Shown: one piece after another, positions 1-64,000 of the stretch | How positions within the stretch are numbered: position 1 is the stretch's first letter | How the letters are laid out: each line of letters opens with the position of its first letter | DNA from: Prochlorococcus marinus str. MIT 9107 | GTDB taxonomy: Bacteria; Cyanobacteriota; Cyanobacteriia; PCC-6307; Cyanobiaceae | Reading direction: 5' to 3' | Assembly: GCF_000759855.1 (NCBI RefSeq) | Contig: NZ_JNAI01000006.1 | Location: forward strand, 124,001 to 188,000 | Length of the DNA stretch: 64,000 nt | Notes under the pieces: generated by a model | Told to the model about the DNA's origin: nothing | Database searches by the model: none | What the model saw: only the letters and a program-made list of their open reading frames with translations | Position numbers and translations under genes: made by a program

Positions 1-39
1 ATTTGTATAGATTATTAATTGGTTAATCCTCTTAAATCT

Positions 40-267
40 ATGTCAGCAGCAAAGCTAAATATAGATGAATTAGAAGCAGGCTATCCTTTATTTTGTAAAG
101 CGCTAAGACTATTAATTTTAAAAGGCAACTCAGTTAAAGATATACAAAAGACAGTATGCTGGGGGCATCTCGAAACTTTAAACAGATGCCTACCAGGAAG
201 ATATAAGGCCCCCACATATTTAATGGCTTTAATTAAAAGAGATATTGCTAAGCCCAATAATTATTAA
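40..267 (+). CDS. Small conserved cyanobacterial protein, DUF3136-like
   Basis: A soluble protein of 75 residues with no signal peptide or membrane segment. The reading frame is also open from a TTG at 19, but I chose the ATG at 40 (MSAAKLNIDELEAG). The segment around TVCWGHLETLNRCLPGRYK resembles the cyanobacterial DUF3136 family as I remember it; its function is unknown. It converges on the carboxysome operon and ends 5 bases before the stop of the assembly-factor gene on the other strand. I cannot tell whether it has anything to do with carboxysomes. The family assignment is from memory and only moderately sure. Confidence 0.7.
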   Translation: MSAAKLNIDELEAGYPLFCKALRLLILKGNSVKDIQKTVCWGHLETLNRCLPGRYKAPTYLMALIKRDIAKPNNY

Positions 268-272
268 AAGAT

Positions 273-512
273 CTAATCTTCTAAATAAAATTTATCTACA
301 TCTTTTGAAAAGTCTTTTTCTCTACTAGAAATTTCTTCAGTATCTAAAAAAATTGAAAGACTAACAAAATTCTTACCAAAGCTGATATTTGGATAGATAT
401 CCTTTTCTTTACATAAACTCTCAATTTTCTGCATGAATTTACTAATTTTTGAGTATTCCTCGAATTCAAATCTTTTTTCAATCCTCAAAGGTGATTCTCT
501 TTTATTCCACAT
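273..512 (-). CDS. Alpha-carboxysome RuBisCO assembly factor (acRAF), degenerate pterin-4a-carbinolamine dehydratase fold
   Basis: A 79-residue protein that closes the carboxysome operon. Pterin-dehydratase-like proteins in this position act as RuBisCO assembly factors in alpha-carboxysome operons. The pattern ...EFEEYSKISKFMQKIESLC... followed by YPNISFGKNFVSLSI matches the helix-strand order of that fold. The catalytic histidine cluster of true dehydratases (as in EKHNHHPNW of the gene at 60444) is absent: the equivalent segment is CKEKDIYPN. It is therefore probably a chaperone and not an enzyme. It lies 74 bases downstream of csoS4B on the same strand. The call rests on position, size and fold pattern. 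Confidence 0.8.
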   Translation of the reverse strand: MWNKRESPLRIEKRFEFEEYSKISKFMQKIESLCKEKDIYPNISFGKNFVSLSIFLDTEEISSREKDFSKDVDKFYLED

Positions 513-586
513 TAAATTCTTTATTAATGATTAATTACACTATACAATCAACAAAGTTTCTAAATAAACTTGTTGAAGTTAAAATT

Positions 587-835
587 TTAATCATTGTCCC
601 AATAATCAATAATCCCCCCAATTGTTAAATCAGTTATCACTTCTGGGTTAGGACATGAAAATCTTGCCGCCGTTCCACTTGAAGTAAAAACCCAATTGCC
701 CTCTCTAGCTCCAACAGGATCAAGAGCAACTAATTTCTTTCCCTTATTATTCTCCAAAATTCGTAAATTCATATGTCCTAACCCAGCAACTCTTTGAGTA
801 CAGACCATTCTTCCTAATACCTTCATAATTTCCAC
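587..835 (-). CDS. csoS4B: Carboxysome vertex protein CsoS4B (BMC pentamer)
   Basis: An 82-residue protein of the CcmL/EutN family. Pentamers of this family cap the twelve vertices of the carboxysome shell. The N-terminal MEIMKVLGRMVCTQRVAG strand, the LVALDPVGAREGNWVF segment and the C-terminal DLTIGGIIDYW are typical, and the length is normal. It is the second of two tandem paralogues, 12 bases after csoS4A. This is the usual csoSCA-csoS4A-csoS4B order, so it is probably made from the same long transcript as csoS1-rbcLS-csoS2. Confidence 0.93.
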   Translation of the reverse strand: MEIMKVLGRMVCTQRVAGLGHMNLRILENNKGKKLVALDPVGAREGNWVFTSSGTAARFSCPNPEVITDLTIGGIIDYWDND

Positions 836-847
836 GATTTCTTCCTC

Positions 848-1105
848 CTAGTTTTTCTGGCTGTCAGGATCCCAATGATCAATTATTCCAACAATAGTTA
901 AATCACTAGGATAAGATTTGCTGCCTGCCGCTTCTCTAGCAGCAGAGCTTCCAACACAAATAACCCAGTCTCCTGGCTTACAGCCAACAGCATCTACTGC
1001 AACCTTACTTGAAGAACCATCCAATACAACCTGTAGATGTTTATGTTCAAAACCAGGAATCCTATTAGTAGATACGAGTGGTTTTACAATCTTGCAAATT
1101 AACAT
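848..1105 (-). CDS. csoS4A: Carboxysome vertex protein CsoS4A (BMC pentamer)
   Basis: An 85-residue pentamer-forming shell protein, paralogous to the csoS4B product next to it: LQVVLDG..VAVDAVGCKPGDWVICVGSSAARE and the shared ending DLTIVGIIDHWD. It closes the fivefold vertices of the icosahedral shell. It starts 2 bases after the csoSCA stop codon, so the two genes are probably translationally coupled. The N-terminus MLICKIVKPLVSTNR is the normal family start. The A/B assignment follows gene order. Confidence 0.93.
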   Translation of the reverse strand: MLICKIVKPLVSTNRIPGFEHKHLQVVLDGSSSKVAVDAVGCKPGDWVICVGSSAAREAAGSKSYPSDLTIVGIIDHWDPDSQKN

Positions 1106-1107
1106 AA

Positions 1108-2637
1108 CTAGTGAGCCTCCTCTGCTTTTTTATCTAAAGACATTCCAATTATTTTGGCGGAATGAATGTTGTCCCTATCTCTAATAGTAGAACAAGTATG
1201 TAACAAACCTTGATTAACTAAATTTTTATATCTAATTGATATCGCATTATTAACTCTTTCACAATCTTTTATTGCTCTCTCTTTTGCGCCAGGAACTTTG
1301 CCAGAGTAATCGAATCTTATGACTACTGGAATAGGTAGATCTTGAGAAACATTTAATCCAGTAAAAATTTTAACTCCAACATCTAAATCTGGGGCACCTT
1401 CTTCGACAGTATCTAAATGTGCAAAATAAGTTAAATTTCTAAGATGTACTTCTTTGAAACCTATACCAACGCCAATAAACCTCTCAGCATGACCAATATC
1501 CTTATAAGAACAATTATGAAAATTTTTCACATAATCAATTTGAGAAATATTATTGATAACTAATTTGTAGATGAATTTTTCTATTCCTTGTAGTTTATCT
1601 TTTGAAGAATGCTTAGAAATTATTTGACAAATTTCTTTCTCTGAATCCTCTTTCGAAAAATTTATTGTTGAATTATAAATATCTAATGTAGAAATAGTTT
1701 TTTCTAAATCTATATTGCCATCGCTAGTTGACAAATGAATTTTCAATGAATCAGTGTCTGTATCAAGTCCAATCAACATTAAATCCACAGATGCACCGCA
1801 GCAAAAGCTATTCTCTACAGCCTCTTTGAAAGCATATAGTTTATTTCTCCCTTCTCTTGCAGCTAACTCGTCATTACTCCCATGAGCTGCGCATCCCTGA
1901 TGCAAAGGATCTGCTGAACTAAAATGATAAGTTACAACTTTTAAGTACCTGGTATCTTTATGAGCTTCATTAGGAATATTCTCTCTATATCTTTTATGTT
2001 CAGTTTTTACCCATCGATTTACTGTATTTTCAATATCAAACAGTGCTCCAGCATGGGATCTTCTTCTTACTGAACTAAAAGGTATTCTCATGACATAAGC
2101 AACTGAATGAGCTAATCTCCCATCTGAACAAGGAGTTATATCAAGTAAATGTATTCCACAATCTAAAAGAAATTTCTCAAAGTCTTCTGCATTCCTACCT
2201 CCGGCAGCACCTTCAAGTGGGTCATTGTTAAAAAAATTGTCACTAAGTTTCTCATGCTGTTTGAAAGTGCACCATGCATATAAAGCTCTCATATCAAGAG
2301 GTTTAACCCAAGATTTATCTAATACATGAAAGGGTAAATCTATTCCCAAATTTTTTCTAGATATTGTCTGAGCCTTTTTTATAAAATCATCATGATGTTG
2401 TATTCGGGCAATTTCCTTAAGAGTTGGAACAATTTCATCAAAATCACTTTTTATTTTGCTTTCATACTTAAATAGATTTTCATTTTGAATATTATTAGTT
2501 AATTTGTGAGACTTTCCAGAATTCCTAAAATTATTTGATTCTTTAGTTTGACTATGAATATTTTCGGTAAAAGTTTTCATTGGAGCTGTTGGCCCCAATG
2601 TGAAGTTCTTGGCTTTAGCCAGTCCTCTTAAAGGCAT
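1108..2637 (-). CDS. csoS3: Carboxysomal carbonic anhydrase CsoSCA (CsoS3)
   Basis: This 509-residue enzyme converts bicarbonate to CO2 inside the carboxysome next to RuBisCO. It is a beta-type carbonic anhydrase relative specific to alpha-carboxysomes. The zinc-site pattern is visible: Cys170 with Asp172 and Arg174 in CSDGR, His238 in TYHFS and Cys249 in HQGCAAHG. The 11-residue His-Cys spacing is that of the Halothiobacillus enzyme. The first 60 or so residues are polar and poorly ordered in appearance, as expected for the segment that binds RuBisCO. The gene lies 7 bases after csoS2 and 2 bases before csoS4A. Nothing suggests inactivation. Confidence 0.96.
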   Translation of the reverse strand: MPLRGLAKAKNFTLGPTAPMKTFTENIHSQTKESNNFRNSGKSHKLTNNIQNENLFKYESKIKSDFDEIVPTLKEIARIQHHDDFIKKAQTISRKNLGIDLPFHVLDKSWVKPLDMRALYAWCTFKQHEKLSDNFFNNDPLEGAAGGRNAEDFEKFLLDCGIHLLDITPCSDGRLAHSVAYVMRIPFSSVRRRSHAGALFDIENTVNRWVKTEHKRYRENIPNEAHKDTRYLKVVTYHFSSADPLHQGCAAHGSNDELAAREGRNKLYAFKEAVENSFCCGASVDLMLIGLDTDTDSLKIHLSTSDGNIDLEKTISTLDIYNSTINFSKEDSEKEICQIISKHSSKDKLQGIEKFIYKLVINNISQIDYVKNFHNCSYKDIGHAERFIGVGIGFKEVHLRNLTYFAHLDTVEEGAPDLDVGVKIFTGLNVSQDLPIPVVIRFDYSGKVPGAKERAIKDCERVNNAISIRYKNLVNQGLLHTCSTIRDRDNIHSAKIIGMSLDKKAEEAH

Positions 2638-2644
2638 TATTTAC

Positions 2645-4942
2645 TTAACCTCTTGCACCACCTGAAAAGGTAACAAGTTGTCCTTCACGAGTATTACCAC
2701 TAGATCCAGTAATCAAGAAATCCGGTTTTTCTACATCCTCATTTCTCTTAACCTCTAAAGGGGGCATTGCGCTAGTAAATCCTGCTCTTGATGGATTTCT
2801 CTTTCTTGAAGAAGCTCCCTCTGTTCCTGTCACCTTATCACCACGATCCCAATCATCACCAGTTACGTTTCCCACTGATTGTCCTTCACCAGTAATCCTA
2901 GATGCAACTCTTTTCTCTGGTGTATTTGCAGCACGATCTGCCTCTTCAATTTCCATTTTTTGTTTATAAGTAATATTTTTATTCGGTTCGAATCTAAATT
3001 TTTCAGTCCCAGTTACCTTATCAACTGCCATATCAAAAGGGCCTGTTACCTTTGAACCATTTTCATATTCATTACCGGTAACACCTTGAGTATTTTTTTC
3101 ATAATATTTGTCTCTTGATGGTGATTTAACAGAGAATTCGTTCCAAGAATTACCTGCTGACTTTTCCGGATTCGCATACGCAGTATCATGTGGAGGATTA
3201 TCACAAGTTTTTGAGAACTGATCTCCACCAACATAAGGAGTCCCTGTTAGATTCTTACAAGCACCTTTCTTAGCACCTGTCATTACTCCGCCAATCCCTG
3301 GTTGCTGGCCTGTAAGTCTTGCATTTGAATTATTTCCAGAATTAACTGTCGCTCGAGATTTCATATCTTCAGAAATCTCAGTACTACAATTTTCATTAAT
3401 CTGATCTAAGCCTACGTATGGTGTTCCTGTTAAAACTTTGCATGAGCCGGGTTCATCTCCAGTTACGATTTTTGATCTTCCTGTCATAGTCCCACTTATC
3501 AAATTAGACTTTGATGAAAGGCTTAAGCCTACTTTTCTAGCTTCAGGTTTTGGTTTTGAACCGCAAAACTTTTCATATTGTTGAGATCCTATGTACTCAT
3601 CACCAGTTATATTCTTGCAACTACCATGTTCATTACCTGTCATGTGATCTGATCTTCCTACCCCTGTACCAGTTACATTATTCCCATTAAGAGTGTTGTA
3701 ACTTCCTACTTTTTCAAATACTTTACCTTGTGGATTTGGCTCAGAGCCAAGATATTGATCTCCTGTTAACTGATGCCCAGAACCTGATTCATCTCCAGTA
3801 ACTAGGGTTGATCTACCAGGAAGAGATCCAGATACTTTTAAACCATCGGTTGTAGTACTATGTTTAACCTTTGAAGGATTTTTTGGAATATCACCACAAT
3901 ACTTCTGTGATTGATTAGCAGATACATATTCAGTACCTGTAAGGTTTTTACAAGTTCCTGGCTCATCTCCTGTGACCCTTTCAGATCTACCAACTTCGTT
4001 CCCAGTTACTTTATTACCTGATGTTGTTGCGGTAACAGTAGATCTAAGTGGTTGTTTATAACTTGGTCTATCTTGACAAAATTGATCAGCTACTTCTGCT
4101 CCCATATATTGTGTCCCAGTAACTGTTCTGCATGTGCTTGCTTCATTACCTGTAGTTTTTACAGATCTATTAGCCTGTGTTCCAGTAACTATTTGACCTG
4201 AATCAGTTTCACTTGTGCCAACTTTCCAACTAGCATCGGCAATATTTTGTTTGGCTCCATTTTTATTTGGACCACATGGTCTAAATTTACCATTACCTTT
4301 TTTACCTGTGGCACCAGTTTTACTTCTAAGCTCTCTTACCCTCTGAGAAATTTCTCTACTACTTAAATCTGGGTCTCCCCTTCTAGCTAAAGAAGCGGCA
4401 CTAGTATTTTGTTTAGATGCTGATTTACCATGCTTAGATTGAGCTTCTCTTCTAGCTAAAACAATATCTCTACTTGTATTAGTAATAGGCTTTCTCTTCT
4501 GATTAATTCTTCTTTTGACGTTTGGTTTTGATGTTTTAATTTCTGCATTATGTGAATTTTGAACTTCTTGATTTTTATTAATGGTTGATTTAACTGTATT
4601 TACAGGAATTTCTTTTTTAACCTCAGTACGGGTTTTATCAGACGAGGTTATAGCAGATTTCCCATGGGTAGACATTGCCTTTCTTCTCTCTATTACTAAC
4701 TCTTTACTAGATAAAGTTCTTGAAGAAGACTTTCTACTTACTTGAGTTTTTGGAATATGTTTTGTAACTGGTTTAGAAATATTTTGATTATTAGAAGAAG
4801 ACTGAGTCCCAGAAATCTGTATATCTTGAGAAGATCGAACTCTGTCTTTAGTCGTTGAAGAATAAGCAGCAGCTTTTTTACCACTATCACTCATGGCCTT
4901 TCTTCTTTCTAGTGCAATCTCTCTACTGGTTTTTTTTGACAT
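2645..4942 (-). CDS. csoS2: Carboxysome scaffold protein CsoS2
   Basis: A repetitive, intrinsically disordered scaffold of 765 residues that links RuBisCO to the shell. Three regions are visible. The N-terminal part has four basic repeats of the type SSREIALERRKAMS..GK (near residues 5, 80, 157 and 193), which bind RuBisCO. The middle part has repeats of the type VTGxExGxCKxxTGxxY ending in a Cys every 50-60 residues. The C-terminal domain ends LVTFSGGARG and anchors the protein in the shell. A TTG lies three codons upstream in frame, but the ATG at 4942 (MSKKTSREIALERR) is the likely start. The gap to rbcS holds a strong hairpin. Confidence 0.95.
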   Translation of the reverse strand: MSKKTSREIALERRKAMSDSGKKAAAYSSTTKDRVRSSQDIQISGTQSSSNNQNISKPVTKHIPKTQVSRKSSSRTLSSKELVIERRKAMSTHGKSAITSSDKTRTEVKKEIPVNTVKSTINKNQEVQNSHNAEIKTSKPNVKRRINQKRKPITNTSRDIVLARREAQSKHGKSASKQNTSAASLARRGDPDLSSREISQRVRELRSKTGATGKKGNGKFRPCGPNKNGAKQNIADASWKVGTSETDSGQIVTGTQANRSVKTTGNEASTCRTVTGTQYMGAEVADQFCQDRPSYKQPLRSTVTATTSGNKVTGNEVGRSERVTGDEPGTCKNLTGTEYVSANQSQKYCGDIPKNPSKVKHSTTTDGLKVSGSLPGRSTLVTGDESGSGHQLTGDQYLGSEPNPQGKVFEKVGSYNTLNGNNVTGTGVGRSDHMTGNEHGSCKNITGDEYIGSQQYEKFCGSKPKPEARKVGLSLSSKSNLISGTMTGRSKIVTGDEPGSCKVLTGTPYVGLDQINENCSTEISEDMKSRATVNSGNNSNARLTGQQPGIGGVMTGAKKGACKNLTGTPYVGGDQFSKTCDNPPHDTAYANPEKSAGNSWNEFSVKSPSRDKYYEKNTQGVTGNEYENGSKVTGPFDMAVDKVTGTEKFRFEPNKNITYKQKMEIEEADRAANTPEKRVASRITGEGQSVGNVTGDDWDRGDKVTGTEGASSRKRNPSRAGFTSAMPPLEVKRNEDVEKPDFLITGSSGNTREGQLVTFSGGARG

Positions 4943-4984
4943 AATCTTCAAATTTGAAACTTTTTAAAAAACTCTTTTTAAAAA

Positions 4985-5010
4985 CTTTCTCCAAAAAATT
5001 TTGGAGAAAG
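4985..5010 (-). terminator. Perfect 12-bp hairpin between rbcS and csoS2 (attenuator or processing element)
   Basis: The bases form a perfect 12-bp inverted repeat with a 2-base centre (CTTTCTCCAAAA, AA, TTTTGGAGAAAG). In the operon transcript it is followed by a U-rich stretch broken by a few purines. Its position between rbcS and csoS2 suggests partial termination or a 3' end-stabilising element that keeps rbcLS mRNA above that of the shell genes. The inverted repeat is seen directly; the role is inferred. Confidence 0.7.
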
Positions 5011-5032
5011 ATATTTACTACATAAAGTAGAT

Positions 5033-5374
5033 TTAACGTCCTTGGAAAACGACAAAAGCTGTTCCTTGGCTTTGAGTGTAAGCATCGTATCCGATTATTC
5101 TTACATGGTGATCAGGATATGCTCTATGACATGCCTCTAATTCACTTACAACCAAGTTAAGGTCTTTTTCCCCAAAGAATGGGAGCTTCCAATATGACCA
5201 ATAAGTTTGCATACTTCCACTAGGATGAACATGCTCAATAACAGGACTCCAACCTTGAGCAATTATGTATGCAATTTGATCGTATATTTCTTCCTGGGTC
5301 ATCGGTGGTAAGAAACCGAATGTTTCCAGGGTTGCAACTGTTTGATAGTCGCCTACTGTGCTCTGGAAAGGCAT
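5033..5374 (-). CDS. rbcS: RuBisCO small subunit, form IA
   Basis: The 113-residue small subunit (also called CbbS) forms the L8S8 RuBisCO hexadecamer with RbcL. The markers TVATLETFGFLPPMTQEEIYDQIAYII, the tyrosine- and tryptophan-rich YWSYWKLPFFGE and the ending VRIIGYDAYTQSQGTAFVVF are standard for the proteobacterial-type (form IA) small subunit found in alpha-carboxysomes. It lies 93 bases after rbcL, and that gap contains hairpins. It is followed by the 12-bp hairpin before csoS2. The ATG start at 5374 gives the usual N-terminus MPFQSTVGDYQTV. Confidence 0.97.
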   Translation of the reverse strand: MPFQSTVGDYQTVATLETFGFLPPMTQEEIYDQIAYIIAQGWSPVIEHVHPSGSMQTYWSYWKLPFFGEKDLNLVVSELEACHRAYPDHHVRIIGYDAYTQSQGTAFVVFQGR

Positions 5375-5400
5375 AATAAATTTAAATGTGAATGGAATTA

Positions 5401-5453
5401 CTCGTAAAAGAACGAGATTTATAGAAGTTTGAGGAGAAGAAGAATCTCCTCAA
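5401..5453 (-). other. Two RNA hairpins in the rbcL-rbcS gap
   Basis: In the 93-base gap between rbcL and rbcS, a 9-bp perfect inverted repeat (TTGAGGAGA at 5429-5437, 7-base loop, TCTCCTCAA at 5445-5453) is followed in the direction of transcription by a 5-bp repeat (CTCGT at 5401-5405, ACGAG at 5412-5416). Neither is followed by a long U-run. They are therefore more likely mRNA-stability or processing elements than terminators. The structure is seen in the sequence; the role is inference. Confidence 0.6.
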
Positions 5454-5467
5454 TTTTGAAATCTGGT

Positions 5468-6883
5468 TTAACCTTGAACGTCAAGCTTGTCGACGGTATC
5501 AAATTCAAACTTAATTTCCTTCCAAGTTTCAAGAGCAATAGCTAATTCAGGACTGTGCTTAGCAGCTTCCATGAGAATGTCTCTACTCTCTTTTTCGATT
5601 TCGCGACCAGCATTACGTGCTTTTACGCAAGCTTCTAAAGCAACTCTGTTGGCTGCAGCTCCAGCAGCTGAACCCCATGGATGTCCATGTGTTCCTCCAC
5701 CAAACTGAAGACAAGAATCATCTCCAAAAATCGCTAAGAGTGCAGGCATATGCCATACGTGAATACCACCTGATGCGACAGCAAATACTCCTGGCATTGA
5801 ACCCCAATCTTGATCAAAGAAGTTACCTCTTGATCTATCTTCAGGAACAAATGACTCTCTTAAGTTGTCAATGTAACCAAGTGTTGTCTGACGATCACCT
5901 TCTAGTTTTCCAACAACTGTTCCAGTATGTAATTGATCTCCTCCTGAGAGTCTCAAACATTTGGCTAGAACTCTGAAATGAATACCATGTTTCGGATGTC
6001 TATCAATAACAGCATGCATAGCTCTGTGAATATGCAGAAGCATGCCATTTTTACGACACCAGTTTGCTAATCCAGTATTTGCAGTAAAACCACCAGTTAT
6101 ATAATCATGCATGATGATTGGCATATCTAGCTCTTTTGCAAATTCAGCTCGTTCGTAAAGTTCTTCAGGAGTGTTAGCAGTACAGTTTAGGTAGTGACCT
6201 TTAACTTCTCCAGTTTCTTGCTGAGCAAGCTTAACTGCTTCTGCAACAAACTCGAATCTCTCTCTCCAACGCTGGAATGGTTGAGAATTAATATTCTCAT
6301 CATCCTTAGTTAAATCAAGACCACCTCTAAGGCACTCATAGACAACTCGACCATAGTTTTTACCAGATAAGCCTAATTTGGGTTTAATGGTACAACCAAG
6401 AAGAGGTCTTCCATATTTATTTAAACGATCTCTTTCAACTACGATTCCATTAGGTGGACCACCGCAAGTTTTAATGAAAGCGATTGGGAATCTAATATCC
6501 TCTAGACGTAAGTGTCTTAAAGCTTTAAATCCAAAAACGTTTCCTACTAGAGATGTTAATACGTTTGTAATTGAACCTTCTTCAAAAAGATCTAAAGGAT
6601 ATGCAATAAAAGCATAAAAAGCTTCAGGATCTCCAGGAACGTCTTCAATTCGATAACAACGTCCTTTATAAAATTCTAAATCTGTAAGTAACTCGGACCA
6701 AACTGTTGACCAAGTACCTGTTGAAGATTCCGCGGCAACAGCTGCTGCAACTTCTTCTCTTGGGACACCTTCTTGACCTGTGCATTTGAAACAGGCTAGT
6801 AAATCGGTGTCTAGGGGTACGTATTCAGGAGTCCAGTAGGTATCTCTGTACTCCTTTACCCCTGCATCATACTTTTTACTCAT
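5468..6883 (-). CDS. rbcL: RuBisCO large subunit, form IA
   Basis: A catalytic subunit of 471 residues (also called CbbL) that carboxylates ribulose-1,5-bisphosphate in the Calvin cycle; it is packed inside the carboxysome. The active-site motifs are intact: [15 protein letters not shown] (from residue 165), [16 protein letters not shown] with the carbamylated lysine at 193, and [16 protein letters not shown] with the loop-6 lysine downstream. The sequence is of form IA, as expected beside csoS genes. It lies 69 bases downstream of csoS1. I see no clear Shine-Dalgarno sequence before the ATG. Confidence 0.99.
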
Positions 6884-6952
6884 AAGGATAAATTTAGGTC
6901 TGTGTAGGGAAAATAATCATTGTGCAAAATTTATAAATCTTGCTTTATTTAA

Positions 6953-7264
6953 TTAGTCCTTTTGACCAAGAAATTCACCGTTACCTAGAGCAGGTTCAAC
7001 TTCTCTATGAGGACGAGCAATAATGTGAGCTGCAACTAAACCGTCACCAACTCTTTCACATGCATCAGCACCAGCTCTAACAGCTGCGTTAACTGCGCCT
7101 GTTTCGCCTCTAACTAATACTGTGACATAACCGCCACCAACGAATTCACGACCAATAAGGCGAACTTCTGCTGCCTTGGTCATTGCGTCTGCTGCTTCGA
7201 TTGCAGGTACAAGTCCGCGTGTCTCGATCATGCCGAGAGCGATACCCATTGTTTCTGTAGCCAT
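6953..7264 (-). CDS. csoS1: Major carboxysome shell protein CsoS1 (BMC hexamer)
   Basis: The 103-residue bacterial-microcompartment protein whose hexamers tile the shell facets. A single BMC domain spans nearly the whole chain: ALGMIETRGLVPAIEAADAM, then VRLIGREFVGGGYVTVLVRGETGAVNAAV and ARPHREVEPAL. It is the first gene of the operon. Only one csoS1 copy is present here, the condition in Prochlorococcus, whereas several proteobacteria carry three. Its upstream region (7265-7592) is long for this genome and contains a repeated motif and a hairpin. Confidence 0.98.
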   Translation of the reverse strand: MATETMGIALGMIETRGLVPAIEAADAMTKAAEVRLIGREFVGGGYVTVLVRGETGAVNAAVRAGADACERVGDGLVAAHIIARPHREVEPALGNGEFLGQKD

Positions 7265-7282
7265 TGCCTACTAATTACTAAA

Positions 7283-7296
7283 TGTGGAATGTTCAA
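7283..7296 (+). repeat. Copy 1 of the TGTGGAATGTTCAA motif
   Basis: Fourteen bases identical to those at 7514-7527 and, on the other strand, at 55148-55162. This copy ends 19-32 bases upstream of the csoS1 start codon, so it probably lies in the csoS1 leader. The sequence identity is direct; the function is unknown. Confidence 0.6.
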
Positions 7297-7490
7297 TCCG
7301 AAGAATGCTCCATTAGGTACTTAGAAGTCAAGCGTTTTTTGTAAATTCTCCATTAATGTTTTTACTATCATTGATAAGATAAACTTATCACCCTTGGTAC
7401 TATTGATATGTCAATACTTATTAAAATCAGTTAGTGCATCAAAACATACTGTTGTGTTAATAAAAAATTTACATTATGTTATTTGCGTAC

Positions 7491-7540
7491 GAGACAGGCC
7501 CTGTCTACACAGGTGTGGAATGTTCAACCTCTCCTGTCTC
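7491..7540 (+). ncRNA. Candidate structured RNA or operator: palindrome plus alternative hairpin
   Basis: AGACAGG-C-CCTGTCT (7492-7506) is a perfect palindrome. GAGACAGG at 7491-7498 can instead pair with CCTGTCTC at 7533-7540, with an inner AGGT/ACCT helix (7511-7514 with 7527-7530). The second fold would display GTGGAATGTTCA, the repeated motif, in the loop. Two mutually exclusive folds resemble a switch, but a DNA operator is equally possible. No known RNA family was recognised. Confidence 0.35.
7514..7528 (+). repeat. Copy 2 of the TGTGGAATGTTCAAC motif
   Basis: A fifteen-base copy in the same orientation as copy 1. It is identical over all 15 bases to the reverse complement of 55148-55162. 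It lies 65-79 bases upstream of the ham1 start and about 250 bases upstream of csoS1, in the loop of the possible hairpin. Confidence 0.6.
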
Positions 7541-7592
7541 TGTATCAATCTTTGAAGTAAGATAATATTCTCAACATATTAACTTTATCGTT

Positions 7593-8177
7593 TTGAGTAT
7601 TCCGGTACTAACTATTGCGAGTGGAAATCCAAGAAAGGTCTCTGAAATTTCAGAAATGTTAGATGTTTTATCTTTAAGAGTTGAAAAACAACCCGAACAT
7701 TTAAACGTTGAAGAGACTGGAGCTACATATCTTGATAACGCCTTTTTAAAAGCCAATGCAGCTTCTTTAGAAACAAAAACCTGGACTTTAGCTGATGATT
7801 CAGGTCTCGAAGTAGATTACTTAGATGGCAGGCCAGGCATATATTCTGCTAGATATGCAAGAAATAATGTTGAAAAAATTAAAAAATTAATTAATGAACT
7901 TAGTGATAGCCCATATAGAAGTGCAAAATTCATAAGTTGCATGGTTTTATGTGACCCCTCTGGAAACTTAGTTAAACAAACCACAGGTATATGTTGGGGT
8001 GAGATTCTTAAGAAACCAAAATACCCAAATGGAGAATTCGAATCTATTTTTTGGGTTAAAGAAGCTAATTGCGTATATGGTGAGCTTAGTCAATCACAAT
8101 TAAGTAAATTGGGTAGCAGAGGCAAAGCAGCAAAAATCATGTCACCTTTTTTAAAAAAGGCAATTGGCTTAAAGTAA
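7593..8177 (+). CDS. rdgB: Non-canonical purine NTP pyrophosphatase (Ham1/RdgB family)
   Basis: This 194-residue enzyme hydrolyses dITP, XTP and ITP to monophosphates, keeping deaminated purines out of DNA and RNA. The family signatures TIASGNPRKVSEISEML at the N-terminus, ETGATYLDNAFLKA, LADDSGLEVDYLDGRPGIYSARYA and the C-terminal SHR-like LGSRGKA are present. The start is a TTG (MSIPVLTIASGN), the only start that fits the family N-terminus. It is divergent from the carboxysome operon, a neighbour pair I recall from other marine picocyanobacteria. Confidence 0.93.
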   Translation: MSIPVLTIASGNPRKVSEISEMLDVLSLRVEKQPEHLNVEETGATYLDNAFLKANAASLETKTWTLADDSGLEVDYLDGRPGIYSARYARNNVEKIKKLINELSDSPYRSAKFISCMVLCDPSGNLVKQTTGICWGEILKKPKYPNGEFESIFWVKEANCVYGELSQSQLSKLGSRGKAAKIMSPFLKKAIGLK

Positions 8178-8183
8178 AAATTA

Positions 8184-8951
8184 TCAATAATTTGAAATCT
8201 CTTCAATTGCTCTAATAGAAGCGGCGGCGGCTTCTTCTACATCTCCTTCTTTACCTGCGAGGGTTAGCCTACCAAAGGCTCCAACTGCTTTTACATCAAC
8301 TACAGTAATATTAGATGCTTTTTCAGCCTCATTAGCCGCTTTTAAAACATATCCAGCAGGTTCAGTTTCGAGAATAAACATACTCATACCAGCTTGAATC
8401 ATTGATCCACTTCTATTTTGTCTATTAATTAACACCGAATGATCAGGAGTTATTGCGCGAATAATTTCTGTCCAACTTGTTGATGGTTTTGTTCTTTTAT
8501 TAATCTCACTACCAATAGCATCTAAAACTACATCACCTGAATGCAATACAGTACTTTGATCCTTATGGTAAAGAGCAAAAGAACCAAATTCCCTTTCAAC
8601 GATCATTTGTCCTAACCTTACATTGCTAGCCTTTAGTGCAATATCTGTAACTCTATGAATTGCCATACCTGGATAAACTTCCATCCATAAACATGCATCC
8701 CCAGGTATTGGTAGAAAACCTCTACTGACAGTTCCCATATAAGCTGCCAACTGAGGTTGCAATGAATCCAAAAAAACGTAGGTTCTTAATTCAATTTGGC
8801 TTACTTGACTTGCCTGTCTTGAAACTAAAGATTTCTCTGAATCTGTTGTAATAAAACCAGCACCAATGCTCTGAGATTGAATCTCAGAACCGGTTATGAG
8901 GGGGCTTTTATTTCTTCGTTCCCCTCTATTAAAACTAGATGTTGGTTCCAT
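8184..8951 (-). CDS. csoS1D: Carboxysome shell protein CsoS1D (tandem BMC trimer)
   Basis: A protein of 255 residues made of two fused BMC domains. The family forms stacked pseudohexameric trimers with a large gated pore, thought to let larger metabolites through the shell. The first 45-50 residues are polar and probably disordered. The domains run from about residue 55 to 150 (LRTYVFLDSLQPQL...) and from about 160 to 253 (HSVLINRQNRSGSMIQAGMSMFILE...AFGRLTLAGKEGDVEEAAAA). It sits apart from the main operon, convergent with ham1 (6 bases between stops), and faces the same way as csoS1. Confidence 0.93.
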   Translation of the reverse strand: MEPTSSFNRGERRNKSPLITGSEIQSQSIGAGFITTDSEKSLVSRQASQVSQIELRTYVFLDSLQPQLAAYMGTVSRGFLPIPGDACLWMEVYPGMAIHRVTDIALKASNVRLGQMIVEREFGSFALYHKDQSTVLHSGDVVLDAIGSEINKRTKPSTSWTEIIRAITPDHSVLINRQNRSGSMIQAGMSMFILETEPAGYVLKAANEAEKASNITVVDVKAVGAFGRLTLAGKEGDVEEAAAASIRAIEEISNY

Positions 8952-9047
8952 TCAGGAGACTATAACGGATAATGGTTCTTTTTTCTATTAAATTTACTTG
9001 CATGATGCTCACAAAACGATAACTTCAAGTTAAATATATGAAATTTT

Positions 9048-9416
9048 ATGGTAGCTTCTCAAAAAAAAGAACCAAACTTTTCTGGTACTGAAAAAGAATT
9101 AACTACTGATCAAACTCTTGGATTAGTTAGCCTAAGGTTGATGCAAAAACTATCTCAGAAAGACCCATCTTTTAGTTGGTTAGAAGAAGATAAAATAGAG
9201 AAAGTAAATCTTAAGAACCTTAGAGTCAGATTGGAGTTAACCCAATTAGCTATAAATACTGGAGCACCTTTAACGACTTCAGAAGTGACAGCTTTAATTG
9301 GAGCAAAGCCAGGGAAATCTAAGTTAGAAAGAGCAGGATTATTAGCTACGAAAATAGCTAGAAATGTATGGAAAATTTCAAAAATAAACCAAGGAAATTC
9401 CTTCTACAGAAATTAG
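9048..9416 (+). CDS. Conserved hypothetical protein upstream of chlN
   Basis: A soluble protein of 122 residues that I do not recognise. It is helical and charged: the N-terminus is polar, then come TLGLVSLRLMQKLSQKDPSFSWLEE, a leucine-rich LKNLRVRLELTQLAI, and VTALIGAKPGKSKLERAGLLATKIARNVWKI. The last part could be a small DNA- or RNA-binding helical unit. It is divergent from csoS1D and lies 157 bases before chlN on the same strand, so it might belong to either regulon. No function is proposed. Confidence 0.75.
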   Translation: MVASQKKEPNFSGTEKELTTDQTLGLVSLRLMQKLSQKDPSFSWLEEDKIEKVNLKNLRVRLELTQLAINTGAPLTTSEVTALIGAKPGKSKLERAGLLATKIARNVWKISKINQGNSFYRN

Positions 9417-9425
9417 AATAAACCT

Positions 9426-9440
9426 TGAAAATCATTTTCA
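9426..9440. promoter_or_regulatory. Inverted repeat upstream of chlN (Fur-box-like, weak)
   Basis: TGAAAA-TCA-TTTTCA is a perfect 6+3+6 inverted repeat. It continues into TGATTCTCATTT, and the combined hexamer pattern loosely recalls a Fur box. It lies 134-148 bases before chlN. Iron control of the iron-sulfur enzyme DPOR would make sense, but in such AT-rich DNA the match could be chance. Confidence 0.25.
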
Positions 9441-9564
9441 TGATTCTCATTTAAGTATTTAAACATTCATATAAGTTTTTTAAATGTGTGCATTTTGTAA
9501 GAGAACTTATTAATTACTTTCTTAAATTAAAAAGTTTATGCAAGCTTTAAATATAAGATCTTGA

Positions 9565-10830
<1,266 letters not shown>

Positions 10831-10836
10831 AAGACT

Positions 10837-12408
10837 ATGGAATTAACGCTATGGACATATGAAGGGCCACCACATGTCGGTGCGATGAGAATTGCCTCTT
10901 CAATGAAAGATATACATTATGTGCTTCATGCCCCTCAAGGAGATACATATGCAGATCTTCTCTTTACAATGATTGAGAGGAGAGGGCAAAGGCCTCCAGT
11001 CACTTATACAACTTTCCAGGCTAGAGACCTCGGAGGAGATACGGCTGAATTAGTGAAGAAAAATATTAAGGAAGCTGTAGAACGATTTAAACCAAAAACT
11101 CTTTTAGTTGGAGAAAGTTGTACAGCAGAACTAATCCAAGACCAGCCTGGAGCTCTTGCAAAAGGAATGGGGTTTGATATGCCAATTGTTAATCTTGAAT
11201 TGCCTGCTTATAGCAAGAAAGAAAATTGGGGGGCTTCAGAAACCTTTTATCAATTAACAAGAACCCTTTTAAAAGATAAAGTAAGTTCTTCAGAGAAAAT
11301 AAATCCTCTAAGGTGGAAGGAATTAGGTCGAAGACCAAAAGTAAATATACTTGGCCCTTCATTGCTAGGGTTTAGGTGTAGGGATGATGTTATCGAAATT
11401 CAACGTATTCTCTCAGAACAAGGTATAGATACTAACGTTGTTGCTCCATTAGGTGCCAGTTCAGATGATCTCCAAAGACTAATTGATGCTGAAATAAATA
11501 TCTGTCTTTATAAAGAAATTGGAGAAGCGACATGTGAGTGGCTTAAACGTAATTTTGGAATGGAATATACAAATACTATTCCTATTGGAATAAAAAATAC
11601 TATTGAATTTATAAGTGAAGTTCATAAGAAGCTAGACCTTCCTCTGACTAATAAAGAAGAATTAGAAAACAAATCAAAACTTCCATGGTACTCAAAATCA
11701 GTTGACTCAAATTATCTAACTGGTAAAAGAGTTTTTATTTTTGGTGATGGAACACATGCAATTGCAGCAGCTAAAATTGCTAAGGAAGAATTGGGTTTTG
11801 AAGTAGTGGGTCTTGGAACATACAGTAGGGAGATGGCGAGACAAGTAAGAGCTACTGCAAAAGAACTAAGTATAGAAGCTCTAATTACTAATAATTATCT
11901 AGAAGTAGAAGACGCGATGAAAAAAGCAGCTCCTGAGCTTGTTTTAGGGACTCAAATGGAAAGGCATAGTGCCAAGAGACTCGGCATTCCATGTTCAGTA
12001 ATAAGTACACCAATGCATGTTCAAGATGTTCCTGCAAGATATAGCCCTCAAATGGGATGGGAAGGAGCAAATGTGATTTTTGATGATTGGGTACATCCCC
12101 TAATGATGGGATTAGAAGAGCATCTTATTGATATGTTTAAACATGACTTTGAGTTTGTCGATGGTCATCAAAGCCACTTAGGACATACAGCAGCTAAAAC
12201 AAAGGATTCTATAAATTCTGACGAAAAAATAGATAATAATCCTAAAGAGGGCATTATCTGGACTGAATCGGGCAGAGCCGAATTAACAAAAGTTCCATTT
12301 TTTGTAAGAGGTAAAGTTAAAACAAATACCGAAAAATATGCAATCTTGAGAGGAATTCCAGAAATAAGCGATGAAACCCTTTACGACGCTAAAGCATATT
12401 TCAGCTGA
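10837..12408 (+). CDS. chlB: Light-independent protochlorophyllide reductase subunit B
   Basis: A NifK-like DPOR subunit of 523 residues. The unusual aspartate that serves as fourth ligand of the NB cluster is visible as Asp36 in HAPQGD. The rest is typical: [17 protein letters not shown] at the N-terminus, [15 protein letters not shown], and the C-terminal small domain [21 protein letters not shown] (about residues 474-494), which closes over the substrate. It lies 6 bases after chlN. The protein works in the cytoplasm or near thylakoids and is oxygen sensitive as a family trait. Confidence 0.98.
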
Positions 12409-12598
12409 TTTTTACCAATAAATTATTAATTAATCATGAGTATTTTCACTCATAACTTAATAAATAAAATTCTAAAAATCTAGTAATAAGAACATTATTT
12501 AGACTTTTGATACAAATAAATAAATATTTGTTTAGAAATATATTTCATGGGTATTTACGCTGCAAGAATATAAACAATAATGTGTTTTTAAGCCTTAA

Positions 12599-13486
<888 letters not shown>

Positions 13487-13585
13487 TCTTAACTAACCCG
13501 ACCCATTTTGTCATAAGTAGAGATTTACTGAGAACGTAGTACTCGCAATGGTTTACAACGGATCTAAGATCCTATTTTACACTTA

Positions 13586-14119
13586 TTAATTACAGATAGG
13601 CTTCTTTTTCCAAACAGGAGAATTACAATTTATTTTTACGGGTTTCTTCTTTTCTTTAATTGGTTTCTCTTTTTTTGTTTTGATAATGTAAGGAGCTTCA
13701 CAAGTAGAGTTCCATCCAATGGCTGGCTCACCCTCTGGACACAAATCACTATTTGTTACTGGAACTTCTACTCCAGGCTTGAGACGACCTGGACCTCCCC
13801 AGGGACTGAATGGACAATCCCAAGTACTTTTCCCAACGAAAAGAGGATCATTAGGTCCTTGTATCCCCCACCAAAGAGAGTTATACGTACATTTAACAAC
13901 TATGCATTTACCATCCCCAATGTAGGCAGCACCTTCAGGGCATTTATTCCCTTTTATCAAACTTTTTTTTACTTTAAACCCTTCTCCAGTCATTGCTTCA
14001 ACACAACCTGCAAAATCTGCTGCCTTTAGGCAAAATTCTGCTGTTTCCTTATCTATTTGAGCATTAACTGCGATAGGTAATGCAATAGTAGCGAATAAAG
14101 GTATTAATAATTTTTGCAT
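13586..14119 (-). CDS. Cysteine-rich secreted protein of unknown function
   Basis: A 177-residue protein with a clear signal peptide (MQKLLIPLFATIALPIAVNA, cleavage after about residue 20), so it is probably periplasmic or external. The mature part has ten cysteines. A duplicated unit is visible: CPEGAAYIGDGKC and CPEGEPAIGWNSTC, which suggests disulfide-bonded mini-domains. The C-terminal tail is lysine-rich (KKEKPIKEKKKPVK). It sits between chlL (convergent, 99 bases apart) and por (same strand, 180 bases upstream). I do not recognise a family. Confidence 0.78.
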   Translation of the reverse strand: MQKLLIPLFATIALPIAVNAQIDKETAEFCLKAADFAGCVEAMTGEGFKVKKSLIKGNKCPEGAAYIGDGKCIVVKCTYNSLWWGIQGPNDPLFVGKSTWDCPFSPWGGPGRLKPGVEVPVTNSDLCPEGEPAIGWNSTCEAPYIIKTKKEKPIKEKKKPVKINCNSPVWKKKPICN

Positions 14120-14299
14120 TAAAAAAGAGGATTTTATTACTCCAATTTTAAATCGACTGTCAATTATTTGATTTAAGAGATTTGCTTTACCTTTTGTTAA
14201 AGAAGTTTTTGAGAGAACTTATTTTATTTTGTAAGATCGCCATAAAACTAGTGATAGCAATGATCTTAGCTATGCCTAAAAGGATATGATTAATCTTAA

Positions 14300-15310
14300 T
14301 TAATCTAATCCAACCAATTGTTTTGTTAGATCATAAGTTTGTTTAGAGGTCTGCGTATCAATTATTCTTTTTGACAACTTTTGAGAAAAAGCTTTTCTGC
14401 CATTTTTTTGACGATTTCCCCAGCTCCAATGGACTGATGGTTTAGCATATTCTTTATAAGTTGCTACCTGAGCGACCCTCTCTCCCGCTAGTCTTTGTGA
14501 CACATATCCCCTTGTTATGAATTTTTGAAATATCGGGAAAAGAATTCTAAATATCCAAGGTGTATCTCTAAACAGTTTTGTTTCAGCAACACATCCAGGA
14601 TATAGAGAATTAACAATAATTTTATCTGCAGGATATCTTTTTGATAATTCCTGAGCGGTTACTATATTGCAAAGTTTACTATCCTTATAAGCCTTACCAG
14701 GTTTAAATTTCTTTCCGTTAGCCATACTAATTGGAGATAAAAAACCATTTTTAAATCCCGATAAATCTCCCAGATCAGCTGGGGCAGGAATAGGAATTCT
14801 CCCTCCAAGTTCTAAATAATTAGCAGTAACTGTTCCTAGAACTGTAATTCTTGGCTTGAATAACGTAGATTTACCATTTAAGGTTATTTCTCGTTCTGAA
14901 GATAAAATATTTTCTATAAGAAGGTTTATCATAAGAAAATGCCCAAAATGATTTACAGCCATTGAGTTTTCAAAACCCTGCGGAGATCTTTCAGGCCTCC
15001 TTAGTCTAGGCTTATAAACTGCTGCATTACAAATAAGAGAATTTATTGGTTTTTTAAATCTTTCCAATATTTGATCGCAACCTTTCCTTACATCATCCAA
15101 GTCAGAAAGATCTATTTCTACAAAGTGAACATTTTTAATTTCTTCTTTTGTCAAAAATCCCTCAGCTATTGTTATCGCTCTTTGATTTGATCGATTAACA
15201 GCTATAACTTCCCATCCAAATCTTAATAGAGGTTTTAGAGTATTTAATCCAACTCCTGAAGTTGTTCCTGTTATGAGGACTAAACCCTTGATGTTCTTAC
15301 TCACAAGCAA
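14300..15310 (-). CDS. por: Light-dependent protochlorophyllide oxidoreductase (LPOR)
   Basis: The 336-residue NADPH enzyme (also named pcr) that reduces protochlorophyllide to chlorophyllide when light is absorbed. It is a short-chain dehydrogenase: the nucleotide motif TGTTSGVG is at residues 14-21 and the catalytic Tyr208 and Lys212 are in AYKDSK. It duplicates in light the job of chlN/B/L next door. The frame begins at TTG (15310); a GTG two codons on (15304) is the other candidate start. No obvious loss of residues is seen. Confidence 0.96.
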   Translation of the reverse strand: MLVSKNIKGLVLITGTTSGVGLNTLKPLLRFGWEVIAVNRSNQRAITIAEGFLTKEEIKNVHFVEIDLSDLDDVRKGCDQILERFKKPINSLICNAAVYKPRLRRPERSPQGFENSMAVNHFGHFLMINLLIENILSSEREITLNGKSTLFKPRITVLGTVTANYLELGGRIPIPAPADLGDLSGFKNGFLSPISMANGKKFKPGKAYKDSKLCNIVTAQELSKRYPADKIIVNSLYPGCVAETKLFRDTPWIFRILFPIFQKFITRGYVSQRLAGERVAQVATYKEYAKPSVHWSWGNRQKNGRKAFSQKLSKRIIDTQTSKQTYDLTKQLVGLD

Positions 15311-15358
15311 AAAAGTTAATAGAAAAATGATAAGTAAAATGATTCTAAATCATTCTTA

Positions 15359-15706
15359 TCATCGCCATATTACCCTGATAATGTCCCTAGAAATTATTTG
15401 ATCTTGATCCTTCATAAATATTTGCTCACCTTCAGAAGAGAATAAATCATCAAATCTACTTTTCAAAACATTGAATCGATATTTTTCATATAAAAATGAG
15501 TCTTCAATTTCCCTTAATCTGTTTAATCTGACTTTGGAACTGTAGCCAAGTTTAATCAAGCTTATTATTGCTAAAAGGGAAAAGGAAATTTTTATAATTA
15601 AAAAAACTAAAGATACAAAATTTTCATGTTTCTGCTGCTTTGTTTTAAATGCAGAACCTAGATATGTTTTGTAAAAAATACTATTTTTGTAAAAAGATTT
15701 TGACAA
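15359..15706 (-). CDS. Small single-pass membrane protein, unknown
   Basis: A 115-residue protein with a basic N-terminus, one transmembrane helix (about residues 30-53, VSLVFLIIKISFSLLAIISLIKLG) and a charged C-terminal half that looks like a coiled coil (RLNRLREIEDSFLYEKYRFNVLKSRFDDL). The start is TTG. The layout resembles small scaffold proteins such as FtsB/DivIC, but nothing in the sequence proves that. It lies between por and psaM on the same strand, 48 bases before por. Confidence 0.65.
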   Translation of the reverse strand: MSKSFYKNSIFYKTYLGSAFKTKQQKHENFVSLVFLIIKISFSLLAIISLIKLGYSSKVRLNRLREIEDSFLYEKYRFNVLKSRFDDLFSSEGEQIFMKDQDQIISRDIIRVIWR

Positions 15707-15792
15707 GTTTAGTGATTAGTTTTTTTAATTAGATAATTTAGTTCAGTAATATATATATTATTAACTTAAAAATGTATATTTTCTAATAGATT

Positions 15793-15897
15793 TTAATTTC
15801 TACCTAAGCTAATTCCTAGCCTTAATGCTAAAACCCCTGCATGCATAACTACTATGAGGCTTAGTGCAATTAAATTTATTGTTTGAGTTGGCTCCAT
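15793..15897 (-). CDS. psaM: Photosystem I reaction centre subunit XII (PsaM)
   Basis: A 34-residue, single-helix thylakoid protein, short enough to be missed by gene finders. The chain reads [16 protein letters not shown] then [18 protein letters not shown], one hydrophobic helix ending in the ALRL segment shared with PsaM of other cyanobacteria. PsaM sits near the trimerisation region of photosystem I. The gene has an ATG start and a TAA stop and lies upstream of the small membrane protein and por on the same strand. Confidence 0.88.
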
Positions 15898-15998
15898 TTT
15901 AAAAAAAATATTTACTATATTTTCCACCCAAAAGAGTGGATTTGACACACTATTACAAAATGATGTTACGTAATTAATAAATTGAAAGAAAAAATTTA

Positions 15999-16742
15999 TT
16001 GAAAATTATTATAAATAGACCTACAAATTTAATTTTGGGAATAGAAAATCAAGCTTTAATTTTTTCTACAAATAATTTACCTGGATTTGATCAAATGGCT
16101 TTAGATTTAAATTCTTTAGATCAGACAATTTCAAATCCTGCAATAATCTTCACATTGAGGTTCTACTATTGGTCTGGGGATTGGCTTTCTATTGGCTATC
16201 ACCAAAAGGAAATTCCCCATCATTGGGAAAAATTATTATTAAATGGAGAAATTAATATTGTAAGACGTCCCTCTGGAGGAGGAGCTGTTTTGCATTCAGG
16301 GGGCATAACATATGCATTAACATTTAAAAAAACACACTATAAAATCCTAAGTTATGAAATGGTTAACAATTGGTTAATTAAAAGTTTTAGTGAATTAGGT
16401 CTAAACTTGCAAAATGGTAATTTACGAAAATCACCCATAAGAACTAATTGTTTTGGGACTTCACAGATTTGTGATTTAGTTGATCAGGATGGATTCAAGA
16501 GGATAGGTAGTGCACAATATCGAAAAAAAGGCGCCTTCCTTCAACATGGAGAGATTCAAACAAATCCTTCAAAAGATTTATGGTACAAATTATTTAATGA
16601 AGAAGCCCCACCCAAAATGAATCTAGACCTCACAAATAATGAAATAGTTAAACATTTAAGAAATTCATTCCTAGAGAATAAACCAAATATAAGATTCAAA
16701 AATATCTCCATTAATAATAAAATTATTGAAAAACTTGCATAA
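15999..16742 (+). CDS. Lipoate-protein ligase A-like protein (biotin/lipoate A/B ligase family)
   Basis: A cytoplasmic protein of 247 residues. The family transfers lipoate or octanoate onto carrier domains of pyruvate dehydrogenase or the glycine cleavage system. The segments WLSIGYHQ, the [19 protein letters not shown] motif (the RRxxGGGxVxH signature) and [20 protein letters not shown] (with the conserved lysine) are present. I kept the TTG start because [15 protein letters not shown] before the internal ATG at 16095 fits the family N-terminal strand. Whether it is a ligase or an octanoyltransferase (LipM-like) cannot be told. Confidence 0.82.
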
Positions 16743-16751
16743 AACTAATTC

Positions 16752-17975
16752 TTAAAGATCTCCTTTCTGCTTCATTGAATTAATTATTCTTGGTAATTCA
16801 ATTCCCAAAGGATACTGATTTTTATAATTTAATTTGTTGATAATTTCTGATGAAAAATTAAAACCTAATTTATTCAATACAAATTGTCCTATTTTCGACC
16901 TATCAATTATCCCCAAAGGGATATTTGCAGCATTGAGAACCAATATAAAACCTTCGCCATTTTCTTCAAGTCTTTCTATAGTTTTCCATAATTTGTCATT
17001 ACTGTATACACTCGCAAAACTATTGATCGGTTTCTTAAAATCTCCAACAAAGTTCCGTTCCCATTTTTTTATGGAGACATTTTTTAAAATATTTTCATCA
17101 ACAAAACCAGTCCATCTGCCATTATTCGCAACAAAAAAATATTTATCCGCTGTATCCTTTTTATTTTTTATTAATGAATTAAATTCTGAGAAATTAGAAT
17201 CGAATTTAATTTTTCTCAAAGGCTTTAATTTAAGCTCAGAAACTTTACTAAATTTTAGTATTTTTTCAATTTTGTAAAATTGGCTCTCTGATTTTGCAGA
17301 GTTAACTCCAAACAAACCTAAAAAAGAAAGAATAAACCCATAATAAAAGTTAAATCTAAAAAAACAAATCATCCCAAGTATTAGGACAAAAAAAGATAAA
17401 GATAAATTTACTTTATTGAGGAAATCTCTCCCTTTGTTTTTACTCCCTGAGAAATGCCAAATAATACTTTTTAATAAATTTCCTCCATCTAATGAACCAA
17501 TTGGCATCAAATTTAAGAAGCCTAAGAATAAATTTAATATACCTACTCTAGAAATGATATTGATGGATATTAGTTCTTGCGATTCACTGTAATTACTTAT
17601 TAAAAGTAATATAAATGCTGTGGCAAAACATAATATTGGTCGAACAATAGCAATTTTTATATTTCCTAAAGCAGTTTGACAATACCTATCAATTTGTAAA
17701 ATTGCTCCAAGAAAATAAAAAGTAATTTTCTTTATTTTTACACCCTGATTTAGGGAAACAAAAGTATGTAAGACTTCATGAGAAATAATTGAAGATAATA
17801 AGAAAAAAGAAGTTAAAAATCCTATAATCCATGCTTCTTTAGTATTGTAAATATCTCCTGAGGTTAAATTAACCTGATTACTTATACTCCATGAGAATAT
17901 AAAAAGAATCGCAAACCAATAAGGATGAATTTTGAAGGGAATTCCCCATATTTTAAAAATTTGCCAACTCCTCAA
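16752..17975 (-). CDS. Site-2 protease family (M50) membrane metalloprotease with CBS domains
   Basis: A membrane protein of 407 residues. Zinc ligands are His66, Glu67 and His70 in SHEVLH, and the third ligand is in LMPIGSLDGGNLLKS, which matches the NxxPxxxLDGG motif. Five or six hydrophobic segments fill residues 1-230. The C-terminal 160 residues look like a CBS pair (..YFFVANNGRWTGFVDENILKN.. and ..FILVLNAANIPLGIIDRSKIG..), which usually binds adenosyl ligands and regulates the protease. The target is unknown. The start is TTG, and the gene ends 9 bases from the ligase-like gene (convergent). Confidence 0.88.
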   Translation of the reverse strand: MRSWQIFKIWGIPFKIHPYWFAILFIFSWSISNQVNLTSGDIYNTKEAWIIGFLTSFFLLSSIISHEVLHTFVSLNQGVKIKKITFYFLGAILQIDRYCQTALGNIKIAIVRPILCFATAFILLLISNYSESQELISINIISRVGILNLFLGFLNLMPIGSLDGGNLLKSIIWHFSGSKNKGRDFLNKVNLSLSFFVLILGMICFFRFNFYYGFILSFLGLFGVNSAKSESQFYKIEKILKFSKVSELKLKPLRKIKFDSNFSEFNSLIKNKKDTADKYFFVANNGRWTGFVDENILKNVSIKKWERNFVGDFKKPINSFASVYSNDKLWKTIERLEENGEGFILVLNAANIPLGIIDRSKIGQFVLNKLGFNFSSEIINKLNYKNQYPLGIELPRIINSMKQKGDL

Positions 17976-18030
17976 AAATAATCTCCGCTATATTGATCAA
18001 TAATATTAATTTTACATACAAGATAATGAT

Positions 18031-18684
18031 ATGCCCAAGACTAATACTTTAGTTAAAATTTGTGGAATAACTTCCAGAGAACAAGCTCTTCAGGTCGCTA
18101 AATTAGGAGTGAACGCTATCGGAATTATTTCGGTTGAGGAGTCTCCAAGATACATATCAGCTGAAATTAAGAAAAAAATTTTTAAAGCCTTAGAAAATAT
18201 GTATCCAAAAATCGAGAGGGTATCTGTCGTAAAGAATTGTCCTATAGATTTAATTATTCAAAATTTCTTAGGGGACCCGAGTGAGACAATCATTCAATTA
18301 CATGGAGATGAAGGTATTGAATACTGCAAACAAATAAGGGAAAAAATTCCAAATATTGGCCTATGGAAGGCTTTCAGAATAAAAACGGAAAAGGACTTTG
18401 ATAAGATAGGGCCTTTTGAGGATTTTGTAGATGCCATACTACTCGATTCTTGGAATAAAGAAACTTATGGTGGTTCAGGGAAGAAAATTAATTCTATTTA
18501 TCTAAAGAACCTGCAATTTAGTAAACCTTGGTGGTTAGCAGGTGGGGTCTCAATTGAATGGGTTAAAGAGATTTTAAGTGATATTAGACCAGATGGATTA
18601 GATATTTCTAGTAGTATTGAAGTTTGCCCTGGTTTAAAAAATTTAGAAGCAACAAAAAATATTATTGATAAAATCAAAAGTTAA
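18031..18684 (+). CDS. trpF: Phosphoribosylanthranilate isomerase
   Basis: The 217-residue TIM-barrel enzyme of tryptophan synthesis that converts N-(5'-phosphoribosyl)anthranilate to CdRP. Conserved pieces are VKICGITSREQA with the catalytic cysteine, IQLHGDE, AILLDSW with the catalytic aspartate, GGSGKKI, WLAGGVS and DISSSIEVCPGLKN. It is divergent from the M50 protease gene with 55 bases between starts. It stands alone without other trp genes in view, as is common in cyanobacteria. Confidence 0.95.
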   Translation: MPKTNTLVKICGITSREQALQVAKLGVNAIGIISVEESPRYISAEIKKKIFKALENMYPKIERVSVVKNCPIDLIIQNFLGDPSETIIQLHGDEGIEYCKQIREKIPNIGLWKAFRIKTEKDFDKIGPFEDFVDAILLDSWNKETYGGSGKKINSIYLKNLQFSKPWWLAGGVSIEWVKEILSDIRPDGLDISSSIEVCPGLKNLEATKNIIDKIKS

Positions 18685-18691
18685 ATTTTCA

Positions 18692-18720
18692 AGTGATTTT
18701 ATAAAAAAATATTATTCACT
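18692..18720. terminator. Possible shared terminator between trpF and folE
   Basis: AGTGA and TCACT form the base of an AT-only inverted repeat in the 41-base gap between two convergent genes, where a bidirectional terminator would be expected. The stem has few GC pairs, so support is weak. Confidence 0.25.
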
Positions 18721-18725
18721 AAGCT

Positions 18726-19472
18726 TTAATAACATGCCATACCATTAGGTTGCTGTTTAACTAACTCAAAAAATTCCTGTTTAAGACTATGATCATGTCT
18801 AAAATCTCCTCTTACTATGGAATTTATCATACTGGTATTAGGCTCTTTTACCCCTCTCCAACACATACAATAATGCTTAGCCTTAACCAAAATTGCTAGA
18901 CCTTTTGGTTCGCATAATCTCTCTATTTCATCTGCGAGTATCATTACAGCTTCTTCCTGAATATGAGGTCTAGAAAAGACCCAATCAGCTACTCTTGCAA
19001 ACTTAGAGATTCCTATGACTTTGTCTCCTGGCTTAATTCCAATCCAGCAATCTCCAATAATTGGGACCATATGATGGGAGCAAGCAGAGCGAACACTTAT
19101 GGGACCGAGGGTGTATATTTCATCTAATTTTTTTGCATTAGGAAAATCAGTAACATTAGGTCGTTTATGATATCTACCTTTAAATACTTCTTGCAAATAC
19201 ATTTTTGCAACTCTCTCAGCTGTCTCCTGTGAGTTATGGTCGTTATCAATATCAATAACTAATGATTTAAGTAAATCTCTGACTTTCGTTGCCACTTCCT
19301 TTTGAAGAATTTCTAATTCGCCTGGATTAATAAAATCAGAAATATTATCGTTAGCATGAAATCTTTTCTTATTCAGTTTTATTCTTTCTCTGATTATTTC
19401 AGAGATAAGTTTGTTACTTATTTTGTCACTAAAAGATTTTTTAATATTATCGTTAGGTAATGTAGAAGTCAT
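18726..19472 (-). CDS. folE: GTP cyclohydrolase I, type IA
   Basis: A 248-residue enzyme that makes 7,8-dihydroneopterin triphosphate, the first step of folate and pterin synthesis. The zinc site is complete, with SACSHHMVPIIGDCWIGI and HYCMCWRGVKEPNTSM supplying the ligands, so it is the zinc-dependent FolE type. The first 60 residues form a polar extension. The ATG at 19472 was kept. The pterin theme recurs in this window with the true pterin dehydratase at 60444. Confidence 0.95.
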   Translation of the reverse strand: MTSTLPNDNIKKSFSDKISNKLISEIIRERIKLNKKRFHANDNISDFINPGELEILQKEVATKVRDLLKSLVIDIDNDHNSQETAERVAKMYLQEVFKGRYHKRPNVTDFPNAKKLDEIYTLGPISVRSACSHHMVPIIGDCWIGIKPGDKVIGISKFARVADWVFSRPHIQEEAVMILADEIERLCEPKGLAILVKAKHYCMCWRGVKEPNTSMINSIVRGDFRHDHSLKQEFFELVKQQPNGMACY

Positions 19473-19615
19473 GGAATTGTTATCAGAAAAATAATCTGCA
19501 AACTTAATTACTTTATATTCTCAAGTGCTATTTTACCTATACACTATATCACAAATTAATGTTCATTAGAGAGAAGAAGAAGCCAAAAAATTCGCTAAAA
19601 ATAAAATTCAGCCAT

Positions 19616-20365
19616 TCAAAAGGCACCTCCCGCAGGCATCAAGGTTAAGTCTTCGATTAACTGTGATTCTGGTTGTTGAGCCATATAAAGGATAGTATTT
19701 GAAACCTCGTTTGATGAGAGCATAGAGGTTCTATCAAAATCAGAATTAATTGATTCGGAGTCCCAAAGAGGAGTATTTACTGAACCTAGAGTAATTGTGC
19801 ATGCTCTGATTGAATTAGATCTCTCCTCCTCCCTCAAGCATTTTGTAAACATGGTGAGTGCAGATTTCGAAATACAATATGCTCCCCATTGGGGGAAAGC
19901 ATTATAAGACGCATGGCTACTAACATTTATTACTAAACCACCATTTTTTCTCATTTGAGGAACAATTGAGCCGCAAATTTGAAAAACACTTGTGAGGTTT
20001 ATTTGAATAGTTTGTTCCCATTGTCTCAAATCCATTTCAACTAAGGGGCTATTAAATGCACAACCAGCATTATTTATCAAGACTGAAGGGCACCCATATT
20101 TCTCAATTGCTTCTTTAACACAATGTTCTATTTCTGAAGAATTAGATAAATCGCATTTAACTAGACTAATTTTTGATTTAGTAGCCAATAATTCACCCTT
20201 GAGTTTATCCATTAAATCAATATTTCTGGAAAGTAAAATCAAATCCCAGCCAGCATTCGCAAAAGTAATTGCGGTAGATCTACCAATACCTTTAGTAGCA
20301 CCTGTTATAAAAGCTAGTTTCAATTTATTCAGTTTTTTGGGGAATTTCACTGTAAATCTCTTCAA
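19616..20365 (-). CDS. Short-chain dehydrogenase/reductase
   Basis: An NAD(P)-dependent oxidoreductase of up to 249 residues. The nucleotide motif is ITGATKGIG, followed by [19 protein letters not shown] and the catalytic YCISK. The substrate is unknown. FabG-like activity would fit its place after accA in the fatty-acid/alkane cluster, but that is inference. The listed TTG start overlaps accA by 41 bases. A second TTG at 20323, just past the accA stop, would give [14 protein letters not shown], the more usual SDR N-terminus, and is at least as likely. Confidence 0.85.
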
Positions 20366-21332
20366 TATTATTTGCTTCGATAAATTTACCTAAAACCCTA
20401 AATTTTTTATATCTTTCCTCAATTAGTTCATCTTTACTCATTTTTAATAAAGCATTAAGGTGTTTCTCAATAGCCCCCTTTAGTGTATTGCCAGCGTCTA
20501 AAGGAGCCCAATTGTTTCCCCCAGAAGGCTCTGGTAAAACTTCATCTATTATCCCCAATTTAAGTAGATCTTTACCTGTAATTTTTAGTGCTGATGCTGC
20601 TTCTGAGGCCTTTGCCGCATCTCTCCACAAAATTGATGCACATGCTTCTGGACTGGCAACTGTATAAACACTATGTTCAAACATTAATAACCTATCTGCG
20701 ACACCTATTCCGAGTGCGCCTCCAGAACCACCTTCTCCAATGACAGTAGCAACTATAGGAACTTTCAATCCAAACATTTCCCTCAAGTTTCTTGCTATCG
20801 CTTCTCCTTGTCCTTGCTCTTCGGCGGTTAAACCAGCATAGGCTCCAGGAGTATCAATAAATGTAAGAATTGGCAAGGAAAATCTATCAGCATGCTGCAT
20901 TAATCTAAGAGCTTTTCTGTACCCTCCTGGTTTGGCCATCCCAAAGTTTCTTACTACATTTTCTTTCGTATCTCTTCCTTTCTGATGCCCTAACATCAAG
21001 ACTGGACGATTATTTATAGAACCTATCCCTCCAATTAGTGCCATATCATCGCCACCATTTCTATCTCCATGTAACTCAATCCAGTCATCACAGAACATTT
21101 GAACAAAGTCCAAAGTACTTGGTCTTTGGGGATGTCTTGCTACTTGAATCTTTTGCGCAGGTGTTAGTGATTTGAATATTTCTTCTCTTCTCCTGGCAGC
21201 TAAGGTTTCAAGCTGCAGAAGCTGTTGACTAACATCCACTTCTGAATCTCGAGCTAATTCTTTAATTTGCTCTATTTGTTTCTCCAGTTCAACAAGAGGC
21301 TTTTCAAAATCAAGAAGGTAGCGTTTAGCCAT
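20325..21332 (-). CDS. accA: Acetyl-CoA carboxylase carboxyltransferase subunit alpha
   Basis: This 335-residue subunit, with AccD, transfers the carboxyl group from biotin to acetyl-CoA to give malonyl-CoA. Conserved segments are [75 protein letters not shown] and [19 protein letters not shown]. It starts 3 bases after aar, so fatty-acid initiation and acyl-ACP reduction are probably co-transcribed. The length is normal. Confidence 0.97.
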
Positions 21333-21335
21333 AAT

Positions 21336-22376
21336 TTAAACAGTTAGTACTTTAGGCTGCTTATCAAGTCCAATCGCAGAAAAACCATGTTTCAATGAGG
21401 CTGCTCCAATAAATTCCATTTTTTCAAGAGAAATGTTATTTCTTCCCCAGCTAAAGTTGGTATGACACTTTTCAAATTCTAAAATCATAGCTTCTGCAAA
21501 GCAAGCAAACATCTCTCTCTGAGGGTTTTGCATTTCTGCTAGTTCCATCATATTCCATCCGATATCATTAAAAAACTCTACGATACCTCCTTTTAAAACA
21601 TGAATATTTTCACCCTGAAATTTCTCATCAAGATTTTTAGGGTATCCACCGTCAATCATTAAACATGGTTTTTTAAAATTATAAGTATCAATTTCAATAG
21701 TTTTAGGCATGCTTGCAACCCATACAACGATATCAGCCAGAGGTAATGCCTCATCTAAACTTTTTATAGTGCCGCCATCTAATTCTTTTTGCAACTGAGC
21801 TAATGGTTCTCGTTGTCTGGCTACCATAAGAAGTTCTGAGATACCAGTTTTATTGATAAGCCATCTACAAACAGCACTTCCAATATCCCCTGTAGCACCA
21901 ATTACAGCAACAGTTGCGGTTTTGAGGTCTATCCCTATGCGAGGAGCATTTATTTCTAGTTGTTTACAAATAACCCAAGCGGTATGAGTATTGCCAGTAG
22001 TAAACCTTTCCCACTCTAATGAAGTATTTCTAATTTGTTTATGCTGAAGGAGATTGAAATTCTCGAATATTATAGAAGTAAATCCCCCTAAAGCAGTAAT
22101 ATTAATCCCTTTTTTCTGAGCTAGTTCCATAGCATTTAATACTTTTCTTCTCGCCGTTTTAAACCTAGAAAGCATTTCAGGGACAAAGCAGGAATCTATA
22201 TAAGAACCTTCAATAGATATTCCAGTAGCACTCTTAACTTCTACATTTTCAACCAACTGAGGAGGCGCTGTACACCAAACATCCAGGTCACCATCTGCAA
22301 TATGATCGAAGCCTAGTAATGAAGCTTTTCTTTTTGCATCTTCAAAACTAGTTGAGTGGCCTATTAACCCAAACAT
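21336..22376 (-). CDS. aar: Long-chain acyl-[acyl-carrier-protein] reductase (AAR)
   Basis: A cyanobacterial enzyme of 346 residues that reduces fatty acyl-ACP to the aldehyde, the first step of alkane formation. It opens with [18 protein letters not shown] and has a Rossmann motif [14 protein letters not shown] near residue 160, both hallmarks of the family. Its partner ado lies 112 bases upstream on the same strand. The pair makes heptadecane/pentadecane-type hydrocarbons in picocyanobacteria. No loss of motifs is seen. Confidence 0.96.
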
Positions 22377-22487
22377 TGAAAATTTATTAATAGTTTTTTA
22401 TACAATGTTATGAACAATAGCACAGAGAAACGTACTTAATTAGAAATGATTAATTATCTTAGAATGCTTAATTAAGGAAAAATATAA

Positions 22488-23219
22488 TTAAACAATTGCT
22501 GCCATAGCCATTCTGGCAATTTCTCTATTATCTAATCCCATTTCTAATAGTGCATCTTGATAAGCGATCATAAACTCTTCCATCAACTCTTCTTTGTCCA
22601 TAGATAGAGTTGCAGCATCTTCGGCGACTTGATCAAGCATTTTTTTTATTAATGGTAAATTTACTTTATTGGCTGCTATTAATTCATCTTTACAAGTATG
22701 CAGATTTTCTTTAAGCCATTTCTCACCATAATTTAAATGCAAATACTCATCATTTACAACACCTTGAGTAATTTTTTTTGCGAATGGATCAGCAACTCTT
22801 ATATACACGTGATAAGCAGAAATAGCAAAAGCTTCGATTAAAATGGCTTGAATAAGAAGACAAGTAGTTAGGTTCCCATCTTTTAAAGCTATCTGGAAAT
22901 TACCATGTAACTTTGAAAAGAATTCCTTAGCAAAAGGCATATCTGCTTCGACACCTAAATTCTTACCACATGCAGTAAAACCTCTTTTATGTTTAAGCTC
23001 CATTTTTGCCAGTTTGGTCAATTCTTCCGAATCATTGGGTAAAAGAGTGGCTATAGAAATATAGTTGTCGTAAGCTTCCTGTTCGCCTTCTATAACAATT
23101 GCATTTATTCTGCTATAAGCATCTTTGTAAGCATCCGTGGTGAAATCAGGCAGATTTGCTGTTTCATTATCAGCTGATCCTTCTAATTGGATGTTTTTAT
23201 TAGATTCTAGAGTTTGCAT
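22488..23219 (-). CDS. ado: Aldehyde-deformylating oxygenase (alkane synthase)
   Basis: A ferritin-like di-iron enzyme of 243 residues that turns fatty aldehydes into alkanes and formate. The helices carry the metal-binding ExxH motifs: VIEGEQEAYDNY, KMELKHKRGF, EAFAISAYHVY and NDEYLHLNYGE. The frame is open from 23246, but the ATG at 23219 (MQTLESNK) matches the start I know from Prochlorococcus orthologues. It is the first gene of the ado-aar-accA cluster. Confidence 0.96.
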   Translation of the reverse strand: MQTLESNKNIQLEGSADNETANLPDFTTDAYKDAYSRINAIVIEGEQEAYDNYISIATLLPNDSEELTKLAKMELKHKRGFTACGKNLGVEADMPFAKEFFSKLHGNFQIALKDGNLTTCLLIQAILIEAFAISAYHVYIRVADPFAKKITQGVVNDEYLHLNYGEKWLKENLHTCKDELIAANKVNLPLIKKMLDQVAEDAATLSMDKEELMEEFMIAYQDALLEMGLDNREIARMAMAAIV

Positions 23220-23332
23220 GAAAGTAATTTTTAGCTCATTATGCATGAATATTACATGATTATAGTGAGTTTATTTAAATATCATGAAAATAGTTTCAAT
23301 TGTAAAGTCACATTTTTTTATTTAGAAATATT

Positions 23333-24127
23333 TTAATTTAAATTTGGCCAATCAGATTTCATTAGATTCATTATCAATTTAAACCAATGGTTAATCAATA
23401 ATTCCTTTAAATCTTTCCCTAAGGACTCATTTGCCCCTCTGCTATCACCAATAACACCAGATTTACTCAAGTCATTAGTAAGCCAAGCAGTTGGAGCATT
23501 TCCCTCTAAACTCCAACCCTCTGGGATTTCTCCTTTAGTGCCTTCATGTGGACGTTCATCCCCTACTAATTCTGGTTTTAAAGCAAGCATCAAACTTGTC
23601 TCAGCTAAGGAAGCATGAAGTCCATGCTCGATCTCAGCTTTTGATAACAATTCACTTAATCCATCAACACCACTCCAAAGAAAACAAGGGAAAACTGCCA
23701 TCCCAGGGGCAAAACTTCTTAACTCTCTTGCAGCTGTATTTAATAATGAGATTTGACCTCCATGTCCATTAATCAATATCAGTCTTTTAAAACCCATTTC
23801 AGATAATTGTCCTCCTACTTCTTTAATCATGGAAGTTATTAAATTTGAGGAAAGGGAAATTGTCCCAGCAAAACCCTTATGTTCTGGAGAAAAACCTATA
23901 TATTGAGTTGGAAGTATTTTTAAGGGAATCTCAGAAGAGAATAATTTAAGAACTTCGATAATGATTTCCTCAACAAAAATACTATCTGTAGCAAGAGGCA
24001 AATGCGGCCCATGTTGCTCAACGGCGCCAAATGGCCAAATCACTGTTGATCTTTTTTCTTCTGCAATACTTTCAATTTCTTGCCAATTTAAATATTCAAA
24101 TTTATTAGGTATTGGTTTAAAGTTCAT
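23333..24127 (-). CDS. Creatininase-family amidohydrolase
   Basis: A cytoplasmic metal-dependent hydrolase of 264 residues. The metal-ligand motifs VEQHGPHLPLATDS near residue 40 and INGHGGQISLL near residue 118 are clear, as is EHGLHASLAETS further on. The family includes creatininase, formamide hydrolases and MftE-type peptidases, and the true substrate here is unknown. It lies 113 bases upstream of ado on the same strand, but I see no chemical link to alkanes. Confidence 0.85.
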   Translation of the reverse strand: MNFKPIPNKFEYLNWQEIESIAEEKRSTVIWPFGAVEQHGPHLPLATDSIFVEEIIIEVLKLFSSEIPLKILPTQYIGFSPEHKGFAGTISLSSNLITSMIKEVGGQLSEMGFKRLILINGHGGQISLLNTAARELRSFAPGMAVFPCFLWSGVDGLSELLSKAEIEHGLHASLAETSLMLALKPELVGDERPHEGTKGEIPEGWSLEGNAPTAWLTNDLSKSGVIGDSRGANESLGKDLKELLINHWFKLIMNLMKSDWPNLN

Positions 24128-24193
24128 TAATTTTATTTTTGAGTACTAACATTTAGAGTATGTTAATAATTAATTATCCTTATTTTACCTACG

Positions 24194-25408
24194 ATGGGAG
24201 TAAGTAATAAAAATGCCCCAAATAATAACCAAAAAGAGGGCAATAAAAAAGATTTAAAGAAACCTCTCCAGGTTATTCACATAAGCAAAAAAGATACTGA
24301 AAAAAAATCTCCAGAGATACAAAATGAGAAAACTAATTCGCAAGAAAAAATTAAAAACGAAACTATCGCAATCAAGCCTCAATTAATCAAAGATAAATCA
24401 GTAAAAGAAATTGAGAACAACAATGCAATCCTAAAAAATTTAGATGTTTCTCAGAAAGATTTAAGTAATCCACTAGATTTTTCTGCACAAAACACAGGCT
24501 TTGAATTAGAAAGAGTAGTTGACGAATTCGATTTTGATGAGAGTGCATTTTTGGAGGCTTTAAATGCAAATGAGCCCATAGGGTCTGAAGGAGAGACGAT
24601 TTCAGGGAAAGTTATAGCAATCGAAAGTGATGGTCTATATGTTGACATTGGAGGGAAAGCTCCTGGTTTTATGCCAAAAAAAGAATGCGGGTTAGGTGTG
24701 ATAACAAACTTTAAGGAGAAATTTTCTATCGGGCTTGAAATGGAAGTTTTGGTGATCAAGGAACAAAATGCAGATGGGATGGTAACAGTAAGTGCTAGAG
24801 CATTAATTCTTAGACAAAGTTGGGAGAAAGTTTCAAGTTCTGCAAAAAATGGAGAATTAATTGACGTCTTAATTAATGGATTTAATAGAGGCGGGCTTAC
24901 ATGCGATGTAGATGGATTGAGAGGATTCATCCCAAGATCACAACTTGAAGACGGTCAAGATCATCAATCTTTTGTTGGAAAAAATATAAAAGTAGCGTAT
25001 CTGGAGGTGAATCCAGAAACCAGAAAATTAGTTCTATCTGAAAAGAAGGCATCATTAGTCTCTAAAATTACAAGTCTAAAATTGGGTCAATTAATTGAAG
25101 GAAAAGTTTTAGCGACAAAACCATATGGCTTTTTTATTGATTTAGGTGGAGCTAGTGGACTTCTTCATCAATCCTCAATAACAAATGGATCGATTCGTAC
25201 TTTGCGAGAAATTTTTCAAGAAGGAGAAACAATAAAAGCTCTAATATCTGAAATTGACCTCGAAAAAGGTCGCATTGGTCTCAATACAGCACTCCTAGAA
25301 AACTCTGCTGGAGAATTAATTATTGATAAGCAAAAAGTCATGCAAGAAGCGACAGAGAGAGCACTAAAAACCAAAGCACTCTTCGATAAAAAAGAACAAG
25401 ATAAATGA
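24194..25408 (+). CDS. S1-domain RNA-binding protein (ribosomal protein S1 homologue)
   Basis: A 404-residue protein with a lysine-rich, disordered first 110 residues and then three S1 (OB-fold) domains: from about 135 (SGKVIAIESDGLYVDIGGKAPGF), about 215 (LIDVLINGFNRGGLTCDVDG) and about 290 (EGKVLATKPYGFFIDLGG). Cyanobacteria carry a second S1-like protein of this kind, thought to act in translation or RNA binding. Its stop overlaps the start of the Tab2-like gene (ATGA), so the two are translationally coupled. Confidence 0.85.
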   Translation: MGVSNKNAPNNNQKEGNKKDLKKPLQVIHISKKDTEKKSPEIQNEKTNSQEKIKNETIAIKPQLIKDKSVKEIENNNAILKNLDVSQKDLSNPLDFSAQNTGFELERVVDEFDFDESAFLEALNANEPIGSEGETISGKVIAIESDGLYVDIGGKAPGFMPKKECGLGVITNFKEKFSIGLEMEVLVIKEQNADGMVTVSARALILRQSWEKVSSSAKNGELIDVLINGFNRGGLTCDVDGLRGFIPRSQLEDGQDHQSFVGKNIKVAYLEVNPETRKLVLSEKKASLVSKITSLKLGQLIEGKVLATKPYGFFIDLGGASGLLHQSSITNGSIRTLREIFQEGETIKALISEIDLEKGRIGLNTALLENSAGELIIDKQKVMQEATERALKTKALFDKKEQDK

Positions 25409-26310
25409 ACATCAATCAAAAAATGGAACCAAGTCTTGAATTAAAAATTTCAGATTGGGAGTTAGACTTTTACTCAAGACCAATTATTGAATCAAATCAA
25501 AAAAAAAGGTGGGAGTTAATTATTTGTTCTACAAGAAATTATAAAACAGAAGATATTTTTCTTTGGAATAAAAAATGCCCTGCCAATGAAGTTAATTCAG
25601 TATGGCTTACAAAGGCACTAAATGAAGCAATAAGTGAAGCAAAAAAACAAGGGTGGGCGAAACCTTCAATAGTTCGATTCTGGAGGTCGTCAATGAAATC
25701 GATCATTAAGAAATCTCTGGAAGCCTTAAGTATTGAAGCTCTTATAAGTAGAAGAACTTACGATTTATTCGATAGAATCGAATTTCTTGAAAAAGAGATT
25801 TATCCAAAGGAAAAAGGTTATGTAAGAGGGATACTAGCTCCTACTTTTACTTCCAAAATGGAAAACTCCCCTACACCTCTACCAGAAGCAGTGAGGGGTG
25901 ATGCTTTAACTATCTCTGAAATATCAATTGGTGAACTAAAATCAGCAGAAAATTGGCCTATGGAATTTGGAGATATTTTCCCAATTCAGCAAGATTTGAA
26001 TAATAATAACTTAGTTCCAGGATTAAGACTTTTTAGTAAAGATAGATCATTAGCACTTTCTGCATGGTTCAGTTGTTTAGAACCTATTAAATTAACTATA
26101 AGTAAGAACCAACTCATTCTTGAAGCTTCAGAAGACGATAAGTGGCTAGTAACAGATTTGCCAGAAAAAGATGCAAACATTTTAAGCACGAAGTTTTTAG
26201 AGAATAAAAAAAATTCTTTTGGTTATCAATTTATTTCCATACAGTCAACGCCATACGTCGAAAAATTTGCAGGATTCTGGATCCTGAGAGATATTGAATT
26301 AATTTCATAA
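25405..26310 (+). CDS. Tab2/Atab2-like RNA-binding protein (DUF1092)
   Basis: A 301-residue protein of the family whose plant and algal members bind RNA and promote translation of photosystem I psaB (and in plants photosystem II) mRNAs. The N-terminal WELDFYSRPIIESNQKKRWELIIC is the family hallmark, and it ends GFWILRDIELIS. It overlaps the upstream S1-domain gene by 4 bases and is followed at once by the PgeF-type gene. An in-frame ATG at 25423 is an alternative start. The role in cyanobacteria is inferred from the eukaryotic members. Confidence 0.88.
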   Translation: MNINQKMEPSLELKISDWELDFYSRPIIESNQKKRWELIICSTRNYKTEDIFLWNKKCPANEVNSVWLTKALNEAISEAKKQGWAKPSIVRFWRSSMKSIIKKSLEALSIEALISRRTYDLFDRIEFLEKEIYPKEKGYVRGILAPTFTSKMENSPTPLPEAVRGDALTISEISIGELKSAENWPMEFGDIFPIQQDLNNNNLVPGLRLFSKDRSLALSAWFSCLEPIKLTISKNQLILEASEDDKWLVTDLPEKDANILSTKFLENKKNSFGYQFISIQSTPYVEKFAGFWILRDIELIS

Positions 26311-26319
26311 ATTTAGTTT

Positions 26320-26324
26320 AGGAG
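26320..26324 (+). promoter_or_regulatory. Shine-Dalgarno sequence that fixes an AUU start
   Basis: AGGAG lies 8 bases before ATT at 26333. No ATG, GTG or TTG exists in frame between the preceding stop (26300-26302) and the GTG at 26540, while conserved coding continues through this stretch. This site therefore decides the start of the PgeF-type gene. Confidence 0.55.
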
Positions 26325-26332
26325 CAGGAACT

Positions 26333-27121
26333 ATTCCTTACAAAGAAATATATTTCTCAAAAGCTGAAATTTTCATTCAAAACAAAAAATTTGAGTATTA
26401 TTCATCACCTATCCTTAGTCAAAATAATTTCAAACATGCATACTTTACTAATTCTAGCTCTGAGAAATTTCTTCAATTATTAGGTAATCACTTTAATGAA
26501 AATTACATAAATTGTATTTCCAATCAAATTCACAGTAATGTGATTGTGTTTGGATCACATTCGCAAGAAGGTATCAAGATCGATGCAGATGGTCTTTTTG
26601 GTAATAAATGCAATCAAAACTTATGGGTTTACACAGCTGATTGCATGCCAATATTTTTTGCAGATAAAAGGACAAGAAATGTAGCAGCCTTGCATTGTGG
26701 AAGAAAAGGTTTAGAAAAAAAAATAATAAAAAATCTGGTTAAAATTTACGATAATTTTGGGACATCTAGAGATGACTTACTTGTCGCAATAGGACCAGCG
26801 ATTTCGAAGGAACATTATCTAGTTGATAAAATAACACTCAAAGAATTTTATAGAAATGCCGAAAACAAAAAAATAACGAACAATTTGCCTAAAACTGAAA
26901 AAGATCTTTGTTTTAGTGATTCAAATCACTTCAAAGATCAAAACTTAAATCAACTTGATCTTAAAAGATCTGCCTATAGACAACTTTTAAATGAGAACAT
27001 CCCTAATACAAATATAGACATCTCAAATTTATGCACATACAAATTAAAAAATGAATTTAATTCCTGGAGAAGAAGCAAAACAATCTCGAGGCAATGGAAT
27101 TTTATTTGCTCATATAAATAG
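26333..27121 (+). CDS. pgeF: PgeF/YfiH-type purine nucleosidase or polyphenol oxidase (laccase-domain family), non-canonical AUU start
   Basis: A protein of 262 residues if translation begins at ATT 26333. YfiH-family enzymes act on nucleosides or phenols; PgeF edits peptidoglycan precursors in bacteria. The metal/catalytic triad is His67 (NQIHSN), Cys104 (TADCMP) and His121 (LHCG), with spacings of 37 and 17, close to E. coli YfiH. The first conventional start, GTG 26540, lies after the codon for His67 and would destroy the site. A start near 26333 with the AGGAG before it is therefore the best reading. ATA at 26348 is another option, and a sequencing or frameshift error is not excluded. The gene follows the Tab2-like gene directly. 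Confidence 0.7.
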   Translation: MPYKEIYFSKAEIFIQNKKFEYYSSPILSQNNFKHAYFTNSSSEKFLQLLGNHFNENYINCISNQIHSNVIVFGSHSQEGIKIDADGLFGNKCNQNLWVYTADCMPIFFADKRTRNVAALHCGRKGLEKKIIKNLVKIYDNFGTSRDDLLVAIGPAISKEHYLVDKITLKEFYRNAENKKITNNLPKTEKDLCFSDSNHFKDQNLNQLDLKRSAYRQLLNENIPNTNIDISNLCTYKLKNEFNSWRRSKTISRQWNFICSYK

Positions 27122-27472
27122 TTAACTTGGACAAATTTCACTAGTTAACTCTTTAGCGACTAATAATTCAGTCATCTCCTTAGTTCCTTTAATATTAAAA
27201 ACTTTGGCTAACAAAACATTCTCTTTGAAACCAAAAGGTTTTATTTTCACTTTGCTTCCTCTTGGGAATTCACTCTTAAGTAAATTAGTTGCTTCTAGTT
27301 CATCATTTTCATTTACATCTACACAAAATAATCCAAGAGTTAAATTCCTATTTTGATCCCCCACCAAAATAGTATTTGAACTTTTAATTTGAAGAATTTC
27401 AGCCGAGTTACCTATTACTGGATTGAGAACAATTAAGCAGACTAAAATTAAAATTTTTGATAATTTTTTCAA
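27122..27472 (-). CDS. Small secreted SNase-like domain protein
   Basis: A 116-residue protein with a signal peptide (MKKLSKILILVCLIVLNPVIGNSA, cleavage near residue 24). The mature part (EILQIKSSNTILVGDQNRNLTLGLFCVDV...RGSKVKIKPFGFKENVLLAKVF..) resembles the barrel of staphylococcal-nuclease homologues, but I do not see the catalytic arginine-glutamate pattern. It may be a non-enzymatic binding domain. It starts at TTG and its stop directly abuts that of the PgeF-type gene on the other strand. Confidence 0.65.
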   Translation of the reverse strand: MKKLSKILILVCLIVLNPVIGNSAEILQIKSSNTILVGDQNRNLTLGLFCVDVNENDELEATNLLKSEFPRGSKVKIKPFGFKENVLLAKVFNIKGTKEMTELLVAKELTSEICPS

Positions 27473-27538
27473 TTCGCAAATATCTAAGTTTTTAAATTAT
27501 CTTAAAGTTAATTTTTTAAAATGACGAATTAAAAAAAA

Positions 27539-29302
27539 TTAGTCTTCACAATTAACATATCCAACCATTTGAGCATTACTTTTACCAGGAGGAACCATTG
27601 GATAACAATTTTCACTTCTTCTGACAAGGATATTAATCAAGGCAGGACCGTCATGATCAAGCGCATTTTTTAATTCATTCTGTAATTGTTTTCTATCAGA
27701 AATTAAGTATCCTTTAACTCCAAAAGACTCAGCAAGTTTTACAAAATCAGGTTCACCACAACTCATGTCAGATGAGGAATATCTTTCATCGTAGAAACTT
27801 TCCTGCCATTGTCTTACCATCCCTTGCCAACGATTATTTATAATGAGCAATTTCACCTTAAAACCATATTGAGATAAAGTTCCTAATTCTTGAATATTCA
27901 TTAAGACACTTGCATCTCCTGCAATACAAATTACATCTGAATTAGGTAAGGCTGCTTTTACTCCAATTGCCGCTGGCAAACCAAAACCCATAGTTCCTAA
28001 GCCCGCACTACTAATCCATTTCCTTGGAGAATTCCTAAGATATTGAGCAGCCCACATCTGATGTTGTCCTACATCTGTAGTTACATAAGATTCTGGGGCA
28101 AGTTCCCTAACTTTCAAAAGAACTTCCTGAGGATAAATTTCTCCTTCTTTAGGCGGGTCATATAAAGGGTGTTTATTTTTCCAAAAATCAATTTTTTCTA
28201 ACCAGTTCTTCGTCTGACAAGGAAATTTATTATTGAGAAATTTTTGATTAATTTTGTGGACGCCTTTTGAAACGTCAGAGACAATTGCAACATCTACGCG
28301 TCTATTTTTATTAATTTCTGCTGGGTCAATATCTATATGAATCACCTTTGCATTAGGTGCAAAAGTATCTAATTTTCCTGTCACCCTATCATCGAATCTA
28401 GCTCCAATAACAATTAAAAGATCGCATTCTGTAACAGCAAAGTTTGCGTAAGCAGTTCCGTGCATTCCTAACATCCCTACTGATAAATTGTCTTTTTCAT
28501 CAAAAGCGCCCTTCCCCATTAAGGTTGTAGTAACTGGTATTTGATAATTCTTTGCCAAAGTTCTTATTTCATCATGAGCCCCTGAAGATATTGCCCCACC
28601 TCCTACGTATAGAAGAGGTTTTTCAGAATCTTCTATTAATTTAATTGCTTTATTGATGTCGCAATCATTAATATCACCATTTCTTTTAAATCCTTTAGGA
28701 ATAATCTCACCAGGCAAAACTCTTTTGTAATTAAAGAACTCTTGACCTACATCTTTGGGTATATCGATTAAAACAGGGCCAGGTCTTCCAGAAGAGGCTA
28801 TAAAAAAAGCTTCAGAAACTACTTTCGCGATATCTGAAGGATCTCTTATTACCCATGAATGTTTCACTATTGGAAGAGTTATACCAAAAATATCAGTTTC
28901 TTGAAAAGCGTCTGTCCCAATAGCAGGTCTTGGGACTTGACCTGTAACTACAACTAGGGGGACTGAATCCATTTGAGCAGTTGCAATTCCAGTTACCAAA
29001 TTTGTAGCACCTGGACCTGAAGTCCCAAAACATACTCCTACTTCACCAGTAGATCTTGCATATCCATCAGCTGCATGTGAACCACCTTGCTCATGCCTTA
29101 CCATAAAATGTTTTAACCATCCATCTTGTTCTGCCTTATGAACAGCGTCGTATATTGGGAGTATGGCTCCTCCAGGATATCCAAATATAACTTTTACCCC
29201 ATGAATTTTTAAAGAATCCATTAGTGCATCAGCACCATTAATCCAAACTGGATTTTCATTTTTTGAACTACCCTTTGAAAAGGATCTCGAAGTAAGAGTC
29301 AC
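27539..29302 (-). CDS. ilvB: Acetolactate synthase large subunit
   Basis: The 587-residue thiamine-diphosphate enzyme for the first common step of valine, leucine and isoleucine synthesis. The glutamate motif [28 protein letters not shown], the FAD-domain [11 protein letters not shown] and the TPP motif GDASVLMN...[12 protein letters not shown] are intact. It starts at GTG (MTLTSRSF). The small subunit ilvN is not in the window. The flanks are AT-rich and contain no other gene. Confidence 0.97.
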
Positions 29303-29439
29303 TAAAGAAATTCAATATTTAATATAAATATTAAACTTAATTAAATACTTTTGCCTCATTTAGAAATGTAATGTCAGAAATGTATTCAAAAAAAATCTTT
29401 CAATAAATTTGAAATTTTCTAATAAATATCAATTACTCT

Positions 29440-30615
29440 TTATAAAATGCCTAGCTTATGTAAAGGTCCAGAGCCTGAAATGAGTTCAATAAAAAGCACA
29501 AGAAAAATAATCATTGCAACCCTTCCATTCCACACCTCTGAACTATTATTCCAACCCCATTGCCATTTCTCTTGGGGATAAAGTTTAACCTTTTCAGGCA
29601 ACTTAGAAGCCTCCTCTATGTTAACCAGAGGTCCTTCCATGCAGGAAATCACTAGATCACTAAGTCCTTCAATAAAAGTAGGATGAGTATTTAGAGCCTT
29701 AACTCTCCGAAAGTTTTTAATACCAGCCTGCTCAGCAATTTCTTTATATTCAATATCAATTTCTTGCAATGTTTCGATATGCTCTCCAACGAAACTTATG
29801 GGAACCACAATCAAGTCATTAACATTTGACTTTCCAAGATCAGCCAACACTTCTTCTGTGTAAGGTTTCAACCATTCAACAGGGCCAACTCTACTTTGAT
29901 AAGAAAGTGTATAAGGATTAGTATGCCCTAAAAATTTTTCTAGCTCATTTATTATTAATAAAGAACAATCTTCAATTTGCTGTTTGTAAGGATCTCCAGC
30001 TTCCTCTACGTAACTCTTAGGAACTCCATGAGCAGTAAAAAATATATGAGCTTTTGAAGGTGATTCACAAAGTGAAATTTGTTCAGAAATTAATTCGACC
30101 ATTGACTTTAAATAACCTGATTGACTGAACCAACTCCTTACACATCTCATTGGAATCTTCTTAAATTCATCATCAGAATCTCGCAATTTTTTTAATTCTC
30201 TAAAGCTCGAACCACTAGTGCTTATGGAAAAATGTGGATACAAAGGTATTACAATAACTTGATCTATACCATCTGCTTTCATATCAGCAATTGCTGATTC
30301 TGTAAAAGGATGCCAATACCTCATGGCGATATAGGTAGTAGCATTAAACCCTTTGTCCCTTAATTTAGATTGCAATTCTCTTGCTTGTTGTTCAGTTATC
30401 CTTCTTATAGGTGAACCTCCACCTATAGAAAGATAGGCCTGTTGTGAAGTAGTACTCCTTAGCGTACTAATTAACCAAGCAAGGGGCTTTTGAAAAGCAG
30501 GGAAAGGAGTCCTGATTATTTCTGGATCAGAAAAAAGATTGTATAAGAATGGGCCAACATCACTAATGCGTTCAGGCCCTCCTAAATTCATTAGTAAGAC
30601 GCCTATTTTATCCAT
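29440..30615 (-). CDS. hemH: Ferrochelatase with C-terminal chlorophyll-binding-like helix
   Basis: A 391-residue enzyme that inserts ferrous iron into protoporphyrin IX to make heme. The catalytic histidine is in [19 protein letters not shown]. Residues from about 350 form an extra tail ending in a hydrophobic helix with [19 protein letters not shown], the ExxNGRxAM signature of high-light-inducible/CAB proteins. This fused tail is typical of cyanobacterial and plastid ferrochelatases and anchors or regulates the enzyme at the thylakoid. It is divergent from the tyrosine recombinase. Confidence 0.97.
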
Positions 30616-30680
30616 TTAAAATTTATGGAGATTGAAAATCAAGATTAAAAACGTCATCATATGGTCAATTATATAAGTAA

Positions 30681-31850
30681 ATGAACGTAATTCAGGAAAT
30701 TAATAATGTCAATGATAAATTTGCTACTCAAGGCAGCAAGCTTAAAATTGAGAAAAGAGGAGAGAAATTAAATATTCGTGGTTCACTACCATCAAAAGAA
30801 GATAAAAATAACTTTAAAATTCAAAGAATATCTCTAGGTTTAAAGGCTGATATTTCTGGATTAGAGGAGGCCAAAAAAAAATTACAATTAATCAATTTGC
30901 AATTGGAATTGAATCAATTTGATTGGATTAATTGGATAGGCAGCCCTTTTAAAAAGGGAATTAAAGATGGTTTTGAATTCCCAAAAAGATTAAATCAATT
31001 TGAGGAATTTTTTTTTAAAGAAAACAAAAGTGATTTTCGAAGCAGCACTAGAAAAACTAATTGGAGAAGCTCTTACAAACCATATATGAAAAGAATCTTA
31101 AATATTTACAATGATCATGAGAATGTAGCTTTAGAAAAGATATTCCAAAAAACACTTGAAAGTTATAAGGAAGGTAGCAGAAGTAGGAAACAATGCGCTA
31201 CTTCTCTAAGTGTTTTGGCTAAGTTTCTGGACATTAAATTACCAGAAGATTGGAAATTAAATTCTAGAGGATATGGTCTTAACAAAGCAGGATTTAGGGA
31301 TCTCCCCACAGACGAGTTGATTGAAAAACTTTGGGAGAAAATACCAAACAAATCTTGGAAATTTGTTTTTGGTTTGATGGCTACATATGGACTAAGGAAT
31401 CATGAAGTATTTTTTTGTGATTTAAATTCTCTTACAAACTATGGAGACAAAATTATAAGAGTTTTACCTACCACTAAAACAGGGGAACATCAAGTTTGGC
31501 CATTCCATCCTGAATGGGTAGAAATGTTCGAATTATCAAAACTTGGAGAAAATCCAGAACTACTCCCCAATATTAATAGAGACCTTAAAACTACAACCTT
31601 GCAGAATATTGGAAAAAAAATTACAGATCAGTTTAAGCGTTACTCTTTACAGATAAAACCTTATGATCTAAGGCATGCTTGGGCAGTAAGAACAATTTTT
31701 TATGATTTACCTGATACTGTGGCTGCCAGAATGATGGGACATTCGGTTAGTTTACATACTCAAACTTATCACCACTGGATTACTAAAAGAGATCAACAAA
31801 AGGCAGTAAATAATGCACTTTTAAAAGTTAAAAGAGCTAAAAATATTTAA
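30681..31850 (+). CDS. Phage-type tyrosine recombinase (integrase family)
   Basis: A 389-residue site-specific recombinase. The N-terminal part (about 20-100, ending QFDWINW) looks like an arm-type DNA-binding domain of phage integrases, then comes a core-binding helical domain (about 105-190). The catalytic domain has Arg239 (YGLRNHEV), Lys266 (TTKTGEH), Arg331 (YDLRHAW), His354 (MMGHS) and the nucleophile Tyr363 (QTYHHW). The box-II His is replaced by Tyr328. No tRNA, direct repeat or cargo gene is next to it (hemH and cobO flank it), so it looks resident, not part of an active island. Confidence 0.88.
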   Translation: MNVIQEINNVNDKFATQGSKLKIEKRGEKLNIRGSLPSKEDKNNFKIQRISLGLKADISGLEEAKKKLQLINLQLELNQFDWINWIGSPFKKGIKDGFEFPKRLNQFEEFFFKENKSDFRSSTRKTNWRSSYKPYMKRILNIYNDHENVALEKIFQKTLESYKEGSRSRKQCATSLSVLAKFLDIKLPEDWKLNSRGYGLNKAGFRDLPTDELIEKLWEKIPNKSWKFVFGLMATYGLRNHEVFFCDLNSLTNYGDKIIRVLPTTKTGEHQVWPFHPEWVEMFELSKLGENPELLPNINRDLKTTTLQNIGKKITDQFKRYSLQIKPYDLRHAWAVRTIFYDLPDTVAARMMGHSVSLHTQTYHHWITKRDQQKAVNNALLKVKRAKNI

Positions 31851-31884
31851 AGATTTATAATTATTAAATAAAAATTAGGGGCAT

Positions 31885-32577
31885 ATGCAAGAAAAACCTA
31901 CATCTTCCGAGAAAATATTTAACCTTGATAATCAAGCAAATAAGCTTGGAATGGGAGGAAAATTATCAACGGATAGCGATGAGAGCTCATATAAAAAAAG
32001 AATGCAGCAAAGAAAAGATATTCAAGCCGAAAGACTACAAATTAGAAAAACAAAAAAAGGATTATTGATTGTTTTTACAGGGAATGGCAAGGGCAAGACA
32101 ACTGCATCTTTAGGTATGGCTTTAAGAACAATAGGTCATGGCTATAAAGTGGCAATAATTCAATTTATCAAAGGAGGCTGGACCACTGGAGAAGAAAAAG
32201 CACTTAAAAATTTGTCTTCAAACATATCTTGGCATTCATTAGGAGAAGGATTTACTTGGGAAACACAAGACAGATTAAGAGATGAAAAATTAGTTCAAGA
32301 AGCATGGCAACTAGCAAAAAAATACATAAAGAACGAATCTTATAAACTTATCATTCTTGATGAAATTAATATTGCTACAAAACTTGGTTATCTTGCACCA
32401 GAAGATATAATCACTTTTTTAAAAAGCTTAAATAATAGAAAAAATCATATTGTTTTAACTGGAAGAGGAGCATCTGATTCAATTATCAATTACGCTGATC
32501 TAGTTACAGAAATGAAACTTATAAGACATCCTTTTAAAGAACAAGGAATAAAAGCACAAAAGTGTGTTGAATTTTAG
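31885..32577 (+). CDS. cobO: Cob(I)yrinic acid a,c-diamide adenosyltransferase
   Basis: The 230-residue corrinoid adenosyltransferase of the CobA/CobO/BtuR type, which adds the 5'-deoxyadenosyl group to the cobalt of the corrin ring. The P-loop is FTGNGKGKTTAS near residue 65, then QFIKGGW, ILDEINIA and LTGRGA. The first 50 residues are a polar extension. With cobK at 48814 it shows that the cell makes its own cobamide. It lies 34 bases after the recombinase gene, probably by chance of packing. Confidence 0.95.
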   Translation: MQEKPTSSEKIFNLDNQANKLGMGGKLSTDSDESSYKKRMQQRKDIQAERLQIRKTKKGLLIVFTGNGKGKTTASLGMALRTIGHGYKVAIIQFIKGGWTTGEEKALKNLSSNISWHSLGEGFTWETQDRLRDEKLVQEAWQLAKKYIKNESYKLIILDEINIATKLGYLAPEDIITFLKSLNNRKNHIVLTGRGASDSIINYADLVTEMKLIRHPFKEQGIKAQKCVEF

Positions 32578-32704
32578 TTAAAGCAAATTATTATTTAAAT
32601 TTTATTGAGGCAGGTTTAGAAATGTTTAAAGACGCAAGCAATATCTGAACAAAAAATCAATTTGGTGCATTTACTTGCTAAGGTCTTAAAAGTACAATTA
32701 TTGA

Positions 32705-33409
32705 ATGACTTACAAAAGAGTACTCTTAAAACTTAGTGGTGAAGCACTAATGGGTGAAAAACCTTATGGTATTGATCCTGCTATAGTTCAGTCAATTGCA
32801 GAGGATGTTTCAAAAGTAGTCGAAAAAAATATACAACTTGCAATAGTTGTTGGGGGTGGGAATATTTTTAGGGGGCTTAAAGGGTCTGCAGATGGAATGG
32901 ATAGAGCGACGGCAGATTATGTTGGGATGCTCGCAACAGTAATGAATGCTATTTCACTTCAAGATGGTCTCGAGAGAGTAGGAGTTGCAACCAGAGTTCA
33001 AACTGCAATAGAAATGCAAGAGATTGCAGAACCCTATATCAGAAGAAGAGCTATGAGACACCTTGAAAAAGGTAGAGTTGTAGTCTTCGGAGGTGGATGC
33101 GGAAATCCGTTTTTCACAACTGACACTACTGCGGCTCTTAGGGCAGCGGAGATAAATGCTGAAGTTGTTATGAAGGCTACCAAAGTTGATGGAGTATATA
33201 ATTGTGATCCTAATAAATTTAAAGATGCAAAAAAATATTCCTCTCTTAGTTATCAACAAGTTCTTAGTGATGAAATCGCAGTAATGGATAGTACTGCAAT
33301 TGCTCTATGCAAAGATAACAATATCCCTATTATGGTATTTGATATATTCAAAAAAGGTAACATCTCTAAAGCTGTTGCTGGGGATTCTATAGGTTCATTA
33401 ATTAGTTAA
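32705..33409 (+). CDS. pyrH: Uridylate (UMP) kinase
   Basis: A 234-residue bacterial UMP kinase of the amino-acid-kinase fold that phosphorylates UMP to UDP. Markers are [34 protein letters not shown] and [15 protein letters not shown]. It is followed 22 bases later by frr, the classic pyrH-frr pair, which suggests co-transcription. The ATG start has the standard N-terminus [15 protein letters not shown]. Confidence 0.98.
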
Positions 33410-33431
33410 AGCTTAATTAAATTTTTTTATT

Positions 33432-33980
33432 ATGAAAGAACAAGAAATTCAAGAAAATATGAATAAAAGTATTGAAGCCACACAAAGAAACTTTAATACA
33501 ATTAGGACAGGCAGAGCTAATGCTTCCCTGTTAGACAGAGTAAGTGTTGAGTACTACGGAGCAGAAACACCAATCAAATCGCTTGCCACTATAAGCACTG
33601 TTGATTCGCAAACAATTTCAATACAACCTTTCGATATTTCATGTTTACAAGCGATAGAGAAATCTATTTCCATGAGTGATTTAGGTATTACTCCAAATAA
33701 TGATGGGAAAGTAATAAGAATAAATGTTCCTCCTTTAACAGAAGAAAGAAGAAAAGAATTTTGTAAATTAGCCTCTAAATATGCTGAGGAAGGAAAAGTA
33801 GCTTTGAGAAATATCAGAAGAGATGCTGTTGATAAAGAAAAAAAAGACGAAAAAGATGGCCTTATTTCTATTGACGAATCGAGAGATAATCAATCTGAAA
33901 TTCAGAAAATTACTGATAAATATATTGCCTTAATAGAAACTAAATTGTCTGAAAAAGAAAAGGAAATTCTAAAAGTTTGA
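33432..33980 (+). CDS. frr: Ribosome recycling factor
   Basis: This 182-residue factor splits the post-termination ribosome together with EF-G. Its pattern [23 protein letters not shown], the mid-part ISIQPFD and the C-terminal [23 protein letters not shown] are all standard, and the length is normal. Its stop overlaps the TTG start of the flavoprotein gene (TTGA), so that gene is likely coupled to it. Confidence 0.98.
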
Positions 33981-35110
33981 CAGGATTTGACGTTGTAATA
34001 ATTGGTGGAGGTTTATCAGGATCTTCCACAGCTCTTAACCTATCAAAGAAAGGATATTCTGTTTTAATTATTGAAAAAGATAATTTCCAAGATTACAAAC
34101 CATGTGCAGGAGGGATGGCATCTTCAATGCAAAGATTTCTTCCTTTAAATATAAAAGATTCCATAGAATCAAAAATTAAGAATGTTGAATTCAGATGGAA
34201 GGCTGCAGATAATGTGACTGCTGATCTGACTGGTGAGTCCCCATTTTGGATTATTAAAAGAGAGAAGCTTGATCAATTATTACTTGATGAGTCCTTGAGT
34301 AATGGAGCTCAGATAATGAGACCATTACTGATAGAAAAAATCATAAAAAAAAATGATAAATGGGAAATTACTTGCAATAACAAAATAAAATATATTACAG
34401 AATTTCTTGTGATTGCAGATGGGTCCCAATCGAAATGGGCGAGTTATTTCAATTTAGGGCCAAGAAAACCGAAATTTGCGAACACAATCTCATTAAGATT
34501 GAAAGGGTTAGGTAAAATACCTAGAGATGCAGTTAGATTTGAGTTTGGATTTATAAAATATGGTTTCGCATGGGCGTTTCCCCTAAGAGAAAGCTTAAAT
34601 ATTGGTTTAGGTACTTTTATAAATAATAGTCTCCTAGAAAATCAGGCTATAAATAAGCAAGTAATCAGAAGCTTCGGTTTTGAAGATTTTCCTCATAAAA
34701 CAATTAGTAAGAAACTGAGAATATGGAATGGCTTCCACTCAATTAATGGTGACAAAGTTTTAGCGGTTGGAGATGCAGCATCTCTATGTGATCCATTTTT
34801 AGCTGAAGGAATTAGACCATCTTTAATTAGCAGTTTTTATGCTGCAGAATACATAGATCAGTACTTATCAGGAAAAGTAAATGATTTAGATCTTTATACA
34901 AAAAAAATTAACAATATTTGGGGGAAATCTATGGCTTGGGGGCGGAGAATAGCCCAGGTATTTTATAGATTTCCTAGAACTGGATACCAATTAGGTGTTA
35001 AAAGAAAAACAGCCCCTAAACGTATTGCTCAAATATTATCAGGAGAAATGAGTTATGAAGATATTGCGAAAAGAGTTATTAGAAGACTTTTAACAAGAAG
35101 TGGGGCTTAA
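33977..35110 (+). CDS. Geranylgeranyl-reductase-family FAD oxidoreductase
   Basis: A 377-residue flavoprotein with the N-terminal FAD motif [21 protein letters not shown], the PCAGG segment typical of the geranylgeranyl reductase family, and the second FAD site [21 protein letters not shown]. It is a paralogue of ChlP, and its substrate (an isoprenoid or other lipid) is not known. It starts at TTG overlapping the frr stop by 4 bases. The C-terminus is basic (ITRRLL-like), perhaps for membrane contact. Confidence 0.85.
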
Positions 35111-35134
35111 TTCTTTTTCAATTCAAACTTAAAA

Positions 35135-36136
35135 TTAGTTAGCAGAAATCAATTTATGATTTTTAATTTCTGAATATCTCTTAAGTAACAGCTCTTCCAA
35201 TTCTTCTATAGCCTTACTGAATCCAGTGATACCTTCACTAAGCTTTTCACTTGCCATTTGATCTTCTAACATACTTAATCTGAAATCTTTTTCTTCAAAT
35301 TCGTAGTCAATAGAATTATTTATTTGAGTACTTACATCTAATTTTCTAACTAACTCTCCTTTCTCTTTTTTCAGTTCCTCAAGAAATTTTGGTGCGATTG
35401 TTAAAAGATCGCAACCTGCTAATTCTTTTATTTCATCAATATTTCTAAAACTCGCTCCCATTACTTCTGTCTTGAATCCCTTTTCTTTAAAGTACTTGTA
35501 TATTTGTGTAACCGAAATAACACCAGGATCTTCAGAACCAACAAAACTAGTTTTACCAGTTTTGGCTTTATGCCAATCCAATATACGGCCAACGAACGGA
35601 GAAATTAGAGTTATCTTTGCATTGGCACAAGTTACCGCTTGGCAGAAGTTAAAAAGTAAAGTTAAGTTGCACTTAATACCCTCTTTTTCCAAAATTTCAG
35701 CTGCCTTAATTCCCTCCCAAGTTGCAGCAATCTTAATCAAAATTCTTTCCTTTTCAATTCCAAAATTTTTGTAAAGATTAATCAATTTTCTCGCTTTTTC
35801 TACCGTAGCTGCGGTGTCAAAGCTCAGTCTTGCATCAACTTCTGTAGATACGCGCCCTGAAATAATTTTCAATATTTCTTTTCCAAAAGATACTGAAACT
35901 TGGTCAACAGTTTCTTTAATTAATTCAATTTCGGAGAATCCTTGGGACAGTGAATTTTCTGAACTTTCTAAAGCTCTATCAATTAATTTCACATAATCAG
36001 GATTCTTGGCAGCAGCAAGTATTAGCGATGGATTGGTTGTGGCGTCCCTTGGTTGAAACTTTTTTATCGAATCTAAATCTCCAGTATCAGCAACAACAAC
36101 AGTCATAGAAGACAATTGGTCTAAGATTGATTTCAT
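35135..36136 (-). CDS. tal: Transaldolase
   Basis: The 333-residue pentose-phosphate enzyme (TalB type) that moves a dihydroxyacetone unit between sugars. Markers are [10 protein letters not shown] at the N-terminus, [13 protein letters not shown] and the Schiff-base lysine in [12 protein letters not shown], then [11 protein letters not shown] and [11 protein letters not shown]. The open frame reaches 36175, but the ATG at 36136 ([20 protein letters not shown]) gives the normal N-terminus. It stands alone, convergent with the flavoprotein gene. Confidence 0.96.
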
Positions 36137-36228
36137 ATCCAAATAATCATAATTATATTTATAAACTAGCTTCAAATACTAATGAAATCATCAAATAATT
36201 AACTAAATATTTATAAATTTGAAAAACT

Positions 36229-37980
36229 TTAGGGTTTTTTAACAATCATTTTATGATCTTTCACCTGAGGAGGTATTTTTTCAATTACGATCAAGCTCTC
36301 AATAATTTCTTTCGCAACTGGGACTGCGACTGTTGAACCATATGCATATGATTTAGATGGCTCATCTATAACTACAAGGACAACATATTTTGGATCATTA
36401 ACTGGTAAGGTCGCGACAAAACTGCAAACTTTTTTACTTGTGTAAGAACCATTTAAAGCCTTTTGAGATGTTCCTGTTTTTCCAGCAATTCTGTAACCCT
36501 CAATTTTCACTCCAGATCCACTACCGTCATCAACTACACTCTCCATCCACTCAAGAACAGTTTGAGAGACCTCATATGAAAAAAATTGTTTTTTTGAATT
36601 TTTATTTACTCTCTCTTTAAAAGTTGAGGTCACATGAGGAGTCACTTCAAAACCTCCATTAGCAATAGCCGCATGAAGTTGAACCAATTTAAGTGGCGAG
36701 ATTGAGAACCCTTTCCCAAAGGAAGCCACAGCAGGTTCAATTGGTTGATTGACAAATAAATCTTTGCTCTTTAATTGACCTGCAGTGGATTCATATAAGT
36801 CAGTCTCTAAGTTTTTATTAACGCCTAAATTTTTTAACCAATCCCAATAAATTGTAGGATCTAAATTTTGCATTATTTTTACCATCGCTACATTACTTGA
36901 AACCTGCAAAACTTTTGGATAATCAATGTATCCATGACCTTTTTCATCCCAATTAGAAAGTGTCCACCCTCCAACATTAATCTTTCCAATATCTTCAACT
37001 AAGCCATCTTTTTGGATTACTTTTTCTTCTAACGCCAAGGCAAGATTAATGGGTTTAAAAGTTGAACCAGGCTCAAATAAATCTTGAGAATACCAACCCT
37101 TGAATAGTTCAGAATCATACTGCCAAAATTTATTTGGATCATAGGAAGGAACTGTCACCAAAGAGATAATCTGACCATTATTTACGTCCATAACTATTGC
37201 GAATCCCTTTTTTGCCCTCCATTGATTTACTTGCTTTGATAAAGCATTGAATGACGCTTTCTGTAATTTTGAATCTATTGTCAAACCTAAACTCTTGTAA
37301 TCAGAAATAAAATCTCCAGGAGCAGAATTATCAGGTAAAGGGGTTCCATCTCCTCCCCTTTTTATAAAATTACTTTTATTAAGTACTTTAATACGATTTT
37401 CTAAATGAAGCTCTAAACCAGCTGAACCTTTATTTTCATCATTTACAAATCCAACAAGGTTAGAATAAATCTTGCCTTGTGGGTAATATCTTTGCGAATA
37501 TTTAAACAAATCAAGTCCGCTTATTTGAAGATTCTTAATCTTTTGAGCTTTTTCTTCAGAAATTTTATCTAAAAGCTTTATACCTCTCATATTGTTATTA
37601 AATTTTTCCAAGAGAATTTCATCTCTAATATCCAAGATAGGTGATAATTTTTTTACAACTTCTTTAATACTGCGAACTTTTTTAATTGAATCACCAGGAA
37701 AATTAAAATGCTTTGGATGGGCCCATAATTTATAGAGTGGTTTATCATAAGCAATCAATCTTTTATTTCTGTCTACAATTGATCTCCTTTTTTTCAAAGA
37801 CTCTGTTTTCGAAGATTGTATTAACCTTGCTTTCCTTTGCAAATTTGAGGCGTTAAAGACTTGCAATTTAACTAACCTACCAAACAAACTAAATATGATT
37901 ATCAAACTAAAAATATAAAGCAACTTAAATCTCCTTTGATCAAGGGGGGCAATACGAACAATTTTTTTATATTTTTTCAT
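36229..37980 (-). CDS. ftsI: Penicillin-binding protein, FtsI/PBP3-type transpeptidase
   Basis: A 583-residue class B penicillin-binding protein for septal peptidoglycan cross-linking. There is one transmembrane helix (about residues 18-36) and a periplasmic dimerisation domain with the RRSIVDRNKRLIA pedestal motif. The transpeptidase has Ser306-Lys309 in GSTFKP, the SSN motif in VLQVSSNVAM and KTG in AGKTGTSQ. The ATG overlaps the stop of the upstream small membrane protein (TAATG), so the two are coupled. Confidence 0.93.
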   Translation of the reverse strand: MKKYKKIVRIAPLDQRRFKLLYIFSLIIIFSLFGRLVKLQVFNASNLQRKARLIQSSKTESLKKRRSIVDRNKRLIAYDKPLYKLWAHPKHFNFPGDSIKKVRSIKEVVKKLSPILDIRDEILLEKFNNNMRGIKLLDKISEEKAQKIKNLQISGLDLFKYSQRYYPQGKIYSNLVGFVNDENKGSAGLELHLENRIKVLNKSNFIKRGGDGTPLPDNSAPGDFISDYKSLGLTIDSKLQKASFNALSKQVNQWRAKKGFAIVMDVNNGQIISLVTVPSYDPNKFWQYDSELFKGWYSQDLFEPGSTFKPINLALALEEKVIQKDGLVEDIGKINVGGWTLSNWDEKGHGYIDYPKVLQVSSNVAMVKIMQNLDPTIYWDWLKNLGVNKNLETDLYESTAGQLKSKDLFVNQPIEPAVASFGKGFSISPLKLVQLHAAIANGGFEVTPHVTSTFKERVNKNSKKQFFSYEVSQTVLEWMESVVDDGSGSGVKIEGYRIAGKTGTSQKALNGSYTSKKVCSFVATLPVNDPKYVVLVVIDEPSKSYAYGSTVAVPVAKEIIESLIVIEKIPPQVKDHKMIVKKP

Positions 37981-38387
37981 TAATATCCTCTTTGATATTT
38001 GCTATCACTAAAACCTTCAATGAAGCTTTTAAAATTTTTATTAAATAAACTTTCTTTTTTTTCTGCAATTTTATCTAGATAGATTAAATCTTTAGGTTTA
38101 GTTTTTTTATATTTATTTAGAGACTCAAGTTCACTTATATAATATTGCTCAAGTGTAGAAATATAATCAATTAGATTATTATTGATTGCTATCGTTTTAG
38201 ATAAAGTTTTATATGTATTTGACCATTTCCTTTGACTATCAAAAGATAAGAAAAATAAGGTAAAGATTAATATCACAAGAGAGATATTAATGGTGTTAAA
38301 TATTTGATGTATTAGTAAAGATATTTTTTCAGGTTTTTTTTGACTTTGATATGGAACTTTTTTTTTAAAAATTAAATTGATTCCCAT
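37980..38387 (-). CDS. Small single-pass membrane protein upstream of ftsI, FtsL-like candidate
   Basis: A protein of 135 residues with a basic cytoplasmic N-terminus of about 27 residues, one transmembrane helix (about 28-49, IFNTINISLVILIFTLFFLSF) and a periplasmic tail rich in heptad-like hydrophobic positions (YKTLSKTIAINNNLIDYISTLEQYY). Size, topology and location directly before ftsI, with overlapping stop and start, match FtsL in the division cluster of other bacteria. The sequence itself shows no FtsL signature I can verify. Confidence 0.7.
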   Translation of the reverse strand: MGINLIFKKKVPYQSQKKPEKISLLIHQIFNTINISLVILIFTLFFLSFDSQRKWSNTYKTLSKTIAINNNLIDYISTLEQYYISELESLNKYKKTKPKDLIYLDKIAEKKESLFNKNFKSFIEGFSDSKYQRGY

Positions 38388-38483
38388 CAGGTTTCATTTA
38401 TGATTTAATTGTAAAATGAAAGAAGTGTTATTAGTTAAATAAGCACCTTTTAGTTTGATTCGCAAGTAATAAATTTAAATTAT

Positions 38484-39845
38484 TTATGTTCTCAATAAGA
38501 ACAAATTCAAAAATGTCAACCCATTCCACAAAGTATGCATAGTGACTGAAGAAAGCAAACTCCCTGAAGCAATACGTGTAATTCCTAGTCCTATACCAAG
38601 AACAAATAATGGCAGCATTTCTCCCAAACTTAAATGAGCCAAAGCGAATATAAATGCTGAAACTATGATGCCCAAAATTATTCCAAAATCTCTTGAAAGA
38701 GTGGGCAGTAAAATACCTCGAAATATAATCTCTTCAAATAAAGGAGCAATGAGAGTTGTAGTAACAAATAAAAGAATAAATGATAAGTAATTATTATTAT
38801 TAAGAACAATTTCCAGCAAAGGGTTACTACCATTCTGGGTCTCAATAAGACTATTCATAATTAGAGAAACCAATAAGACAAAAGGAACTATGGTTAACCA
38901 ACCCTTAATTCCTTGAATAATTGCATCTTTTATTGGCAAGAAATTAAACTGAAAATAATCTTGCTTTAAAATAAATTCACCATTTAAAGATTTAATTTGA
39001 TAATAAACTATCAACAATGGTGGAGTAGCCATAAAAAGATATCCAAAAAATATTTTTAGAGATTGAGATAACTCATTCGAGATATTTTTAGAAAATAGTT
39101 CAACTAAACTTATAGAAAATAAAGGAGATACAACTTCTCCCAAAACAACGAATCCACCTCCAATTAACAAGACCATATCTATTAACTCTAAGTCTAAGGG
39201 TTTAATTTCTTTCCACCCAAATTTTTTCAAAGATATAACTTTCCATAATGTTTTTAAAGCCAGAATTGACCCAATCAATATAGTTAAAAGTGGTATTAAT
39301 CTGATGGCTATTATTTTTAAAAACATTTTGCTTGAAAATGATTTTGTTATTATTGAACTATCATCAAAATCAAATTTCTTGCTTAAAAGGTGATATATAA
39401 ATCTATCATCTTTTAATAAATCAAATTTATCAAAATTTGCTTTATAAGAATTATTATTGGATTTTTTTTCTATTTCATCAATTAATAAATTATAGTTTTC
39501 ATTTTCAAAATCTTTAAATATGTTTTTATCAGTTTTATATTGATTTGAATTTGAAGAAATTATCTGAATTAATTTATTTCTTTCTGTCATTTCATTAAAT
39601 GCAACCTTAGATAAAGCATCATTTATTTCATCAACCGGATCATTTATGATAAAAAATTTTTGAAGATTTGTTGGTATTGATTGGCTAGCTAATTCAACAA
39701 TTTCATATTCTTTTTGACTTATATCAAATGAAACAGATGGTCTACTCAAACTGTCTCTCAAACCTTGTTGCCATACGAAGAAAGTTATGACTAAAGAAAC
39801 TAAAGCCAAAGAAAGTTTTGTCTTAGAAATATTTTTAAAGGTCAT
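38484..39845 (-). CDS. CPBP-family intramembrane glutamic protease
   Basis: A membrane protein of 453 residues. The catalytic motifs of the CAAX-protease/bacteriocin-processing (CPBP, ABI) family are complete: Glu371-Glu372 and Arg376 in FEEIIFRG, His404 in FALAHLS, and His437 and Asn441 in MHTLWN. There is one N-terminal helix, a soluble segment of about 140 residues, then about eight transmembrane helices. Such proteins are common in picocyanobacteria and their substrates are unknown. It is divergent from the phosphatase gene. Confidence 0.9.
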   Translation of the reverse strand: MTFKNISKTKLSLALVSLVITFFVWQQGLRDSLSRPSVSFDISQKEYEIVELASQSIPTNLQKFFIINDPVDEINDALSKVAFNEMTERNKLIQIISSNSNQYKTDKNIFKDFENENYNLLIDEIEKKSNNNSYKANFDKFDLLKDDRFIYHLLSKKFDFDDSSIITKSFSSKMFLKIIAIRLIPLLTILIGSILALKTLWKVISLKKFGWKEIKPLDLELIDMVLLIGGGFVVLGEVVSPLFSISLVELFSKNISNELSQSLKIFFGYLFMATPPLLIVYYQIKSLNGEFILKQDYFQFNFLPIKDAIIQGIKGWLTIVPFVLLVSLIMNSLIETQNGSNPLLEIVLNNNNYLSFILLFVTTTLIAPLFEEIIFRGILLPTLSRDFGIILGIIVSAFIFALAHLSLGEMLPLFVLGIGLGITRIASGSLLSSVTMHTLWNGLTFLNLFLLRT

Positions 39846-39962
39846 AATTTATTATAAAGTTGAAAACTATAGTTAGTTATCATTGAAATTTCTTATTATT
39901 GATATACCTATTTTTATCACGCCATGAGATGATTAAATTATCATCATTCTCAAATTCATATA

Positions 39963-41291
39963 ATGACTATAAGATTAGTTTTGGTTAGACATGGACTAAG
40001 TAGTTTCAATTCAAAAGGATTAATTCAAGGTAGAACAGATGATTCATTATTAACTAAAGAAGGATACGAACAAGCCCTCAAAGCAGGCAAAGCATTATCA
40101 AATATTGATTTTGAAAATATCTATTCTTCCCCTCTTGTGAGAGCCGCAGAAACTGCAAAAACAATAAAAAAGAGCTTTAATAAAGAACAAGATATTATCT
40201 TTGACAAGAATTTATTAGAAGTAGACCTTAGTCAATGGTCTGGTTTAAAAATTGATGAAATAAAAAACAAATTTCCAGAAATTTACCCTATATGGAAAAA
40301 TGATCCAGAGAATCTAATTTTAAGAAGAAATAAAAATGATAACTATAAGCCAATTCAAGAGTTATTTGATCAAGCAAATAATTTTATAGAAGATATTTTA
40401 AAAATTTATTTAGAAAAAGATGATGTCAATATTTTAGTAGTTGGACATAATGCGATTCTAAGATGTTTAATCCTTTTATTATTGGGAAGGCCTAACAAAG
40501 GTTTTAGGAAAATAAGATTAGAGAATGCTTCTTTCTCAATTCTCAATATCTCGAATCATAATAATTCTATTAAGACCCAAATTGAATGCTTAAATCAAAC
40601 GTCCCATCTTAATAAAAATATTCCTATTCAAATTGGAGATTCAAGAATATTTCTCATAAGACATGGTGAAACAACTTGGAACAAAGAAGGCAGATTCCAA
40701 GGCCAAATTGATATTCCTTTAAACTCCAATGGAAAAGATCAGGCAAGGAAGACTTTTGAATATTTGAGAAATATTTCTTTCAACAAGGCATTTTCAAGTT
40801 CAATGCAAAGACCTTACGAGACAGCACAAATAATTCTTCAAAAGAACAAAGGTTTAAAGATAGAAAAAATAAATTCACTTGTAGAAATAAGCCACGGATT
40901 ATGGGAGGGTAAACTAGAAGCAGAGATTAGAGAAAAGTGGCCTATTTTACTTGAAAATTGGCATGAAAAACCTGAAGAAGTAATCATGCCTGAAGGAGAA
41001 TCTATTAAAGATGTTTCAGAAAGGTCCATAGAAGCTTTTAACAAAATCTGTTTGTCTCAAAAAAATAATGATCTCACTCTCGTAGTAGCTCACGATGCAG
41101 TAAATAAAACTCTTATTTGCAATATTCTAGGCATGAATCATTCAAATATCTGGATGATTAAACAAGGAAATGGTGGCATAACTGTGATTGACCTCTTCAA
41201 TGATCCCAGTAAAAGTCCTGTGATTAGCGCTCTAAACATTACAACACACTTGGGAGGGATAATTGATTCAACGGCTTCCGGGGCACTTTAA
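39963..41291 (+). CDS. Two-domain histidine phosphatase (phosphoglycerate-mutase-like)
   Basis: A 442-residue protein made of two histidine-phosphatase domains in tandem. The first catalytic motif is LVRHGLSSFNSKG with His10, the second LIRHGETTWNKEG with His234. Each half also has its second histidine (VVGHNAILR and VVAHDAVNK). The first RHG has Leu-Ser where Glu-Thr is usual, so the N-terminal half may differ in activity. It could be a phosphoglycerate mutase or a phosphatase; the substrate cannot be told. TATAAT at 39957-39962 touches the ATG and may be chance. Confidence 0.85.
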   Translation: MTIRLVLVRHGLSSFNSKGLIQGRTDDSLLTKEGYEQALKAGKALSNIDFENIYSSPLVRAAETAKTIKKSFNKEQDIIFDKNLLEVDLSQWSGLKIDEIKNKFPEIYPIWKNDPENLILRRNKNDNYKPIQELFDQANNFIEDILKIYLEKDDVNILVVGHNAILRCLILLLLGRPNKGFRKIRLENASFSILNISNHNNSIKTQIECLNQTSHLNKNIPIQIGDSRIFLIRHGETTWNKEGRFQGQIDIPLNSNGKDQARKTFEYLRNISFNKAFSSSMQRPYETAQIILQKNKGLKIEKINSLVEISHGLWEGKLEAEIREKWPILLENWHEKPEEVIMPEGESIKDVSERSIEAFNKICLSQKNNDLTLVVAHDAVNKTLICNILGMNHSNIWMIKQGNGGITVIDLFNDPSKSPVISALNITTHLGGIIDSTASGAL

Positions 41292-41347
41292 ATAAAAACA
41301 TTTTTGAAAACAAATAATGTCATCAAGTCTGAGTAAGAAATAGGTCT

Positions 41348-42007
41348 TTATTTATGGAAAAAGCCAACCTTATTAAGAGGCCAAAATCTTAAATAAGCTT
41401 TCCCAATAATCTCCTTTTTATGAAGAAATTTACTTCCAGGCCAATATCTTCCATCCCAGCTATTTGACCTATTATCGCCTAAAACTAAAAAATGATCTTT
41501 GGGGACTTTTTGATTTTCAAATGAACCACATCTATTAAAAAAGGAAGATGAACACTTATAAGATACATAAGGTTCAGGAATTAATTTATTATTTATTATT
41601 ACTTCACCTTTATTATTAATACTAACCATTTCCCCAGGGAGTGCCACTATTCTCTTAATATATGCATCGCAAGCTTGATCCCTTAAACCAGGAATAAAGG
41701 ACATTGGAGGAAAACTCATAAAAAAACAATATCTTTTATTTGGTAAAGCATTAGATCTTGACGAAATTAGTTTTTCATCAAATGAGTAAGGAGATTTAAA
41801 AACGACAATATCTCCTCTTTTTGGCAAAGAGTTCTTTATAGAGAATTTTTCAACAATTAACCTATCATTTATTTGTAATTCCGGGAGCATAGAACCAGAG
41901 GGAATATAACGAGGTTCTGCGAAATATGATCTACAAGACGAAACAAAAAAAGTCAAAAAAATTAGTAGACCCCATTCTTTTATAAAACTTTTAATAGAAG
42001 CATGCAT
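41348..42007 (-). CDS. lepB: Signal peptidase I
   Basis: This membrane serine protease of 219 residues removes signal peptides from exported proteins. Present are the N-terminal helix, the catalytic serine in YIPSGSMLPELQ, the catalytic lysine in YIKRIVALPGEMVSI and the GDNRSNSWDGRYWP box. The ATG at 42007 was preferred over the TTG one codon earlier. It is followed by convergent neighbours, with 56 bases to the phosphatase gene. Confidence 0.96.
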   Translation of the reverse strand: MHASIKSFIKEWGLLIFLTFFVSSCRSYFAEPRYIPSGSMLPELQINDRLIVEKFSIKNSLPKRGDIVVFKSPYSFDEKLISSRSNALPNKRYCFFMSFPPMSFIPGLRDQACDAYIKRIVALPGEMVSINNKGEVIINNKLIPEPYVSYKCSSSFFNRCGSFENQKVPKDHFLVLGDNRSNSWDGRYWPGSKFLHKKEIIGKAYLRFWPLNKVGFFHK

Positions 42008-42035
42008 CAATTTTTAAAAGAGTAGATTTTTTAAT

Positions 42036-42392
42036 TTATATAAATTGTTTAGCATATTCAATTTCTTTAAATCCTAATATTACTTTTTTTTCTTCGTAAA
42101 TCAAAAATGGTCTTTTTATTAATTTGCCATCACTTAATAAAAGTTTAATAATTTTTTCCCTCGATAAACCATAAATATCGATATTAAGAGATTTAAAGGC
42201 TTTACCTCTCGTATTGAAAATCCTTTTTTTATCTGCAGAGTATTGTTCTAAAGCTAGATTTAAATAATTAAATGGAGGGGGTTCTTTTACAATATCAATT
42301 AAATGGTATTCGAAATCTTTTTTATCAAGCCACTTTGCCGCTTTTCGGCAAGTAGAGCATTTTAAATAACTATAAAAAATTATTTTTTTCAA
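42036..42392 (-). CDS. Spx/MgsR/ArsC-like thioredoxin-fold protein
   Basis: A cytoplasmic protein of 118 residues of the arsenate-reductase-like superfamily. The redox motif is YLKCSTCRKAAKWLD (CxxC near residues 11-14). It resembles the Spx/MgsR/YffB group more than the arsenate reductases proper. Its function in cyanobacteria is not settled. The TTG start overlaps the stop of the pyrophosphatase paralogue (TTGA), so the two are co-translated. Confidence 0.82.
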   Translation of the reverse strand: MKKIIFYSYLKCSTCRKAAKWLDKKDFEYHLIDIVKEPPPFNYLNLALEQYSADKKRIFNTRGKAFKSLNIDIYGLSREKIIKLLLSDGKLIKRPFLIYEEKKVILGFKEIEYAKQFI

Positions 42393-42943
42393 TTTACTTT
42401 ACTAATGGCTGACTTCTTGAGAACTTTAAAGTTTTTCTTTTTTAGGGGTATACAATTTTTCAATAAATTTTCAATTACATCAAAGTCCCTCCAACCATCA
42501 ATTTGAACTGTTCGTCCATCAAGTCCTTTACTAGTTCTAAAAAATTCAGCAACATCCTCAAGCTGATTAGGAGCAATTTGATTGATACTGACTATATTAG
42601 CCTGTCTAGGATTAGCCATCGGCACACATAAAAGTTTCCCGTCATATGCACCACAATCATGCATATCCAAAACTCCAATAGGTCTAGCTTTTATTAGACA
42701 ACCAGCAAACGTAGGCTCATCCATTATCACCATTGCATCAAGAGGAGCTCCATCATCAGCTAGTGTATTTGGTATAAAGCCATAATCAAAGGGGTACCTT
42801 ACTGAAGAATGTAATACTCTATCTAATGCCATTATTCCTGCTTCAGAGCAATATTCATATTTATTCCTACTTCCTGCAGGTATTTCAACAACTATATTTA
42901 CGATTCCCTTCATTGGAGATGGAGGTATGGAACTAAGATCCAT
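42389..42943 (-). CDS. Inorganic pyrophosphatase paralogue with altered active site
   Basis: A 184-residue family I soluble pyrophosphatase by sequence (VEIPAGSRNKYEY, LDRVL, YPFDYGFIPNTL). The metal-binding motif is DDGAPLDAM, so Ala66 replaces the aspartate equivalent to E. coli Asp67, which activates the attacking water. The later HYKDLE-type segment is FRTSKGLDG, so the Tyr141 equivalent is Ser. Other metal aspartates (Asp64, Asp69) and the lysine remain. It may be weakly active, inactive or regulatory. The fully conserved paralogue lies at 57686. It overlaps both neighbours. Confidence 0.9.
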   Translation of the reverse strand: MDLSSIPPSPMKGIVNIVVEIPAGSRNKYEYCSEAGIMALDRVLHSSVRYPFDYGFIPNTLADDGAPLDAMVIMDEPTFAGCLIKARPIGVLDMHDCGAYDGKLLCVPMANPRQANIVSINQIAPNQLEDVAEFFRTSKGLDGRTVQIDGWRDFDVIENLLKNCIPLKKKNFKVLKKSAISKVN

Positions 42944-43187
42944 CTTTTTTAAAATCTTTATTAAAAATTACCTCGCTTCCTTGAGAGAAAGGTCTTCCAA
43001 TTAAAATACTGATTGAAGGTAATAAAAATGTCAAAAAAGCAAAAATAATACCTACAGATGTTATTGATAAACTCCTTATACTTAAGGGGTCATCATCATC
43101 TGTTTCAAAATCACTTTGAGCAAAACCAAGAGAAGATTCTTCGCTTAATTTACTTTTTATAAAGTGCTTTGATTTCGTATAACTCAA
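42933..43187 (-). CDS. Small membrane protein, unknown
   Basis: An 84-residue protein with a polar, acidic first 40 residues (FETDDDDPLSIRSLS) and one transmembrane helix (about 44-65, VGIIFAFLTFLLPSISILIG), then a short charged tail. Its end overlaps the pyrophosphatase start by 11 bases. The start is TTG. I know of no function, though small proteins of this kind are conserved in marine picocyanobacteria. Confidence 0.65.
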   Translation of the reverse strand: MSYTKSKHFIKSKLSEESSLGFAQSDFETDDDDPLSIRSLSITSVGIIFAFLTFLLPSISILIGRPFSQGSEVIFNKDFKKDGS

Positions 43188-43284
43188 GAACTCTTAATTG
43201 GTAAAGGTTAAGGAGATAATTGAACATCATTATTCTACAATCTATATGTCAATAAATCAAAACATTCTTTAGTAGTTTTTTTGA

Positions 43285-43635
43285 TTATTCTTTTTCTAGT
43301 AAGGACCTAATACATTTTAATTCGTCTAATATTTGAATCAATATATTTTGAGCAGCTGAAGAGGGTGTATTAAATACTTCTACAGTGACTTCCTTAATTC
43401 TTAAAATATCTTTTGCAAATCTTGCAACTTCATTGGGATGGAATTGTAGAGGATCTTTTTGATCAGTTCTAAATTCGGGATTTAATTTCCTTGGATTAAA
43501 GCTAGGGTTTAAGTTCCTTAAATCAGTATTGGTATACCTATAAACAGAAGCTCTTGATCTGTTTAAGTATTTTTGAACTTCATCAATACCTACTAATTCC
43601 TCTTCGCTAGAAATATTCGAATCTATATTTTCCAT
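43285..43635 (-). CDS. Helix-turn-helix domain protein
   Basis: A 116-residue protein. Residues 14-36 (LVGIDEVQKYLNRSRASVYRYTN) look like the winged HTH of MerR/excisionase-type DNA-binding proteins. After that come a proline- and asparagine-rich link and a helical C-terminus (AAQNILIQILDELKCIRSLLEKE) that could dimerise. It is probably a small transcription regulator. It is divergent from proS with 177 bases between starts. No target is evident. Confidence 0.75.
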   Translation of the reverse strand: MENIDSNISSEEELVGIDEVQKYLNRSRASVYRYTNTDLRNLNPSFNPRKLNPEFRTDQKDPLQFHPNEVARFAKDILRIKEVTVEVFNTPSSAAQNILIQILDELKCIRSLLEKE

Positions 43636-43812
43636 AACCTTAATTAAGAAAATGTTTTAAAAATAAAGAACTTTTTTAGAAGTGTGAACTTCATTACTGA
43701 AGAAAATAGCAGAAAGAATATCTATAGACTAGCCGCGTTGAGGGACTCAAGACACTTTAAATTTTTTTTTCGTCTTAATTGATAAAATTAACATTACTTA
43801 GGGATTTTTTGT

Positions 43813-45615
43813 ATGCGCGTGACCACCTCATTTCCTCTGGGGACACTTCGTGACACACCTTCTGAAGCTGAGATTATTTCACATCAATTACTTTTAAAAG
43901 CTGGTTACATTCGCAGAGTTAACAGTGGTATTTACGCATACATGCCAATAATGCTTAGAGTTATTGAGAAAATATCAGCAATAATAGAAAAAGAACTCAA
44001 TAATATTGGTTGCACTAAATTACTCTTACCCCAACTGCATCCAGCAGATTTATGGAAAAAAAGTGAAAGGTGGGAAGGTTATACTGCTGGGGAAGGAATA
44101 ATGTTTAACCTAAAAGATAGACAAGGGAAAGAATTTGGGTTAGCCCCAACTCACGAAGAAGTGATAACGAGTATTGCATCAGAGATCATTAGCTCCTATA
44201 AGCAATTACCTCAATGTTTTTATCAAATTCAAACCAAATTTAGAGATGAAATACGGCCAAGGTTTGGATTAATGAGAAGTAGAGAATTTATAATGAAAGA
44301 TGCTTATTCATTCCATTCTTCAGGAAATGATTTAGCTTTATTTTATGAGAGGGTAGGCAGAGCTTATGAAAATATTTTTAAATATTGCGGACTTCAGACA
44401 GTAGGGGTTGAAGCTGATAGTGGAGCTATTGGCGGGGCCTCCTCCAAAGAATTTATGGTCACTGCAGATGCTGGTGAAGATTCCATCTTGTTTACTCAAA
44501 GCGGTTCTTATGCTGCAAATATCGAAAAAGCTGTTTCTATACCCTCTAAACCTATTCCATTACAAGAAAATATTTCAGGGTGGCTAGAAACACCTCAACA
44601 AAAAACAATCCTAGAAGTTTGTAAGAATAATAATTTAGAAGCTAGCCAGATTATTAAAGTCGTAGTATTCCTTGCGAAGTTCGAAGATAAATCAGAGGTC
44701 CCAATTCTTGCTTGCATAAGAGGCGATCAACATATTAATGAAGTAAAACTTTTTAACTTTATAAATAAACTTAAGAGTTCCAACCTCCTTAATCTTCATA
44801 AAATTGAGGATAAAAAAATTATCGAAAAAAACCTAGTAAATTTTCCTTTAGGTTTTATTGGACCAGACTTAGATAATAAAATTATTAAAGAGAATTCTAA
44901 TTGGGATAAAACATGGACGAGAATAATTGATAATTCTGCAAGTAGTCTTTCAAAGTTTATAAGTGGCGGGAATAAAGTTAATTTCCATAAAGTTTATCAA
45001 AAATATTCTTTTGCTTCAAAAGATTATCTAATTGAGGATATACGTAATGCTAAAAAAGGAGATAAAATAAAAACCAGTGATGATGAGCAACTTAAAGAAA
45101 CAAAAGGTATAGAGATAGGGCATATTTTCCAACTAGGTCAAAAATATAGTGAAAAATTAAATGCAAAGTTTTCTGATAAAGATGGTCAGTTAAAAAATCT
45201 CTGGATGGGTTGTTATGGAATTGGAGTAACAAGAATAGCCCAAGCTTCTATTGAACAGAATTATGATCAAAAAGGAATTTGTTGGCCTATCCAGATTTCA
45301 CCATTTGAAGTTATTATAATTCCAACTAACTTAAAAGATCCAACACAAAGAGAGTTAACTGAGCAAGTATATAAAATTTTTAAAATTAATAAAATTGATG
45401 TTCTTCTTGATGATAGAGAAGATAGAGCGGGTGTGAAGTTTAAAGATGCAGAATTAATTGGAATTCCTTTTCAGATAATTGTTGGAAGAGATTCTGTTAA
45501 CAACGAAGTAGAACTTATATGCAGAACAAATAATACCAAATTAAAAATTAGTGCCAATAAATTGTTGGAAACATTTATTTCGGAATCAGAAATAATGTAC
45601 AATAAATATTCTTAA
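43813..45615 (+). CDS. proS: Prolyl-tRNA synthetase
   Basis: A class II synthetase of 600 residues, of the bacterial type with an insertion domain (about 225-385) that edits Ala-tRNAPro in this family. The class II motifs are visible: LLPQLHPADLWKKSERW, APTHEEVITSI, FRDEIRPRFGLMRSREFIMKDAYSFH and GCYGIGVTRI. The C-terminal anticodon-binding domain (VIIIPTNLKD..VLLDDREDRAGVKFKDAELIGIPF) is intact. It is followed 25 bases later by psb27. Confidence 0.98.
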   Translation: MRVTTSFPLGTLRDTPSEAEIISHQLLLKAGYIRRVNSGIYAYMPIMLRVIEKISAIIEKELNNIGCTKLLLPQLHPADLWKKSERWEGYTAGEGIMFNLKDRQGKEFGLAPTHEEVITSIASEIISSYKQLPQCFYQIQTKFRDEIRPRFGLMRSREFIMKDAYSFHSSGNDLALFYERVGRAYENIFKYCGLQTVGVEADSGAIGGASSKEFMVTADAGEDSILFTQSGSYAANIEKAVSIPSKPIPLQENISGWLETPQQKTILEVCKNNNLEASQIIKVVVFLAKFEDKSEVPILACIRGDQHINEVKLFNFINKLKSSNLLNLHKIEDKKIIEKNLVNFPLGFIGPDLDNKIIKENSNWDKTWTRIIDNSASSLSKFISGGNKVNFHKVYQKYSFASKDYLIEDIRNAKKGDKIKTSDDEQLKETKGIEIGHIFQLGQKYSEKLNAKFSDKDGQLKNLWMGCYGIGVTRIAQASIEQNYDQKGICWPIQISPFEVIIIPTNLKDPTQRELTEQVYKIFKINKIDVLLDDREDRAGVKFKDAELIGIPFQIIVGRDSVNNEVELICRTNNTKLKISANKLLETFISESEIMYNKYS

Positions 45616-45640
45616 AGTTAAATTTTTTGGGAGCTAAGTT

Positions 45641-46078
45641 ATGTTACTCAAATGGACATCAGGATTAATTTTCAAGAATCTTACCAAAGCTATATCTTTT
45701 TCACTGTCCTCGATTCTTGTTTTTACATTATTTAATTCCCCCTCCATAGCTGCAAAAACCTCAATGACAGGTGACTATACAAAAGATACAATTTCGGTAG
45801 TTAAAACATTACAAACAGCTGTTGACACTCCAAAAGATTCTCCAAATAAGGATGAAGTAAGAAGTGAGGCTCTTACCCTTATAACTGATTATATTTCTAG
45901 ATACAGAAATAGAGGTATGGTGAACAAGACTCAATCTTTTACTACTATGCAAACAGCATTAAATGCAATGGCAGGCCATTACAAAAACTTTGCAAGTAGA
46001 CCTTTACCAGATAAACTTAAGGAGCGTTTAACAAAAGAATTTTCTCTTGCTGAAAAAATGGTTCTTAGAGAAAGTTGA
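45641..46078 (+). CDS. psb27: Photosystem II assembly protein Psb27
   Basis: A 145-residue protein that binds CP43 on assembly intermediates of photosystem II in the thylakoid lumen. The signal region is long, about residues 1-38, and ends FNSPSIAAKTS. It has no cysteine, so it lacks the lipobox of freshwater cyanobacterial Psb27 and is probably processed by signal peptidase I. The four-helix domain begins DYTKDTISVVKTLQTAV, with the family segment YISRYRN at about residue 86. It lies 25 bases after proS. Confidence 0.93.
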   Translation: MLLKWTSGLIFKNLTKAISFSLSSILVFTLFNSPSIAAKTSMTGDYTKDTISVVKTLQTAVDTPKDSPNKDEVRSEALTLITDYISRYRNRGMVNKTQSFTTMQTALNAMAGHYKNFASRPLPDKLKERLTKEFSLAEKMVLRES

Positions 46079-46105
46079 TACAATTCATTTACTTTTTAAA
46101 AGTAA

Positions 46106-47470
<1,365 letters not shown>

Positions 47471-47484
47471 TAGAGTTAAGATCA

Positions 47485-48504
47485 ATGAGGGATTCCTTTA
47501 GACATTTTGAAGAAAATAAAAAAACTGACCTTATTGGTCTGGGCAACGCAATAGTTGATATTATTGTCAATATTGAAGATGAGTTTCTTAAGATAAATAA
47601 TCTGGAGAAAGGATCAATGAATCTCATTAATTCTGATGAATCTCAGAGATTGTTAAAGCATTGCGAAGTCATCAAACAAATATCAGGGGGGTCTTCAGCA
47701 AATACCGTTGTATGTTTAGCAGAATTAGGTAATGATGTGCAGTTTATTGGAAGGGTAAAAAATGACCAATTTGGGAATTTCTTTTCTTCTGATATAAAAA
47801 AAAGTAAAACAATATTTAATACTCCCCCAACGAATAAAGGGGCTTCAACAGCTCATTCAATTATATTGATCACACCTGATGCTCAAAGAACTATGTGCAC
47901 CTATCTAGGAGCATCTATAGAGTTTGAACCAAAAGACATTGATTTTAGTTTAATCAAGGAGAGTAAATACTTGTATTTAGAGGGCTATTTATGGGACAGC
48001 GAATTAGCTAAAAATGCTTTTCTTAAAGCCGCTCAAATCGCAAAACTATCTAATACAAAAATAATCCTTTCATTGTCTGATGCATTTTGTGTAGATAGAC
48101 ATCGAGAGAGTTTCTTAAAATTAATTGATAACTATGTAGATATAGTTTTTTGTAATGAATCCGAGGTTTTAAGTCTATTTAAAAAGGATAAATTAGCAAC
48201 CTGCCAAGGAGACCTCTCTTCCTTGTGTGAATTAGTGGTAGTAACTTTAGGTAGCAATGGTTCTCTCGTAATAAACAAAAATGATGTAGAAGTAGTTAGA
48301 TCAATTACTAAAGGGGAAATTCTTGATACTACAGGAGCGGGAGATATTTATGCCGGAGGATTTATTCATGGATTAATAAACAATTATTCCCTCAAAAAAT
48401 GCGGGGAGATCGGTTCAATTTGTGCGGGACAAATCATTACACAATTAGGATCAAGATCCAATATTGATCTTAGAGAGTTATTAAAAATAAGTTTAATCAA
48501 ATAG
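47485..48504 (+). CDS. PfkB-family carbohydrate/nucleoside kinase
   Basis: A ribokinase-fold kinase of 339 residues. It has the N-terminal LIGLGNAIVDIIV, the substrate-site QISGGSSANTVVCLAELG and the catalytic DTTGAGDIYAGGFIHG with the GAGD anion hole and base aspartate. The asparagine-rich first motif resembles adenosine-kinase-like members, and its place after purA would suit a nucleoside substrate, but this is inference. Its end overlaps the cutA end (convergent) by 8 bases. Confidence 0.88.
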   Translation: MRDSFRHFEENKKTDLIGLGNAIVDIIVNIEDEFLKINNLEKGSMNLINSDESQRLLKHCEVIKQISGGSSANTVVCLAELGNDVQFIGRVKNDQFGNFFSSDIKKSKTIFNTPPTNKGASTAHSIILITPDAQRTMCTYLGASIEFEPKDIDFSLIKESKYLYLEGYLWDSELAKNAFLKAAQIAKLSNTKIILSLSDAFCVDRHRESFLKLIDNYVDIVFCNESEVLSLFKKDKLATCQGDLSSLCELVVVTLGSNGSLVINKNDVEVVRSITKGEILDTTGAGDIYAGGFIHGLINNYSLKKCGEIGSICAGQIITQLGSRSNIDLRELLKISLIK

Positions 48505-48802
48505 TCTTATTCAACCAATCGTAATATTTCATCTCAGTATGGTATTTTTTGTAAATAATTTGAGGGACATCATATGTAGAAATTTCATGTAAGAAATGAA
48601 TTAATTTATCTTTAAATTCTGGTTTGCTTTTTATTGTGATTTCAAACTCTTTAGTTTCTTCAAAAGCACCATCCCACTCGTAAATTGAAAAAATTCGCTT
48701 AATAGAAACACAAGCTGCAAGTTTATTTTGGATGAGTAACTTAGCCAATCTCAAAGCATTTATCCTACTTGATTCAGTTGTGATCAGAATTAATACTTCC
48801 AT
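48497..48802 (-). CDS. cutA: CutA-like divalent-cation tolerance protein
   Basis: A protein of 101 residues forming the trimeric CutA1 fold. Landmarks are TTESSRINALRLAKLLIQNKLAACVS and the later WDGAFEETKEFEITIKSK and YDVPQIIYK. The true physiological role is uncertain despite the historic link to copper tolerance. The ATG at 48802 is preferred to an upstream TTG. It overlaps the PfkB gene tail, and the cobK stop lies just upstream. Confidence 0.92.
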   Translation of the reverse strand: MEVLILITTESSRINALRLAKLLIQNKLAACVSIKRIFSIYEWDGAFEETKEFEITIKSKPEFKDKLIHFLHEISTYDVPQIIYKKYHTEMKYYDWLNKTI

Positions 48803-48813
48803 AATAAAAAAAA

Positions 48814-49611
48814 TCAATATTCTCTAATTATGTGATCTATCAAATTCTCGTATCGATAGAAAGAGTAAGAATAATCATTTTTTAATTTTGGCCTTTTAAC
48901 CAAAAATAACTTCATTTTACTTCCAGAAATAATACTTTCCCAGTTTTTCTGAGAATAACTTCCAGAGTCTCTGCATAGAACATAATCTATCCCCCAAAAA
49001 TCGCAAAGTTTTTTTTCTAAAATGTCTCCCTCAGTTTTACTCGGTTCAAGTATCGCTATATTCGATTTTTTTATACATGATCTAAAAGCTTTTGTTATGC
49101 TCTCACAAGTTGGGAGTATTCTTGTAAATACATTCGCTTTACAATTAATATAATATTTAGCAGTATCATCAAGAAATCTTGATCCTATTGCAAGAAGAAT
49201 GTTCTTATTTTCAAGGTCGGCTTTATTTATGTCCTTTAAATCATCAATATAATAAAAGTTATTGGCGTTATTCACTAATGATTTCCTCTCAAATACAAGA
49301 AGAGGAGCATTAATTTCTTTACATGCATCGTTAAGATTTTTAGAAATTATCTCAGCAAAAGGATGCGTAGCATCAACAACGCATTTGATCTTATTTTTTT
49401 TTATGAAATCAATTATTTCATCTTTATTATTTAATTTACCCGTAATGATATGTAACTTTGAATTTTTAATATAAGATTGCCCTGCTCTATAAGTCAGAAC
49501 ACTTGCAAAGACTGAATAGTTATATTCAAGAAGCCTATTTGCAATACAAGGTCCATCCGAAGTTCCTGATAGGATCCAAACATTTTCGTAGCAATTTTCT
49601 GAATTCTGCAT
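48814..49611 (-). CDS. cobK: Precorrin-6A/cobalt-precorrin-6A reductase
   Basis: A 265-residue NADPH-dependent reductase in the corrin-ring branch of cobamide synthesis (CobK/CbiJ). Typical segments are VWILSGTSDGPCIANRLLE at the N-terminus and VVDATHPFAEIISKNLNDAC, with the DATHPFA motif characteristic of the family. It pairs functionally with cobO at 31885. The ATG at 49611 was chosen over TTG at 49614. It lies just upstream of cutA on the same strand. Confidence 0.93.
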   Translation of the reverse strand: MQNSENCYENVWILSGTSDGPCIANRLLEYNYSVFASVLTYRAGQSYIKNSKLHIITGKLNNKDEIIDFIKKNKIKCVVDATHPFAEIISKNLNDACKEINAPLLVFERKSLVNNANNFYYIDDLKDINKADLENKNILLAIGSRFLDDTAKYYINCKANVFTRILPTCESITKAFRSCIKKSNIAILEPSKTEGDILEKKLCDFWGIDYVLCRDSGSYSQKNWESIISGSKMKLFLVKRPKLKNDYSYSFYRYENLIDHIIREY

Positions 49612-49639
49612 CAATATATCTTTAATTAATTAGAAAGGA

Positions 49640-50065
49640 ATGAATCATTGTTTAATTCAAGCGGTAATTAATAGCGCTCCCCAAATGAGGTATACAAAAG
49701 AGAACCAAGTCCCAATTGCGGAGATGATTGTTAATTTTAAAGGATTACGTATTGAAGATCCAACCAGAGAACTAAAGATTGTAGGATGGGGCAATATTGC
49801 TCAAGAGATGATAGACGAACTAAAGGAGGGGCAAAATATTGTTATTGAGGGACGTCTTAGAATGAATTCTGTCACTAGAAAAGACGGAACAAAAGAAAAG
49901 CAACCAGAACTGACAGCTTCAAAGATTCATCAAATAACCCCAATTGAAGTAATTAAAACTGATCAAAAAGAAAATAGCGAATCATTTAATAAGAAAGAAA
50001 ACACCAAAAATTCTAACTGGGATAGCTCTCCTTTAGTCCCAGAAGTTGATGAAATACCTTTTTAA
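49640..50065 (+). CDS. ssb: Single-stranded DNA-binding protein
   Basis: A 141-residue SSB with one OB-fold (about 1-100, with GNIAQEMIDELKEGQNIVIEGRLR) and a disordered linker. It ends EVDEIPF, the acidic tail that recruits replication proteins such as PriA (whose gene is at 52849). The start is an ATG with AAAGGA right before it. The stop abuts the stop of a small hypothetical gene on the other strand. Confidence 0.92.
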   Translation: MNHCLIQAVINSAPQMRYTKENQVPIAEMIVNFKGLRIEDPTRELKIVGWGNIAQEMIDELKEGQNIVIEGRLRMNSVTRKDGTKEKQPELTASKIHQITPIEVIKTDQKENSESFNKKENTKNSNWDSSPLVPEVDEIPF

Positions 50066-50066
50066 A

Positions 50067-50249
50067 TCAAATATCAACATTATTTTCTTGAACACTTATA
50101 ATTAATTTGCTGATTTTTCTTTCAAGAGCAGCAAGTTCACTTCTAATTTCTGGCCATTTCCCCTTATCAAGATTTTCTAAGAGCCATGCTCTATCTTGAT
50201 CAAGTTTTAAAAGCAAATCGCCTTGATTCACAGTATTAGTTTCTTGCAT
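50067..50249 (-). CDS. Small helical protein, unknown
   Basis: A 60-residue protein starting at the ATG at 50249 (MQETNTVNQGDLLLKLDQDRAWLLENLDKG). It is all-helical and charged and has no signal or membrane segment. I do not recognise the family. It is divergent from the DUF2854 gene and convergent with ssb. The reading frame shows normal composition, so I think it is real but cannot assign a function. Confidence 0.65.
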   Translation of the reverse strand: MQETNTVNQGDLLLKLDQDRAWLLENLDKGKWPEIRSELAALERKISKLIISVQENNVDI

Positions 50250-50291
50250 AACACTTATTAGCACATTTAATTATCATTTTAATTGATCAAA

Positions 50292-50819
50292 ATGAAGAAA
50301 TACTTATCGCCTGCAAATTTAATCATAACAATTGGAGGGATATTAGCTTTTATTGGTTTGACTGCTTATTTTACAGATTCAGTAAACTTAAGTGTACCTA
50401 CTTTTTTTTATGGGGTACCTATTTTTCTAATTGGTCTAGCTCTAAAGACTACTGAGATACCTCCAGTAAAATTGCTTGGCGTAGAAAATTTTAAAAATAA
50501 TAGATTCAATAGGCCAAAAGAATTAACGGCACTTGTAAAAGATGTCACAAGATGGAGATATGGAACAGCTCACCTTGAATCGTCTCTGAAAGCTTTAAAT
50601 TTATGGAGTGAAGGAAATCCTCCACAACTTAAAGAAGTTGAGGAAATTACTAAAGAAGATAAAAATGGGTTAAGAATGCGTTTTGAACTAAATGACGTCC
50701 CTTATGAAAAATGGATTCAGAAACAAGAAAGATTAAACAGGTTTTTTGTCAAAGGTCTTGAATCAGAATTTATTATCGACGATAATAAAAAAGAATTTGA
50801 TTTTATTCTCTTTTATTAA
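50292..50819 (+). CDS. DUF2854 membrane protein
   Basis: A 175-residue protein with two hydrophobic helices near the N-terminus (about 6-22 and 33-50) and a soluble C-terminal domain of about 120 residues (TRWRYGTAHLESSLKALNLW is distinctive). I match it to the cyanobacterial/plastid DUF2854 family, of unknown role in thylakoid or envelope membranes. The ATG at 50292 is preferred over TTG at 50283. The gene precedes argB by 64 bases. Confidence 0.8.
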   Translation: MKKYLSPANLIITIGGILAFIGLTAYFTDSVNLSVPTFFYGVPIFLIGLALKTTEIPPVKLLGVENFKNNRFNRPKELTALVKDVTRWRYGTAHLESSLKALNLWSEGNPPQLKEVEEITKEDKNGLRMRFELNDVPYEKWIQKQERLNRFFVKGLESEFIIDDNKKEFDFILFY

Positions 50820-50883
50820 ATATAGGGATATATTTGAAAAAACCTAATTTCTTAATTCAATAAAATTTTAATGATTTTTGATA

Positions 50884-51735
50884 ATGAATGATTCTCAAAG
50901 AGTATCAATATTAAGTGAAGCTCTTCCATATATACAAAGTTTCTCAGGTAGAAAAATTGTTATCAAGTATGGTGGTTCTGTCATGGAAGAGGATGATTTA
51001 AAAAAGGCTTTTTTTAGAGATATAGCACTTTTATCAAGCGTGGGAGTTTGTCCGATAGTAATTCATGGGGGAGGGCCCGAGATTAATAATTGGTTAAAAA
51101 GATTAGAAATAACTCCTAAATTTGAAAATGGATTAAGAATCACTGATCAAAAAACAATGGATATTGTCGAGATGGTCCTAATGGGTAGGGTTAACAAGGA
51201 AATTGTAAGAGGCATTAATAAAACTGGCTCCCTAGCCGTCGGAATATCAGGTCTTGATGGGAACTTAATTCAATCAAGAGAATTAGGTGATGGGAGCCAT
51301 GGGTTAGTGGGGGAGGTTACAAAAATCAATCCTGAGGTATTAGATCCTCTTATTTCTAAAGGATATATACCAATTATTTCAAGTATTGGATCAACCATGG
51401 AGGGTAATTCGCATAATATTAATGCAGATTTTGTCGCTGGAGAAATTGCTGCTGCGATAAATGCAGAAAAACTTATTCTTCTTACTGATACTCAAGGTGT
51501 TTTAAAAGAAAAAAATAACAAAAATAGTCTTATTGAAAAAATGAATCTCAAAGAGGCAAGAGATTTTATTGATAAAAAAGTTGTCACTGAAGGCATGATC
51601 CCAAAGACGGAATGCTGCATAAGAGCTTTAGCTCAAGGAGTAAAAGCGGCTCACATTATCGATGGACGAATAGAACATTCATTGCTTCTTGAGATTTTTA
51701 CAAATTCCGGAATAGGCACAATGATAGTTGCTTAA
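50884..51735 (+). CDS. argB: Acetylglutamate kinase
   Basis: An amino-acid kinase of 283 residues in arginine synthesis that phosphorylates N-acetylglutamate. In cyanobacteria it is activated by the PII protein. Signatures are [38 protein letters not shown] and [26 protein letters not shown]. The ATG at 50884 ([10 protein letters not shown]) was preferred to the TTG upstream. The next gene starts 3 bases after its stop. Confidence 0.96.
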
Positions 51736-51738
51736 CCT

Positions 51739-52848
51739 ATGAAAACTTATGCGCAAGTTTTAGAAACAGTAGAACTTGCTTTAGATAAAGGTGAGTATCA
51801 CTATTGTATTGAATTTCTTTTACCCATAATCGAATCATTTCCTTTATCATGCAAAGAAGGAGTGAATTTAAGAACAATTTTAATAACTGCTCTTGTTGGT
51901 ATCAATAAAAAGGAGGAGGCAAAAAGATTTTGTAAACAACTTCTAAAATCTTACGATAATAAGACGAGAGAAAATGCAAAATATTTAATGGAAGTTATAG
52001 ATTCTCCTGATATTAAAAAACCAGCTAATTGGAACGTTCAGTTTGAAAGTGAACCAACACTAAATAAAACATCTCTTAACTCACTAAGCAAAAAAAGAGA
52101 AGTATTAGAGAAAAAGAAATTTATCAATATTACTGATACGCCTACTGGTGAAACAAAGCCCTTTCAGAAGGGCTTCTCACTGATCATATTTTTAATACTA
52201 TTATTATTAATCCCGCTCTTAAGTGGCTGCGTTAAAGTTGAGAATACTCTTGATCTTAGTGAACTTGATTCAATAACTAATAATCTAGTGATAGAAAGTA
52301 AATACATTAAAAAATTCCCTTGGCAAATAAAATTTGAAGGGAAAATGAAAGATATTTTTCCTAACGCAGAAATTAGACAAGAAGAATCAACTTTTTCTAT
52401 GAAAAATAAAAATCTTGATTTAGAGGATACAAAGCAAGTTCTTAAAATAATCCAAGATAATGCAGGAGACTTGGCGGGAGGATCAACAAATATAGAAATT
52501 AATACTACTCAAAAAAACTTCATTTTTTTAAAAAAATACTTTTATAAGGTAGAGATAGATCTTAACAACATTAAAGGAGTTGATGATTTAGAGCTTATTT
52601 TCAAAATCATTCACCCTAATACAGTTACCCTTACTGATAAAGATAATTCAAATTTAAAAATCACAAAAAATCTAATAATTTGGAATTTAAATCAAGGTAA
52701 AATCAATAGTCTCGAATTTTCTTTTTGGAGCTTCAATAAAGTTTTAATTGGGATATCTATTATTTTATTAATCATAATATTCGCTTATTTATTAAGATTC
52801 TATAGATTTAAATTAGGTACAGATTTGCCTCAACTTCCATCGAAGTAA
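51739..52848 (+). CDS. DUF3153-like protein with TPR-like N-terminal half
   Basis: A 369-residue protein of mixed build. Residues 1-90 are helical with TPR-like spacing (YHYCIEFLLPIIESFPL...EEAKRFCKQLLKSY). A transmembrane segment follows near 145-163 and runs into LSGCVKVENTLDL, which resembles a lipobox but is internal. Then come a beta-rich domain (about 165-325) that recalls DUF3153 of cyanobacterial lipoproteins and a final helix at 335-356. This looks like a fusion of an unrelated N-terminal unit to a lipoprotein-type domain. Function unknown. Confidence 0.75.
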   Translation: MKTYAQVLETVELALDKGEYHYCIEFLLPIIESFPLSCKEGVNLRTILITALVGINKKEEAKRFCKQLLKSYDNKTRENAKYLMEVIDSPDIKKPANWNVQFESEPTLNKTSLNSLSKKREVLEKKKFINITDTPTGETKPFQKGFSLIIFLILLLLIPLLSGCVKVENTLDLSELDSITNNLVIESKYIKKFPWQIKFEGKMKDIFPNAEIRQEESTFSMKNKNLDLEDTKQVLKIIQDNAGDLAGGSTNIEINTTQKNFIFLKKYFYKVEIDLNNIKGVDDLELIFKIIHPNTVTLTDKDNSNLKITKNLIIWNLNQGKINSLEFSFWSFNKVLIGISIILLIIIFAYLLRFYRFKLGTDLPQLPSK

Positions 52849-55125
52849 TTACAACTCTGCTGGATTAACATCAATTGTTAAAAAAACGTTTTTTGGAATA
52901 AGTTTCCATAATATTGATCTATCAGGCAAAGGTATATTTGAGCCCTCAGGACCATATATTAATATCTGCCATCTAAATTTTTTCCCAACTTTAGCAATTA
53001 AACCTGGAGCAGGACCAATTAATTTCCAGTTCTTTCTCTTACAAAAATTTAGTAGATATTTTGCTAATTTTATTGCAATTGATTCAGTCAATTCATAATT
53101 TTCACCTGATAGTTTAAGAAGGCAAATTTTGCAAAATGGAAATAAATTAGCATCTTTTCTCAATTTCGAATTTTCAATTAAAAATCTTTCGTAATCTCTT
53201 TTCTGAAGATATGAAATTACAGGATGGTTTGGTTTATATGTTTGAAAAATAACTTTTCCTTTTTTTTGAGCCCTGCCTGCCCTGCCTGCTAATTGTAAAA
53301 ACAATTGTAATGATTTTTCTTCTGCCGAAATATCTGGACGATGAAGCAATCCGTCTGCTGCGATAACTACTGAAAGAGTTATATTGGGGATGTCAATCCC
53401 TTTGGCTAACATTTGAGTTCCCACAAGAATATCAGCATCACCTTTAGAAAATCTTGAAAGAATATCTCTATGACCATCCTTTCCTGAGGTTGTATCTCGA
53501 TCAAAGCGAAGTACTTTTAAGTCAGGAAATTCTTCATTTAAAAACTCTATAACTCTTTGTGTACCTATTCCAAAAGGTTTGAAGGCATTTGAATTGCAAT
53601 CGGGACAACGATTGATCAGTCTTGATTTATGATTACACCAATGACAACTTAACCATTTTTTTCCTTGTGAACCAAGATGTACTGATAAAGGGATATCACA
53701 GTTGGGACATTGTATTAAATATCCACAATTTCTACAACTTAAAAAACCACTATGTCCCCTTCTAGGGATCAAAATTATTGCTTGTTCATTCTTTAAACGT
53801 AGTTGAGGAAGTAATTCTAATAACTCACTGGATAAAATTTTCATATTGCCTTTCTTAAATTCATCTCGCATATCAATAATTCTTATTTCAGGCACTTCAT
53901 TTCTGGATATCCTTTGAATCATTCGTACCAATTTAAAATTCTTTTCATAAATACACTTTTTCCAAGTCTTCATTGATGGGGTTGCACTCCCAAAGATTAG
54001 CTTTGCAGAGTTTCTTTTTACTATTTCAATAGCAATCTCTCTTGCGTCATAACAAGGCATAGGGCTATCTTGTTTATAGGAAACATCATGTTCTTCATCT
54101 ATAATTATTGACCCTAGATTTTTAATTGGAAGAAAAACTGCAGACCTTGTTCCTATTACTATTAGAGGTTCATTAGCATTAATAATTTCCTTCCAAACTA
54201 AAGTTCTATGACTAGAAGAACAGTTACTATGATATTCGTAAACAACATTATTAAATCGCTGACTAAATCTATCAATAAGTTGAGGAATTAGTCCAATTTC
54301 TGGGGCAAGTATCAAACAACTTTTTTTCTTAAGTAATTGATCTTCAGAGATTCTCATATAAACTTCTGTTTTACCTGAACCTGTTTCGCCCCAGAGAAGT
54401 AACGATTCTCCAGGTTTCATTTTTTGAAATTGTTGAAATGCAATTTCTTGCTCATTTGTAAGATTTGGTTTTTTCGTTTCAATATGATCTTTAAAAAAAG
54501 AATTTAATTTAGTATTAATAGTTTTTTTTCTTTTAGATTTAACTAGATAATTTTTACTAATCATTGAATTAATGAGACTATAATTAAAACCAGACTTTAT
54601 TAATTCACTTTGCCAATTACCTTTTTCGGGCAAAGTATTTATTAAAAAAAATTCTTTTTTAGTCAATTCATTTTTTTCTAGATCAAATTCTGTTTTGGGT
54701 TCAATCCATATTTGAGCTCTTAACCCTTGAGAAATTTTTTTATATTTACCAATCCAACCTGGAGGAAATGCCGTTTTAAGCATTTTTAAATTACTAACCA
54801 TATAAAAAGAAGCTAGGGCCTCTATCCATTCTCTCCAATAATCATCAATTATTTTTTTCTGCAGAATACCTTCAACAAACGAATATCTTATACTTCTTCC
54901 TGCAGTAAAATTGCCTTCATCTTTATTAATTGTCGAAAAGTTTTCTTTGGAGATCACCAACCCATTCAATAATCTCCCTCTTAATTTCACAATTACAATA
55001 TCCCCAACTTCTACTCCAAGATTATTTCCATCTAAATAGTAAAAGCTATTATTACTACTACCTATATCAAGCAAAATTTCCAATTTATAGGATATATTTA
55101 ATAACTGATTACTTGCCGGCTTCAA
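52849..55125 (-). CDS. priA: Primosomal replication protein N' (PriA helicase)
   Basis: A 758-residue superfamily 2 helicase that restarts stalled replication forks. The Walker A motif is LLWGETGSGKTEVYM, the DEEH box is IIIDEEHDVSYKQ, and the zinc-binding cysteines form CRNCGYLIQCPNC and CHWCNHKSRLINRCPDC. Helicase motif VI is LQLAGRAGRAQKKG. The first codon is TTG at 55125. The stop abuts the DUF3153-like gene. The long upstream gap (55126-55449) carries the third copy of the repeated motif, 22-37 bases before the start. Confidence 0.95.
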   Translation of the reverse strand: MKPASNQLLNISYKLEILLDIGSSNNSFYYLDGNNLGVEVGDIVIVKLRGRLLNGLVISKENFSTINKDEGNFTAGRSIRYSFVEGILQKKIIDDYWREWIEALASFYMVSNLKMLKTAFPPGWIGKYKKISQGLRAQIWIEPKTEFDLEKNELTKKEFFLINTLPEKGNWQSELIKSGFNYSLINSMISKNYLVKSKRKKTINTKLNSFFKDHIETKKPNLTNEQEIAFQQFQKMKPGESLLLWGETGSGKTEVYMRISEDQLLKKKSCLILAPEIGLIPQLIDRFSQRFNNVVYEYHSNCSSSHRTLVWKEIINANEPLIVIGTRSAVFLPIKNLGSIIIDEEHDVSYKQDSPMPCYDAREIAIEIVKRNSAKLIFGSATPSMKTWKKCIYEKNFKLVRMIQRISRNEVPEIRIIDMRDEFKKGNMKILSSELLELLPQLRLKNEQAIILIPRRGHSGFLSCRNCGYLIQCPNCDIPLSVHLGSQGKKWLSCHWCNHKSRLINRCPDCNSNAFKPFGIGTQRVIEFLNEEFPDLKVLRFDRDTTSGKDGHRDILSRFSKGDADILVGTQMLAKGIDIPNITLSVVIAADGLLHRPDISAEEKSLQLFLQLAGRAGRAQKKGKVIFQTYKPNHPVISYLQKRDYERFLIENSKLRKDANLFPFCKICLLKLSGENYELTESIAIKLAKYLLNFCKRKNWKLIGPAPGLIAKVGKKFRWQILIYGPEGSNIPLPDRSILWKLIPKNVFLTIDVNPAEL

Positions 55126-55147
55126 AACTTTTTCTTAGTATTGGATT

Positions 55148-55162
55148 GTTGAACATTCCACA
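55148..55162 (-). repeat. Copy 3 of the TGTGGAATGTTCAAC motif
   Basis: The + strand reads GTTGAACATTCCACA, so the motif faces leftward, towards priA. It is identical over 15 bases to 7514-7528. The site is in the presumed leader or promoter of priA. Confidence 0.6.
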
Positions 55163-55268
55163 AAGTGTTTTTTGCACATTGTAAGTATCCTGCTCTTAAG
55201 GGAGACATGAAGCTTTGATCATTGAGTGAAAATTCAAAAACTGATCTGCCTGTCTGAGAAATCCCAAG
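55160..55268. ncRNA. Candidate structured RNA between priA and sigA
   Basis: Two stem-loops are possible. One is at 55160-55182 (ACAA-A-GTG, loop, CAC-A-TTGT). The second, at 55195-55268, has the outer pairs CTT..GGGA with TCCC-AAG, then GACA with TGTC, then GATCA with TGATC, followed by ACTTTTTAC. Bulges are frequent, so the structure is only suggestive. No 6S, SRP, tmRNA or RNase P signature was found in it. Confidence 0.25.
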
Positions 55269-55436
55269 ACTTTTTACTTTAGGTAATCTATAGCACTATT
55301 TAAATTTTTCAACAATTCTAAAAAACTTTTTTAATCACATTTCGAGAAAAAGTTCTTTATGAGATTAAGGTAATTTTTACTACTAAATGTACAAATTAGC
55401 CCTAAATAAAATTTTATCTAGTTAAATTCACCGTAG

Positions 55437-55443
55437 AAAGGAG
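55437..55443 (+). promoter_or_regulatory. Strong ribosome binding site of the sigma factor gene
   Basis: AAAGGAG lies 6 bases before the ATG at 55450. It fixes the start and is one of the clearest Shine-Dalgarno sites in this window, where many genes have none. Confidence 0.7.
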
Positions 55444-55449
55444 TCCATT

Positions 55450-56631
55450 ATGTGTCCAGTAGCCGCAGAATCAAAAAATTCTAAGCCTAGTTCCAAAAAA
55501 AAGATTAACAAAAAAATTAATACTAATTTAGAGACAATAGTTGGAGAAGATAGTAATAAAAATAATCAAAATTTGCAGGCATCTTCTCATTTAAACGAAA
55601 GTAGTGTTGAAAATAATAATGAATTCAGTGATTCTGAGGAAGATGATAAAGTGCTTGGGAATATAAAGCTTGGTCCAAAAGGTATATATACTGAAGATTC
55701 AATAAGAGTTTACCTCCAAGAAATTGGAAGAATTAGACTTCTAAGGCCTGATGAAGAAATTGAACTTGCAAGAAAGATTGCTGATTTACTTCAATTAGAA
55801 GAACTAGCAACACAATATGAGTCAGAGAAAGGGCATTTCCCATCTGTGAGAGAATGGTCAGAATTAATAGATATGCCTCTTCCTAAATTCAGAAGAAGAC
55901 TTCTTTTAGGAAGAAGAGCTAAAGAAAAAATGGTTCAATCAAATTTAAGACTAGTAGTTTCCATTGCTAAAAAATATATGAATAGAGGTTTATCATTCCA
56001 AGATTTAATACAAGAAGGAAGTTTAGGTTTGATTAGAGCAGCAGAGAAATTTGACCATGAAAAAGGCTATAAATTCTCTACTTATGCTACTTGGTGGATT
56101 CGCCAAGCCATCACTAGAGCTATCGCAGACCAAAGTAGGACTATTAGATTGCCAGTTCATTTATACGAGACAATATCTAGAATTAAAAAAACCACAAAAG
56201 TGCTCAGCCAAGAATTCGGAAGGAAACCAAGTGAAGAAGAAATAGCTGAGAGTATGGAAATGACAATTGAGAAATTAAGATTTATAGCTAAAAGTGCTCA
56301 GCTGCCTATTTCTTTAGAAACTCCAATTGGTAAAGAGGAAGACTCAAGACTTGGAGATTTTATAGAAGCTGATATAGAAAATCCAGAGCAAGATGTTTCT
56401 AAAACTTTACTAAGAGAAGATTTAGAAGGAGTCTTAGCGACTCTAAGTCCAAGAGAAAGAGATGTTCTTAGGTTGAGATATGGAATTGATGATGGAAGAA
56501 TGAAGACCCTTGAAGAAATAGGACAGATATTTGATGTTACTAGAGAAAGGATTAGACAAATAGAGGCAAAAGCTCTCAGAAAGCTAAGGCATCCAAATCG
56601 TAATGGGGTTTTAAAAGAATATATAAAATAA
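55450..56631 (+). CDS. sigA: Principal RNA polymerase sigma factor (group 1, SigA/RpoD)
   Basis: The 393-residue sigma-70 that recognises housekeeping promoters. After a Ser/Lys/Asn-rich tail (about 1-75) it has region 1.2 ([16 protein letters not shown]), region 2 with the -10 reading helix ([20 protein letters not shown]), region 3 and region 4 with the -35 helix ([20 protein letters not shown]). [11 protein letters not shown] links regions 3 and 4. The set is complete, as in the principal sigma factor. hemC follows after 97 bases. Confidence 0.95.
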
Positions 56632-56728
56632 AAAAAGTTAAATATAATTTTCAGCTTTAGAAAGTTGCAAAAGAATAGCTTAAAATAAATTCGACTTAAT
56701 ATTAATCCAAACTCAAAATAATATTTTA

Positions 56729-57679
56729 ATGACTAATTTTAAACTGAGAATAGCTAGTAGACGAAGTAAACTAGCCATGGTTCAAACTTTATGGGTTAAA
56801 GATCAACTAGAAAAAAATATTCCCAATTTAGAGGTATCCATAGAGGCCATGGCAACTCAAGGTGACAAAATTCTTGATGTAGCCTTAGCAAAAATAGGAG
56901 ACAAAGGCTTATTTACCAAAGAACTTGAAGCACAAATGCTTATAGGTCATGCAGATATAGCAGTACATTCGCTAAAAGATTTACCCACCAGTTTACCTAC
57001 AGGTCTTACATTGGGATGTATTACAAAAAGAGAAAACCCTGCAGATGCTTTAGTGATAAGTAAAAAAAATGATTGTTATAAATTAGAAACCTTGCCAGTA
57101 GGTTCAATTGTGGGGACAAGCTCTCTAAGAAGACTTGCGCAGTTAAGAAATAAGTACCCACATCTTAATTTCAAGGACATCAGGGGAAATGTTATTACGA
57201 GAATAGAAAAATTAGATGCAGGAGAATTTGATTGCATAATTCTTGCTGCCGCTGGTTTAAAGAGATTAGGTTTTGAATCAAGAATCCACCAGATTATTCC
57301 AAATGAAATTTCCCTACATGCAGTTGGTCAGGGAGCGCTAGGCATTGAATGCAAATCAGATGATAAAGAAATTTTAGAAATTATAAATGTCTTAGAAGAT
57401 AAACCCACTAGTCAAAAATGTATAGCTGAAAGGGCTTTTTTAAGAGAGCTTGAAGGTGGATGCCAAGTCCCAATAGGTGTGAATAGCAATATTCAAAATG
57501 AACAACTTTACCTTACTGGAATGGTAGCCTCTCTTGATGGAGAAAGGCTAATTAAAGATCAATATATTGGCAAAATTAATGATCCTGAACAAGTCGGCAA
57601 AGAACTAGCTAAAAAACTAAAACTCCAAGGGGCTGATAAAATACTCAGCGAAATATTTGAACAATTTAGGGAAAACTAA
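56729..57679 (+). CDS. hemC: Porphobilinogen deaminase (hydroxymethylbilane synthase)
   Basis: A 316-residue enzyme that polymerises four porphobilinogen units into hydroxymethylbilane, feeding heme, chlorophyll and cobamide. Present are [14 protein letters not shown], the [12 protein letters not shown] loop, [28 protein letters not shown] and the cofactor cysteine in [12 protein letters not shown] near residue 245. It converges on the intact pyrophosphatase gene, 6 bases between stops. Confidence 0.97.
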
Positions 57680-57685
57680 AATTAG

Positions 57686-58273
57686 TTAATTTACTAATTT
57701 AGGATCAATTTCTTTTTTATATCTATCTTCACAATCTTTAATAACCTTAACAGCTTCTTCAATACCAAAAAAACCATTTACCTTACATGTTCCAGGTTTT
57801 TTTAGATCTTTGTAATGTTCCCAATAATACTTAGTTTCTTTTAGCCAATGCTCTCCAAGATCTTCAAAACTTGAGATATGATCCATTCTTTTATCATCTG
57901 CCAGAACTGCAATGACCTTATCATCAACCTCTCCTCCATCATCAAATTTCATTACTCCAATAATCCTAGCCTCCACGAGAGATCCAGGTATCAACGGTTC
58001 AGTTACACCAACAATTTCAACATCAAGTGGATCTCCATCTTCATCCCATGTCCTTGGTATACATCCATAAGCAAAAGGATAAGCTAGGGAAGAATAACCA
58101 ACCCTATCGAGTTTAAGATGACCTGTTTCTGTAATTAATTCATATTTATTTATCGTATTAGAATTTAATTCAACAATAGTATTAACTATTGAATTTGAGC
58201 TGTCAGAGAAAGCATTTAGTATATGCAATAAATTCGGTGTAACCCTACTTGGGGGTTGATTAAAATTTGCCAT
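57686..58273 (-). CDS. ppa: Inorganic pyrophosphatase, conserved active site
   Basis: A 195-residue family I soluble pyrophosphatase with the full metal set: INKYELI, the DEDGDPLDVEIV motif, DDGGEVDDKVIAV and the HYKDLKK segment. It can therefore supply the cellular pyrophosphate hydrolysis that the altered paralogue at 42389 may not. The N-terminus is about 25 residues longer than in E. coli (MANFNQPPSRV...). The ATG at 58273 is used; a TTG codon precedes it. Confidence 0.93.
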   Translation of the reverse strand: MANFNQPPSRVTPNLLHILNAFSDSSNSIVNTIVELNSNTINKYELITETGHLKLDRVGYSSLAYPFAYGCIPRTWDEDGDPLDVEIVGVTEPLIPGSLVEARIIGVMKFDDGGEVDDKVIAVLADDKRMDHISSFEDLGEHWLKETKYYWEHYKDLKKPGTCKVNGFFGIEEAVKVIKDCEDRYKKEIDPKLVN

Positions 58274-58336
58274 CAAAAAATTATTTTTGTTTATCTTACA
58301 TCGTCACACTCAACGAAATTATTCCAACGTAATGTT

Positions 58337-59842
58337 TCAGCAAAAATCATTTATTTTAGACCTTAAATGGTTAATAAAATATTGAGGTGATAGTTCTTCA
58401 TTAGTGACAGTCCTTACCAATTCCATAGAGTTAAATGATCTTCCATATTTATGTATGTTATTTGTTAACCAAAAGATGATTTTTTGATATTCTCCATTCG
58501 CAATTAAATTGTCAATCAAACCAATGTCTCTCTCCATTTGAGTAGATATTTGTGCACTTATAAGATGTCCTAACAGGTATGAAGGAAAGTATCCAAACGC
58601 TCCTTCACTCCAGTGAACATCTTGAAGGCAGCCCTCCGAATCATTAGATGGTTTTATTCCTAAAAGTTGATCATATCTTTTATTCCATTCGTATGGAATA
58701 TCCTTTACTGGCAAGCCTCCTTCAATCAAATCTATTTCAAGTTCGGTTCTAATTAAAATATGTAAACCATAGGTTAATTCATCTGCCTCAACCCTATTTA
58801 ATCCTGCTTGCAAATGATTAATAGACTTCCAAAGTTCAGCATAATTATTTAGAGAACATCCGGCCGAAACAAAATTTTTAAAAAATTTTTTTGAAAAAGA
58901 TTTGGATTTAACTATTCTATTTTCCCAAAATAAAGATTGACTTTCATGAATCCCCATAGAGGTTGCTTGACCTAAAGGCCAAGCGAACCATTGATGGCTT
59001 TGAGATGGAAGTCCCTGCTCATAAATTGAATGTCCCCACTCATGTGCAGTTGCTAAAAAGCTTGATAATGGTTCACCTTTAACAATTCTTGTAGTAATCC
59101 TATAGTCATTAGGTCCTAGTGTGATTGAGAAAGGATGTGGAGATTTACCAACAACCACGAGATCTTTATCTCTACCAAACTCATCTAGTAATTTAGAACA
59201 TAAATTCTGTTGGGATTCTGGACTTAAATCCCAATTATTTTTTTTTAACTGGTTTATTCCTCTAATTAAGTCTGGGATAGTTTCTTTCAATGGTTTAAAC
59301 ATTTTATTCAACCAATTCAAAGTTAATTCAGGCTCAAAGGGTTGAGCTAGAGTCTCCCATGGAGAATATTGATCAGATATTTGTTTTGCCTCTTCAATCC
59401 GCAATTTGACTAATTCTTCAAAAAAAGGAAGAAAAATTTTAAAATCCGATTTTTTCTTAGCTTCTTGCCAGCTTTCATACCCCTTAGACTTTGCCTTTGC
59501 TAAAGACTCAACTAATTTAGGATCTAAATTTCTTTCTCTATTAAATTCCTTCATTAAAAGGTTTATATTTCTTTCTTTATCTTTAATAAAAAGTTGATTT
59601 TCTGAATTTTTTTTCGTATCTACTAATTCATTTTTAGCAGCTTGTATTAAATTAGAAAATTCTTCAGAAGAATTCCTTTTATGTAATACTTTGGCAATAT
59701 AAGTAAGTTGTTCAGACCGCCAGGAAGCCCCTTTCTTTGGCATCCCAGTATTCTGATCCCAATAAAGTGTATTTTGGATTGATCCTAATATTTGAGTTTC
59801 TTTAAGATAAGCCCCTAGCTTATCCCATTGAGTTTCAGCCAA
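58337..59842 (-). CDS. Carboxypeptidase Taq, M32 family
   Basis: A 501-residue zinc metallocarboxypeptidase. The HExxH motif is AHEWGHSIYEQGLP near residue 268, followed by the M32 sequence GIHESQSLFWENR with the third ligand. A conserved NTLYWDQNTGMPKKGASWRSEQL segment near the N-terminus also fits the family. It acts in the cytoplasm on peptide C-termini. The start is TTG (MAETQWDKLG). It is divergent from the YjbQ gene. Confidence 0.94.
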   Translation of the reverse strand: MAETQWDKLGAYLKETQILGSIQNTLYWDQNTGMPKKGASWRSEQLTYIAKVLHKRNSSEEFSNLIQAAKNELVDTKKNSENQLFIKDKERNINLLMKEFNRERNLDPKLVESLAKAKSKGYESWQEAKKKSDFKIFLPFFEELVKLRIEEAKQISDQYSPWETLAQPFEPELTLNWLNKMFKPLKETIPDLIRGINQLKKNNWDLSPESQQNLCSKLLDEFGRDKDLVVVGKSPHPFSITLGPNDYRITTRIVKGEPLSSFLATAHEWGHSIYEQGLPSQSHQWFAWPLGQATSMGIHESQSLFWENRIVKSKSFSKKFFKNFVSAGCSLNNYAELWKSINHLQAGLNRVEADELTYGLHILIRTELEIDLIEGGLPVKDIPYEWNKRYDQLLGIKPSNDSEGCLQDVHWSEGAFGYFPSYLLGHLISAQISTQMERDIGLIDNLIANGEYQKIIFWLTNNIHKYGRSFNSMELVRTVTNEELSPQYFINHLRSKINDFC

Positions 59843-59941
59843 AAATTTAGATTTTAATTAAGTATATTTTAAGATAAAAATTTTAATGTCTGCAAAATAC
59901 ACACATTTTTTATCCATAATAGAATATTGAATAATTAAGTT

Positions 59942-60436
59942 ATGACTTATATGGAACAAATATTTTCAGAATTAGAATTTTTAACCCATGGAGAGGGTTT
60001 TATTGATATCACACATGATTTAAATTTATTTATTGAAAAAAATAATTTTCATTCCGGAATTTTGAATTTAACTTCACTTCATACCAGTTGCAGTTTAACT
60101 ATTAATGAGAATGCAGATCCAAATGTATTAGTTGACTTAAAAAAATACATGCAATCTATAGTTCCATTTGATTCTTACTTAAACTTATCAAAAAATAGAG
60201 AAGAAATTTACTATCAACATTATCAAGAAGGATCTGACGATATGCCTGCACATATTAAAACATCCTTAACAAACACTTGTTTATCTTTGAGTTTTAAAGA
60301 AGGTAAAATTTTGCTTGGCAAATGGCAAGCAGTTTATTTATGGGAACATAGATTTGGTCAAAAAGAAAGAATTATAAAAATTCATATAATTGGTGAGAAA
60401 AAGCAAAATAAATATAATTTAATAAAGTCAGATTAA
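59942..60436 (+). CDS. YjbQ-family protein (UPF0047)
   Basis: A protein of 164 residues in the family once called UPF0047. The segments LNLTSLHTSCSLTINENADPNVL, HYQEGSDDMPAHIKTSL and LLGKWQAVYLWEHR are standard and hold the catalytic histidines and glutamate. Some members hydrolyse or synthesise thiamine phosphate in vitro, but the real role is not settled. It precedes the pterin dehydratase by 7 bases and is likely co-transcribed with it. Confidence 0.9.
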   Translation: MTYMEQIFSELEFLTHGEGFIDITHDLNLFIEKNNFHSGILNLTSLHTSCSLTINENADPNVLVDLKKYMQSIVPFDSYLNLSKNREEIYYQHYQEGSDDMPAHIKTSLTNTCLSLSFKEGKILLGKWQAVYLWEHRFGQKERIIKIHIIGEKKQNKYNLIKSD

Positions 60437-60443
60437 TTTTTTA

Positions 60444-60734
60444 ATGGAACCTTACCTTTTACAAGATGGAGAATTAAAAGAATTAGTTGTAAAAATACCT
60501 GGCTGGGAAATTAAGTCTGGACGAATCCAAAGAGAATTTAATTTCGCTAATTTTATTGAAGCCTTCTCTTTTATGACTAAAATTGCTTTAATTTGTGAGA
60601 AACACAATCATCACCCTAATTGGGAAAATGTTTATTCAAAAGTAATAATTAAATTAAATACACATGATATGGGAGGTATTACAAATCTGGATCAAACAGT
60701 AGCTTCAGAAATTAATAAAATTTTCGATAAATAA
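60444..60734 (+). CDS. phhB: Pterin-4a-carbinolamine dehydratase, catalytic type
   Basis: A 96-residue enzyme that regenerates pterin cofactor. The catalytic cluster is intact: EKHNHHPNWENVYSKV, and THDMGGITNLDQ near the end. It is the functional paralogue of the degenerate assembly factor at 273. A cofactor-dependent hydroxylase is not seen here, so the partner reaction is unknown. It lies 7 bases after the YjbQ gene and 35 bases before the COG0523 gene. Confidence 0.93.
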   Translation: MEPYLLQDGELKELVVKIPGWEIKSGRIQREFNFANFIEAFSFMTKIALICEKHNHHPNWENVYSKVIIKLNTHDMGGITNLDQTVASEINKIFDK

Positions 60735-60769
60735 AATTTCAAAGTTTTTTCATTAAAGAATTCGTCCAA

Positions 60770-61771
60770 ATGTCCAAAAAGTTATTACCAGTTACGATTA
60801 TTAGTGGATTTTTAGGTTCTGGGAAAACCACACTTTTAAATCATATTTTAAAAAATCAAGTTGGTCTCAAAACAGCTGTTTTAGTTAATGAATTTGGAGA
60901 GATCGGAATAGATAATGATTTAATAATAGAGGGTTCAGAAGATATGATCGAATTAAATAATGGCTGTATATGTTGCTCTATAAATGGCGAATTGTTAAAT
61001 ACAGTATCCAAAGTTTTAGAAAGATCTGGACAAATAGACTACTTAATTGTTGAGACAACTGGGCTAGCAGATCCATTACCAGTAGCAATGACATTTGCTG
61101 CTGGTGATCTTAGAGAAAAAGTAAGATTAGATTCAATCATCACTGTTATTGATGGAGAAAACTTTGATTTTGAAATCAATAAAAAAAGTGTCGCCTATTC
61201 TCAAATTTTATACGGAGATATCCTCCTTCTAAATAAATGTGATTTAGTCAATGAAGAACAATTAATGAGAGTAGAAGAGTTTATAAATAACATAAAAAAA
61301 GAACCAAGGATCTTGAGATCAATTAATAGTGAAGTTGGATTACAAACAATAATGAGCGTAGGTCTATTTGAGACAGATACTTTTCAATTCGAGAAGGATA
61401 AAAAAAATGTAGAAGATAATTCACACGATCACTCTTCTCATTCTCACGATCACTCTTCTCATTCACACGATTTGAATAATATCGAAGGATTTACATCAGT
61501 TTCTTATGAGACATTTGAACCATTTTCATTAAGGAAGTTTCAATATTTCTTAGATAATCAAATATCGCAAAATGTATTTAGAGCAAAAGGAATATTATGG
61601 TTTATGGAAAGTGAAAGAAAACACCTTTTTCACCTTTCTGGGAAAAGGTTTTCTCTAGATGATGAAAAATGGACAAAAGAAAAATCTAACAAGATAGTCT
61701 TAATAGGGAAAAACTTAGATCATCAAACTATTAAGAATCAACTTTCATCATGTAGATTTAATTCAGATTAA
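60770..61771 (+). CDS. COG0523-family GTPase with His-rich insert (putative metallochaperone)
   Basis: A G3E P-loop GTPase of 333 residues (CobW/Nha/YjiA group). Walker A is GFLGSGKTT at residues 13-21, and the metal-binding GCICCS motif gives Cys66, Cys68 and Cys69. NKCD specifies guanine. A histidine-rich loop lies at about 218-234 and is encoded by a 21-base tandem repeat. The C-terminal CobW_C domain is complete. Zinc is the usual cargo of His-rich members, but cobalt or iron is possible; the metal cannot be read from the sequence. Confidence 0.9.
   Translation: MSKKLLPVTIISGFLGSGKTTLLNHILKNQVGLKTAVLVNEFGEIGIDNDLIIEGSEDMIELNNGCICCSINGELLNTVSKVLERSGQIDYLIVETTGLADPLPVAMTFAAGDLREKVRLDSIITVIDGENFDFEINKKSVAYSQILYGDILLLNKCDLVNEEQLMRVEEFINNIKKEPRILRSINSEVGLQTIMSVGLFETDTFQFEKDKKNVEDNSHDHSSHSHDHSSHSHDLNNIEGFTSVSYETFEPFSLRKFQYFLDNQISQNVFRAKGILWFMESERKHLFHLSGKRFSLDDEKWTKEKSNKIVLIGKNLDHQTIKNQLSSCRFNSD
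61424..61471 (+). repeat. 21-base tandem repeat encoding His-Ser units
   Basis: Two full copies of a 21-base unit (61424-61444 and 61445-61465, one base different) plus a third start. Each unit encodes HDHSSHS. Near-perfect DNA identity within a coding region suggests recent expansion by slippage, so the copy number may vary among strains. Confidence 0.7.
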
Positions 61772-61797
61772 AGTACATAGTAGGATTTAATTAATTT

Positions 61798-63336
61798 TTG
61801 AAAATACTTATTAAAGGATTTAAAAAAGCAATAACGGAATTAAAACTTTTTTATATCACATCGTTTATTGTTGCACTCTTAATAATCATTCCAATTTCCA
61901 ATTTTCTTCTTGAAGGAGTTCAATATGTTTTTGGTGGGAATTTTTCATTAGGTATTGCAGGAGGAGAAGAGGTACTCGGCACCTTAAAAGTTTTAACACT
62001 CACAAGTTTATTTGGAGGAGGATTAGGAACCTTGAATGGATGGTTACTTTCAAATTGTGATTTTAAGTTCAGAAAAGTTCTCCGTATTTGTCAGTTAGTT
62101 CCACTAGCTGCTCCAGCCTATTTAATAACAGCTGTTCTGCAGGACTTAGGAAGTATTTTTGGGTATCAAGTAACTGGTTTATGGTGGGGGGTTTTAATAC
62201 TTTCAATTTCTACTTATCCATATGTATTCATTCTTGCTAACGAAAGTTTTAATAAATTTGGAGTTAATCAAATCAATGCTAGTAGAGGATTAGGAGTTGG
62301 GCCATGGAGGAGCTTCTTTAAAATTGCTTTTCCAATGGCTTTACCAGCACTAATAACAGGAATAAGTTTAATGTGTATGGAAGTAATGAATGAGTTAGGT
62401 ACATTTGCATTATTAAATATTCCAAGTATTTCTACCGGCATAGCCGAAAATTGGATAATTGAGGGTAATCCAAAAAGTGCTATTGGATTATCTTTGATAG
62501 CCTTGTTAATGATTTTTACTTTAATTATTTTTGAAAAATTCTCAAGAAGAAAATCCAGGAGATGGAGTGAAAATCCTGCCTCACAAGATTCTCAAGGATG
62601 GAAATTAAAAAGAATTAGAGCTCTTTTAGCAATAACCATAGCCTTATTTCCTCCAATTTTCTCTTTTGGAATTCCATGTTTTTGGGTTCTTCTAAATATC
62701 GATCAAATTCAAAAAGGCTTATCTTTAGAATTACTTAACCTATCATTAAGGACTATTAGTCTAGCCCTTTTTACTTCATTAATAACAATGCTATTCTCCT
62801 TAATAATTTCCTTGGCTAGGCGCCCAAATAAAAGCTTTTTGTTAGGATTAGTTACAAATCTGGCGGGTATAGGTTACGCAATCCCAGGAACTGTATTGGC
62901 TTTATCTTTGATCAGCATTTCTTCTTCAAAATTCACTTTCATTGCTATTTGCTTACTAGTTTGGGGTTATATTGTCCGATTTTTAACTATTTCTAAGGGT
63001 TCTATTGATTCAAGTCTTGAGAGAATATCTCCTAGTCTTGATGAAGCTGCGCTTGGACTAGGAGAGAACTGGCTAGGAATCTTCAAAAGAATTCATCTAC
63101 CTCTACTTAAAGGACCAATATTTGTAGGATCTCTTTTAGTTTTTGTAGATACGATAAAAGAATTACCATTAACATTTATCTTAAGACCATTCGATTTCGA
63201 TACATTATCTGTGAGAATATATCAATATGCTGGAGATGAAAGAATGGTAGAGGCAATATTACCAGCAATTCTTATCATGACTTTAGGCCTTATTGCATCG
63301 ATTAACTTGATACCAAGTTTAGAAAAGAAAAACTAA
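61798..63336 (+). CDS. futB: Iron(III) ABC transporter permease, FutB/FbpB type
   Basis: A 512-residue inner-membrane permease with two fused MetI-like halves of about six helices each. The EAA-type loops are INASRGLGVGPWRSFFKIAFPMALPA (about residue 160-185) and LDEAALGLGENWLGIFKRIHLPLLKGP (about 415-440). It is the typical fused FbpB of the ferric-iron family. The ATPase and the binding protein are not in the window. The start is TTG. Its stop overlaps the UPF0104 gene by 4 bases. Confidence 0.88.
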   Translation: MKILIKGFKKAITELKLFYITSFIVALLIIIPISNFLLEGVQYVFGGNFSLGIAGGEEVLGTLKVLTLTSLFGGGLGTLNGWLLSNCDFKFRKVLRICQLVPLAAPAYLITAVLQDLGSIFGYQVTGLWWGVLILSISTYPYVFILANESFNKFGVNQINASRGLGVGPWRSFFKIAFPMALPALITGISLMCMEVMNELGTFALLNIPSISTGIAENWIIEGNPKSAIGLSLIALLMIFTLIIFEKFSRRKSRRWSENPASQDSQGWKLKRIRALLAITIALFPPIFSFGIPCFWVLLNIDQIQKGLSLELLNLSLRTISLALFTSLITMLFSLIISLARRPNKSFLLGLVTNLAGIGYAIPGTVLALSLISISSSKFTFIAICLLVWGYIVRFLTISKGSIDSSLERISPSLDEAALGLGENWLGIFKRIHLPLLKGPIFVGSLLVFVDTIKELPLTFILRPFDFDTLSVRIYQYAGDERMVEAILPAILIMTLGLIASINLIPSLEKKN

Positions 63337-64000
63337 ATTCTTTTAAACAGTTTTCTAATTAAAAAAGGGAAGCTTATCAACAAATCTGCTGAGGAAGATA
63401 TAGCTCTAAAATAAATTAAGCTAACAAAAATTGTATTTTGTGGAATATTTCTGCCAACAAAAAAAAGGAAGCAGGCTTCAAAAATGCCAACTCCCCCTGG
63501 AGCTGTTGGGACAACCAAACCTAAAGACCATGACAAAGAGAAGACTACTAATAAAAAAATGATATTGAGAGTAGAACTTGTATAAAAAGTATTTAGGCAA
63601 ATATAAAACCCAATAAATTTTGATAAAACAAAACCAATTTCAATTAATAATGCTTTGATAGGGAAAAAAGAAATTATATTTATTCTCTTTTCAAATTGAT
63701 CCTTTGAATTTACAAGTCTCAAAACCTCAAATACTTTTCCCTTAAGAGAACCTAATCTCTTTAATACGAGATAAATTAATTTTCTATTTAAAAACACTAA
63801 AGGTAAAATTAAGAAAAAGTAAAATGGTGAAAAAATTACTCCAAGGGATGCCAACAGAAAAGCTCCACTCAACATAAAGTAAGGTTCTATAATTGTCGAA
63901 TACAAAGCAATCTGAGAATTACTTATCTTTTTTATAAAATTAAATCTTTCAACAAAATGCCAAATCCCTCCTGGAACATATTTAAGAATATTGGTTAAAA
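63333..64000 (-). CDS. UPF0104-like membrane protein, N-terminal end beyond window
   Basis: The open frame continues past 64000, so the gene is cut at its 5' end and only 222 codons and the stop are seen. A TTG inside it at 63905 is not the real start, because the upstream KYVPGGIWHFVERFNF is the family segment (YxPGGIWHxxxR). About six hydrophobic segments follow, with SLGLVVPTAPGGVGIFEA, another family landmark. This group includes the lysylphosphatidylglycerol synthase membrane domain; the function of this member is unknown. Its stop overlaps futB. Confidence 0.8.
   Translation of the reverse strand, partial: LTNILKYVPGGIWHFVERFNFIKKISNSQIALYSTIIEPYFMLSGAFLLASLGVIFSPFYFFLILPLVFLNRKLIYLVLKRLGSLKGKVFEVLRLVNSKDQFEKRINIISFFPIKALLIEIGFVLSKFIGFYICLNTFYTSSTLNIIFLLVVFSLSWSLGLVVPTAPGGVGIFEACFLFFVGRNIPQNTIFVSLIYFRAISSSADLLISFPFLIRKLFKRI

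Follow-up and report, generated by a model that had tools for sequence, protein, structure and literature searches.

The window analysed here is a stretch of 64,000 nucleotides of Prochlorococcus marinus str. MIT 9107, in which csoS1, encoding the major shell protein of the alpha-carboxysome (6953-7264, minus strand; NCBIfam NF053791, above cut-off), stands divergently to an rdgB/HAM1-like nucleotide pyrophosphatase gene (7593-8177, plus strand), whose best NCBIfam match, TIGR00042 with 136.5 bits, scores below the cut-off of 145.35. The gap between them (7265-7592) and a second one near priA and rpoD (55126-55449) are, with ORFs of at least 80 amino acids, the only gaps longer than 300 bases in the window. 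Within these two gaps the word TGTGGAATGTTCAA occurs in three exact copies, at 7283-7296 (plus), 7514-7527 (plus) and 55149-55162 (minus), which we refer to as sites A, B and C; B and C are identical over 15 bases. The gaps and the copies are thus as described in a first-pass annotation made from the sequence alone, which had considered a chance origin of the repeat improbable because of its length. This argument does not hold, since repeated words are plentiful in the window: it contains 192 repeated 14-mers, where 20 first-order Markov copies average 123, and 69 repeated 15-mers, where they average 39. The conclusion itself stands, however: TGTGGAATGTTCAA is the sole 14-mer with three copies in the window (0.4 expected), Markov copies of the two gaps had a 14-mer in common in only 3 of 2000 trials, and the conservation of the repeat across the genus led us to reject chance as its origin.

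The whole genome (1.7 Mb), which carries rbcL besides csoS1, priA, rpoD and the rdgB-like gene and is probably of the high-light type, contains four exact copies, none with one mismatch and 18 with two, while the same word written backwards gave 11 hits in all. The fourth exact copy, D (G000:C7:56228-56241, L004), is the only coding one and lies at the 3' end of an ABC-transporter-like frame, where it reads LWNVQ, so that the motif is not purely intergenic. An exact copy was present in 247 of the 266 genomes of the window's genus, including all 87 with at least 90% completeness and at most 5% contamination, with no hit of the backwards control among the genus genomes listed. Across 271 genomes the exact 14-mer was found in 89, 87 of them from the window's genus and only 2 from the 184 genomes outside it; in other genera, sites A and B persist as GAACATTCC, mostly followed by A, C or T plus CC. 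Neither a scatter through coding DNA nor a lack of conservation at the same positions in relatives, the two outcomes that the first-pass annotation had named against its motif, was observed.

The predicted csoS1 start and the hairpin at site B

Site A, read on the minus strand as TTGAACATTCCACA (7283-7296), lies 18 bp before the csoS1 ATG and downstream of a predicted promoter (7303-7331, minus strand) consisting of TTGACT (7331-7326), a spacer of 17 nt and GCATTC (7308-7303). The TTGAC is conserved upstream of csoS1: of the 83 distinct regions before csoS1 that contain both elements, 78 have exactly 37 nt from its start to the start of GAACATTCC (8-25 nt in the remaining five), a -10-like GCATTGT or GCATTCT lies in between, and the ATG follows 26-34 nt downstream of the motif start. 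The exact core GAACATTCC is absent from 21 of 104 csoS1 upstream regions. From the fixed distance and the -10-like word, transcription is predicted to begin with the motif, and site A would accordingly mark the start of the csoS1 mRNA. A generic promoter scan listed neither this promoter nor those predicted below for B and C. Between A and B, an inverted repeat, TGATAAG-N5-CTTATCA (7372-7390), is largely kept in other genera and is perhaps a transcription-factor site for csoS1.

Site B, UGUGGAAUGUUCAAC (7514-7528, plus strand), is complementary to A and C and falls into the bulge (7514-7532) of a hairpin at 7491-7540, which is formed by a stem P1 (7491-7498 with 7533-7540) and an inner stem P2 (about 7500-7513). 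The B sequences were gathered through the core GAACATTCC, and the invariance of the core in the resulting alignment A1 (47 of 71 extracted sequences) is therefore by construction, but this gathering involved no selection on the stem or the promoter of B. Among the 47 aligned sequences, P1 had 77 cells altered on both sides compared to 26.6 (sd 4.1) in shuffles, and a covariation of 0.446 compared to 0.102-0.166 when the stem was slid; of the ten pairs, the outermost two are unpaired in most sequences (33/47 and 28/47). Although P1 covaries, some folds engage part of the region that would have to be exposed for pairing; RNAalifold predicted P1 but not P2 and paired part of the motif. A covariance model, R1, matched the window at 7475-7559 with 66.4 bits and found 24 of 46 genomes, each with a single match except for three g22 genomes with two. 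In the g22 genomes G371, G376 and G366 (L239, L240, L241) we observed an additional hairpin whose loop contains TGGAATGTTCAACC, with a similar A/T-rich stretch upstream and small ORFs downstream, which differ at each place; the hairpin of L240 contains 15 nt (GGGATGGAATGTTCA) complementary to g22's own csoS1 leader.

The spacing of A and B is 231 bp in the window and 230-238 bp in most genomes, but 257 and 292 bp in two and about 1.6-1.9 kb in freshwater-type genomes, and strict helical phasing of the two sites was rejected on account of this variation. In one freshwater-type genome (G284, L164), sbtA-sbtB (Pfam Sbt_1 and P-II) separate B and rdgB from A and csoS1.

The direction in which B is read was assessed in 67 sequences (without L116, L209, L211 and L213). 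A sequence TAnnnT stands at a fixed distance before P1 in the rdgB direction in 64 of them, with at most 23 in shuffles, whereas the csoS1 direction gave 23/67, a number that shuffles also reach. TTG precedes the TAnnnT by 17 nt in 29/67 and by 16-19 nt in 30/67 (shuffles at most 10). In the window, these elements correspond to a predicted promoter at 7452-7480 (plus strand) with TTGTGT (7452-7457), 17 nt and TATGTT (7475-7480). Judged by this conserved -10-like and -35-like spacing, B would have the promoter of its own that is expected of an antisense sRNA. Non-standard pairs also favour the rdgB direction when each stem is taken in its own register, with G-U in 9 and A-C in 4 of 27 distinct stems, but less clearly in fixed columns: there are 19 G-U against 31 A-C cells over all ten P1 pairs and 17 against 10 over the inner eight, and P2 outside the window's genus has 28 G-U against 8 A-C. 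Folding energy favours neither strand (35 vs 31, 1 equal). We predict from these patterns that the B RNA runs away from csoS1, towards rdgB. A generic scan reported no terminator-like site in 7200-7700, and with neither promoter nor terminator from the generic scans, B may be just a leader.

Since the same word is read on the minus strand at A and on the plus strand at B, the two RNAs would be complementary, and the B hairpin would thus carry an antisense copy of the predicted csoS1 mRNA 5' end. The suggestion of a small-RNA seed site in the first-pass annotation comes close to this reading, but the opposite reading directions of A and B went unnoticed there. Another of its suggestions, a dispersed element that would connect genes for carboxysomes, purine repair and replication restart, was not borne out: A lies in the predicted csoS1 transcript, the B RNA is predicted to run towards rdgB, and for the RNA at C the predicted direction is towards rpoD and away from priA. 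To regard the repeat as a single DNA site present three times is probably wrong.

The predicted A:B duplex of the window has an energy of -23.8 kcal/mol, which is beyond anything obtained with 500 shuffled leaders (mean -9.5, best -18.6 kcal/mol) and is in line with what an antisense sRNA requires of its target; the B:C duplex was predicted at -24.2 kcal/mol. In 57 pairs of A and B, the five positions that follow the core show 55 differences of a kind that preserves G-U pairing, 2 of the opposite kind and 12 others. Of the 55 favourable differences, 42 represent two changes common to the window's genus, and B is in part constrained there by P2. In addition, A and B are both changed to ATCCC in G416, and in G383 they have an unusual tail, ATTCC, in common.

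Sites A and B also tend to be present or lost together. Among 90 genomes, all of them from outside the window's genus, the A core survives in 54 of the 56 genomes that have B but in only 15 of the 34 that lack it (Fisher p 1.7e-8, with species not independent); counted by genus, the split is 20/2 with B against 8/14 without (p 0.0004). The comparison omits G282, G284, G370, G371, G372, G376, G378, G386 and G420 (each with a match in a search) as well as genomes in which the start of csoS1 could not be read, among them G335 and G434. Regarding borderline cases, B was called by eye at its place in G416, where R1 gives no match, and was accepted in G425 with an R1 match of only E 0.013, while three genomes were scored as lacking B despite weak R1 matches: G362 (0.41), where a remnant lacking the core occupies the B place, G344 (0.07), where the match is located elsewhere, and G436 (0.06), where it is site A itself. 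Within g18, A is intact in the member with B and broken in three without it, but some members of g15, g20 and g31 without B still have an intact A, and further exceptions are G347 (B intact, A changed) and G388 (A intact, B changed). The joint loss is compatible with RNA pairing, but also with a common protein.

A putative RNA between priA and rpoD

Site C, read as GTTGAACATTCCACA (55148-55162, plus strand), lies at the predicted start of an unannotated RNA between priA and rpoD (55148-55310, plus strand, 3' end approximate), which is recognizable by conserved blocks and is preceded by a predicted promoter (55113-55141, plus strand) with TTGCCG (55113-55118), 17 nt and TAGTAT (55136-55141) that is conserved. 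The C RNA contains a block GGGAGACATGAAGC and later GTCTGAGAAATCCC, the latter common to other genera. Rfam searches gave only weak matches for the C RNA, none of them credible, and no match above the gathering score anywhere in the window; a tRNA, a tmRNA or a known Rfam RNA at the sites was rejected by these searches. 6S RNA was likewise rejected as the identity of the C RNA, as the MED4 6S RNA adjoins purK in the portions of the literature consulted.

A related RNA with a different 5' hairpin is present between priA and rpoD in several other genera, where it begins with GTTGGACAGCC or similar, whereas the motif at C is confined to the window's genus: the core GAACATTCC was found in none of 30 priA loci of other genera. 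It is quite possible, although we lean slightly against it, that C is a chance match and that only A and B belong together. The starts found in other genera are already half similar to the motif, the coding copy D shows that chance copies arise, and one base is changed at C in G032 and G066, two genomes that were picked for lacking the exact copy. Against chance stand the rarity of a word common to both gaps in the Markov trials and the position of C at a predicted start, with the genus's own tail CCACA. Should C belong to the system, our guess is that the C RNA acts as a decoy for B.

Readings of the three sites

The sites, the covarying P1, the promoter-like sequences, the complementarity and the association of A with B were all obtained by computation, and the explanation that we favour, with moderate confidence, is that B is an antisense leader or sRNA that pairs with the carboxysome mRNA, with C maybe as a decoy. 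Transcription of B would proceed away from the carboxysome operon and yield either a short RNA with structure or the 5' leader of rdgB; its hairpin leaves a bulge, UGUGGAAUGUUCAAC, whose sequence is the complement of the first nucleotides predicted for the csoS1 mRNA. B and this mRNA would pair and thereby set the amount of CsoS1, the product of the first gene of the carboxysome/Rubisco operon; as to the route, we can only guess at a lower ribosome loading or an mRNA laid open to decay. The C RNA, which in the window's genus has the same 15 nt at its start, could also pair with B and may thus act as a decoy. Pairing as the mechanism appears likely from the sequences, and we infer the transcription of B and C, the pairing itself, the sign of its effect and the role of C.

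A proposal that had already been made in the first-pass annotation is that of operators, according to which A, B and perhaps C are bound by one DNA-binding regulator, with B placed 231 bp (22 turns) upstream of A and possibly looping. This would accommodate that A overlaps the predicted start of csoS1 and C that of the C RNA, that A and B are lost together, and that the 231-bp spacing recurs in several genomes besides the window. Nevertheless, it explains less than an RNA does and we regard it as improbable, since B lies within a covarying stem of RNA type with a promoter-like sequence of its own, the spacing varies (230-238, 257 and 292 bp, and about 1.6-1.9 kb), and the absence of any one-mismatch copy from the genome is unusual for the sites of a regulator, which are expected to be degenerate. 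The joint orientation of A and B could instead mean that B is transcribed towards csoS1 within an extended leader of csoS1 or sbtA, the two sites being duplicates of a single RNA element recognized by a common protein or RNA partner, and in G284 B indeed precedes sbtA in that direction. We consider this still less probable than operators, because no conserved -10 is found on that strand (23/67, reached by shuffles) and 9 of 27 stems would have A-C in place of G-U.

An RNA pair could also work in reverse, with B as a cis-acting leader on which the csoS1 mRNA acts, so that rdgB is the target and the carboxysome operon the regulator. The G284 arrangement, where B stays by rdgB though sbtA-sbtB split it from csoS1, and the lack of a detected terminator after B in the window are in favour of such a flow; however, A, and not just B, goes missing when B is lost, and we know of no link from nucleotide clean-up to carboxysomes. 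Of the explanations weighed here, we give this one the least credit.

Beyond the favoured explanation of B as an antisense leader or sRNA, one can envisage a circuit of three RNAs, in which, throughout the picocyanobacteria, B pairs with the carboxysome mRNA at its very 5' end; in the window's genus a new RNA, C, located before the gene of the principal sigma factor, has acquired the same 5' end as a decoy, so that carboxysome output is coupled to growth with no protein regulator involved; and in g22 copies of the antisense hairpin have come to lie on the leaders of small membrane-protein genes. In this extended form we regard the proposal as speculative and rather doubtful. Prochlorococcus and its relatives account for much of the CO2 fixation in the ocean and have very few regulatory proteins. 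Few regulators are likewise mentioned in the abstract of PMC2518516. If B acts as proposed, RNA pairing could tune the CO2-fixing compartment of an ocean cyanobacterium, and a concrete and testable regulator of the carboxysome mRNA would exist across the family. The several lineages without B, in which the target core is also gone more often than not, offer a natural experiment.

Relation to known RNAs

No description of B or C was recognized in the literature text searched, which took in neither supplements nor subscription papers. Neither mapped transcription starts nor an antisense RNA described for carboxysome genes turned up in the text accessible to the search, including that of PMC7368042, PMC4499774, PMC1904183 and PMC3898218, nor were the queried terms found in PMC5069720 and PMC5607370. 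Among the entries listed in MED4 ncRNA tables, one of which runs up to Yfr17, none lies at the A, B or C loci. In the accessible text of an ncRNA screen from 2005, Cluster 87, a structured region of 336 nt that precedes the rbcLS cluster of MIT 9313 and WH 8102, was marked as not tested and attributed to a conserved promoter (PMC1242208). This cluster probably covers the region before csoS1.

In an excludon, divergent transcription joins two neighbouring genes via a leader RNA that overlaps the neighbour gene. B is alike in its divergence, but its predicted course leads away from csoS1, and it contains another copy of the sequence instead of overlapping the gene. Yfr1/Yfr10 and Yfr2 of Prochlorococcus MED4, as far as they are described in the parts of PMC2518516 and PMC6778093 consulted, resemble B in that a short exposed motif is complementary to other RNAs, but the motif of the Yfr1/Yfr10 family, ACUCCUCACAC, is absent from the B and C sequences, which we therefore do not assign to this family. 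Yfr10 itself is reported in these portions to target csoS1 and csoS2, so that B might not be the only RNA partner of csoS1. According to the part of PMC5306279 that was accessible, RblR of Synechocystis is, like the proposed B, an antisense RNA on a cyanobacterial carbon-fixation gene; it is a cis-antisense RNA of rbcL, whereas B would arise from a divergent promoter and does not overlap its proposed target.
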